Below the pieces are notes generated by a model. The model worked only from the letters and a program-made list of their open reading frames with translations. It was not told the origin of the DNA and searched no databases. A stretch of DNA of 64,000 nt from Pelagomonas calceolata. Taxonomy: Eukaryota > Sar > Pelagophyceae > Pelagomonadales > Pelagomonadaceae. The position numbers were made by a program, and so were the translations under genes. Below are positions 1-64,000 of this stretch, piece after piece; position 1 is the stretch's first letter, and each line of letters opens with the position of its first letter. The stretch spans positions 1,116,001 through 1,180,000 of the forward strand of contig CAKKNE010000005.1 of the NCBI GenBank assembly GCA_918797485.1. The letters are read 5' to 3'.

Positions 1-15
1 GGCGCAAAGCTTTGG

Positions 16-36
16 GCTAGTGTCTTACTACGCTAG
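16..36. promoter_or_regulatory. GCTAG palindrome, candidate promoter element
   Basis: The sequence reads GCTAG, then TGTCTTAC, then CGCTAG, which is the reverse orientation of the GTAAGACACTAGC element found repeatedly in this window. It lies 215 bp upstream of the ankyrin gene starting at 251. Its function as a promoter is inferred from position and recurrence. Confidence 0.6.
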
Positions 37-250
37 TTACGCTGTTTTGCGCGCGCGCTTTTTCCCGGGGCCTCCTGAGCTCGCGGGTTTCTACGTCGAC
101 AGCCTTTGCGCGCTTTTTGAGATCGTCTGTTCCTAGCTCTGGGGAATAGGCACAGCTGACAGCGCTGCTGACAATCTGCTGACTGCTGACAGGGACAGGC
201 TGCATAGCAGCGGTCAAAAAACAATCTACCTCTGATCCGCAGTGGTCATT

Positions 251-985
251 ATGGATCCAGAGCCCAACTGGTCTCCTATCTTCCGCGCTGTTATGGACCT
301 TGATGTTCAAGCTCTGCGGCGCGAGCTCGCGTCTGGCGTCGACGTTAATCTGATGGAGGACAAAACCACGCCGCTCTATATGGCTGTGATTTTTGGTAGT
401 TCATACGCTGAGGAAAAGTTACAGGAGCGACTCGAGTGCATCTCAATGCTCTTGGAGGCTGGCGCTTCAATATCTAATATTGGCCGGGGAGCAACTGCAT
501 TACATCATGCTGCGAGCAATGAGTCCCCGGCATTCCATCCCGTCATCAAGCTACTCATGGAATCGGGCGCCGATGTTAATGCAGTTGATTCTTTGGGCGA
601 TTCCGTGTTAGCTGCGGCAGCAGAAAGTGGTACGACCGGCGCTGTCAGGATGCTCATCTCGGCGGGCGCCGTGGGTCTCGACCGAGCCCTGGACCTAGCG
701 ATTACGAATGGCAAAATACGCAATTGCGCTCAGCTCCTGCGCGCCGGCGCCGCACTACCGGCCGTAATAACCGCGCCCGCGCCGCCGCCGTATTCGCAAA
801 GGCGCGGTTTCCCGCAAATGTGCGCTTACATAGGGAACATCCGCGCGGCGGGAAATTACAAAGCCTACGAGAAGGCGCATCGTCAGCGCCTCGTGGCAAT
901 ATTCCTCCCGAAACTGCCTCATCTCCCGGCCGACGTGCTCGGGCGCGTCGTCGAAATTTTATGGGATATTGGGGGTCACGAATAA
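251..985 (+). CDS. Ankyrin-repeat protein
   Basis: This gene encodes 244 residues with about four ankyrin repeats between residues 25 and 160; the ALHHAA and ESGADVNAVD signatures are clear. The role is probably protein-protein interaction, with unknown partner. The C-terminus (YEKAHRQRLVAIFLPKLP followed by LPADVLGRVVEILW) is a tail I associate with ankyrin families expanded in pelagophyte algae. The frame is open from a GTG at 242, but the first ATG is at 251 and is chosen here. No signal peptide or membrane segment is seen. It follows a palindromic promoter-like element at 16-36. Confidence 0.8.
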   Translation: MDPEPNWSPIFRAVMDLDVQALRRELASGVDVNLMEDKTTPLYMAVIFGSSYAEEKLQERLECISMLLEAGASISNIGRGATALHHAASNESPAFHPVIKLLMESGADVNAVDSLGDSVLAAAAESGTTGAVRMLISAGAVGLDRALDLAITNGKIRNCAQLLRAGAALPAVITAPAPPPYSQRRGFPQMCAYIGNIRAAGNYKAYEKAHRQRLVAIFLPKLPHLPADVLGRVVEILWDIGGHE

Positions 986-1022
986 TGTGCACTGTTAATA
1001 GCTATTAAGGTTACACATAGAT

Positions 1023-2978
1023 CTAACACCCGTACGCCGCGACGAGCGCCTCCTTCGCCTCGGACACCTCGCGCATCTTCCGCTCGGCTCTTAACCGATC
1101 GCCCCGAGCTTTGTCCGGGTGCCACAGCCGCGCCAGTTTTTTATGTTGCTTCTTGAGCCACTTGCATTTGGATTCTTTCCGCAAATCCAGGACGTTGGCC
1201 GGCAGGTCTAGAACACGGGCATGATCTCTACGTTTCTCCCACTGGTCCTCGAGCCGCCGGCAGTCCATCAGCCGCCTTCTTAGATCGAAAGCGTCGCCCG
1301 CGTCGTCGGTCCACTGCAGTCGTTCTGCCTCAGCCCTTTCCCCACCGGCCGCCTCGACGGCGGCGCGCCAGTCGCGCACCGCGTCGTCGTAGGCGTCGTC
1401 CCGCTCGAGAGCCGCCGCTCGAGCCGCGTAGGCTTCGACACCCTCGTCCTGTTGGACCGCAGCGTCGCAGGCCGGCTTCGCCAGCTCATGGCGTCTCACG
1501 CGACTAAACGCGTGGCAGCTCCGCAGATAAAGCGTCGCCCGATACGCCTCCAAGCGACTCCCTTCGAACTCCTCGCCCAGCGCGTCCAGGGCGCCGTAGG
1601 CCTCGTCCAACAAGTCGACCGTCTTGAGGGCCATCCCCTTTTTCAGTTGCTTATCAATAGATTCGACCCTCCTCTTGAGTTCCTTGAGCCCGTCGTACTG
1701 CGTCCTTAAAGGTTTGGAATCGGGGTCGTGCCTGAGACCAGCTTGGACAAACCTAGTCGCCTTGTCGAGGCGACCCCTTTCCAGTGCTGCTGCTGCCCCA
1801 ATGGTCAGCGCGAGCGTCTTCGGCTCGCCCGTCACGAAGGGCGTCCGCATCAGTTTCGGATTATGTTTTTCTAACGCTTGTAAGGCAGCTCCTGCGACCT
1901 GTTCGGCGCCGCCCGCGTCGCCTAGCACCAAACGGGCTCGCGCGAGCCAGACGGCCCACTTGAGCGGGCGGCCACTCCTTACGAGACGAGCCAACGCCTC
2001 CGCGGCGCTGCTCCAATCCCCTTTGGCATTGTCGTTGTCTTCGGCGAGGGCTTTACGTAGAGAATCGACGGCCGTGGACGCCGCCGCCGCCGCGTCCAGA
2101 GCTCTTTGAGCCGTGCTCTCGACGGCCTCCTTGTTCTCGGGCCCGGAGGCAGCCGCACAGCGCGCGATGTGCGCCAACGCCTCCTCGGCGTCGCCGCCAC
2201 TATCCAAAGACTGAAGAGCCGCGTCGAACTCGCTCTTCGCATCACCTGTAAACTTGTGCCCGCCCCGGAACAGATCGGCGACCGAACACGAGCGCGACGC
2301 CACGCAGCTCCGCGCGTTGCTCGCGAAGGCGTCCCCGGGCTTCGCCGTGTGCTCTTCACTATCCAACAAGGCCCGTAGACCGGCCTCGGCGGCCTTCCGT
2401 CTTTGTGCAGCGGCGTCGCGCGACGCCTTTTCCCGCGCTAAACGAGCATCATAAATAGCCCGTTCCTGGGCCTCCTTGGCCAGCTGTTCCTGGAGCTGCC
2501 GGTCCTCCTGCATACATGTCGAAACTTCCCTCATGTACTGCTCTTCTACTGATCGTTCAATACCTTTGCGCCGGGCGGCTCTTAAATAGTCGGCCGCGGC
2601 GCTTCTCGGTCGGTCCTCCCTTGCCTCTTCGGCACGTTTGACATGTTTTCCTGCCGTTTTTAGTTTAGTGGCGTTCGATCCCGCGAGCGCGTGTACTCGA
2701 TCGTCGGGCACCGGTGTGTCGGATGACGCCTCTTCGAGCACGTCGGCGATTTTCCGTGCAAAGCCGGCGTCGGGCCTTTTGGCGATATCCCAGACGTAGC
2801 GCAACGCCGCGGCCACGGCGTCCTCATCCAAATGAATCGCGACGTCGACCGTGTCCTTGTCGTTGAATTTGAGCGGCACGCTGATCCACTCGTTCGTTCG
2901 GACGTCGCCGTCCGGGCCGACGTCCGCTATTTCTGCCGCGGCGACGGCGAACGCCAGCGTAGCGAGGAGCCGATGCAT
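1023..2978 (-). CDS. Secretory-pathway DnaJ/TPR co-chaperone-like protein
   Basis: The 651-residue protein starts with a hydrophobic signal peptide (residues 1-15, ending AAAEIA). A charged coiled coil follows at about 140-205, then helical TPR-like repeats at about 250-560. A C-terminal J domain at about 595-651 has an intact HPD motif in LARLWHPDKARG. The architecture resembles P58IPK/DNAJC3, an ER-lumenal Hsp70 co-chaperone, so a role in ER protein folding is inferred. There is no KDEL-type retrieval signal; the protein ends AAYGC. The ATG at 2978 faces the phosphatase gene at 3329, and the two share an upstream region with one palindromic element. Confidence 0.8.
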   Translation of the reverse strand: MHRLLATLAFAVAAAEIADVGPDGDVRTNEWISVPLKFNDKDTVDVAIHLDEDAVAAALRYVWDIAKRPDAGFARKIADVLEEASSDTPVPDDRVHALAGSNATKLKTAGKHVKRAEEAREDRPRSAAADYLRAARRKGIERSVEEQYMREVSTCMQEDRQLQEQLAKEAQERAIYDARLAREKASRDAAAQRRKAAEAGLRALLDSEEHTAKPGDAFASNARSCVASRSCSVADLFRGGHKFTGDAKSEFDAALQSLDSGGDAEEALAHIARCAAASGPENKEAVESTAQRALDAAAAASTAVDSLRKALAEDNDNAKGDWSSAAEALARLVRSGRPLKWAVWLARARLVLGDAGGAEQVAGAALQALEKHNPKLMRTPFVTGEPKTLALTIGAAAALERGRLDKATRFVQAGLRHDPDSKPLRTQYDGLKELKRRVESIDKQLKKGMALKTVDLLDEAYGALDALGEEFEGSRLEAYRATLYLRSCHAFSRVRRHELAKPACDAAVQQDEGVEAYAARAAALERDDAYDDAVRDWRAAVEAAGGERAEAERLQWTDDAGDAFDLRRRLMDCRRLEDQWEKRRDHARVLDLPANVLDLRKESKCKWLKKQHKKLARLWHPDKARGDRLRAERKMREVSEAKEALVAAYGC

Positions 2979-3127
2979 GGGCTTGCTGCAGTAAGTCGCA
3001 CGCTTGCAAGGAAGCTATGCCGCAGCGACTGGCGCAGCAACGGGCTGTCGCCAGGCTGCAAATCCAATGCAACTGGGCTGTTTGTGGGCGTCGCAGCGCG
3101 TGTAAAAATGGGGTCAAAAATTAATCA

Positions 3128-3151
3128 GCTAGCGGTCAGTAAGACACTAGC
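3128..3151. promoter_or_regulatory. GCTAGCG...GTAAGACACTAGC element, bidirectional spacer
   Basis: A near-consensus copy lies between the divergent DnaJ/TPR (start 2978) and phosphatase (start 3329) genes, 150 and 178 bp from their start codons. Its palindromic CTAG ends and central position suggest a shared promoter element; this is inference. Confidence 0.7.
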
Positions 3152-3328
3152 AAGAATTGTGGGGCAGCCTCTCCGCGCGTAGGTAGCCGCATAGCTCGCG
3201 ACGCGCTGGCAACAAGGCCTCCTTGGCTTCCTGAACCCCCGTCGGTGCGAAATCCTGAGCTGTAGCCTCGGAAATTGATGCTGCCACTGTGTACCATAAG
3301 CTGCTGCCCTAAACGCCATCGACGCGCC

Positions 3329-3814
3329 ATGCCCAAAATACTCTACGTCTGCACGAGCAACACCTGCCGAAGTCCAGCCGCCGCGACGATCGCGCGCGCG
3401 CACCTTGAGACAATCGGGCGGACGGATGTCGAGATAACGAGCCGCGGCCTCACCGACCGCTATTCCGCGTGGGGCTCGGGCCCGGACCCGCGCGCCGAGA
3501 AAGCTTTACAAAGGGCCACGGGCCTGTCGAGCGCGGGCCACGCGTCCTCGAAATTAACGGCGACAGAAGTAGACGAGTGCGACGCGCTCTTCTACTTCAT
3601 GCGCGAGCACGTCGACTGGATCGCGGGCTGCGTCGGCGAGGCGCCGGTGCGGCGCGCCCTCGAGAGCGGCCGGTTGTGCATCGTGCACCCGCCGGACGGC
3701 ATTCCCGACCCGTTCTTCGCCGACGACGCGTTCTACGGCGAGGTCATGACGATGCTCGAGACGCACGTCGCGCGGTCGTTGGACGAGGTACTTGATAAGT
3801 TTACAACACGTTAA
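3329..3814 (+). CDS. Low-molecular-weight protein tyrosine phosphatase
   Basis: The 161-residue protein has the LMW-PTP fold. The P-loop C(X)5R(S) is present as CTSNTCRS at residues 8-15, with nucleophile Cys8 and phosphate-binding Arg14. The general-acid Asp lies in GIPDPFF near residue 127. It hydrolyses phosphotyrosine or small aryl phosphates in the cytosol. The length matches the family. The ATG at 3329 gives the canonical start MPKILYVC; an in-frame ATG at 3278 would add 17 unconserved residues. The motif CGCCATCGACGC, seen in introns elsewhere in this window, sits just before the ATG, so a 5'UTR intron is possible. Confidence 0.92.
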   Translation: MPKILYVCTSNTCRSPAAATIARAHLETIGRTDVEITSRGLTDRYSAWGSGPDPRAEKALQRATGLSSAGHASSKLTATEVDECDALFYFMREHVDWIAGCVGEAPVRRALESGRLCIVHPPDGIPDPFFADDAFYGEVMTMLETHVARSLDEVLDKFTTR

Positions 3815-3847
3815 ATAAAGCGTCGGCGGCGTGCGCCACGCGTCAGT

Positions 3848-4753
3848 TCAAGGCGCTGGCGGCGCGGGCTCGCTCGCCGGCGCGGCCGACTCGCCAGCCC
3901 CGAACATCTCCCCGAAGTAGTCGGGGTACTTCTCGACGCAAGCTTTCAGAGCCAGCGTCGGCTCTGCACAGGCCACCGCGAAGTCCGCCTCTTTCTTCTC
4001 TTTGTCCTGTTCGCCATTCTTCGCTTCCACGTCGTCGAGACACGCCTCCCACACTTTAAAGACGGCCGCACACGGCGAGTCCTCCATGAACTGACAGAGG
4101 GGGCATTTTAACGAAGGCTCCACGAGACAAGTCTCGTCCCTCCAAAAGTCCGCGCGGCAGACCGTGCCACTTAACGGCGCTTCATTGGTAGGTGGCCACG
4201 GGTCGCCCGAGGACCCCTCCACGGCTTTCTTCGGTTCCGCATGATTGAATGCCGCCTCACCGATCTTCAGCACCGCCGTCGTTGAACCACTGGCCTTCAC
4301 CTCCGTCCCGTCGCACAGACAAGCCCCTCTCAGGGCACCGTCGCTGTCGGCGCCGACGACTCGAACCGTCGCCCTTTCGCCGTAGAGCGAGCCGTACATC
4401 TCCGGTCGTTTTTCTAGCCCTTCATCTAGCACAAACAAAGCCGTCGTGCTGTCCTTGTCGGGCCATTTCTCCGCGAGCCGTTTCCGCGACGCGTCGTCCA
4501 AGAAGACGCCGACCCGCGGCGCGGTGTCCGGCGTCGGTTTCGGTTTTTCTGGTGGCGGCGTCGCTGTCGTCTGTGGTGGCGTCGCCGTCGTCTGGCGCCG
4601 CTGGAGTTGCGCCGCTGGAGCCGCCACGGAGTTGCGCCGCTGCAGCGAGGATGTCTTGCGCTGGCGCGGCGCCTCGGTGCTCTGCTCGGCTGCTGCGTAC
4701 GGTATAGTAGCAGCGAGCGCTGCGCCGCCGCGCGCGGCGAGGGTTCGCAGCAT
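3848..4753 (-). CDS. GCK-domain (CHCH-like) protein
   Basis: The 301-residue protein has an Ala-rich N-terminal leader and a low-complexity Thr/Pro region at about 30-80. The C-terminal half carries a GCK-type domain (about residues 216-285). Its paired cysteines occur in CPLCQFMEDSPC, WEACLDDV, VACAEP and KACVEKYPDYFGEMF. GCK domains are found in plant and algal proteins and resemble twin-Cys CHCH folds of mitochondria, so mitochondrial intermembrane-space localisation is possible but not shown. The stop lies 33 bp from that of the convergent phosphatase gene. Confidence 0.7.
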   Translation of the reverse strand: MLRTLAARGGAALAATIPYAAAEQSTEAPRQRKTSSLQRRNSVAAPAAQLQRRQTTATPPQTTATPPPEKPKPTPDTAPRVGVFLDDASRKRLAEKWPDKDSTTALFVLDEGLEKRPEMYGSLYGERATVRVVGADSDGALRGACLCDGTEVKASGSTTAVLKIGEAAFNHAEPKKAVEGSSGDPWPPTNEAPLSGTVCRADFWRDETCLVEPSLKCPLCQFMEDSPCAAVFKVWEACLDDVEAKNGEQDKEKKEADFAVACAEPTLALKACVEKYPDYFGEMFGAGESAAPASEPAPPAP

Positions 4754-4907
4754 GGTCTATTGCACTCGCTGTGCTGCTCGGTGGTGAACAGCCGCAGTTG
4801 CGCTGCGATGCGCTGCACAGCGATCACAGCGATCAAAAGCAATGCTTTCGCGTCCCAAAACAAGGCAGCGTCCACAGCTACGGGCTTGCGCCGCGAATGA
4901 GTGCTTC

Positions 4908-4931
4908 GCTAGTATCTTACAGGACTCTAGC
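4908..4931. promoter_or_regulatory. GCTAGTATCTTACA... palindrome, bidirectional spacer
   Basis: This is the inverted orientation of the GTAAGACACTAGC element. It lies between the divergent GCK gene (start 4753) and TAPT1 gene (start 5165), 154 and 233 bp from their starts. Confidence 0.62.
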
Positions 4932-5164
4932 TGAAAAAATATAACTTGGCTTTGCCGCAGCAACAGGCGCCTGCGCTCGCGCCCTGAGGGCCCGTGAAAG
5001 CCTGACTGTGCTGCCAGCGACCACTGCTAAGCACAGCAGCCAGCCCGACGTCGCCGACGCGGCCGAGCCACTACAGGTCGCCAGGCGCTGCATTGCCGCG
5101 CGGCAGGTCGAGACGCTGTACGCGCGCACGCCGTCGACGCAGCGCAGCACCCAGCGGCTAAAAC

Positions 5165-6940
5165 ATGGCCGCCGCCGTCCGCCCCATGCCGCAGCGCGCC
5201 CAGTCGGGCCCCACGGCCGTGCTCTTCGAGGACGACCCCGTGCGGCGCTACGAGCGCGACGCGCCGGCGCCGGCGCGGTCCCCCAACAGAAGACCGCCGC
5301 CCGTGCGCACCGGAAGCTGTGTGGGAGATGCGCCTTCTCCTAGAGAGAGCATGGGCGCGCGGCGACGGCGACGGTCGCAGGAGCCCCGACCTCGAAGTAG
5401 ATCCCGGTCCGGTTCCGTCACGTCGCGCTCCGGCGCGCGCTCGTTAAGCCCCCAACGGACCCAACTTTCCCAGAGGAGACGATCTTCCTCAAATGGGGAC
5501 CTCAATACGACAAAAGACGACATTGAATTACCAGCGATTGATTTTCAACCACCTACCTTACAAACGTCGTCGTGGCGCGACCTGCTGGCCTTCGCCTGGT
5601 CCGAGGCTTTAGGTGATCGCCACGCCTTTGGGTTAGATGAAAATGTGACTTCGGAAATCGACAACTTCCTGCTGGTCCCGGCGCGGTTCGAGCGGTTCCT
5701 CTGGTTCGGGCTGCTGGCTTGCCTAGATACGTTTTTATATGCGGTGACCTTCCTACCGATACGTGCTTTTGTAGCATTGTACTCTCTACTGGCTTTGGCT
5801 TTACGGATAAGACCACAGGAACCGCGCTCCCCGGGAAGCCCGCGCAACTTAAGGCCGCCGGCCTTCTCGCGGGCGCAAGCTTATGATTTGGCGCGATGCG
5901 TCGTCGTAGCGGCAGGTGTTGGAGTGTTACGAAGGGTACCACTATCCAGAGCTTATCATTGGATCCGGGGCCAGAATACGATAAAGCTATACGTTATCAT
6001 AGGCATCATGGAGGTTTTTGATAGGTTGCTGTGTGCCTTCGCCCAGGACGCGTTAGATAGCTTCTACCTGTCGACGCGAGGTGCGCTCGAGACGATACAA
6101 AATACGAGGAAGTCGGCCGTGTTTCTGTCACTCGTGACGGTGGTGACCGTGGCCCACGCTCTGTTGTTATTTGTACATTTAACCACATTAAATGTGGTGG
6201 TCAACGCCAACGAAGCAACGGCACTCTTTGCGTTACTCGTGTCAAATAACTTCAGCGAGATAAAGTCGACAGTGTTCAAGAGGTTTACGCCCTTGACTTT
6301 ATTTGACATCACGGCGGCCGACGTCTGTGAAAGGTTCAAACTTGTTTTGTTCTTGGCTCTGCTGTACTTGCTGGGCTGGGCGCAAGTCGCTGGAGATGCG
6401 ACAGAGAGTCGAGCCAGTCTAGAGGTGGTCCGCTTCCAAAGTCTCAGTGTCTTGGGCTTCGAGGTCGTGGCGGACTGGCTCAAGCATGCGTTTGTTGCCA
6501 AATTTAATAGAGTAGACGCGTCTGCTTATGATGCTTACGCTGAGAGAGTAGCTCGAGATGTCGTTACCGGTCGACGGGGCGGCGACGCTGGTTTTGCTTT
6601 AGATCATACGCAGGCCGTTACGAGACGACTATCCTTTCCTTTATTACCGCTGGCGTGCGTCGCCGTGCGGTACGCCGCGTTGAGTCTTGGTTGGTTACGA
6701 TTGAGTTTGGAGCTATCACCGTATGCGGTGGCGGCTTTGGCTTCCCTGGGCTTCCTGCTATTAGTGCAGCTCAAGCTGCTCACCTCCATATGTCTGGCGG
6801 GCGTCGCGGTCGGGCTCTGCCCCGACGAGGCGGCGACGCCGGCGCCGTTGAAGTCGCCGCGGCGCGAGGCGCGGTCGTTCCACGACCTGCCCGCGCTGCG
6901 GAAGACCGGGTCCCAGACCCTGGCGCGGGCTAGTGTATAG
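5165..6940 (+). CDS. TAPT1: TAPT1-family multi-pass membrane protein
   Basis: This 591-residue protein belongs to the TAPT1/CMV1-receptor family (DUF747). Residues 1-130 are Arg/Ser-rich and disordered. The conserved core runs from SWRDLLAFAWSE (about 138) through several membrane segments. The diagnostic stretch YVIIGIMEVFDRLLCAF, then LLVSNNFSEIKSTVFKRF and ADVCERFKL, matches the family strongly. Human TAPT1 is linked to ER/cilium-associated functions; the algal role is unknown. The C-terminus is short and Arg/Ser-rich. It is intronless in this window and its upstream region is shared with the GCK-domain gene. Confidence 0.93.
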   Translation: MAAAVRPMPQRAQSGPTAVLFEDDPVRRYERDAPAPARSPNRRPPPVRTGSCVGDAPSPRESMGARRRRRSQEPRPRSRSRSGSVTSRSGARSLSPQRTQLSQRRRSSSNGDLNTTKDDIELPAIDFQPPTLQTSSWRDLLAFAWSEALGDRHAFGLDENVTSEIDNFLLVPARFERFLWFGLLACLDTFLYAVTFLPIRAFVALYSLLALALRIRPQEPRSPGSPRNLRPPAFSRAQAYDLARCVVVAAGVGVLRRVPLSRAYHWIRGQNTIKLYVIIGIMEVFDRLLCAFAQDALDSFYLSTRGALETIQNTRKSAVFLSLVTVVTVAHALLLFVHLTTLNVVVNANEATALFALLVSNNFSEIKSTVFKRFTPLTLFDITAADVCERFKLVLFLALLYLLGWAQVAGDATESRASLEVVRFQSLSVLGFEVVADWLKHAFVAKFNRVDASAYDAYAERVARDVVTGRRGGDAGFALDHTQAVTRRLSFPLLPLACVAVRYAALSLGWLRLSLELSPYAVAALASLGFLLLVQLKLLTSICLAGVAVGLCPDEAATPAPLKSPRREARSFHDLPALRKTGSQTLARASV

Positions 6941-7601
6941 AGAAATCTTTGTGTTTGCTTCTGTTGCTTCTAGCCTGTTGCTCTAGCCTGTTGCAGTGTT
7001 GCTTTCCGGGGGCGTCACGGTGAGAAGCTGCGAGTGGACCCGCGACCGCGCGTGTCTATCTAGATGTAGTTTTTTCGTGTCGCGTCGACTGGCGTAGTGC
7101 CAAACGGCGTCTGTTCTGCCCGGCCTGCATCGGCTAGAGCCATCGGCACGATGACTCCAGTGGCCCGCGCGGCCGCGGAAGGCCGCGGACTAGCAGGCGG
7201 GTACGCGCCCGCGCAACGCCCACCGCCCTACCGAGCCCTGGCGCACGCCTTGAGCTACGCCTCGGGAGCGTTGGCGCGATTCGCCTCGGCACCGTCCGCT
7301 CCTAAAATAACTACGAGGCGTCGCAAATACTACCTGTAAGCCCGTTCTAAAACGAGCAGGCGAAGGCCCGGAGGATCACTCGGCAGCCCAGCATCGGCGC
7401 TACAGCTTCGGTAGCTTCCCTGCTGCCCGCCGTCGCCGTGCAAGCAGCTTTTCGGCTGCACACCAAAAACTGCCAAAATCCGAGGGCGCGACGCGGCCCG
7501 AGGCTTCGAAAAGCCGTCGACAGGACTGCTATAAGTCTCTGAACTTCGCTGCACGCCGTCGCCGACGCGCGGACGCGATCCAAGGAAAAGCAGAGACGGC
7601 G
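6941..7601. other. Spacer between TAPT1 and Myb genes
   Basis: This 661-bp stretch contains the marginal small frame at 7151-7339 and otherwise no supported gene. No copy of the palindromic promoter element was found here, although the Myb gene must start from it. Confidence 0.4.
7151..7339 (+). CDS. Possible 62-residue small protein
   Basis: This ATG-initiated frame encodes an Ala/Pro/Arg-rich 62-residue peptide ending TTRRRKYYL. No domain is recognised. High GC content makes chance open frames common here, so this is only a candidate, and it could be part of the Myb gene leader. Confidence 0.2.
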   Translation: MTPVARAAAEGRGLAGGYAPAQRPPPYRALAHALSYASGALARFASAPSAPKITTRRRKYYL

Positions 7602-9059
7602 ATGCAGAACGCCGCCTACCCGCCGCAGTATAATGCGGGGGCCCAGCCCGTGCCCATGCCTGAACAGGTGGGCTACTACGCCGCGCCGGCGATGCTCGGC
7701 GGCCCCGTGCCCGGGAGACCGTCCTACGTCCTGCCACAAGCACCTTCCGTAGGAAGCTGGCCCCTGCCACCTGCTACAACCCAAATGGTCCCCGGCATGG
7801 CGCCGCCGCCCGCTCCAGCAAACGAAGAGCCGACGAAGGTCGTGCGAGCGAAGGGCGTGGCACGAGCGCGCTGGAACCGCGACGAGGAGGAACGGCTCAA
7901 AAAACTCGTCGGGGAGCACGGCGCGAAGCGCTCCTGGCAGAAGATCTCCGAGAAGCTCGGGAGCGGCCGCACGGCGTCGGGCGTCGAGCAGCACTGGCAG
8001 GTCATGACGGGCCAGCGGCAGCGGAACGGCGCTACGGTTCCCAAGGAGAACCAGGCGCAGCATCCCAACGCTCTACTTGCTGTAGGACAGAAAGATGGTC
8101 AGCAGACCGAAAGAAGGACCTCTGCGAGGTGGACGCAGGACGAAGAAAACAGGTTGCGAGAAGCTGTTTCTGAATTGGGCAAGGGCAAGTGGACCCTGGT
8201 CGCTGACAGATTGGGCACTGGAAGGTCACCGTCGGCCGTGGAGCAGCACTGGCAGATCGTGACTGGCCAAAGAAAGTCGAAGGGAAGGCACGCTGCCGCT
8301 CATCTACAGCATCGCGCGCGGACGATGGGCGCGTCGGCGCCGGGCGCGCAAGCATTTGTCTTGGCGGGTGGCTCCGTGACACCACACTTACCGGGTCTAG
8401 CGCCACCGGGCGAGCAGCCGAGAGAAAAAGGTGGCGCTCGGTGGACGCCCGACGAAGAGCACGAGCTCAAACGACTCATCGAGGAGGTGGGTGCGAAGGG
8501 CCAGTGGAGGGTGATTGCTGATAGACTACGAAGCGGTAGATCTCCAGGAGCGGTAGAACAACATTGGCAGATCATGACCGGGGGCCGGAAAGGGAGTAGT
8601 GCGACGCGGCTCGCCCAGCAACGACTTGAGGTCGACGACGGCGACGGCGACTTGAAGCGGTCTCGGGCGACGAAGACGCGCGCGGTCGCTCATAGGTGGA
8701 CTCCTCAAGAAGAAGCGCAATTATCAGCTTTAGTGGAAGAATTGGGTCCTCGCGGCAAGTGGGGCCAGATCGCCGAGAAGTTGGCTTCCGGTCGCACGTC
8801 GTCCGGCGTCGAGCAGCACTGGAAGATCATGCACGGCGCGCACCACGGCGCCAAGAAGGCGCGCCTCGCGCCGGCGGCGCCGCCGACCTTGGTCGCCGCG
8901 GCGGCGCCTCCACCTAGTATGCTGGGCCAGGCGCGGCCCATTTCGCACGGCCAGGTGCCGGGCCAGTGGGTGCCGGGCCTGCCGGGCCAGCCGTACCAGT
9001 ACCAGGTGGTGACGGACGCGGACGGGCGGCCCGTCCAGGCCTCGGGGCAGATGATGTAA
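7602..9059 (+). CDS. Four-repeat Myb/SANT-domain protein
   Basis: The 485-residue protein carries four Myb/SANT repeats starting near residues 88, 175, 279 and 364. Each has the W-x-x-(D/Q)EE start (for example ARWTQDEENRL) and ends with a shared third helix, SxVEQHW(Q/K)IM. Only the first Trp of each repeat plus a WK/WR..IA core is kept, which is typical of Myb-like rather than classical c-Myb repeats. The third-helix sequence suggests DNA binding. The flanks are Pro/Gly/Gln-rich, as in transcription factors. The ATG at 7602 (MQNAAYPPQY) is first in frame. The stop is only 34 bp from that of the convergent histone-fold gene. Confidence 0.85.
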   Translation: MQNAAYPPQYNAGAQPVPMPEQVGYYAAPAMLGGPVPGRPSYVLPQAPSVGSWPLPPATTQMVPGMAPPPAPANEEPTKVVRAKGVARARWNRDEEERLKKLVGEHGAKRSWQKISEKLGSGRTASGVEQHWQVMTGQRQRNGATVPKENQAQHPNALLAVGQKDGQQTERRTSARWTQDEENRLREAVSELGKGKWTLVADRLGTGRSPSAVEQHWQIVTGQRKSKGRHAAAHLQHRARTMGASAPGAQAFVLAGGSVTPHLPGLAPPGEQPREKGGARWTPDEEHELKRLIEEVGAKGQWRVIADRLRSGRSPGAVEQHWQIMTGGRKGSSATRLAQQRLEVDDGDGDLKRSRATKTRAVAHRWTPQEEAQLSALVEELGPRGKWGQIAEKLASGRTSSGVEQHWKIMHGAHHGAKKARLAPAAPPTLVAAAAPPPSMLGQARPISHGQVPGQWVPGLPGQPYQYQVVTDADGRPVQASGQMM

Positions 9060-9093
9060 GGGATTTCTTGACTCAAATTTACTCGTCGTTCGT

Positions 9094-11325
9094 TCAGTGA
9101 TACCCAGTGCGTGGACCAAGTGGACCAAACCCCGCCAAATTGTCGCCGCTTGAGTCGATGACGGACAGGACATGCGGGACCAGGACGGGTCCACGGCTGC
9201 CGCCCGGCAGATCAAACTGCGGCGACACGCGTCGCGCCCGATGAAACAACCAGGCGAGGCGATGCGCGAAGACGCGTGACATGAGTTCGTTCGCTTCGGT
9301 ATCGAACGTCACTGTTGTTGGCGGGTATGGGAGTACCGGGCCCACAAATTCCTCGGCGAGTTCAATCACAGCACCCATCTCGTTGGGACCGAGAAGAGGC
9401 TCAGCGTACGGCAGCGCGGCGCGCAACGCCGCGGCCGCGTCCGCGGCAGCGTCGAACGGTCGCACATACAACACTGGCAACCGTTTCTGCGTCCTTTCCA
9501 GCAACGTAACAACCGCGCGCGCGACGTTGGAGAAGGTGAGCGGACCGGAATACGCCGCGACCGAAATTTCGCGCTGGACCTCCTCCATAAGTAACTCGTC
9601 TGTGCCTATGGAGTCCTCAGCAACTTGACGGTAAACGATCGTCCGCGGTTCGCGGTTGGATGTCTCGTGCAGATGAAAACCTCTCGCTAGCACTGCGATC
9701 TCCACGCCCCACTTCTTGACGAGCTCGCCGACGAGGCCTTCGACTTCCGGGGCCCAGTGTGTAAATCCCGCGCGGCGCGCGGCAGTCTCCGTCAAAGTCC
9801 TTTGGGCCCGTGCCGTGAGATCAGCGCCGCCCATCCCCTGGCGCAGGGGGCGCTGGCGCGCCGGGAGCACGGTCGAGAGCTTCGAAGGCGCGGCAGGCGG
9901 ATCGCGGTCAACATAAACGCAGCCCGTCCAGCGTTCCCCTGCGTGCCTCTCTGCGACGCGGACCGCGTCCAGGTCGACCACGGGCTGCACTGAGATCACT
10001 TCGGCTCTCCCTGCATACGTGACGAGCCAGAGTAGGCACTCTCTACCGCAACTTGGGCAGGGGCACCCGACCGCGCCGCACCACCGCTCGGGGACGGGAT
10101 CCTGAGGCCCTTGCGTAGCAGACTTCGTCAGCCGGAGCCCGAAGTAGCGGTCGTCGATGCCTTCTCCTTCGCCCCGGTCCGTCGCAAACTGCTCCATATC
10201 AAGGACCCCGTCACGCAGCATACCCAGCACGTCCCGGGAACACCGCTTGTAGTAGTCGGCGGCCATGTCGCTGAGAGGCTGACGGTCGCTGAAAACAGCG
10301 TAATCAAGTCCCGCGAGCGCGCGAAGTACCACGCTCTCCGTCAGTTCGTATCCCGGCGCTTCAGTCCAGCGCGTCCGTAGCGTATGCTCCCACGCGTAAC
10401 GTATGTCCGACGCATCCGAATCTGAGTCATCCGTCATCCAAGGTTCCCGCTCGCTCTCGTCGGACTCGGCCTCGCTCTCGTCGTCAGAGGAAAGCGGCGC
10501 CGCGCAAGACGTGTGGACGAGGGCCACGAGCCGTTCAACTCTCAAATCGGACTCCGCGGCTTCACGCAGCAACGGGTGCCCGACGCCGCGGGCCTTCGCG
10601 ATGACAGTAGATAGAAAAGCGCACAATGCCGAGGACGCCGCGTCGAGCGCGCCTGGCGCGAGGTGTGTGATGCCCGCGCGGCTCGCGATCCACCGCATCG
10701 ATCGACGGATGGCGCACTGCGGCGACGAACCGTCGAGCGGAGCCGCCTCGCACCACGTCATCGGTCGGCGGCGCCACACGACCGCGGGCGCCGTCTGCGC
10801 CTCTTCCGAATTCGTAACATCGGGCGGCGCGGGATGCGTCGATGCCGTCGACGCCGAAACCAGCCCGGCGCAGGCGCAGCCCGCTTGCGGTCGGCCCGTC
10901 CCCGCAACTCTATCAAAACCACATATCTTGATCGCGTCCTCGATGTCGCACGGCCACACGACCGTCGCATTGCGGCAGTCACATGCGACCATCAAAGCCG
11001 AGTTAAAAACTCCCGTCAGGAACTTCTCTGCGGCGTTCCGCAGCACGGTGGCCGCGCGCTCCGTGATCCGCGGCCGTAGGAACGACTCCACAACTTTGCG
11101 GGCATCAGCGCTCAGCAGTCGCACGAGCGGCGCCGACCACGCCTGCACACCGCAGGTGCCCACGAGTAGCGCATCAAACGGGCCGGCAAAAAACGAGCGG
11201 TGGTTGCTTTCTATCTGGGCTCTACGAACATTCCTCAACTGCATAGTTACCAGCGCATCCAGCGGCGGGCATCGCACCCTTAACCCCTCCCACTTCTCTT
11301 CTTGACTTGGCGTGCTGCTCTCCAT
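9094..11325 (-). CDS. Single-chain histone-fold protein, H3-H4-H4-H3 order
   Basis: The 743-residue protein contains four histone-like folds. Residues 28-138 resemble H3: LRNVRRAQ matches LREIRRYQ, PFDALL matches PFQRLV, NAAEKFLTGVF matches EASEAYLVALF, and PCDIEDAIKI matches PKDIQLARRI. Residues 203-272 resemble H4: AIRRSMRWIASRAGITHL and AFLSTVIAKA match AIRRLARRGGVKRI and VFLENVIRDA. Residues 506-570 are a second H4-like copy (ARRAGFTHWAPEVEGLV). Residues 598-722 are a second H3-like copy (RTQKRLPVLYVRPFDAA, then an alpha2-like helix). Between the pairs lies an acidic tract (278-304) and a CPCPSCGREC cluster (421-430). The start is the first ATG (11325); an upstream in-frame GTG exists. 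It probably compacts or marks DNA. A 66-nt in-frame intron (10795-10860) is possible. Confidence 0.72.
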   Translation of the reverse strand: MESSTPSQEEKWEGLRVRCPPLDALVTMQLRNVRRAQIESNHRSFFAGPFDALLVGTCGVQAWSAPLVRLLSADARKVVESFLRPRITERAATVLRNAAEKFLTGVFNSALMVACDCRNATVVWPCDIEDAIKICGFDRVAGTGRPQAGCACAGLVSASTASTHPAPPDVTNSEEAQTAPAVVWRRRPMTWCEAAPLDGSSPQCAIRRSMRWIASRAGITHLAPGALDAASSALCAFLSTVIAKARGVGHPLLREAAESDLRVERLVALVHTSCAAPLSSDDESEAESDESEREPWMTDDSDSDASDIRYAWEHTLRTRWTEAPGYELTESVVLRALAGLDYAVFSDRQPLSDMAADYYKRCSRDVLGMLRDGVLDMEQFATDRGEGEGIDDRYFGLRLTKSATQGPQDPVPERWCGAVGCPCPSCGRECLLWLVTYAGRAEVISVQPVVDLDAVRVAERHAGERWTGCVYVDRDPPAAPSKLSTVLPARQRPLRQGMGGADLTARAQRTLTETAARRAGFTHWAPEVEGLVGELVKKWGVEIAVLARGFHLHETSNREPRTIVYRQVAEDSIGTDELLMEEVQREISVAAYSGPLTFSNVARAVVTLLERTQKRLPVLYVRPFDAAADAAAALRAALPYAEPLLGPNEMGAVIELAEEFVGPVLPYPPTTVTFDTEANELMSRVFAHRLAWLFHRARRVSPQFDLPGGSRGPVLVPHVLSVIDSSGDNLAGFGPLGPRTGYH

Positions 11326-11495
11326 GGAGGATGTGCCTGATGGGTCACCTCGGCGCACAGGCTCCGGGCGACTCCAGCGTGCGCGCAGCCGCTCGCCGCT
11401 AAGAGATGATGTCTGCTGTGAATCCTACGAGCGCTACCTCACACTTGTCTCTGCGCTGTGAGTACTAGATCAATGCCAAGAGCAGGCGCGAGCGC

Positions 11496-11518
11496 GCTAG
11501 CGTCTGTAAGACACTAGG
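11496..11518. promoter_or_regulatory. GCTAGCG...GTAAGACACTAGG element
   Basis: A near-consensus copy lies 171 bp upstream of the histone-fold gene and only 2 bp beyond the stop of the methyltransferase gene, showing how tightly genes are packed. Confidence 0.7.
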
Positions 11519-11520
11519 AT

Positions 11521-12627
11521 TCACCTTACACACACAACTCCCGCAACGCGGTATACCGGCCGCCCATATGCCTCGTACCGCCCCTCCGTCTCCGTCCGCG
11601 CCGGCAGAGGCGACGCCGCAAGAAAGTCCCCGCCGACGGCCCGGGCGCCGCCGAGCTCCACCCAGCGCTTCGTCCGCAGCGCGGCGTCGCCGTCGACCGG
11701 CGTTCGAGGCCACGCGAGGCCGCACTCCTTTGCTTGGAGGACGCGGAATTCCGGCAGACTCGCGAGCAGGTCGCGCGTCCGGACGGCAACATCCTCGACG
11801 TTGCTCGCCACGAGGACGCACGTCTCACTCGACCCGGCGCGCGCCGCGAGCCGCAGCGTCGCCGCGTTGACGAGGCACTTCGACGGCGTCTGGGGCAGCT
11901 GCGCATTTTTGCTGCGCTCGTCGAGCGCTGGGGGCGTCGGAAACATGAACAGCACCGCGCGAAGAGGCCCCGCGTAGCACTCGCGCACCCAATGCAAGGC
12001 TTCATCCGCGGAGGCACATGCAAAACGCAGGCGCCCCGTCATCCCCAGGCGATGCGCGAGACCGTCACCGTAGAGCAGGCAGTGCGCGGCGCGGTCCACG
12101 GCCAGGACGTTCACGTGGGGGCGTACTTTCGCGAGCGAGACCGCGAGGGCGCCGAAGCCGCACCCCGCGTCGACGACGAGAGGCCTCGACGGGTCCTCGA
12201 ACACAGGAGGCCACGCGAAGCCGCCGCGGGCGCTCGGTGTTTGCGTCACCTTCTTGCGCGATTTGGAGTAGTCCCAGAGCTCCGCGAGCGCCGCGTCGTC
12301 GCTGAAGCTGACCTTGCCGCCGAGCCGTCGCCACGTCCGTCGCGGGAGCCGCAGCGCGGCGAGGCCGCATTGTGCGCGTGCCGCCGCCGGAGCCTCGTTG
12401 CAGCGGCGCGAGACGATCGCCGCGAGGCGCGCGAACGGCTCGTCGGTTGTGAGGCCCGCGAGCGCGCAGTCGCGCGCAGCGATCGCGGCAGCCGCCGCCG
12501 AAATGCCGCTGTGTCGCGCGGCGGTGAGCACGGCTTCCTCGTCGTCGGCGTTCACGCGGCCCGCGCGCCGCGCTTGCAGCAATGCGATTGCTGACGCCCT
12601 TAAGGCACCGTCGGCGCTGTCTGGCAT
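11521..12627 (-). CDS. TrmB-like class I SAM-dependent methyltransferase
   Basis: The 368-residue protein has a Rossmann-type methyltransferase domain. Motif I is VVDAGCGFGALAVSLAK (about 152-168), followed by the acidic end of beta2 in NVLAVDR. The motif IV region LFMFPTPPALDERSKNAQ resembles the FPDPWPKxxHxKxR segment of tRNA (guanine-N7) methyltransferases, but the second Asp and the His/Lys pattern are altered. Substrate is therefore uncertain: tRNA m7G or another RNA or small molecule. The first 100 residues are helical and Ala-rich. It is divergent from the kelch gene at 13103. Confidence 0.7.
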   Translation of the reverse strand: MPDSADGALRASAIALLQARRAGRVNADDEEAVLTAARHSGISAAAAAIAARDCALAGLTTDEPFARLAAIVSRRCNEAPAAARAQCGLAALRLPRRTWRRLGGKVSFSDDAALAELWDYSKSRKKVTQTPSARGGFAWPPVFEDPSRPLVVDAGCGFGALAVSLAKVRPHVNVLAVDRAAHCLLYGDGLAHRLGMTGRLRFACASADEALHWVRECYAGPLRAVLFMFPTPPALDERSKNAQLPQTPSKCLVNAATLRLAARAGSSETCVLVASNVEDVAVRTRDLLASLPEFRVLQAKECGLAWPRTPVDGDAALRTKRWVELGGARAVGGDFLAASPLPARTETEGRYEAYGRPVYRVAGVVCVR

Positions 12628-12864
12628 CGATGGAGCTATAAATTGTCTCTATTAATGAGAGCTCAAACGCAGCGATTAGCGCTAGCCTCGATGGCAAAAG
12701 GCTGCTGCAAAGGCTGCACTGTGCACAGAGCCGAACGTCGCGTCCTTGCTAAAGAAATGGTGCAGAGCTGAGAGAAACGGAGCACTGTAGGCCCTGCAAG
12801 CACCCAACTTGTAATTTTGCACAGCTACACACCACTTGCTTTTTGCGCTTGCATGCTTGCATCA

Positions 12865-12889
12865 GCTAGCGGCATAGTAAGGTACTAGC
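12865..12889. promoter_or_regulatory. GCTAGCGG...GTAAGGTACTAGCC element, bidirectional spacer
   Basis: A one- or two-base variant of the element lies 238 bp from the methyltransferase start (12627) and 214 bp from the kelch start (13103). The rest of the 475-bp spacer holds no supported gene. Confidence 0.65.
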
Positions 12890-13102
12890 CCCAAAAAGCT
12901 CGTCGACGCTGTTGCCCTGCAGCTCGGCACACAGCGCTGTTATCGGCCCGGTCGGACTGTCTGTTACACCATCGTGACCCCGCGGTAGGGCTCGGAAACT
13001 TCGGCGCGAGTGCCGCACAGCCAGTGTGGCCCACAGCAACCCCTCCCCAGTTTCAGCGCGGACGACGCCGCAGCGCAAGTATCCAACAACCGCGCGCCAC
13101 CG

Positions 13103-14404
13103 ATGCCGCAACTCGCCGACGCCATGCTCTGCGGCTACGGCTCCGGCCTCGAAGAAGAGCCCGGCACGACCTTCGAGGCGATCCCGCAGTCGATCGTGCG
13201 CGACGAAGTTTTGAAGCACGCCGACGGCGCGGCGCTGAGTGCCGCGGCGAGCGCGTCGAAGGCCCTGCGGACTGCTGCGGGAGATGCGGGCCGCGCGCAA
13301 CTCCAAAGGCGCTTCTCCTGGCTCTGGCCGTCCGCGTCGAAGCCCGACGGGCCGCGACCGCGCAACGCGGCGCCGGCCGGCGCTTTGAGACTCTTGGAAG
13401 AAGACGGCTCCTTCGTGTTAGCTTGCGGGACACGAGAGGAAGCGGCACCGACGGCGGACGCGGCCGCCGTGCGACCCGCCCCACCTCGACCGACCGAGGA
13501 GATGGCGCGACGGCGCCATGACGACGCCTTACGAGCGTTAGGTGTGCCCCGCCTGCACGATTGTAGCACGGCGCGGAACGCTCCAGCCGCGTGTAGAGCC
13601 AATAACGGCGACGTCTGGCTCTGCGGAGGATGGGCGGACGGTGAAGCGCTGCAGGACTGCGAGTTCTTGGATGCTTCCCGGAGGTGGCGGCGCGGGCCGA
13701 GGATGGACGCGGCGCGGTGCTTTGCTGCCGCTGCTGCTCCTCCATTCTTAGACAATGCTATCCTCGTCGTCGGTGGAGGGGACACTTTATGGGTCGGCGG
13801 TACGGCTTCTCGCGAGTGCGAAATCTTGGATCTTGCCGATGAGGGGACATCGTGGGCGGCGTTTCCGTCGTTAACTTATGCTAGATGTGGTCACGGCCTC
13901 GCCTCTGTTTCAAAGCACGTCGTGGCGTGCGGCGGGTACGGCGGCGGTGATGCGTACCTCGACAGCGTCGAGGTTTGTTCGGGTGAGAGGTGGGTAAACG
14001 GCTCGAAGATGAATTTCAGGAGGACGGGGGCCGGCGTCGGTGCCGGTCCGGACAGCTGCGTCTATGCGGCGGGTGGCTCGCCCGACGGCCAGGACGCCTT
14101 GGCCTCGGCGGAGCGCTGGGACTTGAGGACGGCACGATGGGAGCTGTTGCCGCCCATGGCGCGCGGCCGCGGTTATGTGGCGGCGGCCTTTGATGCGACC
14201 GGAAACTTCGTGGTGCACGGCGGCTACGGCGAGACGGGCGACGTCGGCGCCGACGCGGAGGCCTTTGACATCCGGGCCCACCGGTGGCGGCCGGTGGATT
14301 TGGCGCATTCGGCGCAGACGCAGTACTACGGCCAGAACGGCGCCGGGCGGACGCGGTGGTACCTGGACCGCGCGCAGCACGGGCTCGTGTTCACGGTCGT
14401 GTAA
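13103..14404 (+). CDS. Kelch-repeat protein
   Basis: The 433-residue protein has a helical N-terminal region with an F-box-like start (IPQSIVRDEVLKHADGAALSAAASASKALRTAA, about residues 25-60; weak). A C-terminal beta-propeller of about five to six kelch repeats follows from about 165. Repeats show the GG doublet and spaced Trp, as in DVWLCGGWADGEALQDCEF, HVVACGGYGGGDAYLDSVE and CVYAAGGSPDGQDALASAE. Kelch/F-box proteins often recruit substrates to SCF ubiquitin ligases; that role is inference. The frame is open upstream from a GTG, but the first ATG is at 13103. Confidence 0.8.
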   Translation: MPQLADAMLCGYGSGLEEEPGTTFEAIPQSIVRDEVLKHADGAALSAAASASKALRTAAGDAGRAQLQRRFSWLWPSASKPDGPRPRNAAPAGALRLLEEDGSFVLACGTREEAAPTADAAAVRPAPPRPTEEMARRRHDDALRALGVPRLHDCSTARNAPAACRANNGDVWLCGGWADGEALQDCEFLDASRRWRRGPRMDAARCFAAAAAPPFLDNAILVVGGGDTLWVGGTASRECEILDLADEGTSWAAFPSLTYARCGHGLASVSKHVVACGGYGGGDAYLDSVEVCSGERWVNGSKMNFRRTGAGVGAGPDSCVYAAGGSPDGQDALASAERWDLRTARWELLPPMARGRGYVAAAFDATGNFVVHGGYGETGDVGADAEAFDIRAHRWRPVDLAHSAQTQYYGQNGAGRTRWYLDRAQHGLVFTVV

Positions 14405-14473
14405 ATCAAATCGGTTTTCCTGCTTTTTTGTTGCGGCGGCAGCGTGTTGGGCGCCAAAGAGCCATACCTTACT

Positions 14474-14501
14474 GCTAGTGTCGTCTTACAGGACGGCTAG
14501 C
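14474..14501. promoter_or_regulatory. GCTAGTG...CTTACAG...GGCTAGC element
   Basis: This copy is in the inverted orientation, with a few extra bases between the arms. It lies only 76 bp upstream of the glutathione-transferase-like gene and 69 bp beyond the kelch stop. Confidence 0.6.
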
Positions 14502-14576
14502 TCTGGAAGCCCAGTCATCGCATAAAAACGCGGTGCACACCGTTGCCATATCGAATTCATCGTCGCAGAAGCTACA

Positions 14577-15911
14577 ATGATCGCTCGCGCGGCTGTGCTA
14601 TTGCTCGGGCAGTGGCTCGGGCAGGCCTGCGCGTTTCAGGCATCCGTGCAGCCCCTGAGTCATGGTGCAAGACGCTCCAGCCCTCTCGCCGCGACAGCCA
14701 CGACGGAGGAGCCCGTGCTGACACTCTACAGAGATACCAACGGCTGGTGCCCCTTCTGCGAGCGCGTGTGGATCGGACTCGAGAAAAAAGGCATCCCGTG
14801 CGTGACACGGCGTCTATGAATCGATTACATGCGGCCGCGTCGACGCCATCGACGCAACACGTTGCGCAGGTACGACGAGAAGCTCATCAACCTCCAGGAC
14901 AAGCCCCAGTGGTACCTCGATATAGTGCCGACGACGCTCGTGCCGGCGATCGAGTGGCACGACGAGAACTGGGATGCCGACACCCCGGGCAGCGGCGCGC
15001 TCGTGTGGGAATCGAAGGACATCCTCGAAGCCATGGATGCAAAATTCGCCGAGACGCCTTTGCGCTCCGCCGACGAGGAGGTCGCGGAAGTCGTCGAGGT
15101 CCTGAACGCGTCCGTGGGATTTGTGTACGGCGCGCGGAACGGTACGGCCGACGACAAGGGGGCCCGCTTCGCGGCGGCGCTCGACGCGCTCGATGGAGTG
15201 CTTGCGTCGTCGGGCGGTCCGTTCGTGCGCGGCGGCGAGCTCTCCGCGGCCGATCTGGCCCTGGCTCCGACGCTCGAGCGGTTTGGAGAACAACTCAAGG
15301 TGCTCAAGCCGGAGTTTCCGGCGCTCGACGCGGGCCGACCGGCCATCACGCGCTGGTCCGAAGCCATGGACCTCGAGCCCGCCTACACGCGCCGAGTGAA
15401 GGGCGACGCCTACTCTTGGACCGCGGTAACGTCATCGTTCCTGCGCATCTTCGCGAACGCGAGCGACGCCGAAACTCAGGCCAAAATAGCCAAAGCGGAC
15501 AAGGCGGCGGCGGCGCTGCTCGCGGAGTCGCGGGCGGATGCGACGGCGCTCGATGATAAAGCCGCGTGCGCCGAGGCCGTTGCCGCCTTGTCGAAGAACC
15601 GCAAAAATGTCGCCAGAGATGCCGCCGACTCGTCGCCGAAGACTCAACCTCACGTGAAGCGCGCCAAGACGGCCCAAGCGGCGGAGGAGGCGATAGATGC
15701 TGCTCTCGTCGTGCTCGACGGCGGCAAGGCGCGCGTCTCGGGAGAGGCCAAGGTAGCGGCGGCCGCCATCGCCGCGAGGCTCTGCGCACCAAGAGACATG
15801 GGCGCGCCCGCCGCGGCGGCCCTCCGGCACACGCTCCTCGTCCTCGCGGAGAAGAAGCCGCGCGGGTCGCGCCTTCTGAAGGCGCTGCAGATCTTTTTCT
15901 TCTGGCTCTAG
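14577..15911 (+). CDS. Glutathione S-transferase-like protein, two exons
   Basis: The proposed exons are 14577-14797 and 14870-15911, giving 420 residues; the 72-bp intron has GTGCGT donor and GCAG acceptor. The join restores a contiguous thioredoxin-fold sequence GIP-YDEKLINLQDKP. The N-terminus has a hydrophobic, Ser/Arg-containing leader (1-40), plausibly a secretory or plastid-targeting presequence. The active site CPFC (Cys58, Cys61) is of the glutaredoxin/omega-GST type, followed by the cis-Pro region VPTTLVPAI and an alpha-helical GST C-domain. Beyond about residue 270 is an Ala/Lys-rich helical extension of unknown role. Glutathione-dependent reduction or transfer is inferred. The intron contains the CGCCATCGACGC motif. 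Confidence 0.8.
14798..14869 (+). other. 72-bp intron with CGCCATCGACGC motif
   Basis: The donor GTGCGTGAC and acceptor TTGCGCAG are assigned because removal restores the GST frame (phase 2). The motif GTCGACGCCATCGACGC lies about 15 bp before the acceptor. The same motif recurs in other introns of this window. Confidence 0.7.
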
Positions 15912-15946
15912 GGGCCTAACCCATGTTGTATACAGTCACTTACACA

Positions 15947-17115
15947 CTAGAAGAGCGACGCGAAGAAGCCGCCGCTCGCGCCGAAGGCCGAACTCTGCGA
16001 CGCGGCGCAGGAGAACTCGTGCACCGTCGTCTGCGTATACGTCTCGCCCGGCCGCAGCACAATGTTGGGGAAATGAGGTCTGTGGATCGAATCTGGGAAG
16101 TGCTGGCATTCCAGACAGAGGCCGGCTCTTTTGCTGTAGGGAATGCCCACACTTGGCGAGCCCTTGGCGCCGTCGCTGCGGCGCAACGTGCCGTCCTGTG
16201 TGACATCGACCGCGTCGATGGCGTCGGGGCCACGGCAAACACTCAAGGCGCCTTCGACGAGACACCGATGCGAGCCAGGAAATTGCCCGTGTAGAACTGC
16301 ACGCCCGGCTCCGTCGTCCAGACCTTCATGAGCCGCCCGCTCTTTTCCGACCAGAGCGTCGCGACCGGCCGCAGGCCCTCCTCGGAGGCGGCACCGGAGA
16401 GCACAAAATTATGATCGGCGCCGTTGCCCTGATCACATTCGAGTATTCCATCCCCCACAACCCGGGGGGCCGAGCAGTAGTCCATGGGCGTGCCCTTGAC
16501 CGCTCTCACTTCTCCGGTCGGGATGGAATCATCATCCGTAGGTGTATAAAATTGAGCCTCGAGGCGGATGACGTGCTTGTCGACGGACGACGCCCCGCCG
16601 TCCTCGAGGTTCCAATACGCATGATTCGTGAGGTTCAAGGGCGTCGCCTTGTCCGTCGTGGCGGCATAGTCGATCTTCAGAGTGTTTTCCGTCGGTAGGG
16701 AGTAGGTCACGCGCACGTCGAGCGTGCCGGGGTAGCCCTCGTCGCCGTCCGGTGACCGTAGAGCCAGCGTCAGCTGCGTCGCCGTCGACTCGACGACGGC
16801 CCACCACTTCCGGTTGAAACCCTCCTTGCCGCCGTGGAGGTGGTGGTGGCCGTTGTTGGCATGTAATTCATAGGTCTTCCCATCGAGGGAAAATTCCGCA
16901 TTGGCCGTGCGGTTCGCCACGCGACCCGCGACACTGCCGAAGAACGGATTCTTTCCTAAATACGGCTCCTCCCGATCGAAGCCGAGGACGCACTCGCCCC
17001 GATTCCCGTGCTTGTCCGGCACTCTTACTGACGTGATCGTCGCGCCGAGCGGTAATATCGTCACTTTGATGCCGTCGCCGCTCGGGTGCTCGAGGACGTG
17101 GGCGGTGTCGCCCAT
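15947..17115 (-). CDS. galM: Aldose 1-epimerase (mutarotase), two exons
   Basis: The proposed exons are 17115-16264 and 16195-15947, giving 366 residues; the 68-bp intron runs GTCTCG to CACAG. The enzyme interconverts alpha and beta anomers of hexoses such as galactose. Family motifs include [26 protein letters not shown] and [10 protein letters not shown], the last with the catalytic His. The catalytic Glu lies in [12 protein letters not shown], and [14 protein letters not shown] closes the fold; both are in exon 2, so splicing is needed for an active enzyme. The ATG at 17115 (MGDTAH) gives the usual family start; the open frame extends upstream without conserved sequence. The stop is 35 bp from the GST stop. 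Confidence 0.92.
16196..16263 (-). other. 68-bp intron with CGCCATCGACGC motif
   Basis: The phase-0 intron interrupts the epimerase after GNFLARIG. It ends GTCACACAG and contains CCGACGCCATCGACGCGG, the recurrent intronic motif. Placement is supported because both sides match GalM. Confidence 0.8.
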
Positions 17116-17543
17116 CGTTTCTTGCTGTCTGCTTCGTAGTGGTGTTTGCCTCGAGTGCTGTGGCCGGTAGGACTCACGTGTCGACGGCGTTCTCCTCGTG
17201 GCGCGTCGATGGCGTCGGCGGCTGGCCCGCGCGCGCGGCAGCAGCAGAGAGGGCTGTGCAGGCTTGCTGCTAGAACGGTCCTGCAAGCGGCGGCGGGGAT
17301 CGCAGCTGTTGAGAGCGTGGTGCGCCGAGGTCTGGAGACGCGTAGCAAGTACAACAATGAGCTCTGGTAGCCTACGGCGGGCGTAAAAGCTATTTACTGC
17401 AAAATGCTGCTCGCAAAAAATCAATTCCACTAAACGGGTTTTCGCGGCCGCACACATACACACACACACCCGCCCTGTACTAGGACGGTAAGAGATCGCC
17501 CTAGCAGCGGGACACACTATGCTTCTTTTTCATTAACCCAGCC
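17116..17543. other. Spacer upstream of galM with degenerate palindrome
   Basis: The 428-bp spacer follows the SUMO-like stop and precedes galM. It holds a degenerate CTAG...GTAAGA...CTAGC element at 17479-17505, a CA dinucleotide tract near 17450-17470, and a reverse copy of the CGTCGATGGCG motif near 17201-17211 that could mark a 5'UTR intron of galM. Confidence 0.35.
17479..17505. promoter_or_regulatory. Degenerate CTAG...GTAAGA...CTAGC element
   Basis: ACTAGGACGGTAAGA followed by CGCCCTAGC keeps both CTAG ends and the central GTAAGA but not the CACTAGC arm. It lies 364 bp upstream of galM, further than other copies. Confidence 0.3.
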
Positions 17544-17828
17544 CTAGCCCATCGACGGCATGCACGAGCACGAGCAGTCGCCCTCGTCGCCATCATCAAT
17601 AACGGCGGAGGGCGGCGGCTGCGTCGCCGTGAGCGCGACCTGCTCGTCGAGCGGCTTGTCCGTCTTCAGGGGCCTGCCGCCGACCAGAAAGCGGCACTCG
17701 GCCTCGTCAATTCCCGAAAGTGCGGCGTACTGCTTTATGACTTCCGTCATGGGCGTGCCGGCCTGGACCTTCATGAGGCGGACCTCGCCCGTCTCCTTGT
17801 CCGTCGCGCGGATCGTGTAGGACGGCAT
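17544..17828 (-). CDS. SUMO/Rad60-like ubiquitin-fold protein
   Basis: The 94-residue protein resembles a SUMO-type beta-grasp domain. It has a strand VRLMKVQAGTPMTEVIKQY, helix and turn SGIDEAECRFLVGGRPLK, and the closing segment DKPLDEQVALTA. It lacks a C-terminal Gly-Gly, so it is unlikely to be conjugated. Instead it ends in an acidic DDGDEGD run and the Cys cluster CSCSCMPSMG, possibly metal-binding or lipid-modified. The frame is open upstream, but the ATG at 17828 gives the domain start. It diverges from the MYND gene at 18208. Confidence 0.7.
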   Translation of the reverse strand: MPSYTIRATDKETGEVRLMKVQAGTPMTEVIKQYAALSGIDEAECRFLVGGRPLKTDKPLDEQVALTATQPPPSAVIDDGDEGDCSCSCMPSMG

Positions 17829-18105
17829 CCTACCGATCCGCGGCCGGCGGGCCCTCCCTCTCACTTTAAAATCGGTGCGGTTGCGACGAACGCAGCGTCG
17901 TAGCGGTGGCCGCAAGTGCTGCGAACGACGCGTTCGTTGGCTTATCGCTGCCCCGCAGGCTGCCCTCGTCGCGTTTGCGCCGCTTTTGATCCAGGGTGGC
18001 GCGGCGCCAAGACGAGGAAACGTGCGGGGCGGGCGGCGCGGCCCCCCGGCGGCGCACGGATCCGCGCCTGCGGTGAAGGATAAGGGCCGCGCGCCCTTTG
18101 CGACA

Positions 18106-18128
18106 GCTAGCGGCTGTAACGCACTAGC
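18106..18128. promoter_or_regulatory. GCTAGCGG...GTAACGCACTAGC element, bidirectional spacer
   Basis: A near-consensus copy lies between the divergent SUMO-like (start 17828) and MYND (start 18208) genes, 278 and 80 bp from the starts. No other feature is seen in the 379-bp spacer. Confidence 0.65.
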
Positions 18129-18207
18129 CTTTGAGCAGCTGCTGCTCAAGGCTTTTTGCAGGCATTTTGCATCGTAGGGCTGCCCCCGAGCGATTTGACC
18201 AGACAAG

Positions 18208-19329
18208 ATGATCCTCACGCAGTGCGCCGTCTGCGCCACCGAGCTCGGCTTATCATTGGGCAAGAAATGCGGCCGCTGCAGCACGCGCTACTGCGGCGCC
18301 GACTGCCAGAAACAACACTGGGAAGAGGGTGGCCATGACAAGCTCTGCAGGAAAATAAAAAAGGCAGGCGGCGCCGAGCAATACAACGCAAATGAGAAGT
18401 ACACGGAGGCTGTCGGAGCTGCTGCGGAGGCGTGCGCGGAGGACACGAAGGGCCAGACGTGCTACATCTGCACGCAGGCCCTCCATTGGAAGACGAAGGA
18501 GGGCCTCGTGCGCGGCTGTTCGTGTCGCGGGACGGCGGGTTTTGCGCACGTGTCGTGCTTGGCGGAGCAGGCGAAGATTTTGGTCGCGGAGGCCGAGGAG
18601 AACAATTTGGATATCAAGGTGCAGCATGAGAGGTTTGCGCGGTGGTTCGTGTGCAGTCTGTGTGAACAACAATACCACGGCGCCGTGTGCGGCGCGCTCA
18701 GCTGGGCGTGCTGGAAGACGTACGTGGGCCGGCCGGAGGCGGACGTGGCTCGGATGAGTGCGATGAGCGTCCTTGGGAACGGTTTATTCTCTGCAAAACA
18801 CAACGAGGACGCGTTGTCCGTGAGAGAGGCCGAGTTGGCTATGAAACGGCGCCTTGGCGATTCAGAACACAACATACTCATCGTGCAGGGCAATCTTGCG
18901 ATCACATATGATGCTCTAGGACGGCTTGAAGAGGCCCTACAGATGAAGCGAGACGTATACTCCGGACGGTTGAGGCTCAGCGGCGAAGAACATGAAGAGA
19001 CCCTCCGAGCGGCCAACAACTACGCGTCGTCCCTTCTTACAACAGATCGCTTCGGAGAAGCCAAATCCCTGTTGCTCAAAACGATACCTGTGGCGCGGCG
19101 CGTTCTCGGAGAGAATAAGGATCTCACGCTCAGGATGAGATTGGGTTACGCGGCGGCGATCTACAGGGACCCCGGCGCCACGCTCGAGGATCTCCGCGAG
19201 GCCGTGACGACGCTCGAGGAGACGGAACGGGCCGCGCGGCGCGTGCTTGGCGGCGCGCACCCGACCACAGCGGGGACTGGGGAGGTACTGCAAGAAGCGC
19301 GAGCCGCGCTAAGCGCCCGCGAAGGATAA
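18208..19329 (+). CDS. MYND finger + RING-variant-like + TPR protein
   Basis: The 373-residue protein starts with a MYND zinc finger (residues 5-47: CAVC, CGRCSTRYCGADCQ, HWEEGGHDKLC). A second Cys/His cluster at about 85-160 (CYICTQ, GCSCRGTAGFAHVSCL, CSLCEQQY) resembles RING-CH/RING-variant fingers. A C-terminal array of kinesin-light-chain-type TPRs follows (about 190-370), with units such as LVVQGNLAITYDALGR-like helices. The combination suggests a protein-interaction or ubiquitin-related adaptor. It is not the SET-containing SMYD type, since no SET domain is present. I associate this architecture with families expanded in pelagophytes. The stop is 18 bp from the convergent ankyrin gene stop. 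Confidence 0.85.
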   Translation: MILTQCAVCATELGLSLGKKCGRCSTRYCGADCQKQHWEEGGHDKLCRKIKKAGGAEQYNANEKYTEAVGAAAEACAEDTKGQTCYICTQALHWKTKEGLVRGCSCRGTAGFAHVSCLAEQAKILVAEAEENNLDIKVQHERFARWFVCSLCEQQYHGAVCGALSWACWKTYVGRPEADVARMSAMSVLGNGLFSAKHNEDALSVREAELAMKRRLGDSEHNILIVQGNLAITYDALGRLEEALQMKRDVYSGRLRLSGEEHEETLRAANNYASSLLTTDRFGEAKSLLLKTIPVARRVLGENKDLTLRMRLGYAAAIYRDPGATLEDLREAVTTLEETERAARRVLGGAHPTTAGTGEVLQEARAALSAREG

Positions 19330-19347
19330 ATACAAGCACAACTATTA

Positions 19348-20502
19348 TCACCCAGTACAGCCCCCCGGCGCGACGTCCTCGGACCCCTCCTTCTTCGCGA
19401 AGGGGAAGCTCAACTTGTAGAGGAAGCGGTCGACGAGCGTGTCGCCGGCGGGCGTCGTTGATGATGAAAACGCGCCGGCGGCGGCGAGGCGCGACACGCA
19501 GGACAGATTGCCCTTTTGGGCCGCGACGCCCAGAGGTGTGCGGCCCGACAGATCCGCTTTGTGGACGTCGCCGCCGCGCGCTATGAGCAAGTCCAGCGAC
19601 GCGTAGTCGCCCGACGCGGCGCAGGCTAGCAATGCGGTGGCGCCGTCGCTGTTCGTCGCGTTCGCATCACAACCAGCATCGAGCAAAATGTCGACGCACG
19701 GCGTGTGGGAGTACGTCGCGGCCTTATACAAACACGTCTCGCCGTCGGGCTCGGCCCGTAGTGACGCGTCGGCGCCCTTCTTCGCCAGGAAGCCGCAGGC
19801 CGCGTCGATACCCGTCACGCAGCACCAATGTAAAGCGGTGTAGCCCCCGCAATACGCGTTAATGGCCCTCTTGGTCAAATTATGGGCGATGATCACGACG
19901 GCCTGGCTGTGGCCCTTCGACGCCGCGAGGCACAGTGGCGTCAGGCCGTGGCGGTTCCTCCTATCAGTTTGTGCATTTGCATCTCTGAGGATGGTCAGGC
20001 TCTCGATGTGTCCTAATTGAGCCGCGGCGTGGATCGCTGCATCTCCATAAAAATTCGGGCAGTCTACTCTACAGGAAGGCAGGCCTAGGAGCCGTCGCAA
20101 TTCCGTAGAGTCGCCCGCGAGGACGGCGCGGTGCAGGGCCGTCTCGCCCTTGGCATCGGGCGCGAAAAGCTCGCGCTCCTTTTTCTTTCGTCTCTCTTCC
20201 TTCCGTTCCGCTTCTCGTCTAGCCTTGGCTTCGTTGTCAATAGCCACGAGGGCCTGCGACGGCTCCTCTTTTGCGGGCTCGTCTTTGACCGTGAGCGCGC
20301 GGCTGCTGGCTTCGGCCTTGGGCGCGCGGGCGCGTCGCAGGCGCTCGGCCTCGGCGGCCTGCGCCCTTGCCAAAACGACGTGCGCCGGCTCCGGTCGCGG
20401 GCGGCGGCCGTCGTCGGCGGGCGCCTCGCGGAACGCGCGCAGTCGCTCGGCCTTGTCCGACGTGAGGCGGAGGGAGCCGCGCTGCGAGGCCTTTTTCTTC
20501 AT
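19348..20502 (-). CDS. Ankyrin-repeat protein
   Basis: The 384-residue protein has a charged Arg/Lys/Glu-rich N-terminal coiled coil (to about 120) and then six or seven ankyrin repeats, for example KGETALHRAVLAGDSTELRRL, GYTALHWCCVTGI and SGRTPLGVAAQKGN. The chosen ATG is at 20502. The frame stays open 74 codons further upstream and encodes a Cys/His-rich stretch (CPRCEEQALDRCYC, then HPHC, HIFVC, CQTC) that looks like a zinc-binding module but has no ATG before an in-frame stop. The true start may therefore be non-ATG or in an upstream exon. Confidence 0.75.
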   Translation of the reverse strand: MKKKASQRGSLRLTSDKAERLRAFREAPADDGRRPRPEPAHVVLARAQAAEAERLRRARAPKAEASSRALTVKDEPAKEEPSQALVAIDNEAKARREAERKEERRKKKERELFAPDAKGETALHRAVLAGDSTELRRLLGLPSCRVDCPNFYGDAAIHAAAQLGHIESLTILRDANAQTDRRNRHGLTPLCLAASKGHSQAVVIIAHNLTKRAINAYCGGYTALHWCCVTGIDAACGFLAKKGADASLRAEPDGETCLYKAATYSHTPCVDILLDAGCDANATNSDGATALLACAASGDYASLDLLIARGGDVHKADLSGRTPLGVAAQKGNLSCVSRLAAAGAFSSSTTPAGDTLVDRFLYKLSFPFAKKEGSEDVAPGGCTG

Positions 20503-20744
20503 TTTTTGACGCGTTCGCGGCGGCGGCGGGCGCGTATTGCTGCACGTCTGGCAACCTCCGGCGTGCTGCGGGCTGCAGACAAATATGTGGCCCCAGCTCG
20601 GGCAGTGTGGGTGCTGCCTGCAGCGGTTTGACGCAACCTCCAGAGGCGCGCCGCAGTAGCAGCGGTCTAGGGCTTGCTCCTCACAGCGTGGGCACGCCGG
20701 TAACGCACGTACAAGTGAAAACACAAAGCAGCCAAAAAAAACGT

Positions 20745-20768
20745 GCTAGCGTATTGTAAGGCACTAGC
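20745..20768. promoter_or_regulatory. GCTAGCG...GTAAGGCACTAGC element, bidirectional spacer
   Basis: A near-consensus copy lies between the ankyrin gene (start 20502) and the CRAL-TRIO gene (start 20884). It is 115 bp from the latter. Confidence 0.7.
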
Positions 20769-20883
20769 AAGCGCAAGCACACTTTGCAGCGGCCGTGTTG
20801 CGCACTATTGATAACTTACGTACAAAGCACTCTCTGGTAAGATCTCAGACAGTACCCGCACCGACCTGAGGAGTCCCGAAGCG

Positions 20884-21806
20884 ATGCCGTCCACCGTACG
20901 CTGCGCTGCACTCCTTGCAGTGCCAGCCGTCTGCGGCCTCGTCGCGCCGCCGACGCGCCCGAGCCGCACACGGCTCCACAGCACCGTAACTCAAGACTTG
21001 GGAACGACCACGGCACCCTTACTAGACGACGCCGCCACCGCGCGCGCCGTCGCCGCAATGCGTGAGGACGCGCGTACAAAGCCACTATCAGACGACGAGC
21101 TGACCTGGTTCGCGCGCGACCGGCGGGGCGACGCCAGGGAGGCGGTCGAGAAGGTTGTACAGTATCTAAGGTGGAGGAAGGACCGGGGCGGCTTAGGTGC
21201 TGACCGAGACGCGTTGATGCGGCGCGCGGCCCCCGAGGCGCGACGACGAGTCGGCTACTTGGCAAGGGAGAAGGACGCGCTCAACCGCCCGACCGTGGTG
21301 GTAGTGGCACGCCGACATGACGCGATGAGGCGGGACCTCAAGGCGTCGCAAGCACTCTGCGTGGCCGTCCTCGAAGACGCCATCGCCGAGGCCGTCAAGG
21401 AGGGCGGCGAGCAGGTTTTGGCGCTCGTGGACCTGCGGCAGGTGGGCCCGCAGAACGTCGACGTGCCTTTTTTACTGTGGCTCATCATGACGCTGCGGAG
21501 CTACTTCCCGAAGCGGCTTGGCCAGGTCGCTCTGGTGGATCCGCCGCCGGTTCTCTTCGAGGCGGTGCGTTTGCAGCGTCCGACGCGTCCCTTCCCCGAT
21601 TGCGAGCGCCGAGTCGCGTCGACGGCGTATGAGCTGCGCGAAACTCGCCTATCGGTACGCCATCGCCGCGACGCGTGAACACACAGGCCTGGAACCTGAT
21701 CAAGGGCGCGGTCGGGCGCCACGCGGACATGGTACGCCTCGTGTCTTCCGCAGACGTGCGGAACGCGTACTTCGCGGGGAAGCGCGTGCCGCCGGACCTA
21801 AGGTGA
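20884..21806 (+). CDS. CRAL-TRIO (Sec14-like) lipid-binding protein, two exons
   Basis: The proposed exons are 20884-21564 and 21687-21806, giving 266 residues; the 122-bp intron has GTGCGT donor and ACACAG acceptor. The Sec14/CRAL-TRIO fold is supported by the N-terminal helical region (WFARDRRGDAREAVEKVVQYLRW), the core (RPTVVVVARRHD, EQVLALVDLRQVGPQNVD, LIMTLRSYFPKRLGQVALVDPP) and the closing segment LFEA-AWNLIKGAVGRHADMV, which is split by the intron. Such proteins bind and exchange phospholipids or other hydrophobic ligands. A hydrophobic leader at residues 1-20 with downstream RPSRTRLHS suggests targeting to a plastid or secretory compartment. The stop is 14 bp from the convergent hydrolase stop. 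Confidence 0.82.
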
Positions 21807-21819
21807 CTTGTTATTAACT

Positions 21820-23793
21820 TTAGACCGCCCCGTAGACGTCCCCGTACAACGCCCTCGACATAACATCGACGAAGGGCTCGGGGTCCGGCAAGGACGAACG
21901 GAGCGAATCTACGATGGACACGTCGTCGCCGGGCCATTTAATACTCAATCTTTTTTCGCTCGGTTGCCGTCGTAGCGCCAGTGCCTTGGAAATGACATCC
22001 GCAGCGACGTCAGCATCGTATTGCCAGGTGCCGTGGCCCCGTTCGCCCAGGTTATGTACTCCTACGTCAGTATCCTTCAAATACTCCACCACGGACGCCG
22101 AAGGGACAATATCATCTTTCGAGCTCAAAAACACGTCGCACTTGCGCCCCCGCAGGTCCTCGACCCAGAGCACGGCCTCCTGCCACCAGAAGCGCTTCCT
22201 CAGACTGAACGAGATGGCCGGGTCCGTCCGCAGGATGTCCAAAATGGGATCCTGCGTCTCCTTAAATAAGAAACCTCTAGAGACATCTGGTAAGTGCAGG
22301 TGGAAGCAAACGGGCTCGATCAGAGCGCACGACGCGACCGTAGAAGGGGCGTACTTCAGCGCGTAGGTAATCGCGACGGTCCCGAAGGAGTGCCCCACCC
22401 AGCAGGCCGCCGGGTCGTCATGTTCAGTTAACATGCGCGACGCCGCCTCACCTAATTCCTTGGGTGACGGGAGTTCTCTACCAAAACGCGTCAAGGCGAG
22501 CGCGGGCAACTCCAACAGGTACATGGGCGCCCCGTCGCTCTCGCACCCGTCGACCAGATCCCCGATGAGGTTGTGATAGGGCAGGAATCCAATCCCAATT
22601 CCGTGCGCGAAGATTAGGGGTGTGGCGCCGTCCACCGGTTCCTGGGCTTCGCGGCGCCAGTAGGTCGATGTGCCCGTCGAGTAGCGCTTGAAGCCCCGCT
22701 TTTTTAACGCCAAAAACTGGGCGTTCTTCGCGGCGTCGACGATGGCGTAGACGAGGAGCGGGTGGTGCTTGCTCGGCGCCGACGCCTGCTGGGCGCACAT
22801 GTACTCGTGTGTTGCATCTCCAGATGGGAAGACAAACGATGTCTGCCGGTCGCTGCTTAGGCGCTCCTCGAGGCGCTCGACCTGCGTTGATTGATACCGT
22901 ATTCGTTCACGAGACGCGTAGACTCTCCGACGGCCACGTCGACGGCGTCGAGGCGACGTGGTCTCATGAAGACGCCACCGCCGCGACCACATCACGTTCA
23001 AGTTCATTTTATGCTCTGACCCACGGACCATCCAGCTCAGCTGCCGCTTCTGGCGATGGTCCGATGCCGCAGCACCAAACACGTTGCCCGACAGCCACGC
23101 CTCGATGTCTCCTCTCGTAAGGGAATCAAATTGTGCACCGTAGAACCAGCCCTCCACATAGGAAACGACGTCGTCGCAGTTCTCCAGACATCGTCGCCAT
23201 AATAACCGCGTGTTCCCGGACGGCGGCGGCACGGTCTCCTTCCCGCCAACGTCGTCCACCACAAACGCGTAGGACCTACTACAAACCTCGGCGAGGGCCC
23301 ACGCCGCCGCGGGCCACGGCGCCGCGCCGGCCGCGCCCAGCGCGAGCAGCGCCACCGATGCCGGTAAAACAGCGTCCATGGCCGCCCGGGCCACGTCGGC
23401 GTGGCCCTCGGCCTGGATGCGCTCCTCGGGCGCCTTGAGGATGTTGTTCTTTTTACCTCGGAGGTTCCGGAGGGACGGCGTCGCCGCTCTCACGTGGTCG
23501 ACGACGTCCGTGAGCTCGTGGAGCGCCTCTTTCGTGACCTCGTGGGTCTTGGCTTTGATCGTCGCGGCGACGGCGCCGACCTGGGCCTTGACCGCTTCCG
23601 GCGACGCCGACGGGTCATTTACAGGAACCGACACGCCGCAGCCGTCGAGGGCGCGGTGCGCTGCGTCTACTACGGCCGTTCGTACCGCCGGGAGGTTCGC
23701 GAGCGTCCGCTGCGCCGCGTTCGTCATTTTGCTCAACGGGGCCGGCGTCCGCAAAGCGGCACACACGCTTATCAAACAAAGAAATCGCATCAT
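21820..23793 (-). CDS. Alpha/beta-hydrolase-fold protein
   Basis: The 657-residue protein has a leader (MMRFLCLISVCAA) and a helical N-terminal half. The C-terminal alpha/beta hydrolase domain has an HG motif (PLIFAHGIGIGF), the nucleophile elbow GHSFG (about 465), an acid candidate in SSKDDIVPS (about 560) and the His in GERGHGTWQYD (about 586). It is probably a membrane-associated esterase or lipase-like enzyme with unknown substrate. Residues encoded by 22882-22995 (Arg-rich, including SPRRRRRGRRR) look unlike the rest. This segment has GT-AG borders and is an exact multiple of three (114 bp), so it is probably an in-frame intron. Confidence 0.78.
   Translation of the reverse strand: MMRFLCLISVCAALRTPAPLSKMTNAAQRTLANLPAVRTAVVDAAHRALDGCGVSVPVNDPSASPEAVKAQVGAVAATIKAKTHEVTKEALHELTDVVDHVRAATPSLRNLRGKKNNILKAPEERIQAEGHADVARAAMDAVLPASVALLALGAAGAAPWPAAAWALAEVCSRSYAFVVDDVGGKETVPPPSGNTRLLWRRCLENCDDVVSYVEGWFYGAQFDSLTRGDIEAWLSGNVFGAAASDHRQKRQLSWMVRGSEHKMNLNVMWSRRWRLHETTSPRRRRRGRRRVYASRERIRYQSTQVERLEERLSSDRQTSFVFPSGDATHEYMCAQQASAPSKHHPLLVYAIVDAAKNAQFLALKKRGFKRYSTGTSTYWRREAQEPVDGATPLIFAHGIGIGFLPYHNLIGDLVDGCESDGAPMYLLELPALALTRFGRELPSPKELGEAASRMLTEHDDPAACWVGHSFGTVAITYALKYAPSTVASCALIEPVCFHLHLPDVSRGFLFKETQDPILDILRTDPAISFSLRKRFWWQEAVLWVEDLRGRKCDVFLSSKDDIVPSASVVEYLKDTDVGVHNLGERGHGTWQYDADVAADVISKALALRRQPSEKRLSIKWPGDDVSIVDSLRSSLPDPEPFVDVMSRALYGDVYGAV
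22882..22995 (-). other. Probable in-frame 114-bp intron
   Basis: GTGATGTGG starts and CAACGCAG ends this stretch. It is phase 0, lacks stops, and encodes an Arg-rich insert out of keeping with the flanks. It contains CTCGACGCCGTCGACGTGG, a variant of the intronic motif. Its length equals the 114-bp intron proposed at 43526-43639. Confidence 0.5.
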
Positions 23794-24009
23794 GACATGT
23801 TACTATGGACACTATGGACACTATTGACAGCGTTTTCGAAGCCTCTATGCTCCTCGGCTTCCCGGACAGCTACCTTTTTTATGCTTCTGACCTCAGCCCA
23901 ACGCAACCGGTCGGTTCCATCCAGCGCGCGCGTGCCGCCCATCAAAGGAGCCGTCGTACTCTCAAATGATCGCTGGCAACGCCCTGCGAGCAGCTCTGTC
24001 CAAACTCGA

Positions 24010-24032
24010 GCTAGCGGCAGTAAGACACTAGC
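24010..24032. promoter_or_regulatory. GCTAGCGGCAGTAAGACACTAGC-type element, bidirectional spacer
   Basis: A consensus copy lies between the divergent hydrolase (start 23793) and SPCS1 (start 24230) genes, 217 and 198 bp from the starts. The remaining 436-bp spacer has GC-rich simple sequence and no supported gene. Confidence 0.72.
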
Positions 24033-24229
24033 AAATGCAGCAAGGCAGCGGCGGCGCTCAGCGAGTGCTGTAGCAGCGCTTCAAGCAACGGCATCGTAGC
24101 GCTCGTACGCATTGCTTGCACGCGACGCCGCAGCGCATCGCTTCGTAGCGGAGACGCAGGCGGCTGCGGTGCAAAGTAGCAGCAACAAGCAGCACTACAC
24201 GAAAGCGCAGCGCGCCACAACGAGCCACC

Positions 24230-24553
24230 ATGGGCAAGGGCGGCATGGACTACAAGGGCCAGAAGCTCTCGGAACAAATTTATCTAGTACTGATCCCGGC
24301 CGTCGGGTCCGTCGCGTGGGTCTTTGGGTACCTCGCGCAGGACTTCAAAACCACTTTTTATGGGTGGCTCGCCGGTTTAGTATTGGCCATGCTCATCTGC
24401 GTGCCCGACTGGCCCATCTTCAACCGGAATCCCACTCCTTGGTTGGAGGAGATCCCGTCGGCGCGCAAGCAAACGGTGGTCGATGACGACGACGAGGACG
24501 ACGCGCCCGCGAAGGCTACGAAGGCGAAGAAGAAGAAGGGGGGGAAATCGTGA
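24230..24553 (+). CDS. SPCS1: Signal peptidase complex subunit 1 (12 kDa)
   Basis: The 107-residue protein matches SPC12/SPCS1. The N-terminal GGMDYKGQKLSEQIY is diagnostic, followed by two membrane segments forming a hairpin (about 22-40 and 46-62) and the conserved PDWPIFNRNPTPWLEE. It is a non-catalytic subunit of the ER signal peptidase that helps to discriminate signal peptides from membrane segments. The C-terminal tail is acidic then Lys-rich (KKKKGGKS), longer than in animals. It is intronless. Confidence 0.93.
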   Translation: MGKGGMDYKGQKLSEQIYLVLIPAVGSVAWVFGYLAQDFKTTFYGWLAGLVLAMLICVPDWPIFNRNPTPWLEEIPSARKQTVVDDDDEDDAPAKATKAKKKKGGKS

Positions 24554-24851
24554 CATAGTCTACTCCTCGCGGAGGCGCCGCATCGGCATGCTTCGGCGTG
24601 ACTAAGGCTCGGGGCGACGGCGTGCGAGGGCCGGGGGCCGGGGGCGGGGTGGGCACTACGCTCAATTTATTATGTCTCCATGCGCCTCCCCGACCGGTCC
24701 CCGAGCAGTACAGCGCCAGGAAGACTCATCCTGGCGCGGTCCCAAAAAAAGTAAGCGGCGCTGTCGGGCCCGGGCGCTGGCATTCTGTTTGCCTGTGTTG
24801 CGCCTCGCCTCGGGCGTGTAGAAGGTAAACCACCACTGCAGAAGGGCCAAG

Positions 24852-24944
24852 ATGGCAGCCCAATCGAGTGCCAGCGGCTCCGGCAGCGATTCCGCCGATG
24901 CGCCAACAAAAAAAAAGAAAAAGCGCAAACGCAAAAAAAAATAA
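24852..24944 (+). CDS. Possible 30-residue Lys-rich peptide
   Basis: An ATG frame encodes a Ser/Gly/Ala-rich start and a C-terminal run of Lys and Arg. It could be a small nuclear-type peptide, a terminal exon, or chance. The upstream 24554-24851 holds a G-rich tract near 24626-24655 and no other gene I can support. Confidence 0.2.
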   Translation: MAAQSSASGSGSDSADAPTKKKKKRKRKKK

Positions 24945-24947
24945 AGC

Positions 24948-24971
24948 GCTAGCGTCTGTTGAGACACTAGC
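24948..24971. promoter_or_regulatory. GCTAGCGTCTGTT...GAGACACTAGC element
   Basis: A near-consensus copy (GTTGAGACACTAGC in the right arm) lies 199 bp upstream of the 2531-codon gene at 25170. Confidence 0.68.
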
Positions 24972-25169
24972 AAGCAAAAGCCCAGGTTTGGCTGGTGGCC
25001 TAGTTGTGCCTTCCGCACAAGTTCGCCAACGAGCTCGACACGAGCGAGCCACGGACGCCGAGCACGCTGCGCAAGTGTCTGCTGCCCCAAAAAGCAGCAG
25101 GAAGTCCACTGAAGGGCAGCACCAAGCCCACAAAGGCCACCGCCTCCGCGAGGCACGCGACGGCCGAAG

Positions 25170-28100
25170 ATGGACCGTGGCGCTTCGCCACGAACGGGAG
25201 ATGTCGGGAGCGGGCCCGGCGGGACCAAAGATGCGCACAAGAAGGCCTTGGGGCCCCAAGACGGCGGCGGCGGTCCGTCGACGGTAATTGCTTTGGGTGG
25301 AAACGGGTCGGGCTCGTCATATCCGACGAAGCCCGTCGATCTAGATGCTGATACGAAGAAACGTTACCGTCCACGCCATTTCAAACGTGTGAAAGAACGC
25401 CGCAACCGACGTAAGCGTGATCAAGATGAACGCCTTTTCATCAAAGGTCTGAAGGCGAAGGCTACCAACGAAGAGCCGAATCGGAAAGAACGTCGCGAGG
25501 GTGTTCAGGGTTTTAAACCGCCCAAAAAAACAGTAAAATTGAGCGTTCCGCCGCCCAAGACCGTGATCGTAGATGATGGCTCAAACAAGTTTGGCTCTCT
25601 TCGTGTGGAAAGCGAAGTCCCCTCTCTTATTTCTAAGACCACAACCATCTCTACCACTACATCTGTCGAGGAAGACGTTTATTGGTCGCCATGCGAATCT
25701 ACCGATAAACCAGTTATTTCCTACAAAGTAGAAGATCTTGATCCAAAGGATGAACGTGACTCTAAGATTTGCAACGTCGTGCTGCGCGGTAATCACTATA
25801 TTAATAAACAAGAGCGTCGCACGACCTTCGTGGGGGCTCTGAAGACGCACTTCGACGCGCATAAGTCTGGTGATGACGGCCTGTCGAAGAAAGAGGTGAA
25901 CGCCGCGCTCAAGTCCTTTGCCAAGAAAGATAGAACGGGCAAGTTCCGGAAGCTCGAGGAGCTCGAGGCGCTGTTTGGAGACATGGATCTGAACGGCGCG
26001 GGCCGCGTGTCCTACGACGAGCTGACGGACTTCATCGACGACATCGACGCCGACGACATCGGCGCCGGCCGCAATCACCGCGGGAAGGGTGCCGGTGGTA
26101 TCAAAACGATTTACCTAAAAGAAGATCGTGTTCCTAAATTAGATTACATTTACCGTGAAGACCTACAAGTGACTTATTCTCTAAAATTAGGACGGTTGAA
26201 ACTGCGGTTGAAACTGCGATATATAATTCAGCAATTGGCCTTCCGTCGTCAACACAAGGTGTCATTGAAGGTGACCCACCTGATGGCTGAGACCTTCAAA
26301 CACAACTTGATGTTCCTAAACAACATTCCTAACAAAGATGTGGTGGTGTCTCATGGGCTTCTGGCGCTGCCTTCTACTTCCGCCTTCGACGGCGCGGCGA
26401 CTGCTGCGCCCGGCGAGGCGTCCTTCGAGGGCCAGCACGCGGCACTTGCGGCGCTGGGCCAGGCCGTGCTCGCGGCGCTGGGCGTGGCGTTCTTCCAGGG
26501 CTCGACTCCTATCGATGTCGTCGGGGGCTACGTTTTCTCGCTGGACGTCCTCGGCGACGCGCTATCTCTGGACGTGCTGACGAACTCAAATGTGCTTCAC
26601 AAGACGGGCTTCATGGGCGCGGCGCCCACGGTGGTCTTCTTGGGTGGTTCGGAGGGACTCAACGCCCTCTTGCTGGACGCGTCGGCGGCCGCGGCGCTCG
26701 ACGGCGTGTTCAAGGGCCTCTTCGGCGTCGCTGCGCTTCGCGGGCAACCGGTAGTCGTGGGCGCGGCGCCGGACGTGCCATGGTATAATTCTTCGGACGG
26801 CCTAGACGTCTTCTCGGGAAACCTCTGCCAGCGGGCTGGCGGCGCGCGGCTCGTGGGCGCGTTGACGGATTCATTAGATGGGCTACGGACGGCGAGCCTC
26901 GCGGTGGCGGTCGCGGACGCGGCGTGCGTCCAGGGCTCGGCTTCGCTCGACGTCGCGTTGTGTCAGAACTCGCCGCGGGCCGTCGCGCGGCTCGTGGGCG
27001 CGCTCACGGATTCACTAGATGGGCTACGGAAGGCGGGCCTCGCGGCGGCGGTCGCGGACGCGGCGTGCGTCCAGGGCTCGGCTTCGCTCGACGTCGCGTT
27101 GTGTCAGAACTCGCCGCGGGCCGTCGCGCGGCTCGTGGGCGCGTTGACGGATTCATTAGATGGGCTACGGAAGGCGGGCCTCGCGGCGGCGGTCGCGGAC
27201 GCGGCGTGCGTCCAGGGCTCGGCTTCGCTCGACGTCGCGTTGTGTCAGAACTCGCCGCGGGCCGTCGCGCGGCTCGTGGGCGCGTTGACGGATTCACTAG
27301 ATGGGCTACGGAAGGCGGGCCTCGCGGCGGCGGTCGCGGACGCGGCGTGCGTCCAGGACCCGGAGGCAGTCTTGTCCGACAAACCCTTGTTAGCGGAGGC
27401 CATGGAGGAAGATCGACTCGATAGTATGAAAGAGCAAAAAGTGATACAAATATTGGTCATGACCGCCTCGGGCGCGATGCCCTCTGTTTTTGTGAAGCCG
27501 TGGGCGACTGTCGGTGACCTCATGCTCGTGATCCAGCAGATGATGGATGTTCCCCTGTCAAAATATCAGCATCTGCAGTCCATCGGCGGCAGACCGATGC
27601 AAAACGCAGCTTTGCTCCAGCACTACGACATCCAGAATAATTCTACTGTGGTTTTGTCGGAGCCCTGGCCTGGGCATCTTCTAGGAGGCTCGTTGTTGTC
27701 GTTGAAAGAGCTCATTGACAAGGGCAGCCTAAACGTGGGCGACATCATCGTCTTCAGGGAACACAATCACCAAGAGGAAGGCGAACTGCTCGAGAACGGT
27801 TGGATCAGGCACGAGGGCACAGTCTACAAGTCGGCGAGTGCGTTCGTGGGGGCGATGCGCGGGAAACCTTCAAGCGGATATGACTTTCTCTATACGGCTA
27901 CCGGTACGCCGATCCAGTCGCTCCGCAGCGACCCCTCCGACAGTAGCTCGAACGGCGACGACTTGCGCAGCGACTCGAACAGCGACGACGAGGCGCCCCC
28001 GCAGCCGCCTGGGGACCAGCAGCTCGCGGGCCGGCGGCGGCGCCAGCCAACCGAGCGCTTTGATCATCAAACGCAAGTGGGCCAGTATTATGTGAAGCGT

Positions 28101-31100
28101 GGGTCCGCTGTGGGTGGCGCAGACGACGGTGACGACGACGTGGTCATGGAGGACGATGACGAGCAGTCCCAGCTGCAACAAGCTCTGAAAATGTCCATGC
28201 AACCTATGGGAGAGGGATTTGTGGAGGAGACGACCGCGCCGACGCTGCCAGCGACGCCGGGCGCGGCGCCGGACCACGCGCGGCCCGGCGGCGTACCGCC
28301 ACCACCTTCTCTCCCACCGGCGAAGCGCTCGCTCCAACCCGCTTCGCCGACCTCCGGGAATGTCAAAGTGTTCTTCGACGACAACTTCCTGCCTAGCGAG
28401 TCCGTTTTACAGGGACTGAGGAACGCGGGCGTCAGGATAGTGGGTCGGCCGCGCGACGCTACGCATATCGTGTGCGAGGAGCCGCTACGACTTTCGCTTA
28501 CTTTTACCGCTGCCAGCTGCGTCGTGGACCATGCAGTGACGCACGAGTGGGTAGAGGCTACCATCGAGGCCGGTCGCCCCCTAGAGGCGACGAACTACGT
28601 TGTGGACAGCCACGAGCTCGAACAAGATGTTGGATTTAATCTCGCCGATAATTTGAGGCGGAACCGTGAGGCGGTGGACCGCTCGGAATTACGCCTGCTT
28701 CAGGACAAGGTCGTGTGTGTAGATCCGGACTTTCAGTGGCGACGTGATCTATTGGATGATTTGCAGGAGATGATCGACTGCTCTGACGCGATGCGGCTCG
28801 AATTTAGTGATGTGGTCGACTTAGACGGCACCCTACCGCAAGAAGGAGCCATCATCATCTGTAAAGACGACAGTGGGCTAGTAGATGAGGCGATTGTGGA
28901 CGATATCGCGTCCCCAACCACTGTAGTAAAGTACTGGGATCTCTGTGAGTACCTTCTGAGGAGGGCGTACCCCTGGGACGAGGCTACTGGGGATGCGCAA
29001 GCCCCGGGCCAGCCACCGGCGCATGCTCCTCCTAGAGATGTAGAGGACTGGCGCTCTTTGATGGGCGCTACGGTTGTAACACCTGAAGGCAGCAATGGGC
29101 GCTGTGTTGCGCTCCACGTGGACTCATCCTCCGAAGAAGATCGGGAGCTCAGCGAATTAAGATGGGAGGCAGGAGGTTTCATAGAAGAAGGTTTGCTTCG
29201 TAGAAATGTTGGATTCGTCGAGTTCGAGGCCGTGTCGCCCAGCGATGGCTTGCCCCACGTCTTGCGCTGGGATGGTGCACCGAAGCCTAATGTGAGGGGG
29301 ACGTTCGACGTGGTTTTCGCCGACGGCACTCCAGCGACCGTCGATCGTATTATGACCTGGCTCAGACCTGACCAGTGGAGCTCTTTATCTCGGTTGCCGG
29401 ATGGGTGCTGGTGCCGCCCTCTAGCGAGGGAGCCCCAGGATGAATGGGGACGGATCGTGGGGACCCTGAGGTCGCCCGATCCAGGTCTACTTTATGAGGT
29501 TCGCATGCAAAACGAGGAACGATCTATTAGTGTGATGGAGAGCTCACTGGTTCCCATCGTCCTGGTCCGAGATACTACCGGGCATTTGTCGCCCTACGCC
29601 GTGTCGGCGCTACGGCGCCCCGCTTCGCAAGGGGCTGATGGCGGGGACGTCCAAACTGGCGGAGATCCGAGTCCGCCACCGGCTCCACCTGCTCCGCGGG
29701 AGGCACTGCCAGAGGAAGCTGGCAATTGGCCAAAAGCTTTCATTGAACTGCTGCGCGAGAAGAAGGTGAAGTGCAAATTTAAGAGTCCGAATCCCAAGCG
29801 CGGAGCAAGTGCTGCTCGCTATGATGGGTATATGCGCGCCACCAATATCGGGGATTATTACGACATCTTCCGCGGCAACATGAGTGATCTGCGGAACGAT
29901 ATCACTAAGGGCTACTGCCAGCTCGACAAATCGGAGCGCGACGACGCGTGGCTCGAGTACTTGGAGTCGGGCGAGGACTTACAGTCGAAGGCCGAGAAGC
30001 CGAAGGCCAAGAAGCCGAAGGCCAAGCCCGCCGCTAAATCGGGCGCCGGCGCCGAGGACACTACTGATGAGGACATGTTTGGCACAAATACGACCCCTCC
30101 GGCAGAGCCCCTCGTACTGCCACCTGACTGGAACGAGAGCAAGCAGCGGGCCAAGGACCCTGAGTTGGAAGCAGCGGTGTGTGCGCTGGGCGCCGCCCTC
30201 ACGGGCAAGACGAGCTTTACTAAGGAATGGGACCTACTCTTGAAGCATCGCTGTTATTGTTTTTATATTCACGAGGACGATCCAGCTAATAAAGCAGTGA
30301 AGAACCTCGAAGTGCCGATCGGTTGGCCGTCATACAAGGAGTTCAGCAAGAGCCCCAAGAAGAATAAACCTTCCAGCCTGAGGTTGTTGCGCCAATACCT
30401 CAAGTATGCACTGCAACTCGCGAAGGAAGGCGACAAATACTGCCTAGACGACGAGCAGAGCGAAAGCAATCGCTTTTGGCCGGAGGAGCGGGAGAAATTT
30501 CACGGGGCCATGGCGACGCTCAACATAAATCGGAGTGGGCGCGGCTTATCGAGGGAGGACTGCCGCCGGATCGCGGAGCACCTACCCAACAAAACACCTC
30601 AGCAGGTCCATGCGCACGCTTGTTCTTACTTCAGCTCCTTCGATGCGGAAGCGCAAGCTATTGAAAAGCTCACTAGTACTGGCGACTCCTACGTGAAGTC
30701 CGTCTTGGGCACGGACACCATCAACACGTCTGAGCTCCTCTTCTGCATCATCTCCACAGGCCGGTGGATCGATGCCAAATTCATTGAATTGAGACTGTCA
30801 AAAGCTGGCCTAGAAGCGTCACAAATACTGTGGGTTGTGGGCACCCCGGAAGAAGTGGCCAAGTACAAGTCGCAATGCTCTGGTGAAGTAGTAGTAGGAG
30901 GCGGTCTCTCTGCGTCGAGAAACAAAGCTCTAGAAACGGCCCGAGCCCGCAACCGCGTGTGCGTGCAACTGAGGGACAGTGTTTGGAAGTGCGTGGTAAT
31001 ACAGGAGGGGCCTGAGGAGGGCGGGTCGCTAGCTGATTTCTACAACAAGAACGGTCTGTGGAAAGAGCCACCGAGTCTGGAGGCGGCCAATACCACGGGC

Positions 31101-32765
31101 TCGAAGAACGTGGAGGTGACACTCGTGGCCGCGGCCTTGTTGTTGCACGATTTGATGAAAGCGAGGGACAAACGCTTGGCGGGCTGCTTCCCTGTCCCGA
31201 ACAAGGGCTTCGCCGCAAGCAAGGAACCGGTGCAGCAGCGGGAACTTGTTGATGAAAGGCTGTTGGTAATCGACCCGGAGGGCACCAAATTTGACGAATC
31301 ATTGAATTTCAGGGAGGTCGACGAGTTCACGGCGCAGCACATCCACAAGTACGACGGGATTTATAGATCAAACCGCGTGCTGTGTGTGGGACAAGGCCGC
31401 AAGGGGAAGACCTGGGTCACCCCGGAAGGACCTAGTGAAGAGGATAAACAGAACGCCATCGATTCACTGCTCAATAAGCATCGCGACTTGTTCCGTGAGA
31501 GGATCATCCACAATAGAACAACACGCCCGCACGATAGGTATGTGTTGAGTTGGGAACAGGACGCCTCTTCGGAGCCGAAGGACCAAAATGAGACCATGGA
31601 GGACGTGCAGCCCGGCGAGCAGACCGTACTGTCTACACAACTACCGTTCGACGCCGGGTCTTTGGCGGCCCTGGAATGTCCGTCGGTACCTATGCGAGAA
31701 CTGACCCCAGAGGACAAATTTATACGCTTCGCGTTTCTGGCGCGCGAGACGGTCGAGTGTGAGAACGGTAGAGAAAGCAAGGCTGCCCTGATTGTACCAC
31801 ACGAAGCGGGGAAAGAACACGAACCCCATAAGGGTCAGCTTCGCGTGCTCGCTCAGTTAGTGAAAGGTAGGTTCACCCACAAGGTGAAGTTCGCATCACG
31901 TGCTTCTAAAAAGCTTACTATTTTGGGCGAGGACGATTATGGCTTCGAATTTAAACCGACGGAGGCGCCTGCGATGTACAGAGATACGGAGTGCATTTTT
32001 GTGCTGGATCCCAGGGCCAAGGGTAGTTCTTTCATACCCCGATGTGCCCATGCGAAAGGTTTTGTCACACTCGCCCCTGGATGTGCGTGCGGCTTAGAGT
32101 GCCCTGGTTCTCAAATGGAGATCCACCAGCACCATATCACTGCGCATGAACGCGACTGCCTCTTGGCCCCATCCACACACTGCATCAACAGTGGGTTGCT
32201 CGCCAGCGGCATTTGGGGAAGGCAACGACCCTTACACGAGCAGCTCAACAAGCTCTGGGGGATGATCAAGCATCAACATTCCATTAACGATAAAACCTTT
32301 GTCCATCTAGCCGAGATCTCGGTTCCAGTTGAAACTAACCAAAAGTCTGGCGAAGCATATCCTGGAAATGCTACTCTAATGAATGCATTCAAACCAGGCG
32401 GCGAATTATCTAAGCACTTGAAAGTAGCTGATCCTACTCGTGTACATGAGCTGCTGCCAGAGGGTCTGCCCGACGACGTCGCGACGGGGGGCACGTACTA
32501 CGAACTCAAGAAGGATAGTGAAAAATACTTCCCGTTCTGGGGCCGGGACACGCTTCTCTATTACGAATCGAAAAAAACGCTGTCCGTTGTTTATGGGAAA
32601 TGCCCCATAACAGGAGTGGGCGGACGAAAGACGAAAAGAACCACTCGGCTCCTTGTGCTACACCACATCACAGTCGATAAAAATAAGGAATGCTTTGTTG
32701 GCTTCATCAACGACAATGTGAACAGGGGCCTCGGCAGCACCGACGCCCCGGATCCGTTTGCCTAG
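25170..32765 (+). CDS. Giant multidomain chromatin-type protein: EF-hands, UBL, RAMA, UIM, BRCT, SANT, putative TAGT glycosyltransferase
   Basis: One uninterrupted frame encodes 2531 residues. In order: a basic N-terminus; EF-hand pair (about 225-290, second loop DLNGAGRVSYDE); Ala/Leu-rich region with 47-residue tandem repeats (559-729); ubiquitin-like domain (about 755-832); RAMA domain (about 838-920, LKELIDKGSLNVGDIIVF and GWIRHEGTVYKSASAF); UIM-like helix (about 996-1011, SQLQQALKMSMQ); BRCT (about 1063-1147) and a weaker second one; Tudor-like strand region near 1297; SANT-like domain (about 1769-1815, ending HAHACSYF). At about 1854-2130 is a putative TET/JBP-associated glycosyltransferase-like domain (GLSASRNKALETARAR, FDESLNFREVDEFTAQHI). 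The last 400 residues are unrecognised. RAMA plus TAGT suggests recognition and glycosylation of modified DNA bases; this is inference. An internal ATG at 27402 could start a shorter, 1787-residue form. Confidence 0.72.
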   Translation: MDRGASPRTGDVGSGPGGTKDAHKKALGPQDGGGGPSTVIALGGNGSGSSYPTKPVDLDADTKKRYRPRHFKRVKERRNRRKRDQDERLFIKGLKAKATNEEPNRKERREGVQGFKPPKKTVKLSVPPPKTVIVDDGSNKFGSLRVESEVPSLISKTTTISTTTSVEEDVYWSPCESTDKPVISYKVEDLDPKDERDSKICNVVLRGNHYINKQERRTTFVGALKTHFDAHKSGDDGLSKKEVNAALKSFAKKDRTGKFRKLEELEALFGDMDLNGAGRVSYDELTDFIDDIDADDIGAGRNHRGKGAGGIKTIYLKEDRVPKLDYIYREDLQVTYSLKLGRLKLRLKLRYIIQQLAFRRQHKVSLKVTHLMAETFKHNLMFLNNIPNKDVVVSHGLLALPSTSAFDGAATAAPGEASFEGQHAALAALGQAVLAALGVAFFQGSTPIDVVGGYVFSLDVLGDALSLDVLTNSNVLHKTGFMGAAPTVVFLGGSEGLNALLLDASAAAALDGVFKGLFGVAALRGQPVVVGAAPDVPWYNSSDGLDVFSGNLCQRAGGARLVGALTDSLDGLRTASLAVAVADAACVQGSASLDVALCQNSPRAVARLVGALTDSLDGLRKAGLAAAVADAACVQGSASLDVALCQNSPRAVARLVGALTDSLDGLRKAGLAAAVADAACVQGSASLDVALCQNSPRAVARLVGALTDSLDGLRKAGLAAAVADAACVQDPEAVLSDKPLLAEAMEEDRLDSMKEQKVIQILVMTASGAMPSVFVKPWATVGDLMLVIQQMMDVPLSKYQHLQSIGGRPMQNAALLQHYDIQNNSTVVLSEPWPGHLLGGSLLSLKELIDKGSLNVGDIIVFREHNHQEEGELLENGWIRHEGTVYKSASAFVGAMRGKPSSGYDFLYTATGTPIQSLRSDPSDSSSNGDDLRSDSNSDDEAPPQPPGDQQLAGRRRRQPTERFDHQTQVGQYYVKRGSAVGGADDGDDDVVMEDDDEQSQLQQALKMSMQPMGEGFVEETTAPTLPATPGAAPDHARPGGVPPPPSLPPAKRSLQPASPTSGNVKVFFDDNFLPSESVLQGLRNAGVRIVGRPRDATHIVCEEPLRLSLTFTAASCVVDHAVTHEWVEATIEAGRPLEATNYVVDSHELEQDVGFNLADNLRRNREAVDRSELRLLQDKVVCVDPDFQWRRDLLDDLQEMIDCSDAMRLEFSDVVDLDGTLPQEGAIIICKDDSGLVDEAIVDDIASPTTVVKYWDLCEYLLRRAYPWDEATGDAQAPGQPPAHAPPRDVEDWRSLMGATVVTPEGSNGRCVALHVDSSSEEDRELSELRWEAGGFIEEGLLRRNVGFVEFEAVSPSDGLPHVLRWDGAPKPNVRGTFDVVFADGTPATVDRIMTWLRPDQWSSLSRLPDGCWCRPLAREPQDEWGRIVGTLRSPDPGLLYEVRMQNEERSISVMESSLVPIVLVRDTTGHLSPYAVSALRRPASQGADGGDVQTGGDPSPPPAPPAPREALPEEAGNWPKAFIELLREKKVKCKFKSPNPKRGASAARYDGYMRATNIGDYYDIFRGNMSDLRNDITKGYCQLDKSERDDAWLEYLESGEDLQSKAEKPKAKKPKAKPAAKSGAGAEDTTDEDMFGTNTTPPAEPLVLPPDWNESKQRAKDPELEAAVCALGAALTGKTSFTKEWDLLLKHRCYCFYIHEDDPANKAVKNLEVPIGWPSYKEFSKSPKKNKPSSLRLLRQYLKYALQLAKEGDKYCLDDEQSESNRFWPEEREKFHGAMATLNINRSGRGLSREDCRRIAEHLPNKTPQQVHAHACSYFSSFDAEAQAIEKLTSTGDSYVKSVLGTDTINTSELLFCIISTGRWIDAKFIELRLSKAGLEASQILWVVGTPEEVAKYKSQCSGEVVVGGGLSASRNKALETARARNRVCVQLRDSVWKCVVIQEGPEEGGSLADFYNKNGLWKEPPSLEAANTTGSKNVEVTLVAAALLLHDLMKARDKRLAGCFPVPNKGFAASKEPVQQRELVDERLLVIDPEGTKFDESLNFREVDEFTAQHIHKYDGIYRSNRVLCVGQGRKGKTWVTPEGPSEEDKQNAIDSLLNKHRDLFRERIIHNRTTRPHDRYVLSWEQDASSEPKDQNETMEDVQPGEQTVLSTQLPFDAGSLAALECPSVPMRELTPEDKFIRFAFLARETVECENGRESKAALIVPHEAGKEHEPHKGQLRVLAQLVKGRFTHKVKFASRASKKLTILGEDDYGFEFKPTEAPAMYRDTECIFVLDPRAKGSSFIPRCAHAKGFVTLAPGCACGLECPGSQMEIHQHHITAHERDCLLAPSTHCINSGLLASGIWGRQRPLHEQLNKLWGMIKHQHSINDKTFVHLAEISVPVETNQKSGEAYPGNATLMNAFKPGGELSKHLKVADPTRVHELLPEGLPDDVATGGTYYELKKDSEKYFPFWGRDTLLYYESKKTLSVVYGKCPITGVGGRKTKRTTRLLVLHHITVDKNKECFVGFINDNVNRGLGSTDAPDPFA
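26844..27356 (+). repeat. Coding tandem repeat, 141-bp unit, about 3.6 copies
   Basis: Units begin at about 26844, 26985, 27126 and 27267, each encoding 47 residues starting ARLVGALTDSLDGLRKAGLA. Copies are nearly identical at DNA level, with the first one the most divergent, so the array is recent. Reading frame is preserved because the unit is a multiple of three. Confidence 0.85.
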
Positions 32766-32776
32766 TTCGCACCCGC

Positions 32777-32971
32777 CGTGCATTATATATAGCGGAGGCA
32801 CGACCGCGGTCCTACTATTAGAGTCGGTATCGCCGACATGTCGACGCTTAGTCGACGCCTACAATTCATTACGTGTGCGAGGCCATGAGTCAGAGACGCC
32901 GACGAGGCCATGAGGACACTCGCGGGTCGTGTATTATATATAGCGGAGGCACGACCGCGGTCCTACCATTA
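32777..32971 (+). repeat. 44-bp direct repeat, two copies 151 bp apart
   Basis: Copies at 32777-32820 and 32928-32971 share TATATATAGCGGAGGCACG and the following CGCGGTCCTAC with two or so mismatches. Both contain a TATATATA core. They begin just after the stop of the giant gene. Confidence 0.75.
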
Positions 32972-33018
32972 TCTTTAGTACAACAGACGAGTATGGAGAT
33001 TACTAGGATGGACCCCCA

Positions 33019-33125
33019 CGGATTTAGTACAATTGTCCACCGCGGATTTACTACGGACACCGCGGTATTACTATGGATCCATACGGATTTAGTACAACGC
33101 GCCGCTGCGAATTTACTACGGACAC
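33019..33125 (+). repeat. About 65-bp imperfect tandem repeat
   Basis: Units at 33019-33060 and 33084-33125 each contain CGGATTTAGTACAA followed about 12 bp later by ATTTACTACGGACAC. The stretch 32766-33466 holds these repeats and no supported gene. Confidence 0.65.
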
Positions 33126-33466
33126 GTGAGCGGCGAGCACGACGCTCGACGGAGCGGATCGTGCAAGAAGAAAACTTTGGGTTAGATTACCGAGCGTCGG
33201 AAGGCCCCCGAGGTCAGGTCGGCGTCCGTGGCCACCATCTGCCGAATGGTGGTCGCGTATAGAGGCGAGCGGCCGGGAACGGATCGGACTGATTATTGCG
33301 ACAGGACCGGACTGTTAGGGCCGCCCACGGTTGCTGTGCGACGCCCCGCGCGGGGGGCATTTCGCACGCGGCCGTGTTAGTGTAATGTCTATAAGAAGTA
33401 TTTCTAGTAAGAAGTATTCTCTACAGAACCACAACCCGCTTTGAGCGCGGCCGACCTAACTCAAGA

Positions 33467-33853
33467 TTAATTAGTATCCCATCTTAGCCGTCCCTGCCAG
33501 TACGCCCGGTTTATCGTATCTAGTTTTACGGTGCAGAGCGTCACGAGGCAGAGCCGGTCTTGCCGGAGCGCGGCGACGTCGGCGGAGAGGTCGCGCCTCC
33601 ACTCGTGCGTTTTCTTGGCCTTGCGGCGGCCGGGCAGCATGCAGAAGCCGACGCGACCCGCGGCGTCGGGCAGGCCCGCGCGCGATAGGAAGGCGACGGC
33701 CAGCGGGTGCGACGCCGAGGTGAACACCGGCGGGGGCACCGTCTCGCTGCGGGTCCAGCGGTGCCAAAAATACCTCAGCGGAGGATTACGACCCTTGGTC
33801 CGTCCGTCGCGGAGGATCAACCCTTCGAAGGGAGTCCTGTACCTTGGCTTCAT
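33467..33853 (-). CDS. Dual-specificity-phosphatase (CDKN3-like) N-terminal fragment
   Basis: An ATG frame of 128 codons contains RVGFCMLPGRR followed by EWRRDLSADVAALR and LCLVTL. This resembles the segment before the catalytic loop in CDKN3/KAP-type dual-specificity phosphatases (GxxPGR...RDLxxDxxxL). The catalytic HCxxGxxRT loop is not in this frame, and I could not find it in the following 600 bp on the same strand. This is either a decayed or truncated gene or exon 1 of a gene whose second exon I missed. Adjacent repeats favour decay. Confidence 0.35.
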   Translation of the reverse strand: MKPRYRTPFEGLILRDGRTKGRNPPLRYFWHRWTRSETVPPPVFTSASHPLAVAFLSRAGLPDAAGRVGFCMLPGRRKAKKTHEWRRDLSADVAALRQDRLCLVTLCTVKLDTINRAYWQGRLRWDTN

Positions 33854-34288
33854 ATAGTCGGGCGTACAAGTCTGCTCTCACACACAGCTGGCAGCCACAA
33901 TAATGAATGCGCTGCCCAGGCTGCAAACGGTGCTGCCCCGGACGTAATGACTGCGTTGCCAGGCTGCGAAAACAGCTCTCCATGTAAACAACGAGGAGCC
34001 TCTCACTCCTAAGGAGGCGTCCTCTTGCGAGAATGTCGATCTGTTTGTCTGCCCTTCGGGAGCGTTCCTGAAAGTCCAGGCAAATTCTCCGGCTCAGCCG
34101 TCCCGAGAGCTGGACGAACCGTCCAGCCCTCCCTCTCGCATGACTCACACAGCCACGCCCCAGCAGCTTTCCCCATGGTTGTAGGGATATCGGAGCAAAC
34201 GCCAACTCGCGAGTGCGAGAAGAGGTTCGAACACAGATGCTTACGTCGTAGAGAGGGGGGAGAGAGAGTCGGGCCTTGTGCACGCAAC
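33854..34288. other. Spacer downstream of SCC2
   Basis: This 435-bp stretch between the phosphatase-like fragment and the SCC2 stop contains several overlapping open frames on both strands but none with recognisable domains. I see no promoter element in it. Confidence 0.4.
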
Positions 34289-37200
34289 TCAGTTCTTGCC
34301 GGGACCCCAGTCGTCGTCGGAGTCGTCGGAGTCGTCCTTGGGCCGCTTTCGTTTGACCTTCTTGCGCGGCTTCTTGGGCGGCTCCATCGACGACGTGCGC
34401 TTGAGCGGCTGGTCCTTGGGCGGCCGGCCGCGCGGCTTCTTCGGACGGTCTTGTAAATCGCCGTCGTCCTGCTCTTCAGCTAATAATCGGCCGAGATCCA
34501 CGACCAGCGACGAGCGCACGGACCCGCCCCGGTTCGTCCCGACGGCCGCCAGCGCACTGCGAGAGAAGAGCGGCCCGCACACCAGCGGAGAATCGTCACG
34601 AATCGCACCTAACTGTTTATCGCAGTCGCCGTCGTAGGCCGCACACCGCGCGTCGCCCAATCGGTGCCTTCGCTTGATGTGGGCCTTCAAGCGACACAAC
34701 AACGAAAAAGCACCACATCTAGCGGCATCTCTAGCAGACACGTCAGAAGCATCCCTCAGCGACTCATGGAGAGCAGCCCCATCGAGCGCACAAGCCCGGG
34801 CACACGCTCGAATAACCATGAGCGGCTCGTCGGCCGTCCGGAACGGCAACGAACCCAGGGCCCTACAGGTGGCCGCCCGTTTCCCGAGCCAATTTGATAA
34901 ATCTCCGTCTTTCGCAGGGAGGTCGTTCGGCGTGACGAAGACATCCAAAGCGGACTTGAGGGCCTTGGCCCTCGCTGCTCTACCTTCGCAGCACACTTGG
35001 TACGACGTCCCGACGGCCTTGAGGATGGGTAGCGGGATTTCGTCGGAGTAGCGTCTCGCCGACGCGCACGCGTCCGCGAAGCCTTCCGAGAAGCGTAAGG
35101 CTACGAGTTGCGGTCTCTTGGCAGCGGTCTCCCTCAAAGCATCCGCGGCGGCGTCCCGGACCTTTTGCAGCTCGTCGCCATGTCTTCCGACTAGTAGAGG
35201 CGCTATATCTCGGGGATTCGCGAGGCCGTGCCTCAGGACACCGTTCAGGAACGTGACTGACGCGCATCTCACGTCCCCATCGCGGTCTTCCAAGAGTGTA
35301 GAAGCCCTCGCTAAGCAAGCCTGGGCGCACGCCGCCGCGGCCTGGAAGGCGCCCTCGGCGTCCTCTCTCAATGACTCATCATTGCATACGACACTTCGCA
35401 CGGACTCCGAATCGGAAGCGTGCTGCGCTCGAGCGGCTCGATCGCACCCATCCAGGACGTCCGCCCAGCCTCGCAAGGAAGCAGCTCTCACAGAAGCGTG
35501 GGGATGACTTAACAACCTCTCCAACAATCCGTCTGAACGTGCAGCGTTCGCGAGGCGCGGCGCGCCGGCGACAGACGCACACGCCGCGGAAGCCGCTCGC
35601 GCCGCCGCGGCATCATTGGAAGACGCCTCGCGCGCGACACACGCAAACACGGCGCCGTGCGGGTCCCGCATCCGCGCTAATGTACTGGGCTCGCTCTCGT
35701 CGTCCGGAGCGCCTCTGGCCAGGCCGCACGCCCAATCTTTTGCCACACATCCTAGCACTAAGGCCGCCCGTCCCACGTGCCTTCTCCTCCTCAGCAAGTC
35801 GTGACACAATGCGGCCAAACGCCACAGCGATCTTCCAGCCTCGGTGTTCGACCTCGTTGCGTCCAAGGCAGCGAGACAAGCGACGGCTGCCGTCGTCGGC
35901 GCGCTTCCTCGGGAGTTCAGGGCGGCCTTCTCGAGATCAGGTGAACATCTAGCTGCCAAGGAAGCTGATGCTGGTCTAGGTAGAGCACTACACGCGGCGT
36001 GAATGATCTCCGCGGCCTTTTGCACCGCTGCGGACTCGCCCTTCTCATCCAACCCGTTGTCGCCTCGCAGATAGGGTGCTATCACATCTAATGAGGGAGC
36101 CACGGTTTCCGGAGCGCTCCGCGCGAAGGCTCGGATCGCACTCAGTGTCATGACAACATCAGAAGCGCTCTCTTCGGTCAAGGAACCAGTTATGATAGTG
36201 TGCTTGTCCGGCGTCGTCTGGGGCGTGACCTTCCCGTCCGAGCGGGATCCGTCCAATCTAACCAAGTGATCAGCCAAGTGCGCGACGTGCTGTTGGGCTC
36301 GCAATCGCGCAGACGCCGCCTTCCTGGACTTCCCGTCCTGCTCCGTGAGGGCCATGGCGAAGACCGCCCCGATCGTTTGGTCATCTCCGGCCGCAGACAC
36401 GACGTCCACAACTTGCCTCGTAATTGGGTCGAGGCGATACGCGGCCTCCTTGATGCGAGGAGCGTCCGTGACGCTGGGAGACACGCGCGGCAACAAGCGA
36501 GGCGCCGCCACGTCAGCAACGGGCGCGAACCAGGCCTCGCGGATGCAGTCTCTCACTAAGTCCTTGACCGTTCGTTCCTCACTCGGACGAGCGGCACATC
36601 TAACAAGAGCAGCTAACGTGCGCGCCCGCGCATCGGGCGGTATTCTCGCATCCGTCAGCGTCGTCTTTAGGCGGCGGGCGGTGGCTTTTCTGACGGCTAG
36701 GCCCGCATCTCTCAGTCTCTTCAAGAGGTCCTCTTCGTAATGAACGAAGAGCGACGGCTGCTGCTGGCACTTCGTGCCGCACACTTCCACCGCGGCGAGT
36801 CTGACACTGGGAGACTCGTCGGCGAACCTAGACCGCATGGCCTGCTGGACGACGTCTCTTTCCAGTAGGTGATCACACGACGCTCGGCCTAGGGCTCTTA
36901 GTGCTTTGTCCCGCACCTTCGGCTGAAGGTGGGCCAGCAAGCCTACCAATTGCTTCGCTAGTAATGATAACCCTCGCGCCAATGGTGAACCTTGGACAAT
37001 AGCGCACGCGACGCCTCGCAATTTGTCGCGCGGTAGAGCTGCGTCCCACGAAGCTCTTCGAACTCTCGCCACGTCCCTGCCCGCGAATTGCGATGCTAAA
37101 TGGCGCTTCAACGCCTTGGCCGAGTCGGGGAGCTCGGCGTGCCATTTTGCCACACTGTATCTAAGAGCTTCGCCACAGAGCGGCTCTGACGACGAGCGCG

Positions 37201-38560
37201 CCTCGAGGCCGTTGAGCTGGAGCTGCTGGAACGCCACCAACGCTTCCAAGCGCTGGTTCTCCTCGGGCACGTCACAAGCCCCGCCTTGCTCTTGCACGAC
37301 TGGTGTTACTGATGAGGTAGCCCGTTTTGTTACTGCAGAGACGCCGCCCACAATGACAGCCAGCAAGTCCCCGAGGAAGCACACATAAGGTTCGGCCTTT
37401 CGATCCGACGGGGCCTTCCTCAGTTCTGTGCTAGCAGATCGAGCTAACGACCTTAACACGCTTTCACTTGATGAGGACCAGGCCGGCGCTTCTAACGCCG
37501 CAACTAGATCTGACGAGAAGGCTAGAGCTAGGTCGCGCCAGTCGCTTTCGTTCGGGCCCTCCCGGCACCTTCTGAGTAGAGCTCCCGTCAACGCATTTGA
37601 ACATCTTTCACTTTCCGTCACAGACGGGACCTCCTCCGCCAGAGGCACGCAGGCCTCGGTGATAACTAAGGCCAGGACCGACGCCCACCGCGCGGAACCG
37701 CCCAAATCATCATCTAGAGCTATTCTCGAAGAAGACGTCTCCGTCCGTAAGACATCTAACCAGTCTTCTAGTAATGCGGCTCGATGCGACGGGTAGCTTC
37801 GAGCCGCAGCGCGCCACACTAACAAAGCGGTTGGCGTGCCCCTGGTCTGTAGTATAACACCAGCAGCACCACAGGCGGCCGCGACCGCGGCGTCCTCCAA
37901 TGCCCGGGAAGCGATGAGGTCTGATAATGCAGTCAACCCCTCCTCGACGTCGAGGCCGGCGCGCGCCTGGCGCCGTAATTGCTGAGCCCGCTCGTTTGTT
38001 CTTTCGGCAGAGGCGTACGCGCCGCCGCGCTCCGAGGCTAGTGTGAGTGTGGTAGCGCAGGCCTCTAAAGCTACTTGGTCATCCTTGCAGGCGTCGTCGA
38101 GCAGCTGGCAGGCCCTTTCTTCGTCGTTCGTGGCGCACTGCGCGAGCGCGCGGACGTCGTCCTTCGTTAACGACTCCTTGGCTTCGAGCGCGTTCAGGAG
38201 AGCGAGGGCGTCCTCCGGCGGCGCTGCTTGCTTCTTCGGCGGCCGGCCGCGCTTCTTCGGCGGCGCGGCCGGCGGCGCGTCCGTGCGGCGCCGCTTCTCG
38301 GGCGGCGGCTTCGAAACGACGGCCTCGCCGCGCTTCTGGCGCATCTTGCTTTTCAGGGAGGGCTCGGCGTAGCTCGCGGGCGAGCCGGCGCTTCGCCGGC
38401 GGCCCGTCGTGCTCGTCGGCAAGGGCGCGAGCGGCGGCCGCGGCGGGCTCGCGGCGCGCTTCTTGCTCGCGAAGACGTGGCCGCAGGGGCACCTCGCCTT
38501 CCTGGCGTGGACCTTGGCGTCGCAGGCCGGGCAGGTTTTTTGGGGGCCGCGGCCACTCAT
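34289..38560 (-). CDS. SCC2: Cohesin-loading factor Scc2/NIPBL (Nipped-B)
   Basis: The 1423-residue protein loads cohesin onto chromatin with Scc4/MAU2. The HEAT-repeat core carries Scc2 signatures: LAHLQPKVRDKALRALGRA, ADESPSVRLAAVEVCG and RLRDAGLAVRKATARRLKT (about 530-640). A C-terminal Nipped-B segment is also present (FLNGVLRHGLANPRDIAPLL and VRDAAADALRE). The N-terminus has an unusual zinc ribbon (CPACDAKVHARKARCPCGH) and an AT-hook KKRGRPPKK; the C-terminus has a second AT-hook PRGRPPKDQ and a Lys/Asp-rich tail. The AT-hooks and ribbon suggest direct DNA contact. No intron is evident over 4.3 kb. It diverges from the gene at 39051. Confidence 0.88.
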   Translation of the reverse strand: MSGRGPQKTCPACDAKVHARKARCPCGHVFASKKRAASPPRPPLAPLPTSTTGRRRSAGSPASYAEPSLKSKMRQKRGEAVVSKPPPEKRRRTDAPPAAPPKKRGRPPKKQAAPPEDALALLNALEAKESLTKDDVRALAQCATNDEERACQLLDDACKDDQVALEACATTLTLASERGGAYASAERTNERAQQLRRQARAGLDVEEGLTALSDLIASRALEDAAVAAACGAAGVILQTRGTPTALLVWRAAARSYPSHRAALLEDWLDVLRTETSSSRIALDDDLGGSARWASVLALVITEACVPLAEEVPSVTESERCSNALTGALLRRCREGPNESDWRDLALAFSSDLVAALEAPAWSSSSESVLRSLARSASTELRKAPSDRKAEPYVCFLGDLLAVIVGGVSAVTKRATSSVTPVVQEQGGACDVPEENQRLEALVAFQQLQLNGLEARSSSEPLCGEALRYSVAKWHAELPDSAKALKRHLASQFAGRDVARVRRASWDAALPRDKLRGVACAIVQGSPLARGLSLLAKQLVGLLAHLQPKVRDKALRALGRASCDHLLERDVVQQAMRSRFADESPSVRLAAVEVCGTKCQQQPSLFVHYEEDLLKRLRDAGLAVRKATARRLKTTLTDARIPPDARARTLAALVRCAARPSEERTVKDLVRDCIREAWFAPVADVAAPRLLPRVSPSVTDAPRIKEAAYRLDPITRQVVDVVSAAGDDQTIGAVFAMALTEQDGKSRKAASARLRAQQHVAHLADHLVRLDGSRSDGKVTPQTTPDKHTIITGSLTEESASDVVMTLSAIRAFARSAPETVAPSLDVIAPYLRGDNGLDEKGESAAVQKAAEIIHAACSALPRPASASLAARCSPDLEKAALNSRGSAPTTAAVACLAALDATRSNTEAGRSLWRLAALCHDLLRRRRHVGRAALVLGCVAKDWACGLARGAPDDESEPSTLARMRDPHGAVFACVAREASSNDAAAARAASAACASVAGAPRLANAARSDGLLERLLSHPHASVRAASLRGWADVLDGCDRAARAQHASDSESVRSVVCNDESLREDAEGAFQAAAACAQACLARASTLLEDRDGDVRCASVTFLNGVLRHGLANPRDIAPLLVGRHGDELQKVRDAAADALRETAAKRPQLVALRFSEGFADACASARRYSDEIPLPILKAVGTSYQVCCEGRAARAKALKSALDVFVTPNDLPAKDGDLSNWLGKRAATCRALGSLPFRTADEPLMVIRACARACALDGAALHESLRDASDVSARDAARCGAFSLLCRLKAHIKRRHRLGDARCAAYDGDCDKQLGAIRDDSPLVCGPLFSRSALAAVGTNRGGSVRSSLVVDLGRLLAEEQDDGDLQDRPKKPRGRPPKDQPLKRTSSMEPPKKPRKKVKRKRPKDDSDDSDDDWGPGKN

Positions 38561-38855
38561 GGCGCCGCGGTGACCTTCCCGGGCTTTTTGATTTAAGGCT
38601 GTGTTCTCGTCACAGGCGCGCGAACGCGTCGTCGCGTCGCGGCGCCCAGCTCAATTGCAAGTAGCTGTACTGCTGCGCGAGCTGTGTGGCTGCGCGGCGC
38701 GCTATTGGCTGTGTGCAGGTCAATTAACTCTTGCCGCCGCGGGAGACCAGGCTCTGCATTTTGAGTGTGAGAGCCAAGTCGAGAAGCTGAAAGACTCGTC
38801 GCCGCAGCCTTCCGATCCCTCGCGTACAGCTACAAGTCGCCGCGAAGCGCACGGG

Positions 38856-38880
38856 CCTAGCTGCGAGACACTCTAGAAGC
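38856..38880. promoter_or_regulatory. Degenerate CTAG...GAGACACTCTAG element
   Basis: GCCTAGCTGCGAGACACT followed by CTAGAAGC keeps the CTAG ends and the GAGACACT core but lacks GTAA. It lies between divergent SCC2 (start 38560) and the gene at 39051, where a promoter element would be expected. The rest of the 490-bp spacer shows no gene. Confidence 0.35.
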
Positions 38881-39050
38881 AGCAGCAAAGCAACCTCGGC
38901 GTCGTCGCCGCGACGCGCAGCGGTGCTGTAGCGGGGTGCTGACCCGCGATTTCCATAGCCCCAGCAGTGCTGCGTGACCAGCGCAGCGATTTGCAAGAAC
39001 GCACAACCAGTGCTGCAGCACAGGCAGAGTGCTGCAGGCAGCACTGCAGC

Positions 39051-40613
39051 ATGCAAGCCCTCGACCGCTGCCTCGGCGAAGCGACCACCGATGAGAACGC
39101 CCTCACCACCGCGCTGGCATTATTACCAACAACCGTCGCCTCGCTCGACGCGCAACAATACAATGAGGTACTAACAAAAGTAGCAGCGATCGACGACGAC
39201 GGGACCGTCGCGGCGCTCACGACACCATGCATACATCAAGCATCATCAGACCAGCTTGCAAAGGCGCCCGACGCGTTAGCAACTTGTGTCCAGAAGTGCC
39301 TCGCCGTCGAAGACAGCGCGTCATTATTGGCCTTCGTCGAGAAGCGGCGGGACTGCGGGTCTCAGTGCGCGGCGTTGCTCGAAAAGGCCGCTCAGAATCT
39401 AGCGGACCGCTGCTCCAAAGAAGCGGCGCCGGAGGCGTTGGAATTACTGGCTGCTTTGTTGGGGGCGTACGCCGACGTGCGCTGCAAGGCCGAGCCCCTG
39501 CAAAAGGCGTTGGGCGAGTCCGAGGCGCGTGTGAATGCTCAACGCTGCCTGGCCGTCCTCTGGAGTCGGGGCCCCGCCGATAGTTTCGCGGCCGCCGCCG
39601 CGGGCGTCCTGAGCAATCTCGAGGCGGCCGAGGCCGCGCCGGGCCCCGTCGCCGCGGCCGAGGCTTTAATTATGGCCGCGCGCACCCGCAAAGACGGCGC
39701 GCCGCTGCCCCTGCCGCGGCTGGTCCGAGCGGCGATGAAACATACAACGCTGATCCCTTCGTTGATGGATGCGCTGCCGGCGTCGATCACGCGGCGCCAC
39801 GGCCTGAGTTTAATGAAGGCAGCTTTGGGCGAGTGCCAGCGGACGCGGTGGCGCGACGCGCCGACCATAAGGGCCCTCGCGACCGTGAGTAGCGCCTTGG
39901 GCGCGGGAGGGGCCGAACTCGTCGACGACGCGGTCGCTCCTTTAATCAGAGCCGCCCTGGCGGCGTCGAGCCCGCGCGCGCCGACGGACGAGGCGCCGCC
40001 GCCGGAGACGAAGAAACGAAAAAGGAGGCGGCCGCCGCGGCGCGCGCCGGCCAAGGCCCACTGGGACATTAGTGAGGCGGCACGCGCGGCGCTCGACGCC
40101 ATCTCTGTGATTGTGCACGCGTGCGGGCCGCGCCTCCGCGACCGGGCTTTGGTGGAACGCGCCGGCGCCGCGCTCCTCGACCACGCCCCTCTGGACCTGC
40201 GCCGCGCTACGTTAAATCTCGCCGCGGCGCTCGTCGCGGCGCCGCTGGACGGGCAGCGGAGCCCCCTCCTGGTCGCGGCGCGCGCGGCGGCCGTCGCGGC
40301 GCACGATACGGTCGAGACGCGCGCCGCGGCGTACCGCCTGCAGGCGGCCTGCGACGCGGTGCTGCGGCCGCGCTGCGCGCCGCTCGCGCCGCCGCGGATC
40401 GCGGCGCCGCCCGCGCGCGGCGACCTCCTCGCGGCGCTCTTCCCCGGCGACGACGCGTCCGCGTCCGACGACGACGGCGCGGCGGAGGCGGCGCCGCCGC
40501 CGCCAGCGCCGCCGGCGCCGCCGGCGCCGCCGGCCGCGCCGCCCGCCGCGCCGCCGGTCGCCGCGCCGCCGGTCGCGGACGACGACGACGAGTTTCCGGA
40601 AATTATCACATAA
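39051..40613 (+). CDS. Helical-repeat protein, possibly Rix1/PELP1-like
   Basis: The 520-residue Ala/Leu-rich protein is almost wholly alpha-helical (ARM/HEAT-like). It has a basic insert KKRKRRRPPRR at about 325 and a C-terminal proline-rich, then acidic tail ending DDDDEFPEIIT. The helical array, the RCLAVLW-type segment near 165 and the acidic FPEI end recall Rix1/PELP1, a pre-60S ribosome assembly factor, but similarity is weak and unverified. The first ATG is at 39051. The stop is separated by a single base from that of the convergent gene ending at 40615. Confidence 0.5.
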   Translation: MQALDRCLGEATTDENALTTALALLPTTVASLDAQQYNEVLTKVAAIDDDGTVAALTTPCIHQASSDQLAKAPDALATCVQKCLAVEDSASLLAFVEKRRDCGSQCAALLEKAAQNLADRCSKEAAPEALELLAALLGAYADVRCKAEPLQKALGESEARVNAQRCLAVLWSRGPADSFAAAAAGVLSNLEAAEAAPGPVAAAEALIMAARTRKDGAPLPLPRLVRAAMKHTTLIPSLMDALPASITRRHGLSLMKAALGECQRTRWRDAPTIRALATVSSALGAGGAELVDDAVAPLIRAALAASSPRAPTDEAPPPETKKRKRRRPPRRAPAKAHWDISEAARAALDAISVIVHACGPRLRDRALVERAGAALLDHAPLDLRRATLNLAAALVAAPLDGQRSPLLVAARAAAVAAHDTVETRAAAYRLQAACDAVLRPRCAPLAPPRIAAPPARGDLLAALFPGDDASASDDDGAAEAAPPPPAPPAPPAPPAAPPAAPPVAAPPVADDDDEFPEIIT

Positions 40614-40614
40614 C

Positions 40615-43600
40615 TTAGACATTCACGTGGGGAGTCATCTGCTTGATGCACGACGTGGCGTCGGCGCCCATGTAGTGCTGGCAGAACGCCTTGAGTTTTT
40701 GCACGGGGTCCTCGCCCTCGTAGAGCTCGAAGGCGATCTCCCTTCCGTCGTCGACCCGTATCGGGAGCGATAGGAGGGGTCGCGCCGGCTCCGGCTCGGG
40801 TCCCATGACATGCTGCTTCAATTGTTCGATACAGGACGCGTCGCCGCCCATCGACGCGGAACAGAACGCCACGATCTTCTGCAGCGGGTCTTCGCCTTCC
40901 AAGAGCGTAAAGATGAACTCGCGCCCGTCGTCGAGGCGGATCGGTAACGACACGAGAAGCTTGGCCGGTTCAGGCTCGGGGGCCGCAGCGCCGGCTTGGG
41001 CGGCCTGGGCGACGACGGCTGGCCCCAGCTGCTCGACGCACGAGGACGCGTCGCTCACCATGTGCGCTTGACAAAACGCTTGGACCTTCGCCATCGCGTC
41101 CTCGCCCTCGAGCAGCGTGAAAGTAAATTCCCGGTTGTCATCGACCTTGATGGGCAAGGACACGAGGACACCCTTGGGCGGTTGAGGCTTCTCCGGCTCC
41201 GGCTCGGCTCCCCCACCGGCGACGACGACGTGCTGCGTCAATTGCTCGACACAGGCCGCGGCTTCGGTGCCCATGTGTCTCCCACAAAACTCGAAGAGCT
41301 TCTGCATCGGGTCCTCGCCCTCGAGGACCTCCAGAGTATGCTCGGCGTCCCCCACCGCGATCGGCAGCGAAACTAAAACCTTCCGCGTGGCGGCCGCGGC
41401 ACGGTCCGCCTCGGCGCGCGCCGCCTCCAGTCGCTGGATCTCGATCCGTTCCGCCTCCGCGCGTTCGGCCTCCAGCCGCTCGGCCTCACGAGCCGCTTCC
41501 AAACGTTCGGCCTCCTCGCGAGCGAGGCGTGCCGCTTCCTCGGCGGCGACGCGGTCGGCCTCCCTTCGAGAAGAGTCCGGGTCCGCCTCGTCCAGGAACC
41601 GCGCCGTCAATGAATTGATGCAAGATGAATCGCCCATGTGCACCTTACAGAACTCCGCGATCTTCAATCGATGGTCTTCTCCACTAAAAACGTCCAGGAA
41701 GTATTCCCTGCCGTTCACGTGCACCGGTAGCGACACGATGAGCTCGGGCGCCGTCTCGACGAATTCCGTAGCGACCCGGCGATGCAACCACGCACCTTCC
41801 GCTTCAGAGAAATCGACCGTTCGCCCGGGCCACAATGAGCCACCTTCGGACTCGCCAAAGGCGACGTGCGTCCGCCCGTTCAGCACGGCTAAACCCATGG
41901 CGAAGCCTTGCGCGAGGCCAAACCACGACTTATAGTCGTAATCAACGGAACAGGGGACGTACGCGACCCACCTCGCTTCCCCGCCCGGTCCGGCGGGCGG
42001 CAGCACCACTACACTGTCTACTTCCACGAGTCGCGCCTCCACGCCTTGTCTGGGGGGTAGTTCGGACGGACAGTGCAGCGACGGCCTCTTGCCTGGTTCT
42101 CTGAGTTGTTCCGATAACTTACGAGCTTGCAGCACGGCGTCGACGGCGTCGCGCTCGACGCGGTGTGATAAAGAGAGAACCAATTGATCAGCAGCATTTC
42201 GAGCCGAAGAGGCAATCGACGCCATTGTGTTAGAAGGGTCCAACGCATTCAACAACTCGTTCGCCTCGCGGTCCTCCCTGACGGCGTCATCATAACGCTG
42301 TTGTAACGTTTCGATGTCCTCTCGTTCCAGGGCCGGCGCGCTCACTTGCACGACGGCCGCCGCCGCTAAGGCTTCCTCAAGTATTTCAGAAGCCGTGTCC
42401 AATTCCTTCTGCGCACTATGTAGGGCAGACTCCGCTGAATTGAGGTCCCTCAGCTTCTCCTCCGAGGGCCGGTGCAAAGCGTAGCCCTTCGAATCCGCGA
42501 GAAGAGCGCCCCTTCTAGCTGCAGTAGTGTTCCGCGACGCGACGACGGCGTCCAACGACGCTAGCTCCGCGGCTCTACGATACTCAGCATCCAATTTGTC
42601 AGTCGCCTGCGCCATGAGCAGCTGCGCCGACGTGCGAAAGGCGTCCGCTTTTGAGCCATTCCCGTCGCTTTTAAGGATCTCCGAATACGTATTGATGGTC
42701 GCATTCGTCGAAATATTGTTCAGGGGGTCATTTTCCACACTTTTGGCGGTGGCACCGACCTCGGACATCACTGTAGCTAAATCTTCTAGTCTTGCTCGAG
42801 CATAGCCTTCCCTGATACCCTCATCCGCGTCTCTAGATGAATTTTCTACTTTCTGGGCCGCCGGGAGCCAGGTGTCTCTGACATGTTCCAACCGGTCGGA
42901 CGCGGCATCATACTTAGCTCGTAGCTCGGCGACCCGCGCTTTCAACTCATACCGCAGTAACGACCAGGGCGGGCACATCAGTTCAATCCTCTCAAAGGTC
43001 CAGTTCGCCGGTCTCACTATACGAACGTCGTCCTGTTTCACGCGACAGCCCTCAAACGCTCTCAAAACCATGAGCTCATGGGCCGGCGAGTCGTATCTCA
43101 GTGAAGCCCAGTGGACCACCCCAAAGCGCGAGATGTACTGCCCCGCTTTCGTCTGGGCCCTCCTTAGGAGCGCATCGACGGCTTTGGCCGCTTCTTTCAC
43201 TCTGTTGTCCTTCGACCGCAGCTCGGTATGAGACGACGTCAGATCCTTCCCCAACAACGTAAGAGCTCTTTGTAGCGCTTCCCGCTCCTTCTTCGTGGCA
43301 TTCGACGTGACGTGATGCGCTTTCCCGTACACGAAGGGCGCGATCAGGGTTTTATGGGCGTAGGTCTCCTTGCGAGCCAACCGAGGCAACTTCTTGAATC
43401 TCAACTCCAGCGTCTTGGAACCGCTCACGGCCTCCTCCCAGTCTTCTCGAGCGACGTCGGCCTTGTGTTGAAACGGTTCTTCTTTCAGGAAGGCGCTGCC
43501 CAGCAAGCCGAGCTGTTCGTCCAACCTGTGTGGCAATCAACCAGTGCGACGGGTGCACGTGCTGGCTCTGTCGAGCGGTGAGGAACCGGCATCGCCACGC

Positions 43601-44781
43601 CATCGAGCAGGCGTCGCGTCGATGGCGTGGAGGACGAACGCGCCGTAAAACTTTGATTTCCACACAGCATCCAACCACTTCCGGTCCTCGTTATCGCAGC
43701 GCAAATGCGGTCGCTTCAAAGTAGCATCACAGAGCCCGCTCACCGTATCTCGTAGATGCGACCTTACGGACCGATCGGCCTCCTCGTTCTCGCGGCGCGT
43801 CTGTGCTAAAGTGGCCAGCAAAGCCTCTTCACGAGCCTTATGTTGCGCGATGGCCGGTGCGATGGCGTCGCTACCCTTCCTCGCTTCTTTGAGGCGTTCC
43901 TCGCAGATGGCGACCTGCTGCTCGGCCTTGTCGCGCCGTCGCAACGCGCCCGTAACGTTCGCGCGTTCGTACGCGTGTCGAGCCGCTTCTCGTTCCGACG
44001 GCGCGAGGTCATTCTCGAGCGTAGCCTTCTTCAGGGTCTGGAAGGTGTGATAAGCCCGTCTTCTAGCAAGAGCCCAATTTGACAAGGGTGACGACTGGAG
44101 TAGACGAAGCGCGCGTAAACTTCCGGACACTACGCGGGCGTCGACCTTCGTCCTTCTAGCGCGCACGGCCACAGCTGACAACCGCAGAAACGCCGCCAGA
44201 GCGTCCGGCTTCCAGGACGCGCGCTCGCAGGCCTGGGAGCCATTTGTTAACAGTGCTTTTTCTGCTTCATCGGCGACTTGCGCCACGGAATAGACCTCCG
44301 ACCGCCGCGCGCCTTCGAGGGCGTCCACTATGGATGGAATGGCTTCGTCGGGCAGGCCTCTTACTTTAGCGAAGCGCTTGGCTGCTTCTTCACAAGCTTC
44401 TCCCGCGACCACATGTGCAGCGGTGTTGCCCCCATCGACCTGGACGACGACGGACGCGCCCGGAGGTCGCGCGTTGACGGCCTCCAAGGCGCTTTGCGCT
44501 TCCACCGCATTGCTTTCTAGACGAATGGAAGCAGCTTGGGCCTTCGCCGTCGCGCGGATGGCCGCCCAACAGGCGCCCCTTCTTCCCTTCCCGCTAATGC
44601 GCCATAACGACGACGGCGGTTGTGCGATGGTGACGTTGCCTCGCCGCAAAGGCCGCGGCTGGACGACGCGGCCCGTGACGAGCAGGGCGTCCCCACTGCT
44701 GCGGTCGCCTCTGACACATTTCTCCAGCTGCGCGGCGTCGAGGGCCGCTTGTGTCGATGTGAGGAGCAGGAGGAGCAGCAT
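40615..44781 (-). CDS. Secreted coiled-coil protein with five C-terminal repeats, two exons
   Basis: The proposed exons are 44781-43640 and 43525-40615, giving 1350 residues. The signal peptide is MLLLLLLTSTQAALDA. A long charged helical and coiled-coil region with VWKSKFYGA follows, then LDEQLGLLGSAF in exon 2. From about residue 977 there are five repeats of roughly 50 conserved residues each. The pattern is VSLPI.V-(D/N)..RE...LEGED...K...FC..HMG...SC, with two conserved Cys per repeat that could form disulphides in the ER or outside the cell. Repeats 1 and 2 are separated by a Glu/Ala/Arg-rich helix. No function is recognised. The second exon lacks a nearby ATG, which supports joining; the exact donor is uncertain among several phase-2 GT sites. 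Confidence 0.68.
43526..43639 (-). other. 114-bp intron containing a 12-bp-stem hairpin
   Basis: The proposed donor is GTTCGTCC and the acceptor TTGCCACACAG. Just after the donor is CCACGCCATCGA, a 12-base loop, then TCGATGGCGTGG: a perfect 12-bp inverted repeat built of the recurrent intron motif. The donor is the best of several candidates, the acceptor is firmer. Confidence 0.55.
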
Positions 44782-44933
44782 GGCTTTATTTCATCGTCTC
44801 GGCAGCCCTGCTTTTTCGATGTTGTGAGAGTGTGGAAGAAGATGGAGGCAATAGCTTGTGAGGTAGTGCCGTTCGCTGGCTCTATCGGAGCAGCAGCGAG
44901 CCGCACGGGGGGCTGCCGTGCCTTTGCGATTTT

Positions 44934-44955
44934 GCTAGCGTCACATGGGTGCTAG
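44934..44955. promoter_or_regulatory. Degenerate GCTAGCG...TGCTAGC palindrome, bidirectional spacer
   Basis: The two GCTAGC arms are present but the GTAAGACA core is replaced by TCACATGGG. It lies between the secreted-protein gene (start 44781) and the TPR gene (start 45081). Confidence 0.4.
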
Positions 44956-45080
44956 CTTTTCGAGCGCTACGAGTAGCGCAGGGCTTTTGCGCGCCGCACG
45001 GCTGCCCCTCGCATCGCTTTGATCGCTTCGAGGCTGCCCGGGCGCGCACCGCATCGCTTGGAGGCTGCCGCGTCGCACCG

Positions 45081-46262
45081 ATGGCGGCGCAGGAGCTCGG
45101 GGCCGACGCGGCGGTCGCGTCGGACCTCGCGAGCCAGGCGACGGCGCCGTCGCACGTCCTGGATTCCGAATCACAACTCTCGCAACCCTCCGTGCGCTCG
45201 ACGACGGCGGCGAACGAGCTCGAAGCTGAGGCGGAGCTCGCGGCCGAGCCCGAGCCCGAGCCCGAGCCCGACGAGGCCGCGGCGGAGCCCGACACGTTCG
45301 GCGACTTTGAAACGAGCGACGCGCCCTACGTCATACCGGCCTTCCAGGCGAAGGCCGAGCCCGTCAAAGACGCCGACAAGAAGAAGTGGAAGAGTCATAA
45401 CGCGCAGCGCAAGAAAGAAAAAAAGGACCTCATACCCTTCGAGGTCTGGCTCGCGAACAAGAAGGACCAAGAGGAACGCAAGAAGAAGGCCAAGTTCGTC
45501 GCGATGATGGGCGGCACGGTCAAGGACTCGCCCGAGAAGCAGCGAGCGCTCCAGCACACGCCCGCGAAGGGCACTCCAGCTTACGCCAAATTCCTGAAGC
45601 TGGGCGGCGACTTCCTGCAAGGCATGGAAGACGCCGTGGAAGATCTAGCAAAGGGCCCGTCGTCGCCCGGCGGCGCCTCGGACACGTCGATCACGCAGGA
45701 CGAGATCGATCGCATCGAGGCCATGTGTCACAACCACATGCACATTGGCAACTTGCGAGCGCTGCTGCGGAAGCTGAACGTATCATACACGGTGCTTGGG
45801 GATAGAAGCAACCAGCTCCAGTTACTCGATAAATGTTATGCCATGGACAACAAGTTGTATGGCCGAGATCCGGAGGAGATAAGCTTGTGCATGTGCAACC
45901 TGGCCCAATGCTATGCGGCGCTCGGGGCGTATTCGAAGAAACGGAAACTGTTAGAAAAGGCTTTGGTCATGCAGGAAAAGCTATTTGGAAGGCATTCGCC
46001 CGTCTTGGCACCGTTATGCATGGACATTGCGCAGTGCTGCGAAAAACTTGATGATCAAGAGAGGAGGCGCACGCTCGTCGAGAAGGCCCGGGACATCTGG
46101 ACGAAGGAATACGGGCCGGACGACGCCAACGTCGCCTGGTGCGCGTCCATCCTGGCGGAGTTCCCGGAACGGGAAGAACACGCGGAAATCGATCCCGAGG
46201 CGGCCTACTGGGCCCACGAGCGGGAGCGGCTGCGGGCGTCGGGGGTGTGTGCCATAACGTGA
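45081..46262 (+). CDS. TPR protein (kinesin-light-chain-type repeats)
   Basis: The 393-residue protein has an acidic, low-complexity N-terminus (Ala/Glu/Pro, to about 85) and a Lys-rich coiled region (DKKKWKSHNAQRKKEKKD). Three or four TPRs of the TPR_12/kinesin light-chain kind follow at about 225-375 (ISLCMCNLAQCYAALG, LAPLCMDIAQCCEKLDDQ, NVAWCASILAEF). It is likely a scaffold. The first ATG is at 45081, although the frame is open from a GTG 132 bp upstream. It is transcribed in the same direction as the ankyrin gene at 46385. Confidence 0.78.
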   Translation: MAAQELGADAAVASDLASQATAPSHVLDSESQLSQPSVRSTTAANELEAEAELAAEPEPEPEPDEAAAEPDTFGDFETSDAPYVIPAFQAKAEPVKDADKKKWKSHNAQRKKEKKDLIPFEVWLANKKDQEERKKKAKFVAMMGGTVKDSPEKQRALQHTPAKGTPAYAKFLKLGGDFLQGMEDAVEDLAKGPSSPGGASDTSITQDEIDRIEAMCHNHMHIGNLRALLRKLNVSYTVLGDRSNQLQLLDKCYAMDNKLYGRDPEEISLCMCNLAQCYAALGAYSKKRKLLEKALVMQEKLFGRHSPVLAPLCMDIAQCCEKLDDQERRRTLVEKARDIWTKEYGPDDANVAWCASILAEFPEREEHAEIDPEAAYWAHERERLRASGVCAIT

Positions 46263-46384
46263 GTTAAGGTAGGTGTGGGTTGATGCCGGGAAGTACTCCG
46301 GGGGGGTCGATCCGGTAGAAAAAAAACGGGTTTTTCAACCAAACCTTTTTTGTTGAGTGAAGCCGCATAGCACACGCAATCGTG

Positions 46385-47266
46385 ATGGCGATGCCACCGG
46401 AAATCGGTCATGCTTGCGCTCACGGTCAGGTGGGCGTGGTGGAGGCCTGGCTCAACTCAGACTCAGCACACCACCCTGATATTGCGGACGACCACTGGCC
46501 CACCGACCTCCTGTTCACAGCGGTTCAAAATCCACTGGACCGTGACGACATGATTCGGATGCTGATAGCTAAGGGCGCTACTGTGGACCAGCGCGATGAC
46601 CGTGGCTGGACGCCCCTCATGCACGCGGCGTCATTAGCAAACTTCTGCACCATGGAACTATTAATTGACACGTACGGGGCGAACATCCACGCCGAATTAC
46701 ACGACGGGTACACCGTGCTAATGATTGCAGTTGAGAATGGATGGCATAGCGATCTCACCCCCGAAGGTGTCCTGTTCCTTCTGCGCCAGGCAGTGTATCA
46801 ATCTATGTCTATATGCTCTCGAGAAAGTGGTCCTCGGCGCCTTCTCTATTCTCTGACTACTTGATTTCCGCACAGGCGCCGCGGTGCGAAATGCGACCTG
46901 CGTAACGATCGAGGTGACGATGCCGAAGCGATAGCGGCACGAAATCATCAAATAACCCAGTTCGTCCTCGCGGAAGTCAAAGCCGGTGGCGGCTGCATCA
47001 AGAAATACCTTCGGGAGCCGATTATCAGTTTGAACTGTCTCCGCGTGCTCTGCGAGCGAGGCCGCGCGACGGCGCCGTCAGGCTTCCTTGCGACGCTGAT
47101 GGGCCCCAAACTCCCTCGGGAGTTGTTCGTTCACGTTCTCTCGTTCTGGCGTTCCGCACGCGCCCTTGACGATAGGTCCTTCGATCGAGTACGGGGACGG
47201 TATTTGCCGACCCGGTACGATTACTGGTATTCTTATGAGGCACCTGACGAGGTTATCATGGGCTAA
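46385..47266 (+). CDS. Ankyrin-repeat protein, two exons
   Basis: The proposed exons are 46385-46806 and 46876-47266, giving 270 residues; the 69-bp intron runs GTCTATATG to CCGCACAG. The phase-2 join restores a repeat, QSM-RRGAKCDLRNDRGDDAEAIA. At least four ankyrin repeats lie at residues 1-175 (GWTPLMHAASLANF, GYTVLMIAVENGW). The C-terminus RVLCERGRATAP and LPRELFVHVLSFW resembles the conserved tail of pelagophyte ankyrin families. The first ATG is at 46385 after an in-frame GTG. The stop is 28 bp from the convergent ankyrin-SAM gene stop. Confidence 0.75.
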
Positions 47267-47293
47267 TATGCATAAGTACAAATACACAACAAT

Positions 47294-49063
47294 TTACCCG
47301 AGCGCCCGCTTCACGCGGAGCCGCTCGCCCGCCTTGAGCCCGACCTCGCGGAGCAGGTCCATCAAATCGCCCGCGCGGTGCGCTTCCAGGATCGCTTCCA
47401 AATCAATCTCCTCGTCCTCGAAGGCGTCTACCTTATCACCGAGCCGCGCCGCCTCCAGCAAATCCCGGAGCGACGCCGGCTCCTCCGAGGGCGGCGGCTC
47501 CGGCGCTTTCGACGGCGACGCCGGCGGCACGAAGCGCTGGATGGGCATAGCGCGCCTTTCAGGAGCCGCCGTCGCGGACCGCGCCTGCACGACGTCGGGC
47601 GGCGGCGCCACATCCACTGATGCGGCGGGCACGGCGTATTTGGTCTCGAGGCGCTGCATGAGCTCCGACGCGCGAGACGACCGGCGCTCCGGCGACTCTG
47701 GAGAGGGCGCTTTGTACGCATCAGGCGCGCGCCAGGCCGGCAAGGCGTCATCCGAAACCAACTCCGCGGCGGCCGCCGCGAGTCTCCGGGGATCCGCGCC
47801 GGGCTTGGCCGCGGGGTGACCCCGCTGATGTAACCTCTCAAGAGACGCGATCAGATCAGGACCTTTCTCCGACGTGCTCAGCTCCGCCTTCAGCGCCTCG
47901 AGACTCCGCTCCAACTCATGGGACCGCGCAAACACGTCGACGACCGCGTGCTCGCGCATGTCCGCGATGGCCCGCGCTTCCTCCGCCCTTCTCGCGAAGT
48001 CATCGAGTTTCGCCTCGACGGCCTTGAGGTCCTCGAGAGCTTTCCTTTCATCCGCCGCGGCACCCGATACCGTTTTAGCGTGCTCCTGCCTCCGAAATTC
48101 CGCCATGACCGGGTCCTCGGTCTCCTCGAACTGTCGAGCTTCCTCGGCACCACCATCAATCCTATCGTGCAAGACTCGCGTCTCGAAGTCGAAGAGCGCC
48201 TGTTCCTTCAACTCACAGACCTGGAAGTCTTGCAACGACGACGCCCAGGCCGCCGCCGCTGCGCGAGAGCGGAACACGGCCACCTTGTGGGCGTTCGTCT
48301 CGACCAGGGAGCCTCGTTCATCAACAACGACCCACCGCCACTTCCTCACTTCTTGCTGGGCCAGCTCTGTGGACGGTAGGTCGCCGTCCAACGCTCTCAA
48401 CACGTTCTCTCGTCCTAAGTCAAGAGCGACGTGCCGCGGCGAGCGCTGCTGGTCGTCTTCCGCGTCCGGGTCCGCGCCATGTCGCACCAATATAGAAGCG
48501 ACGCGCGCGTTGCCGTCGATACAGGCGTAGTGCAAAGCTGTTCTTCCTGCTTTATCTCTCAGATGGACGTCGGAACCCATCCGCAGCAACTCCTCGGCAC
48601 TCCGCGCCGCGCCGGACTCCGCAGATAGGGAGAGCGCGTGGCGCCCGTCCCGGTCGACGGCGTCGATGGCAAAATCACGCCCGCCCCACTTCTGGAGCGC
48701 GAAGCAGCAGTTCGCTCTATCGGAAGCCGCCGCCGCGTGGAGCGCCGTGCGGCCGGACGCGTCCTCCGCCGTCACGGCCGCGCCTCCTCGCAATAACGTC
48801 GCGACGGCGCCGTCCGAGCCCCGGATGCAGGCGAGGTGCAGCGCCGCGAGGCCGTCGGCCGGGCGCCTGGCGTCGAGATCTACTTTCTCTGAACAAGTAG
48901 CCCGCAGGACCTCGAGCTGTCCTTTTTCGGCGGCCGTCCAGAGCCGCTCCTGCGGCGTTGTCTGTTCTTCTTCTTGAGGACGCGTGGAGCGCTGGCTCCG
49001 GCTCGCTTCGGCGACGGCGGCGTCGAGCGCTTCGTGTTTTTTGGTCGTGAGGAGGTGGCTCAT
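47294..49063 (-). CDS. Ankyrin-repeat, coiled-coil and SAM-domain protein
   Basis: The 589-residue protein has five ankyrin repeats at about 35-220 (GLAALHLACIRGSDGAVATLL, GRTALHAAAASDRANCC, GRTALHYACIDGNARVASILV). A coiled coil follows at about 300-400, then a disordered Pro/Ser/Arg linker. A C-terminal SAM-like helical domain covers about 530-589 (LRDLLEAARLGDKVDAFEDEEID, DLMDLLREVGLKAGERLRVKRAL). It resembles signalling scaffolds in which SAM oligomerises and ankyrins bind targets. The ATG at 49063 is the first in frame. An upstream palindromic element lies at 49219-49242. Confidence 0.85.
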   Translation of the reverse strand: MSHLLTTKKHEALDAAVAEASRSQRSTRPQEEEQTTPQERLWTAAEKGQLEVLRATCSEKVDLDARRPADGLAALHLACIRGSDGAVATLLRGGAAVTAEDASGRTALHAAAASDRANCCFALQKWGGRDFAIDAVDRDGRHALSLSAESGAARSAEELLRMGSDVHLRDKAGRTALHYACIDGNARVASILVRHGADPDAEDDQQRSPRHVALDLGRENVLRALDGDLPSTELAQQEVRKWRWVVVDERGSLVETNAHKVAVFRSRAAAAAWASSLQDFQVCELKEQALFDFETRVLHDRIDGGAEEARQFEETEDPVMAEFRRQEHAKTVSGAAADERKALEDLKAVEAKLDDFARRAEEARAIADMREHAVVDVFARSHELERSLEALKAELSTSEKGPDLIASLERLHQRGHPAAKPGADPRRLAAAAAELVSDDALPAWRAPDAYKAPSPESPERRSSRASELMQRLETKYAVPAASVDVAPPPDVVQARSATAAPERRAMPIQRFVPPASPSKAPEPPPSEEPASLRDLLEAARLGDKVDAFEDEEIDLEAILEAHRAGDLMDLLREVGLKAGERLRVKRALG

Positions 49064-49218
49064 GCCAGAGGGGCTCTCACAGGTTGTTGGAGCTGTGGCG
49101 CGGGCTGCGAGTTGTTACGCGTGGCCGCAGCGATGGATGGCGCTCAGATCCTCGCCAAATTGATTGTCGTCGCCACTGCGTATTACCGCGTCGATTTTTT
49201 TTTTTTTGCGCGCTGTGT

Positions 49219-49242
49219 GCTAGCGGTATGTAAGACACTAGG
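49219..49242. promoter_or_regulatory. GCTAGCGG...GTAAGACACTAGG element
   Basis: A near-consensus copy lies 156 bp upstream of the ankyrin-SAM gene and 262 bp upstream of the small frame at 49504 on the other strand. A T tract precedes it. Confidence 0.7.
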
Positions 49243-49503
49243 ATCTGTACAGATCGATCTTGGTGCACACGAATTGTTCTTCACGCCGAAAGACGAGTGC
49301 GAGGACGATTCAAACGGGTTTGGATCAAGCACTGGAAACAGCAGAGACTGTGCTAAAGCACCATCTCGCGCTGAGGCTCGCCTTGCTATCCTAATTCTAT
49401 CTGGGGCCGACGACAAAGGCCGAACGTTGCTACCTTACCCGACGAGGGCTTACTCGAGTCTCAATTGTAGACCCCAACTGAGAGCGCTCTCGAAGAAGGC
49501 GCC

Positions 49504-49662
49504 ATGTCCCTGGACTCTGGAACCCTGAAGGCCGATGTCGGCCTGCGCAAGAAGACGCCGGCCGACAAGGTGCGAGACGCCGGCGCGAATTTAAACGCGC
49601 GCTTCGCGAAGCTTCGCGGCGCGACGCCGGAGAGCCGCGCGCGCGCCGCGGGCGCGCGCTAG
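49504..49662 (+). CDS. Possible 52-residue basic protein
   Basis: An ATG frame with GC-ending codons encodes a helical, Lys/Arg/Ala-rich peptide starting MSLDSGTLKADVGLRKKTP. Codon use matches neighbours and a promoter-like element lies 262 bp upstream. No family is recognised. Confidence 0.4.
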   Translation: MSLDSGTLKADVGLRKKTPADKVRDAGANLNARFAKLRGATPESRARAAGAR

Positions 49663-49956
49663 GCGGCGCGGCGCGCGACCCGGTCCTAGGCCGACCCACG
49701 ACCCACGACCACGAGCCCCTATCTAACCACTCCGACTCGGGCCCGCCGCCGATGAATCGGCGACGCGCGGTGTCTCCCCCCCAGGGGCTCCGCCCACTAG
49801 TCCTAGCACCGTAACATCGATGGGGACGCGAAGTGGAGTCGCAGTTGTAAGTTAGGGAGGGCGGCGCGGGGCGGGGCCCCGCCGCGGCGCCGGGGCGGCG
49901 GGTCTGGGTCGGTACAGCTCCAGACGTGCGGCGGCGAATTGGGGCCGGCGGGGCGC

Positions 49957-50427
49957 CTAGCGGCCGGTCATCTCGCAGGCCGCCGGGCCGCCGACGCCGT
50001 CCAAGTCTTTGTGCTCGTCGAGCCACTTCTGGGTGAAGGGCGGCGTGCAGCAGCCGGCGTTCGGCATGACCTGCAGGCCCGGGCAGCAGGGCAGGACGCA
50101 GACGGGCGCGGGCACGTACTCGTCGTCGAACGGCAACGCCGCCGCGCCCTTGAGGCAGAGGCAGCTCTGGCGGCCCTTGCAGCACACGGCCGGCGCCTTG
50201 AGCCCGCACGAGCAGCAACCGCAGCCGCAGTGGCAGATCTCGCCCTTGTCCTTGTCCGCCGCGATCGGGCCCGGGCCGAGGACGGCCTCGCCCGCCGCGC
50301 AGCAGTACTTGCCGAAGCAGCACAGCTCCTCGCCTTCCGAGACGCAGCAGACCTTGATGTCGGTGGGGTCGATGGCGATGTATGTGCACCCTAAGGCCTG
50401 TACGGTCATGTAGTCCTTGGGCGCCAT
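49957..50427 (-). CDS. Cysteine-rich protein of unknown function
   Basis: The 156-residue protein has 23 cysteines (about 15 percent), in CC pairs and a dense cluster ICHCGCGCCSCG, then VCCKGRQSCLC and VCVLPCCPG. No signal peptide is evident from the ATG at 50427 (MAPKDYMTVQALGC). An upstream open extension is Pro/Arg-rich and unlikely to be coding. The spacing fits a metal-binding (Zn, Cu or Fe-S) or disulphide-rich protein, or a PLAC8-like Cys-rich membrane-associated protein. PLAC8 similarity is limited to CCxxxxCxxC-like motifs. Function is unknown. Confidence 0.65.
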   Translation of the reverse strand: MAPKDYMTVQALGCTYIAIDPTDIKVCCVSEGEELCCFGKYCCAAGEAVLGPGPIAADKDKGEICHCGCGCCSCGLKAPAVCCKGRQSCLCLKGAAALPFDDEYVPAPVCVLPCCPGLQVMPNAGCCTPPFTQKWLDEHKDLDGVGGPAACEMTGR

Positions 50428-50711
50428 GGTGCTCTGATCGGGTGACGGCGGCCTGCGGGGGACGGCGCGTCGCGGGGCAGCCCCCTTTTTTGGCTCGGCG
50501 CGGCGGCCGGCAGCCCCCTCTTTTGGCTCGGCGCGGCGCCCGCCGGCCGCGCCGGACGCGCCGTGGCTCGGGGGGCTTGCGGGGCGCGGGCGCGTCGTTG
50601 GCGGACGCGGGCGGTGGCTTGTTGTGGCTTTTTTTTTGCCGGAACAGTGGCAGTGCGAAAAAGGACGCACTGATCGACGACGACGGGTTTTTAGCCCCCC
50701 ACCCCGCACGA

Positions 50712-50974
50712 AACTTAAGCACGGCCAGTGGCGGAGGTCGTTTAGCGACGGACTACAACAAGTTCACTCGGCGTTGCCGGGTGGTGGCGCAATCGGCGCG
50801 GCGGTCGGCCGCGTCATATTTCGGACCGACCGGATTACCTGGGCAAGCAGGCGGCGCACAGGCCGGTCAACCAGGGCTAGCTCATAGTCCTCTCTTTACT
50901 CATACAGGTAGCGGTGACACGACTCGGCCTGGGCATGTGGCAGACGATTACAATCCTCAAGTGCCCCCCCAGGC
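50712..50974 (+). repeat. Inverted repeat copy A (263 bp)
   Basis: From CTTAAGCACGGCCAGTGG to GTGCCCCCCCAGG this copy is about 98-99 percent identical to the reverse complement of 52761-53022. Its forward frame is open and reads ASGGGRLATDYNKFTRR, but no start codon or domain is recognised. Confidence 0.85.
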
Positions 50975-51637
50975 AGTGTAAGAATCAAATTTCTAGACGG
51001 ATAGTCCTATGAGTCTAGTGGACTCTTGGGAGGCTAGTAGGCCGGTAGTAGGGGGGTAGATTAATCTAGGGTACGGGTTTTATGGTTCAGCAAAAGTGGG
51101 TTAAAATGGGATAAGACCGGGGAAATATCGGCGTATCGGGCTGCCTTTGGCCCCAGGCACGTCGCTGGGGGCTGCCTGGGGCAGGGGACACCCGGGGAGC
51201 GCGTAAAAGGCTGTCGCGCGGGTTACCGTAGTTATGGCGCGGCGGCGGCCGCCGGCGCCACGGCGCCCCTCGCGATGACCCTCGCGCTCGTCGGCGCCAT
51301 GGTCCTGGCGTCACTGGCGTGAGCCCCCATCGACAACTTCCCCTTTGCACACATCTCACTCCCATCGCCCACCCATTTATGGGTGTATGGCATTTGCGCA
51401 TATCCCTCTCCCATCGCCCCGTCGGACAACGGTGTAAATTACTGAGTTATCCGGGTTCGCCGCCGAGGCCCTCGGTGCACAACTGAATCACTAGGCCCTC
51501 CTCGACGCGCGGGCCGGCGAGACCGCGCGCTGGCACGTGTTGTGCCACTGCGTCCGGTTATTTCCGAGGTTCATAACCTGAATAGCGTTAAATAACCGGT
51601 CGGCGTCGGGATCAAGAATCGGCTGAATCCCGCGTGG
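50975..51637. other. Non-coding-looking spacer inside the inverted repeat pair
   Basis: This 663-bp stretch is less GC-rich than the genes and contains CTAG-rich and CCCATCGCCC-type short repeats near 51320-51420. No supported gene is seen. Confidence 0.4.
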
Positions 51638-51659
51638 GCTAGCGCTGTAAGACACTAGC
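51638..51659. promoter_or_regulatory. GCTAGCGCTGTAAGACACTAGC-type element
   Basis: A consensus copy with two or so fewer spacer bases lies 80 bp upstream of the proline-rich gene at 51739. Confidence 0.7.
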
Positions 51660-51738
51660 AAAAGCAAGCACCATATTTTTAGTTCACATCTTTGGGATCG
51701 GCACCCCAAAAGGCTGCCCGCTTACTCTTGAAGCATCT

Positions 51739-52404
51739 ATGCAGGGCCAAGTCGTTCTCCAGGGGGAGATCGTGGCCGCGGAGGCGCCGCCCCAGCCATA
51801 CGCCGCGGAGGCGCCGCCCCAGCAGCCATACGCCGCGGAGGCGCCGCCCCAGCAATACGCCACGGAGGCGCTGCCCCAGCAGCCATACGCCACGGCCCAA
51901 CCAGTATATGTGCAGCCACAGCCTGTATACTCTCAGCCCGCACCAGTCGTCATGCCACCGGCCGCACCGCAGACCGTTCAGGTCCAGATTCCGGCCGGCA
52001 TGATGCCCGGTTCAGTTTTCGACGTACAAGCGAACGGCCACAGGATACGGGTGACGGTTCCCGCGGGTGGCAGCACAAGATACCATGCGATTGCTGGGCC
52101 TGCTGTGTCGCCGGGCCCACGTACTTCACCATCAAATACTGGCCGCCCGGCGGGCAGCCCGGCGGAGGGGGGCGTTGGTAGCCCATCATGCCCGGCATCA
52201 TCATGCCCGGCTGCATCATCATGCCCGGCTGCATCATCACCGGCTGAGAGAACTGCGGTGCGGCAGGCGGCATCACGACTGGTGATACTGGTTGGGCCTG
52301 GAGCGGCGCCTCACCCTCCTCCTCCCACCAGTTTTGCTTGCCAGTGTTCGGGTCAAACTTCGGAATGGGCTGCCCCGTGCTGGCATCGAACCGCGGCCCA
52401 GTAG
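51739..52404 (+). CDS. Proline/glutamine-rich protein (C-terminus uncertain)
   Basis: The frame encodes up to 221 residues. The first 110 look real: degenerate EAPPQQPYA repeats, a Val/Tyr/Pro-rich segment, then TVQVQIPAGMMPGSVFDVQ and GHRIRVTVPAGG, a beta-rich motif. Beyond about 113 the frame overlaps the 3' half of an opposite-strand gene (51950-52417) and becomes low-complexity Ser/Pro/Ala. The true 3' end may therefore be earlier or spliced. A promoter-like element lies 80 bp upstream. Confidence 0.5.
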   Translation: MQGQVVLQGEIVAAEAPPQPYAAEAPPQQPYAAEAPPQQYATEALPQQPYATAQPVYVQPQPVYSQPAPVVMPPAAPQTVQVQIPAGMMPGSVFDVQANGHRIRVTVPAGGSTRYHAIAGPAVSPGPRTSPSNTGRPAGSPAEGGVGSPSCPASSCPAASSCPAASSPAERTAVRQAASRLVILVGPGAAPHPPPPTSFACQCSGQTSEWAAPCWHRTAAQ

Positions 52405-52417
52405 GCTTGTCTGACAT
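51950..52417 (-). CDS. Proline/methionine-rich protein with FD-x-TG-x-PIPKFD motif
   Basis: The protein starts MSDKPTGPRFDASTGQPIPKF and continues with FDPNTGKQNWWEEE, then VVMPPAAPQ and repeats of MMQPGMM. A second ATG 21 bp upstream (52438) is also in frame. The Met/Pro-rich region and the FDP-x-TG-x-QNWW motif suggest an adaptor-type protein; no enzyme domain is seen. The 3' end overlaps the convergent gene on the plus strand, so the last third is doubtful. It shares the VVMPPAAPQ segment with that gene. Confidence 0.5.
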   Translation of the reverse strand: MSDKPTGPRFDASTGQPIPKFDPNTGKQNWWEEEGEAPLQAQPVSPVVMPPAAPQFSQPVMMQPGMMMQPGMMMPGMMGYQRPPPPGCPPGGQYLMVKYVGPATQQAQQSHGILCCHPREPSPVSCGRSLVRRKLNRASCRPESGPERSAVRPVA

Positions 52418-52464
52418 CGTGCTGTGTGCCTCTCCCATATCATGATATCAGATGATATCATAAT

Positions 52465-52488
52465 GCTAGCTTGCTGTAAGACACTAGG
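52465..52488. promoter_or_regulatory. GCTAGCTTGCTGTAAGACACTAGG-type element
   Basis: A near-consensus copy lies 48 bp upstream of the minus-strand gene starting at 52417, or 27 bp upstream of its alternative ATG at 52438. An AT-rich ATGATATCA palindromic run sits between. Confidence 0.68.
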
Positions 52489-52559
52489 AACAATTCCACA
52501 CCCTAACGGGGGGCGTCCCAGAAAGAGGGGGGGGCGTGCGAGTCCATGCGACTAAGCCC

Positions 52560-52589
52560 TTGTCGAATACCTAGTCAGGTATTCGACAA
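52560..52589. repeat. 13-bp-arm perfect inverted repeat (hairpin)
   Basis: TTGTCGAATACCT, loop AGTC, AGGTATTCGACAA. A second short palindrome, TAGCGATATTCGCTA, follows at about 52622-52636. Both lie in an AT-richer patch outside any gene. Confidence 0.8.
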
Positions 52590-52760
52590 ACTGAAATTCG
52601 GGATTTGTTAATTTCGGATTTTAGCGATATTCGCTACCGAACCGCGCACTCTACTTGCAAGCACCTGCTGATCGGGCTCCCTAATCGTCGCGGTGCTTCT
52701 TCTTGGTGGCCGACTCGCGCGGCGTCGCGGGCTGGCCGGCCGGCTTTGGGAGCAGGGTCC

Positions 52761-53022
52761 GCCTGGGGGGGCACTTGAAGATTGTAATCGTCTGCCACAT
52801 GCCCAGGCCGAGTCGCGTCACCGCTACCTGTATGAGTAAAGAGAGGACTATGAGCTAGCCCTGGTTGACCGGCCTGTGCGCCGCCTGCTTGCCCAGGTAA
52901 TCCGGTCGGTCCGAAATATGACGCGGCCGACCGCCGCGCCGATTGCGCCACCACCCGGCAACGCCGAGTGAACTTGTTGTAGTCCGTCGCCAAACGACCT
53001 CCGCCACTGGCCGTGCTTAAGT
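52761..53022 (-). repeat. Inverted repeat copy B (262 bp)
   Basis: This is the reverse complement of 50712-50974 with about three substitutions. The minus-strand frame is open across it and continues at both ends without an ATG, so it may be an exon or a remnant. Copies A and B enclose the convergent proline-rich genes. Confidence 0.85.
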
Positions 53023-54067
53023 TAGGAACGGTCTTGGACACCAGCTTGATCAAACGTCTGCAAAAAAACGCAGTAGAAAACCCGTTTTTTTCGTGCGATG
53101 GCCGCGCAAACAAAAAGTATTACACGAAGCGTACCCAGACGGCCTGCCCCCAGCACCATGCTGGGTCTGCTTCGAAGACCGTCCTCTACAATGGGCCCGC
53201 GGGCCGTCCCATGCCTACAACACAAAACGCTCGCCGGCGGCGCGTCAGCCTGGCGCACGCGTCGCCGCCGAGTGTGCACCGAGGCCGTTCCCGCGCGAGG
53301 ACCGCGATCAGCATGCAGTGGCCACGCCATCAATGAGTCGTCGCCGCCAGGAGCGCAAAGTAATCACATGACGCGGACGTCTAACTGCCGGCCCAGCGAC
53401 CGGTCCGCGATCTTCGAAGTGGAGCCGCACTAGTTCCCCCTGACAGCACGTTTCGAGGTCTCCAGTTTTTCTTCCCACAGGCTTGCTGGCGTATGAAACT
53501 CGTAAGACTCGTATCGTCGTAGCGAGCGCCGCCAGCAGTTTCAGATCATGATATGCGCATCAGCGGCGTGTGGTAAGAGGTCGACGAAGCGCGTGAAGTG
53601 GTCTGCAGAGTCCGGGAGCTTGATCTTCGAGGGGCGGGGTGGTCTTGCATCGTCGTCGGGAGGCCGACGTAAGCTGGAGACGGTTGCGGCGTCACTCGTG
53701 CGGTTCAGCGCGGCGCGACGACGCACGTGTCGGAGCACTGTTCGCCCTTCCGCACCCGTTTGGCGCTGTGAGCTGGGACGCGTGGTCCAGCGTCGCGGCG
53801 TGCGGCTGTGTCCTCTCCGGCTCTGTCGACAGTGACGAGCGAGCGTCCGTGGCAGACTTTTCGAGCCGCGCGTGCGACGCCGCAGCACAGCCCTGTTCAC
53901 GAGCAGCCTGGCTGCCGACCGCTTGGCAGCGCAGCGCCAGAGAGACGTCGGACGGCAGCCGCTCGGCAATGAGAGCCAACTTTATCACTGCTTCGGCGGT
54001 GCAGCGCTGCAGAAATGCTACCTTTGCGCGGAGGGGCCGAGCTGGGCACGGCTCAAGCCAAGCGGTA
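53023..54067. other. Spacer without a supported gene
   Basis: This 1045-bp stretch has several overlapping open frames on both strands. The most protein-like is a minus-strand frame at about 53692-54066 containing TAEAVIKLALIAERLPSDV, but it lacks a clear start and domain, so no gene is called. Confidence 0.3.
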
Positions 54068-54091
54068 GCTAGCGGTCTGTAAGACACTAGC
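54068..54091. promoter_or_regulatory. GCTAGCGGTCTGTAAGACACTAGC-type element
   Basis: A consensus copy lies 207 bp upstream of the membrane-protein gene at 54298. Confidence 0.72.
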
Positions 54092-54297
54092 AAGCAGCCA
54101 GGGAGGAAGCCCTTCCGTTGCGTTACTGGTGAACGGCTTGTTGGCCAGCCGTTTAAAGGCATCAGCAGTGCACGACGTAACCGCACGCTGACGTTTCAGA
54201 AGTTACGCGAGCCTCGGAAACCTAGCAGCGCTCATATCCAATTTTAGCGGAGCAGGCTCAAAGACGCAAACCCAGCCGTCACCGCTTTGCAGCAGCC

Positions 54298-57120
54298 ATG
54301 ATCGCCGTGCCCCCTTTCGTCGTCGCCGCGGTGGGCGGCGGCGTCGCTGGCGTCGCGTGGTGGGTCATCTTTGCGTGGTGGAAGTACGTCCTCGCCGTCG
54401 TGCTCCTCATCCTCGCGGGGCTCATCATACAATTACCGAGCGTGTGTCGCGGCACCTGCTTTAACAGTATGCCGGCCCGGACCGCTGCGATAGTCGCCGT
54501 CGCGTTGCTGGGCGACGACACCGCCGAGCGCCTCGCGATGATCGTCAGCATAACCAATGCTCACTTTGATCCGGCCGTCCGCAACGACCGCGGCAAGTGG
54601 GGTATTTTGACGCCGCAGCGGCGGAATTCGTGCGGCAGCCTCGCGCTGCAAGCGTTCCACTTATTCGTCATGGGCATCTTCATCAAATACTTGGACAGCC
54701 CTGAAACGGTAACACACGTAGCTATTGCGTACGCGAAAATGTTGGTGCATTTTGGCTTCTACCAAGTGGCTCGAAATGTGAACGACGGCTTCAAGAGCGG
54801 GGAACGCATCGAGAAGATTAACATATTACTAGCCTGCATGAAAATAGAACGGAAGTACTTCTATACGCCGACGGCCCTGGTTTTGGTCTGCGCGCACTTA
54901 GTTTTGGGCGACAAACTGACCATGTTTTTGATTTTACGTATCATCAAGGTCAGTTGCTTTACCACACATTACTGATGGACCTCCACTTATTTAGGCGTGG
55001 TGCTACTGGGGTGGGGCTGGTAATATTGCCCCGTCACGCTCTCCAGATCTCTTGAAGGTGTTACTGTACATCGCCGAGGACATCGATCCTCTCGTGAAAG
55101 AGTTCTTCGTAGCGTGGCCGGCGGGCCAGTTGGTCGAGACGGCGGATCAACGCCGCGTCTCGGCGGCGTACTACCTCGCCCAAGCCATCAGGATGAAGTG
55201 CGAGCACTACGACGGCCTCGTCGCGATCGCCTGGAACGACGCCGAGCAGCAGAAGGTGATGAAAGACGTCCCGATCAGTGTGTAATTCGACAGACGTGCG
55301 GTCTTCTATCTGACGCATGCGTTACTGATCGGTCAAGCGACCCGACGCTCGAGGCGCTTCTAGGAGAGACGCCGGATCACGCCATCGACGCGACGCGACG
55401 CCATCGACGCGACGCCAACGACATGACGAAGCCATCGAGGCGACGACGATCAATGCGACGCGACGCCAACGAGACGACGACGCGACAACGCCATCGACGC
55501 GACGACGCCACCGACGCTCCGTTCGCGCAGGTCATGGATGATATGCACGAGCAGCAATCGTCGAAACCGGCCTTCCTGGACGCCGCGCGGGCCATGAAGT
55601 CGTTTAGATTGATAGCGGTCGGCGGGGCCGTGAACCAGGACCCGGGCCACCCGCAGTTGCCGCCCATCGTGCTCTCGGCCAAGTGTTCAAGCCAGGACCT
55701 TTCATGGTCCAGAAACTTAACAAGTGCTGAAAGCATTGCCACCATGCTCGTGGGGCCAATTGCTGCATTGGTCTGCGCCATGCTCGCCGATAACGAGGAC
55801 GACGACGTGGAGACGTTTCCCAATAACGAAACGCTCGCGACGCTCACTAGTATGACCTACACGGCCCTCGACCCGAGACAGTCTATCTTTGCGGGCCGCG
55901 TCGTCACGCTCGTCGCCATCCCGCTCGGGCCGAACGGCAAATTATTGTTGGAAGATGCGTTGCGCTGGGAGCGGGAGGGCGAGCACTCGATCGAGAACGT
56001 GGCCTCGAACGAGATCTTGTCTCGCACGGCGCAGTCCGTCTCTGAGATAGGCTCGGTTCTGGCGCTGCGCGCTCGAGTTGAGGAGCAATCGCAAGCTGTG
56101 CTAAATGAGCTCGCGGCGGCTCACACGCTGATGATGGACCGCGAGAACCGCATCGCCGAGGCGCTCGAAAAAGCTAGGGCGAACGGAAATGAGCCTCGGG
56201 CGGTGGTCGTGCTGTATCAGCAGACGCACGGCCTCGGAGATCTCGAGCCTTCCGAGGCCGCGCTGCGTTCTTTCGAGAGCGACGACGCGGTCTACAATAT
56301 GAGATTAGGGTTAGCGAAGGTAGGCGTGTCGTCCATAGAAGCCCGGACCTACAATAGTAAGATGAATATCTCGGATCGCCTGGCGGACGCGTTACCAATT
56401 CAAGAACGATCGATGGCGCCCGATGCTGTGATCGTGGTGCCGCGCGGCCATGTATTCGAGTCTGATACGGCAAGGATAAGAATGTTGAACGAATATATGA
56501 AAGATGCGGCCTACAACGCGCGCTGGCTGACGACCGACGCCCTCCCTACTTTATTTGCGAACCCCTCCCTTTTCGACAACATAGACAATTCTAGCTTAGA
56601 TCTGTACCGGCCCTACAAGTTGACCACTGCTGAAGAGAAGAGCGCTTGGAAGGCGGCAAGCGTTGGAGGCGTTCCACCTGCCTTCAAGTTCGATAAAAAT
56701 GGTAGCTTTAGAACGACCGCGGACGTCCCGAAGCGGACGTCCTCGCGGCGCCAGGGCGGTGCTCCAGCTCCCGAGTTTATCGGTGGGATACAGAAGACTC
56801 GAAAAACCGCGACGACGAAGAAACCGCCGCGAGACTTAGAAGCTGAACTGAAACCGGAGGGGACGTGGAACCTCCCGGCGCTGCAGAAGATTCGCGGGGA
56901 GTTCCAGGACGAGGTCGACCGCTCCATTGCAGCTACAAACAGTGGCACCGAGTACCAAATCAAGTGGGGCGGGGAAAATAAGCAAGTGAAGTGCGCCTTC
57001 CAGGCGTTGTTCAAGTGCACCCGCGGCAAAACGGGAGGTAGAACAAACACTAGAAATGTGGACATCATGACGCACTTCATTAGTGTACTAGACGGAGTCA
57101 TTTCGTCCGAAGAGCTCTAG
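54298..57120 (+). CDS. Membrane protein of unknown function, three exons
   Basis: The proposed exons are 54298-54948, 55058-55279 and 55531-57120, all phase 0, giving 820 residues. Exon 1 starts with two hydrophobic segments (VVAAVGGGVAGVAWWVIFAWW and YVLAVVLLILAGLIIQL; the first shown in part overlaps residues 8-27), so the N-terminus is membrane-anchored. Joining gives IIK-VLLYIAEDIDPLV and VPIS-VMDDMHEQQSS. Exon 3 has a helical region (RARVEEQSQAVLNELAAAHTLMM, 24-residue coiled coil split here by description) and a basic, Thr/Arg-rich linker before a C-terminal SGTEYQIKWGGENKQVKCAF. No family is recognised. Intron 2 is full of CGCCATCGACGC repeats. Confidence 0.6.
54949..55057 (+). other. 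109-bp intron (GTCAGT...TTGAAG)
   Basis: It interrupts the membrane-protein gene after IIK. It has no CGCCATCGACGC motif and is less GC-rich than others. The acceptor is inferred from frame continuity only. Confidence 0.5.
55280..55530 (+). other. 251-bp intron with repeated CGCCATCGACGC motif
   Basis: The donor is GTGTAATTC and the acceptor TTCGCGCAG. Between 55378 and 55518 the motif GCCATCGACGCGACG occurs at least three times in full and several times in altered form, giving a degenerate tandem array rich in CGACG. Confidence 0.65.
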
Positions 57121-57630
57121 AGTTTGGCAGACCGCGCCGGGTGCCTTCGGCATGCCTGGTCCCAAGCGCGCGCAAATTCATTATATCACGTCGCTTCATA
57201 TAGCACTCCCCTCTCCCCCGTAATAACGTATTTCGACTTTATCGCGGCTACGCGTCCCGACAACGCGTAGTTACATATCTGTACACGAGCCGAAAAATAG
57301 TTTGCTACAGCCGGCCAGCTCCTAAACGTGAGGGTGCCGCCACGCGCGCCAATCGTCGTCCAGCAGCAGCAGCAGCGCCGGCGACAGCAGGCCGCGGACG
57401 ACGGTTGCTGCTGCTGAACGGTCCGCGCCCGCCGGCGGCGTCTGTGCCGCGATATTGTTCCTTCCCCTCCCCGATAGAATACTAAAATACAGTACTAGTA
57501 GGGCGCATTGGCTCGGCGGGATATCTAAGATGGACGGAGGAAATTTTAAGTAAACGTGGGGATGAATTTCGAGGACGCCCGCTGGACGGCGGGCGGGCTA
57601 AGATTGTGGAAGGGCGCCTCCGACGGCACG
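57121..57630. other. Spacer between convergent genes with CAG/CTG tract
   Basis: The 510-bp stretch holds a CAG-repeat run near 57362-57375 facing a TGCTGCTGCTG run near 57405-57416, which could form a hairpin. No supported gene is seen. Confidence 0.45.
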
Positions 57631-58647
57631 CTAGACGCCTGCCGCGGCCGGCACCTCCACCGCATGGGCCGTGGGGACCAGTTCCACCGCCCGGGCCGAC
57701 GCCCGGGCCGTCCGGGGCTTCGGCGCGGCCGGCTCGCAGCACCCGCCGTATGCCACACCGACGACAATCGCAACCGCGGCAATAACGCAGATACCCATAA
57801 GGACACAAAGTATGATAAGGACTTGCATGCCCCACCCGCCGCCGCCTTCGGAATCCTTCTCATTATGGTTCTTGTGGTCCTCCCACGCGAACCCGCTCGC
57901 CGTGAGCTCCTCGTCCGTGGGGATTTGAAACCCCGTGCAGCACGTGAAGAGGTCTCCATAAATGACATCCCCACGGCCTAAACCGTCAAGAAGTTTTCCC
58001 GCCCTGCATTTGTGCCCGTCCTTTATGACAGGCGTGGAGCCGCCCATGCAGCCCGGCGAGGTAGCACAGCAGTCGTCAGGTGCGTTGTCGTCGTCTTCGT
58101 CCGTGGCGCACATTTCGTTGTCGCACTGGAACAAAAACGTCGGTACCGGCGTGAGCGTCGGCGCCGGCGAGGTCGTCGGCGCCGCCGTGGGCACGTCCAC
58201 GCTGCAGAGGGGCACGTGGTCTACCCACGTGTAGTAGTGGGTGAACCAGAGGCCCGACGACTCAAAGGTGTTGCCCCCCGCGCCATTCATCACGGCGCGC
58301 CGCCTGTCGTAGGCCGCGCCGTTCCAGGCGCCGTTGTCCGGCTCGCCGGGCGCCCAGTTGTGGTACGCGGCGGTCGTCGAGTTGTCCTGCCAGAGCCACG
58401 TCTGGTCGACGGCGTGCGTGGCATGGTCGCCGCCGCGCTCCCGGAGGCCGATCCAGCAGGCTTGGTAGCCGCACGCGTCGCGCGCGGCCTCGTTGTCCGC
58501 GTCGCTGTAGATTGCGGCGAGCGCGCCACCGACGCTCGCGCAGTAGGCGGCTGCCTCTTGATAGGTCGCGGGGTCCGTTCCTACCTCATAGCCATTGTAC
58601 GCGGAGCAACCGGAAGCGAGCAGCCCGAGACGCAGGAGGCGACGCAT
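57631..58647 (-). CDS. C-type-lectin-domain single-pass membrane protein
   Basis: The 338-residue type I protein has a signal peptide (MRRLLRLGLLASGCSA) and a C-type lectin domain (about 17-150). The fold motif WIGLRERGG, then WLWQDNS and NWAPGEPDN (EPN-like sugar/Ca2+ site altered to EPDN), with WFTHYYTWVDHVPLCS near the end, supports this. A Thr/Pro-rich stalk follows at 155-170, then a Cys-rich juxtamembrane region and one transmembrane helix (about 285-310: LIILCVLMGICVIAAVAIV). The short cytosolic tail has paired Ala/Pro and Arg. It probably recognises surface glycans. The start at 58647 is preferred because it begins the signal peptide. Confidence 0.82.
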   Translation of the reverse strand: MRRLLRLGLLASGCSAYNGYEVGTDPATYQEAAAYCASVGGALAAIYSDADNEAARDACGYQACWIGLRERGGDHATHAVDQTWLWQDNSTTAAYHNWAPGEPDNGAWNGAAYDRRRAVMNGAGGNTFESSGLWFTHYYTWVDHVPLCSVDVPTAAPTTSPAPTLTPVPTFLFQCDNEMCATDEDDDNAPDDCCATSPGCMGGSTPVIKDGHKCRAGKLLDGLGRGDVIYGDLFTCCTGFQIPTDEELTASGFAWEDHKNHNEKDSEGGGGWGMQVLIILCVLMGICVIAAVAIVVGVAYGGCCEPAAPKPRTARASARAVELVPTAHAVEVPAAAGV

Positions 58648-59195
58648 GGGTGGAGCTCGACGCGGCCGAACGTCCGTCGCCGCCGGGCAGCCCAGATGAG
58701 CCCAATTGGGAGAGGCGAGACGTCCGTCGCCGCCGGGCAGCCCGGCAGCCCGCCGCATACAACTCGATCGGGAGAGCCTAGAGCCACGCGCACACTAGGC
58801 GCGCAATTCAGCTCGACGGGATGTGTCGAGATGCTCCCATGTGGCTGGCTCGCACCCATGATAACTACAGATCACGAGCCAAGAAGCTACAAAGCTACTA
58901 GCCTGCCAAAGTTGCTCGAGCTGCAGGCTTTTTAGAGAGCCCCATCTACGCGGTGAGGACCGCTGCCCCGCCCCGCGCCCGCGGGTCCAGACCCCCTCCC
59001 CGGCTCGCGCGCCCTCCCGACCGCGCGCCGGCCGCCGGCGGGTGCCACCATCCCTGGCAGTTCCCTTCCACAAACCGCGCGCCGCGCGCCCGCCCCCGGC
59101 CACCCCCGTACGCGTGCGCGCCCGCCCCCGGCCACCCCCGTACGAGTGCGACCCGCGCCCCCGCCCCCGGCGCAGGCACGCACCGATCCGTCAAA
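58648..59195. other. Divergent spacer with short direct repeats
   Basis: This 548-bp spacer between the lectin and four-TM genes contains a 24-bp direct repeat (58670-58693 and 58720-58743) and two units of a Pro-codon-like GCCCCCGGCCACCCCCGTACG tract (about 59085-59155). A weak CTACTAGC sequence near 58894-58901 could be a decayed promoter palindrome. Confidence 0.45.
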
Positions 59196-59825
59196 ATGGG
59201 CAATTGCTGCGCCGGCGAGGCGGAGAACCACGGCTGCTGCGCCGTGCCGCAGGGCTCGTGCAAGGGCCGCGCGGCGCAGGTCATGAGCATCTTGGGGTTG
59301 GTCCTGGCCTCCATCTTCTTCGTCATTAACCTCATCTTCAGCACCCTGTGGATCGCCGGATTCTTTATGGCAATCGGCCTCCCGGGGGCGGGCATCGGCA
59401 TCTACATCCAGTTCTTCTGCCTCCTCCTCTCGATCATCGCGTTCTCGCTCGGGCTCTGCTGCTGCACGGGCGAGCGGGGCTGGAATTGTACCAGTGTCTT
59501 CCTGCTCGTGCTCGTGATTCTTTATGTGGTAGCGATCGCGTGCATGGCCATCTCGCACGGCCGCCTCGACGCGATGATCGACGAGGCGTGCGACGAGGAC
59601 GACGACCCCTACTCCTCCAACGACAACGACTGCGACGACAGCGGGCTCCACGGCGTCTTCAGCATCATGTACGCGTGCGTCCTCATCAACGCCATCTTCG
59701 CGGCGATCGCCGGCGGCCTCCTCCGGTCCGCGTCGCCGGAGTGGGTCGGCCAGGGCGACGGCGACGCGCCTCCGGTGGTCACCGCCTCGGCCGCGGACGT
59801 CGAGCTCGCGAACACGAAGGCCTGA
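59196..59825 (+). CDS. Four-transmembrane protein with MGNCC myristoylation-type start
   Basis: The 209-residue protein starts MGNCCAGE, a typical N-myristoylation and palmitoylation motif. It has four predicted membrane segments at about 30-50, 55-80, 90-115 and 160-180, with a large acidic loop (ACDEDDDPYSSNDNDCDDSG) between segments 3 and 4. The topology resembles tetraspanin- or MARVEL-like proteins, but no family signature is certain. The start is chosen at this motif; the frame is open further upstream through GC-rich sequence. The C-terminus is short and acidic. Confidence 0.7.
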   Translation: MGNCCAGEAENHGCCAVPQGSCKGRAAQVMSILGLVLASIFFVINLIFSTLWIAGFFMAIGLPGAGIGIYIQFFCLLLSIIAFSLGLCCCTGERGWNCTSVFLLVLVILYVVAIACMAISHGRLDAMIDEACDEDDDPYSSNDNDCDDSGLHGVFSIMYACVLINAIFAAIAGGLLRSASPEWVGQGDGDAPPVVTASAADVELANTKA

Positions 59826-60255
59826 GCGCGGCCCGAGTCGCCTTCTTGGTTCAATTACTCAAGTTCGCCGCGCCCGCCGTCCCCAAGTTCTCGCGGGCCC
59901 GTCTCCTACTACGCATCCCCCCACGAGCCGCCTCGCTGAGCGCGCCGCTGAATTAACTTCCGTCGTCCTAGAAGATGGGTCTTATGCGGCGGGGCCGGTG
60001 GACGGCCCGCGGCGCTCGTAGGCAGGGAGCTTTAGGAGGGCGGTCGAGCGTGCGGGTTTTCGTCGAGGGGCGGCTGCGCCCTCCGACGACCCGAGGCGTC
60101 GGCCGACGCCTCGGAGGGGCTCCCGGCGCCGCCGCGCTCGCGCCGGCGGGACCCACCCCGCAACACCGGGGGGAATTTGGTCCAGTGAGAGGAGGCAATA
60201 GCCACCGATGGGGCAGCGCCCGATGGCGCCGGGCTCAATAAAGCTGCGGTAGAGC
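59826..60255. other. Spacer upstream of IPT/TIG gene
   Basis: This 430-bp stretch has several overlapping GC-rich open frames on both strands but nothing recognisable. No copy of the palindromic element was found. Confidence 0.4.
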
Positions 60256-63200
60256 ATGCCTATGGGCCGGCCAGCGCTGCGCTGGCTCGCGCTCGTGGCT
60301 GCTGCCGCTGCGGCGCCAAATGGGGCAGCCTTGCTGGGGCTGGTCGCGGCGGTGCGCGCGCGGACCTGGTCCGCCGCCCCGTTGTTGGAGACGTCGACGC
60401 GCCAGGCGACGACCTGGGTCTTCGGCGAGAACCGCTGGGACGATGAATCTGTATGGACCGACGTCGACGGGCTCGCCGTCTCGATCAAAACCAGCAAACA
60501 CTTCGTGCTGCTCAGTTACCAGGTGGGCCTCGAGGCGTCCTACGACGCGGACGGCGAGCTCTTCATGTGGGAGAAGTTCGATCCTCTCACCGGTGGGACC
60601 GTCACGCAGCGGCGCGTCGGCGCCGGGAGCTTCGTCGAATCCGGTCGAATACAAATGAGGTTTATTGTTGATGGTGTACCTCTAAGAGAAGGTTCGGCCC
60701 ATGTCTCGGCGACGCTGACGAGCAAGGGGCGCTCGAAGCTGGAGCACATCGAGGGGACCGCGGTTCTGCAACCAGGCAACGCCACCAGAGACATTAAAGT
60801 GCAGTGGAAGCCCTCGGGCAAGTTGGTCTGGTCCTCGTCCCCCTCCACCGGAGACGGTTTCATGAGTGGACGGGTCCTCGCGGCGACCGCGCACGATACC
60901 ATGTATGCATCATCACCTCTGACTCCAGCCGCGATCACGCAGAAGGACTGGTTTCCAGTAGAACAGTCGTCTCTGAACATTTCATTGAATGAAACGACGG
61001 CCGTACGTTTTGGGTATGCTCTTACCGTAAGCGCCGCGGCGCCGGGGCCTCAAATGTTAGCATCACCGCTTACTGCTGATGATTATGTGCAAGCGCGATT
61101 AGTGGTTGATAACACGCCGTCGGACGAGTCCGTCGCGACGTTGGGCACGAAGGAACGGGCCGCGTCCGTTGCCGGCGTGTTGGCGCGAGATGTCGTGCTA
61201 GACCTGCCCAAAGGCGCGCACAATGTACGACTCGAGTGGCGGCGCGCGGGCAACTCACCTAGAATGTGGCGCAACGACCCGAACTGTCTAGATGGATTTG
61301 GGAGTTCCCGTCTCCTCTACGCTTCATTAAGTGATTATGGTGTTTACGCTACAAAACACGCCCAGGTCTTGGCCGGTATGCAGTACAAGCGCAAGACGGC
61401 GAAAAGCATTACTGATATAAGGGCCAAATCCAAAAACGAGTGGGCCACCGTTGAAAGTGATACGTTCGTCGTCGAGCAGGACGCGCAAGTACTCCTACGG
61501 TACGCGCTGCCGGTCGCACTGCACAAGTTGAGTAATTGGGACGCGTGGACCTTTGATCAATTGCAGGCCGTGCAGGCGCGGTTACTCGTCGATGGTGTTA
61601 TTTATAGGGAGGATTCATCCTCGGTGGGAGGTTTTCAGAGTTCGGGTCTGCACGATGACTTGCGGGGCGCTCTTGCCTTACCACTCTTAGCAGGAACACA
61701 TTCCTGCACCCTACAATGGAAAAGTGTGGGCGACGAGACCTGGTACTTGGCCTCGAAACATCTGGGCGGCACGGGCAAGGGTGTGATTGACGTGATCGTG
61801 GACTTCCGGCAACAGGCTTCGTTACAAGTGGTACACCAGTCATTCTCGGTCAAGGAGGATACTTCAGTAAACTTAAAAGGTATCAGCGTGCAGGGCGTGT
61901 CCTTCGTGGACAACTACGACGTTTCACTGGAAGTACATGCGTCGTCTGGTGACGTGTCACTACATAACTTTACGGGTCCTACGAAGGAGGCCAACCTTTT
62001 ACTAAAGGAGCTGACGTATACGCCCTGCGCCGAGTGCTGGGGGCGCGACGAGGTTCAACTGGAATTAGTGACGGAGGAAGGTACAGTATTTAACGCCACG
62101 CTATCTATCGAAATCGAGCCCGTCGACGACGTCCCGGAGCTAGAAGCCCCGGACTTACTCGAGGTCGAATCTAGAGTTTCGTTGCGAGGCATCTCCGTTT
62201 CGGATGTGGACAGCGAAGATGAAGCGTACAAGCTGACCTTATTCGCGCTGGGTGGCGTCTTCGAGGGCTGTCGCAACGCCACGGCGACGTCCGTCCTGGA
62301 ATATGAGATGACATTGGACGCGATGAATTTATGTTTACAGGAAAGCTACTACCGGCCGCTCGAAGGCTTCGCCGAGGCCTTCGTCGACAACGTCACTTTG
62401 ACCCTAGAAGACCCCGGTCCGTCGAAGCACCGCCTGACGGAGCATATACAAATCCACGCTGCTGTAGCACAGAGTGGTCCTCGCATCGAGCTGCCGCCCT
62501 ACTACGAGTTGGGGTTGGAGGGCTTTATCGTGGAAGGCGACGATGCGAACACGACTGTCTCATTGACCACCGATGCGCTCGATGCCCTACTACGACTAGA
62601 TAGCCTCGAGCAAGGAGTGTCGATTGATCAAACGGAGCACGGCATCATCCTAAGGGGTTCAGCTAAAGCTATCTCGACGACGCTGCAGTCGCTGACGTAC
62701 GTCCGCGAGCCCTCGTTCGAGGGCAGTGATACGATCACGGCCGTCATAAGAACGAGTAACGCGTCGCGCACGGCGAAAGTAGCCATCGACGTGCGGGGCG
62801 GCGACGCGACGGAATTGTCATTAGTTGATCTCAAGCCTCGGCGGGGCTTCGGGGGCACTCGAGTACGGGTGACAGTGTTGCATGCCGACGAGTTTCCTCT
62901 ACAGTGCCAGTTCGGGGAGCGAGGCGCGGCCAAAGCTCGTAAAGTGGACAACGAGACCTTTGAGTGTGTGGCACCTCAAGGTAGAGCGGGCTACGCTTCT
63001 CTTAGAGTGCACAACAGACGGTTCTGGTCGGACCCTATACAATTTCTGTATGAAGAACCTGTTCGAGTGGTACGAATAACGCCGCCCGTCGGTAGCGTCA
63101 ATACGCCCCTTTTGCTGCATGTTGACAGCGTCATGCCCTCGCCCGACCTAGCTTGCCACTTTGGTGATGTAATTGTAAAGGCGACTAGACTGGATTCCAC

Positions 63201-64000
63201 AACAGTAGCTTGTACGGCGCCGGATCTGAATGGAACTGTGGAGGTCGCAGTGTCGACGAACGGTGTGGATCACGGACCGTCATCGCTCTTCGAGTTTGTG
63301 GACGTGCCCTCGTCACTCACATTGGAACCAGCTTCGGGCGGTCTAGCTCCCCAACTCATTCGCGTGACGACGGATGTTCCATTAAAACGGTTGCCGCACT
63401 TCTGCCGCTTTGGTTTATATGAGACGCCGGCCGCCGTTTTGGATGACTATACGCTAGCCTGCGAGGCACCGAGATCAACAGAGAACCAGGCGGTGCGCGT
63501 CTCCATTGATGGCGGGGCGTCCTACGGCGAGGCTTTTGCAATCTATCGACGCGTCGACAGTGCCATAGCCTGGATCGCGCCAGCAATGGGGTCGCATGGC
63601 ACCCTAGTTACCATAGGGGGCCGCGGCTTCGATGCCTCGACGACGTGTCGCTTCGGTTCTACAGAAGTGGAGGCCGCCGTCGTCTCGGCCGAGGAGCTCG
63701 TATGTCGCGCGCCGGTCGGAAATGGCACCGTTGCGATCGGACTGCTTGTTGACGAGGTCGAGATTTCTTCAAGGCACAGTTACACGTACGTGGAGCCGAC
63801 GCTGCTCGGGTCGCTCTCTCCGAATACGGGGCCGACGACGGGGGGCACTTTGGTCACGATCCACGGCCTGCGCCTGGCCGACGACGCTTCTTGCAACTTT
63901 GGCAACGCGTCGGTGCCGGCGCGCTGGGTCTCCGCCGAGCAGATCGAGTGCGCGGCGCCGCCTCATAAAGAGGGTGTAGTGGACGTGACCGTCGCCGGCG
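60256..64000 (+). CDS. Large secreted or membrane protein with IPT/TIG domains (partial, runs off window)
   Basis: The frame is open for at least 1248 codons and has no stop before the window end. The signal peptide is at residues 1-30 (MGRPALRWLALVAAAAAAP). Two N-terminal regions repeat a beta-rich pattern with CTLQWKSVG- and VRLEWRRAG-type strands, as in PA14-like modules. Cadherin-like segments follow at about 530-850 (FSVKEDTSVNLKGISVQ, VEGDDANTTVSL). From about 855 a tandem array of IPT/TIG immunoglobulin-like domains begins (VRITPPVGSVNTPLLLHVDS, IAPAMGSHGTLVTIGGRGFD, LSPNTGPTTGGTLVTIHG), each with a C-x-FG pair. This resembles polycystin/fibrocystin-like or plexin-type ectodomains for adhesion or sensing. 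Many NxS/T sites are present. Confidence 0.8.
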   Translation, partial: MPMGRPALRWLALVAAAAAAPNGAALLGLVAAVRARTWSAAPLLETSTRQATTWVFGENRWDDESVWTDVDGLAVSIKTSKHFVLLSYQVGLEASYDADGELFMWEKFDPLTGGTVTQRRVGAGSFVESGRIQMRFIVDGVPLREGSAHVSATLTSKGRSKLEHIEGTAVLQPGNATRDIKVQWKPSGKLVWSSSPSTGDGFMSGRVLAATAHDTMYASSPLTPAAITQKDWFPVEQSSLNISLNETTAVRFGYALTVSAAAPGPQMLASPLTADDYVQARLVVDNTPSDESVATLGTKERAASVAGVLARDVVLDLPKGAHNVRLEWRRAGNSPRMWRNDPNCLDGFGSSRLLYASLSDYGVYATKHAQVLAGMQYKRKTAKSITDIRAKSKNEWATVESDTFVVEQDAQVLLRYALPVALHKLSNWDAWTFDQLQAVQARLLVDGVIYREDSSSVGGFQSSGLHDDLRGALALPLLAGTHSCTLQWKSVGDETWYLASKHLGGTGKGVIDVIVDFRQQASLQVVHQSFSVKEDTSVNLKGISVQGVSFVDNYDVSLEVHASSGDVSLHNFTGPTKEANLLLKELTYTPCAECWGRDEVQLELVTEEGTVFNATLSIEIEPVDDVPELEAPDLLEVESRVSLRGISVSDVDSEDEAYKLTLFALGGVFEGCRNATATSVLEYEMTLDAMNLCLQESYYRPLEGFAEAFVDNVTLTLEDPGPSKHRLTEHIQIHAAVAQSGPRIELPPYYELGLEGFIVEGDDANTTVSLTTDALDALLRLDSLEQGVSIDQTEHGIILRGSAKAISTTLQSLTYVREPSFEGSDTITAVIRTSNASRTAKVAIDVRGGDATELSLVDLKPRRGFGGTRVRVTVLHADEFPLQCQFGERGAAKARKVDNETFECVAPQGRAGYASLRVHNRRFWSDPIQFLYEEPVRVVRITPPVGSVNTPLLLHVDSVMPSPDLACHFGDVIVKATRLDSTTVACTAPDLNGTVEVAVSTNGVDHGPSSLFEFVDVPSSLTLEPASGGLAPQLIRVTTDVPLKRLPHFCRFGLYETPAAVLDDYTLACEAPRSTENQAVRVSIDGGASYGEAFAIYRRVDSAIAWIAPAMGSHGTLVTIGGRGFDASTTCRFGSTEVEAAVVSAEELVCRAPVGNGTVAIGLLVDEVEISSRHSYTYVEPTLLGSLSPNTGPTTGGTLVTIHGLRLADDASCNFGNASVPARWVSAEQIECAAPPHKEGVVDVTVAG

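What the first reader, a model, noticed from the sequence alone, without database searches (positions are those of the whole stretch)
9094..11325. One gene encodes four histone folds in mirror order H3-H4-H4-H3
The H3 and H4 signatures match at residue level in the first pair (LRNVRRAQ, PFDALL, AEKFLTGVF, PCDIEDAI; AIRRSMRW, RAGITHLAP, AFLSTVI). They recur in reverse order in the second pair (RAGFTHWAP; RTQKRL...RPFDAA). The RAG-(I/F)-TH-(L/W)-AP motif shared by both H4 copies shows internal duplication. A single chain could hold a whole (H3-H4)2 tetramer. Histone doublets and longer multiplets are known from some giant viruses, but a mirror-order quadruplet with an acidic linker and CPCPSC cluster in a host-looking locus is new to me. 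Acquisition from a virus or a nuclear lineage-specific invention are both possible.
Basis: partly seen in the sequence, partly recalled or inferred. Interest (0 to 1): 0.92.

Follow-up and report, generated by a model that had tools for sequence, protein, structure and literature searches.

The report
Algal protein with fused H3-H4-like folds
A gene in a tiny ocean alga encodes a protein in which an H3-like and, probably, an H4-like histone domain are fused in one chain; three other genes in the same genome pair such a unit with an F-box-like segment, but the claimed mirror-image four-histone layout is not established.

Summary
The ORF is real: 9094-11325, minus strand, 743 aa, uninterrupted. 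The genome fits the alga Pelagomonas calceolata. Residues 63-140 are H3-like beyond doubt (0 of 1000 shuffles). Residues 203-275 are probably H4-like (1 of 1000 with an H4 profile, weaker with others; pooled with three relatives, 39 of 39 PDB hits are named H4, but best E is 0.26). Residues 500-573 may be a third, H4-like fold (3 of 1000 with one profile, 11-263 with five others). No coherent H3-like fold was found in the last 170 residues. So H3-H4 is supported, the mirrored H4-H3 is not. New here: three more single-frame genes in this genome carry F-box-like, H3-like, H4-like and acidic parts, one of them 48 kb away. The fold pair is nearly neutral, lacks H4's basic loop 1 and has Asp at H3 positions 113 and 126, so a regulatory adaptor or histone mimic is likelier than a nucleosome subunit. 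Single-sequence AlphaFold models were uninformative (pLDDT about 38).

The parts
9094..11325 (-). Whole coding frame, 743 aa, no intron needed, stop at 9094-9096
   Evidence: open frame 776 codons; GC by codon position 0.676/0.528/0.720, same pattern as long neighbouring frames
11215..11250 (-). H3 alphaN-like motif TMQLRNVRRAQ (in residues 26-37), weak
   Evidence: 23 of 2000 shuffles for residues 1-62, 92 of 2000 for residues 1-90
10906..11139 (-). H3-like histone fold, residues 63-140
   Evidence: 0 of 500, 0 of 1000 and 0 of 1000 shuffles; profile with three relatives hits histone H3 in PDB, E 1.9e-7
10501..10719 (-). Probable H4-like histone fold, residues 203-275
   Evidence: 1 of 1000 (H4 profile), 7, 8, 43 of 1000 (other H4-bearing profiles), 37 (all folds), 417 (archaeal); 3 of 1000; 39 of 39 PDB hits of the pooled profile are named H4, best E 0.26
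10399..10491 (-). Acidic stretch, residues 279-309; the three relatives have an acidic stretch after their H4-like part too
   Evidence: residues 276-315: net charge -13
9889..10398 (-). Middle region, residues 310-479, no known family; Cys cluster C416-C430 (CGAVGCPCPSCGREC) at 10036-10080
   Evidence: (no Pfam family at E<=10)
9607..9828 (-). Possible third histone fold, H4-like, residues 500-573, holds RAGFTHWAP
   Evidence: 3 of 1000 (relatives' H4 parts), 11 (those plus H4), 25 (archaeal plus H4), 37 (all folds), 102 (archaeal), 263 (H4 alone)
9097..9606 (-). C-terminal helical region, residues 574-743; proposed second H3 fold NOT supported
   Evidence: residues 635-740: 1 (H3 plus relatives), 6 (relatives' H4), 19 (relatives' H3), 30 (all folds), 363 (H3) of 1000, with the same helix put at different places of the fold; no Pfam family

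Best explanation
A nuclear gene of the alga Pelagomonas calceolata encodes a protein whose N-terminal part is an H3-like fold followed by a probable H4-like fold, which should pack into one intramolecular H3-H4 pseudodimer, then an acidic stretch, an unknown Cys-bearing region and perhaps one more histone fold. It most likely derives from the cell's own core histones. I think it works as a regulatory adaptor or histone mimic: the pseudodimer docks onto partners of H3-H4 (chaperones, assembly or transcription factors) and does not build nucleosomes. Three relatives carry an F-box-like segment in front of the same pair, which suggests that they bring such partners to an SCF ubiquitin ligase; the window gene is an F-box-less, extended cousin. 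Shown: H3-like fold, acidic stretch, the three other genes with their H3-like parts. Probable: H4-like folds and hence the order. Inferred: pseudodimer, docking partners, ligase link, common origin of the window gene and the relatives.
For: H3-like fold: Pfam E 0.0056, 0 of 1000 shuffles twice, and of H3 type (H2A and H2B profiles 215 and 364 of 1000). H4-like partner. The same order H3-like, H4-like, acidic in three other single-frame genes, with F-box-like matches E 0.012 (P0002), 0.00062 (P0003), 0.00036 (P0004), all below the curated cut-off. The relatives differ as coding genes do: differences by codon position 191/154/230 (P0002/P0004) and 209/172/264 (P0002/P0003). Fold pair near neutral: H3-like +2, H4-like +4; canonical cores +8 and +10. 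By alignment (H3/H4 numbering recalled) H4 K44-R45 is T-H in Q2 and Q3 and non-basic in the relatives, and H3 H113 and L126 are both D in the window protein. Canonical H3, H4, H2A and H2B exist elsewhere in the genome.
Against: No structure supports any fold: single-sequence models have mean pLDDT 37.7 and 38.1, and Foldseek gives no match with E<=0.001. The H4-like assignment never reaches database-wide significance; profile A3 of the relatives' H4 parts found one unrelated chain, and two non-histone chains outrank H4 with profile A5. Against canonical H4 the relatives themselves score 9, 2 and 63 of 300 shuffles, the second by aligning to its H3-like part. The window protein is not nearer to the relatives than to canonical H3 (15, 22, 23% against 32%), and Smith-Waterman of whole relatives against its N half is not above shuffles (235, 238, 129 of 300), so common descent of the fusion is unproven. 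P0004's H3 part is matched by Pfam as a TAF12-type fold (TFIID_20kDa, E 0.0047), not as Histone. No expression or binding data were available.
Confidence: 0.5

Rival explanations
1. Mirror quadruplet: four folds in order H3-H4-H4-H3 form a single-chain pseudo-tetramer that binds DNA or chaperones.
For: Weak H4-like signal at 500-573 (3 of 1000 with one profile); P0002 against the C half 4 of 300 shuffles, through the stretch that ends in ARRAGF; 1 of 1000 for 635-740 with the H3-plus-relatives profile, in a register that does not fit the fold; low-confidence helices at 647-661 and 676-700.
Against: No coherent fourth fold; C half against canonical H4 and H3 360 and 352 of 1000; none of 47 Foldseek hits of the C half is named a histone; positions of H3 H113 and L126 are Asp; whole protein net -16.
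Confidence: 0.12
2. Viral capture: the fused folds come from a giant-virus histone multiplet integrated into the algal genome.
For: Doublets, triplets and quadruplets are known from Nucleocytoviricota (PMC9145170 passages; PMC11222145 section 6).
Against: The 60 best PDB rows shown are cellular-type H3 by name (59 of 60, 60 of 60); neighbouring frames look like host genes by eye; 2 of 2 viral scans with family queries found nothing, but the 2 scans with canonical H3 and H4 were empty as well, so this is weak.
Confidence: 0.12
3. Only the H3-like fold is real; the H4-like and later similarities are chance in a helical, Ala/Arg-rich protein.
For: Outside residues 63-140 every signal is weak; one search made 66 comparisons, so a few low counts are expected; the archaeal histone HMfB aligned to Q2, Q3 and 570-743 no better than 766, 720 and 746 of 2000 shuffles.
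Against: The H4 signal lies where an H4 partner is expected, Smith-Waterman agrees (3 of 1000), and the profile pooled with the relatives hits only H4 (39 of 39).
Confidence: 0.2
4. A TAF-, SAGA- or CENP-like complex subunit: histone folds as assembly modules of a transcription or kinetochore complex rather than core-histone derivatives.
For: Pfam gives TFIID_20kDa E 0.0047 for P0004 and TFIID-31kDa E 0.065 for P0003; one of six hits of profile A5 is TAF10 (E 1.4).
Against: The window protein and P0002 match H3 specifically.
Confidence: 0.15

Closest known systems
Nucleocytoviricota histone doublets and quadruplets (Marseilleviridae and relatives)
   Same: Several core-histone-type folds in one chain, H3 next to H4
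   Different: Cellular locus; near-neutral folds; acidic stretch and unknown regions; only two folds supported; the known quadruplets hold all four core histones (PMC11222145, passages, section 6)
Eukaryotic double histone fold proteins: ABTB2 (Cca3), Sos, SPT proteins
   Same: Cellular proteins with two histone folds in one chain; ABTB2 joins them to ankyrin repeats and a BTB domain
   Different: Cca3S folds resemble H2B and H2A (PMC13088155, section 3, part 1 of 2 read); here the folds resemble H3 and probably H4, and the relatives carry an F-box-like segment
Core histones H3 and H4 of the same genome
   Same: H3-like part 22 of 68 columns (32%) identical to canonical H3
   Different: No basic tail, basic loop 1 of H4 lost, bundle positions of H3 changed, fused in one chain
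Three relatives in the same genome: P0002 at C6:3422098-3423540, P0004 at C6:3423593-3425008, P0003 at C5:1075380-1076726
   Same: H3-like, H4-like, acidic stretch in that order, single frames
   Different: F-box-like segment in front, SHOCT-like tail on P0002 and P0004; residues 296-743 of the window protein find only themselves in the genome at E<=10

Membership tests
Histone H3 | H3-type histone fold recognisable in sequence | tested here: met
   Pfam score 17.4 bits stays below the curated 26.4
Histone H3 | Basic N-terminal tail with modifiable lysines | tested here: not met
   residues 1-62 hold 1 Lys, net charge 0
Histone H3 | H3-H3' four-helix bundle residues (C110, H113, L126, I130; numbering recalled) | tested here: not met
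   alignment: V, D, D, I
Histone H4 | H4-type histone fold recognisable in sequence | tested here: inconclusive
   1 of 1000 with one profile, 7, 8, 43 of 1000 with others; pooled profile hits only H4 but best E 0.26
Histone H4 | Basic loop 1 (K44-R45; numbering recalled) | tested here: not met
   T-H in Q2 and Q3
Viral-type histone multiplet | Two or more core-histone folds in one uninterrupted frame | tested here: inconclusive
   one frame, H3-like sure, H4-like probable only
Viral-type histone multiplet | Encoded by a virus | tested here: not met
   contig of 5.29 Mb in an alga-sized assembly, neighbours host-like by eye
H3-H4-H4-H3 quadruplet | Four histone folds in mirror order | tested here: not met
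   third fold weak, fourth without coherent support
Eukaryotic double histone fold protein | Two folds assemble intramolecularly into a pseudodimer | tested here: inconclusive
   single-sequence models at pLDDT about 38 say nothing

The most novel reading that the evidence does not exclude
A nuclear eukaryotic genome holds a small family of genuine H3-H4 fusion genes, coupled to F-box-like adaptors, and one member has doubled the module into a single-chain H3-H4-H4-H3 pseudo-tetramer: fused core-histone derivatives in a living cell, and a natural single-chain tetramer.
Probability: 0.12. Interest if true: 0.9.

Novelty: new variant of a known kind. Interest (0 to 1): 0.6.

Why it matters
[quoted passage not shown] Here are four uninterrupted single frames in one chromosome-scale algal assembly, so mis-predicted splicing cannot explain the fusion. 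If the H4 half holds, the histone-doublet state is reachable in a living eukaryote from H3 and H4, and there it was put to another use than packaging. Searches for an F-box together with histone folds and for fused eukaryotic histones showed no report of such a protein in the titles and abstract starts listed; of the papers in those listings I looked into four only (PMC9145170, PMC11222145, PMC10919886, PMC13088155), and the library holds open-licence papers only.

Tried and rejected
Rejected: PFDALL as H3 helix 1; PLVRLL aligns better. Rejected: a hidden F-box in residues 1-72 (no Pfam family; Smith-Waterman of residues 1-62 against the relatives' F-box segments 1295, 1703 and 1863 of 2000 shuffles). 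Rejected as relatives after reading their frames: C5:4228628 (E 0.60, one stop) and C1:4585045 (E 0.75). Not counted as evidence: a pattern written after seeing the alphaN motif, absent from 200000 shuffles. Led nowhere: AlphaFold2 on both halves; Foldseek (for the N half 4 of 6 hits are nucleosome entries, E 3.0-5.7, behind a spliceosome chain at 2.3); PHROGs; NCBIfam (nothing histone for the window protein, archaeal histone E 0.014 and 0.021 for P0003 and P0004, far below cut-off); profiles A3 and A4 against PDB (no histone among 1 and 12 hits); viral scans, whose controls with canonical H3 and H4 were empty too. For the archaeal profile 80 loci were fetched, 77 gave a usable frame and 41 were kept after an 85% identity cut.

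Full report
What is there. The ORF at 9094-11325 (minus strand) is 743 aa from its ATG and uninterrupted; GC by codon position (0.676/0.528/0.720) has the same order as in long neighbouring frames, unlike the 300-aa frame on the other strand (0.558/0.645/0.741). The window is G000:C5:1116001-1180000 of a 32,445,274-base assembly in 8 contigs. Pelagomonas calceolata RCC100 has six nuclear contigs of 32.4 Mb plus a plastid and a mitochondrial contig (PMC9481584, passages seen), so I take the genome to be that alga; no tool named it. The next long frames lie about 195 bases upstream of the ATG and 34 bases downstream of the stop, so there is little room for extra exons.

First fold. Residues 63-140 are H3-like. 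Pfam Histone matches at E 0.0056, under its cut-off. An H3 profile scores 17.6 bits and 0 of 1000 shuffles reach it; Smith-Waterman gives 66, 0 of 1000. The profile of the window protein with three relatives finds 197 PDB sequences at E<=10; of the best 60 shown, 59 are named histone H3 and one 'Histone domain-containing protein', E from 1.9e-7. H2A and H2B profiles give nothing here (215 and 364 of 1000). An alphaN-like motif lies in 26-37 (23 of 2000 shuffles for residues 1-62, 92 of 2000 for 1-90).

Second fold. Residues 203-275 are probably H4-like. In segment 195-280, shuffles reaching the score number 1 (canonical H4), 7 (archaeal plus H4), 8 (H4 plus relatives), 37 (all folds), 43 (relatives' H4 alone) and 417 (archaeal alone) of 1000; Smith-Waterman with H4 3 of 1000, with archaeal HMfB 766 of 2000. 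An earlier run on residues 1-285 gave 4 (H4), 28 (H4 plus relatives) and 156 (relatives) of 500. Pooled with the relatives' H4 parts, 39 of 39 PDB hits at E<=10 are named histone H4, the best at E 0.26. The hits are close kin, so this is one observation, not 39. Shorter profiles gave no support or little (H4 third of six hits, E 0.42, behind two unrelated chains at 0.015 and 0.16).

The second half. Residues 500-573 hold RAGFTHWAP where H4-like folds have the end of helix 1 and loop 1. Counts for segment 490-580 are 3 (relatives' H4), 11 (H4 plus relatives), 25 (archaeal plus H4), 37 (all folds), 102 (archaeal) and 263 (H4 alone) of 1000. That is suggestive only. For 635-740 the counts are 1 (H3 plus relatives), 6 (relatives' H4), 19 (relatives' H3), 30 (all folds), 34 (H4 plus relatives), 148 (H4), 288 (archaeal), 363 (H3), 278 and 220 (H2A, H2B) and no score for archaeal plus H4; the low ones put the same helix on different parts of the fold. 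For 570-640 the lowest is 49 (H4). The middle region 300-480, which serves as a control, has a lowest count of 25. One search made 66 comparisons (11 profiles by 6 segments), so single counts of this size are not strong. Canonical H4 and H3 against the C half give 360 and 352 of 1000 by Smith-Waterman. The internal RAG repeat scores no better than 122 of 1000 shuffles, half against half.

Relatives. A scan of the genome with Pfam Histone listed 33 places at E<=0.1; the window gene was 32nd, and the 31st and 33rd lie in long frames with an H3-like, then an H4-like part and an acidic stretch. A third such frame lies in tandem with one of them. They are P0002 at C6:3422098-3423540, P0004 at C6:3423593-3425008 and P0003 at C5:1075380-1076726, the last 48 kb from the window gene. 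All three have an F-box-like segment near the start (E 0.012, 0.00036 and 0.00062, below cut-off); P0002 and P0004 end in a SHOCT-like tail, below cut-off. Pfam calls the H3 part Histone in P0002 (E 0.00027) and P0003 (E 0.016), and TFIID_20kDa in P0004 (E 0.0047), all below cut-off. Against canonical H3, Smith-Waterman gives P0002 89 (0 of 300), P0003 61 (0 of 300), P0004 37 (19 of 300); against canonical H4 9, 2 and 63 of 300, where P0003's alignment lies in its H3-like part. Codon-position differences fit selection on the protein. A FastTree of 20 short rows puts the H3-like parts with H3, and Q2, Q3 and the relatives' H4 parts together beside H4, with supports from 0.33 to 0.94; it is too short to weigh much, and Q3 and Q2 were put in by my own choice. 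Common descent of the fusion is open: the three relatives are nearer to one another in the H3 part (29-34%) than to canonical H3 (20-28%), while the window protein is nearer to canonical H3 (32%) than to them (15-23%); whole relatives against its N half score 235, 238 and 129 of 300, against its C half 4, 75 and 267 of 300.

How it may work. The fold pair is near neutral and the chain net acidic. H4's basic loop 1 is gone in all four proteins; H3 R83 is kept in the window protein and P0004; H113 and L126 of H3 are Asp in the window protein, while the three relatives keep H113 and two of three keep L126 (numbering recalled). H3 C110E L126A I130A is described as giving constitutive H3-H4 dimers (PMC5404915, passage seen). 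I infer a self-contained H3-H4 pseudodimer that does not tetramerise through the usual bundle and is unlikely to wrap DNA: a mimic that binds partners of H3-H4, in the relatives tied to an F-box-like segment. ABTB2, a double histone fold protein with a BTB domain, is a parallel (PMC13088155, section 3, part 1 of 2); that BTB and F-box proteins both serve cullin ligases is recalled.

Origin and novelty. Neighbouring frames look like host genes by eye, and the PDB rows shown are cellular-type H3. Viral scans found nothing with family queries, but also nothing with canonical H3 and H4, so they carry little weight. Fused histones are known from giant viruses and double histone folds from some eukaryotic regulators; an H3-H4-type pair in single frames of a eukaryote, with an F-box-like segment in the relatives, is a new variant as far as the searches named above show. 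Models failed (pLDDT 37.7 and 38.1), so all statements on folds rest on sequence.

Noticed in passing
G000:C6:3422098-3425008 (L032) and G000:C5:1075380-1076726 (L033): Three genes with F-box-like, H3-like, H4-like and acidic parts in one frame; they became part of the main argument.
   Followed up: yes
G000:C2:459019, C6:2055628, C3:4628522, C5:3109666: A SHOCT-like C-terminal tag like that of P0002 and P0004 recurs at four other places in this genome; the two frames read look otherwise unrelated.
   Followed up: partly
G000:C6:3469498-3470053 (L008, L015): A divergent H3 split over two reading frames, perhaps a centromere-type H3 with an intron (by eye).
   Followed up: no
window 7602-9059 +: 485-aa frame with four repeats that look like Myb/SANT repeats, convergent with the histone-fold gene (by eye, no family search).
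   Followed up: no
window 25170-32765 +: 2531-aa frame with near-identical repeats in the part printed (LVGALTDSLDGLRKAGLAAAVADAACVQGSASLDVALCQNSPRAVAR).
   Followed up: no
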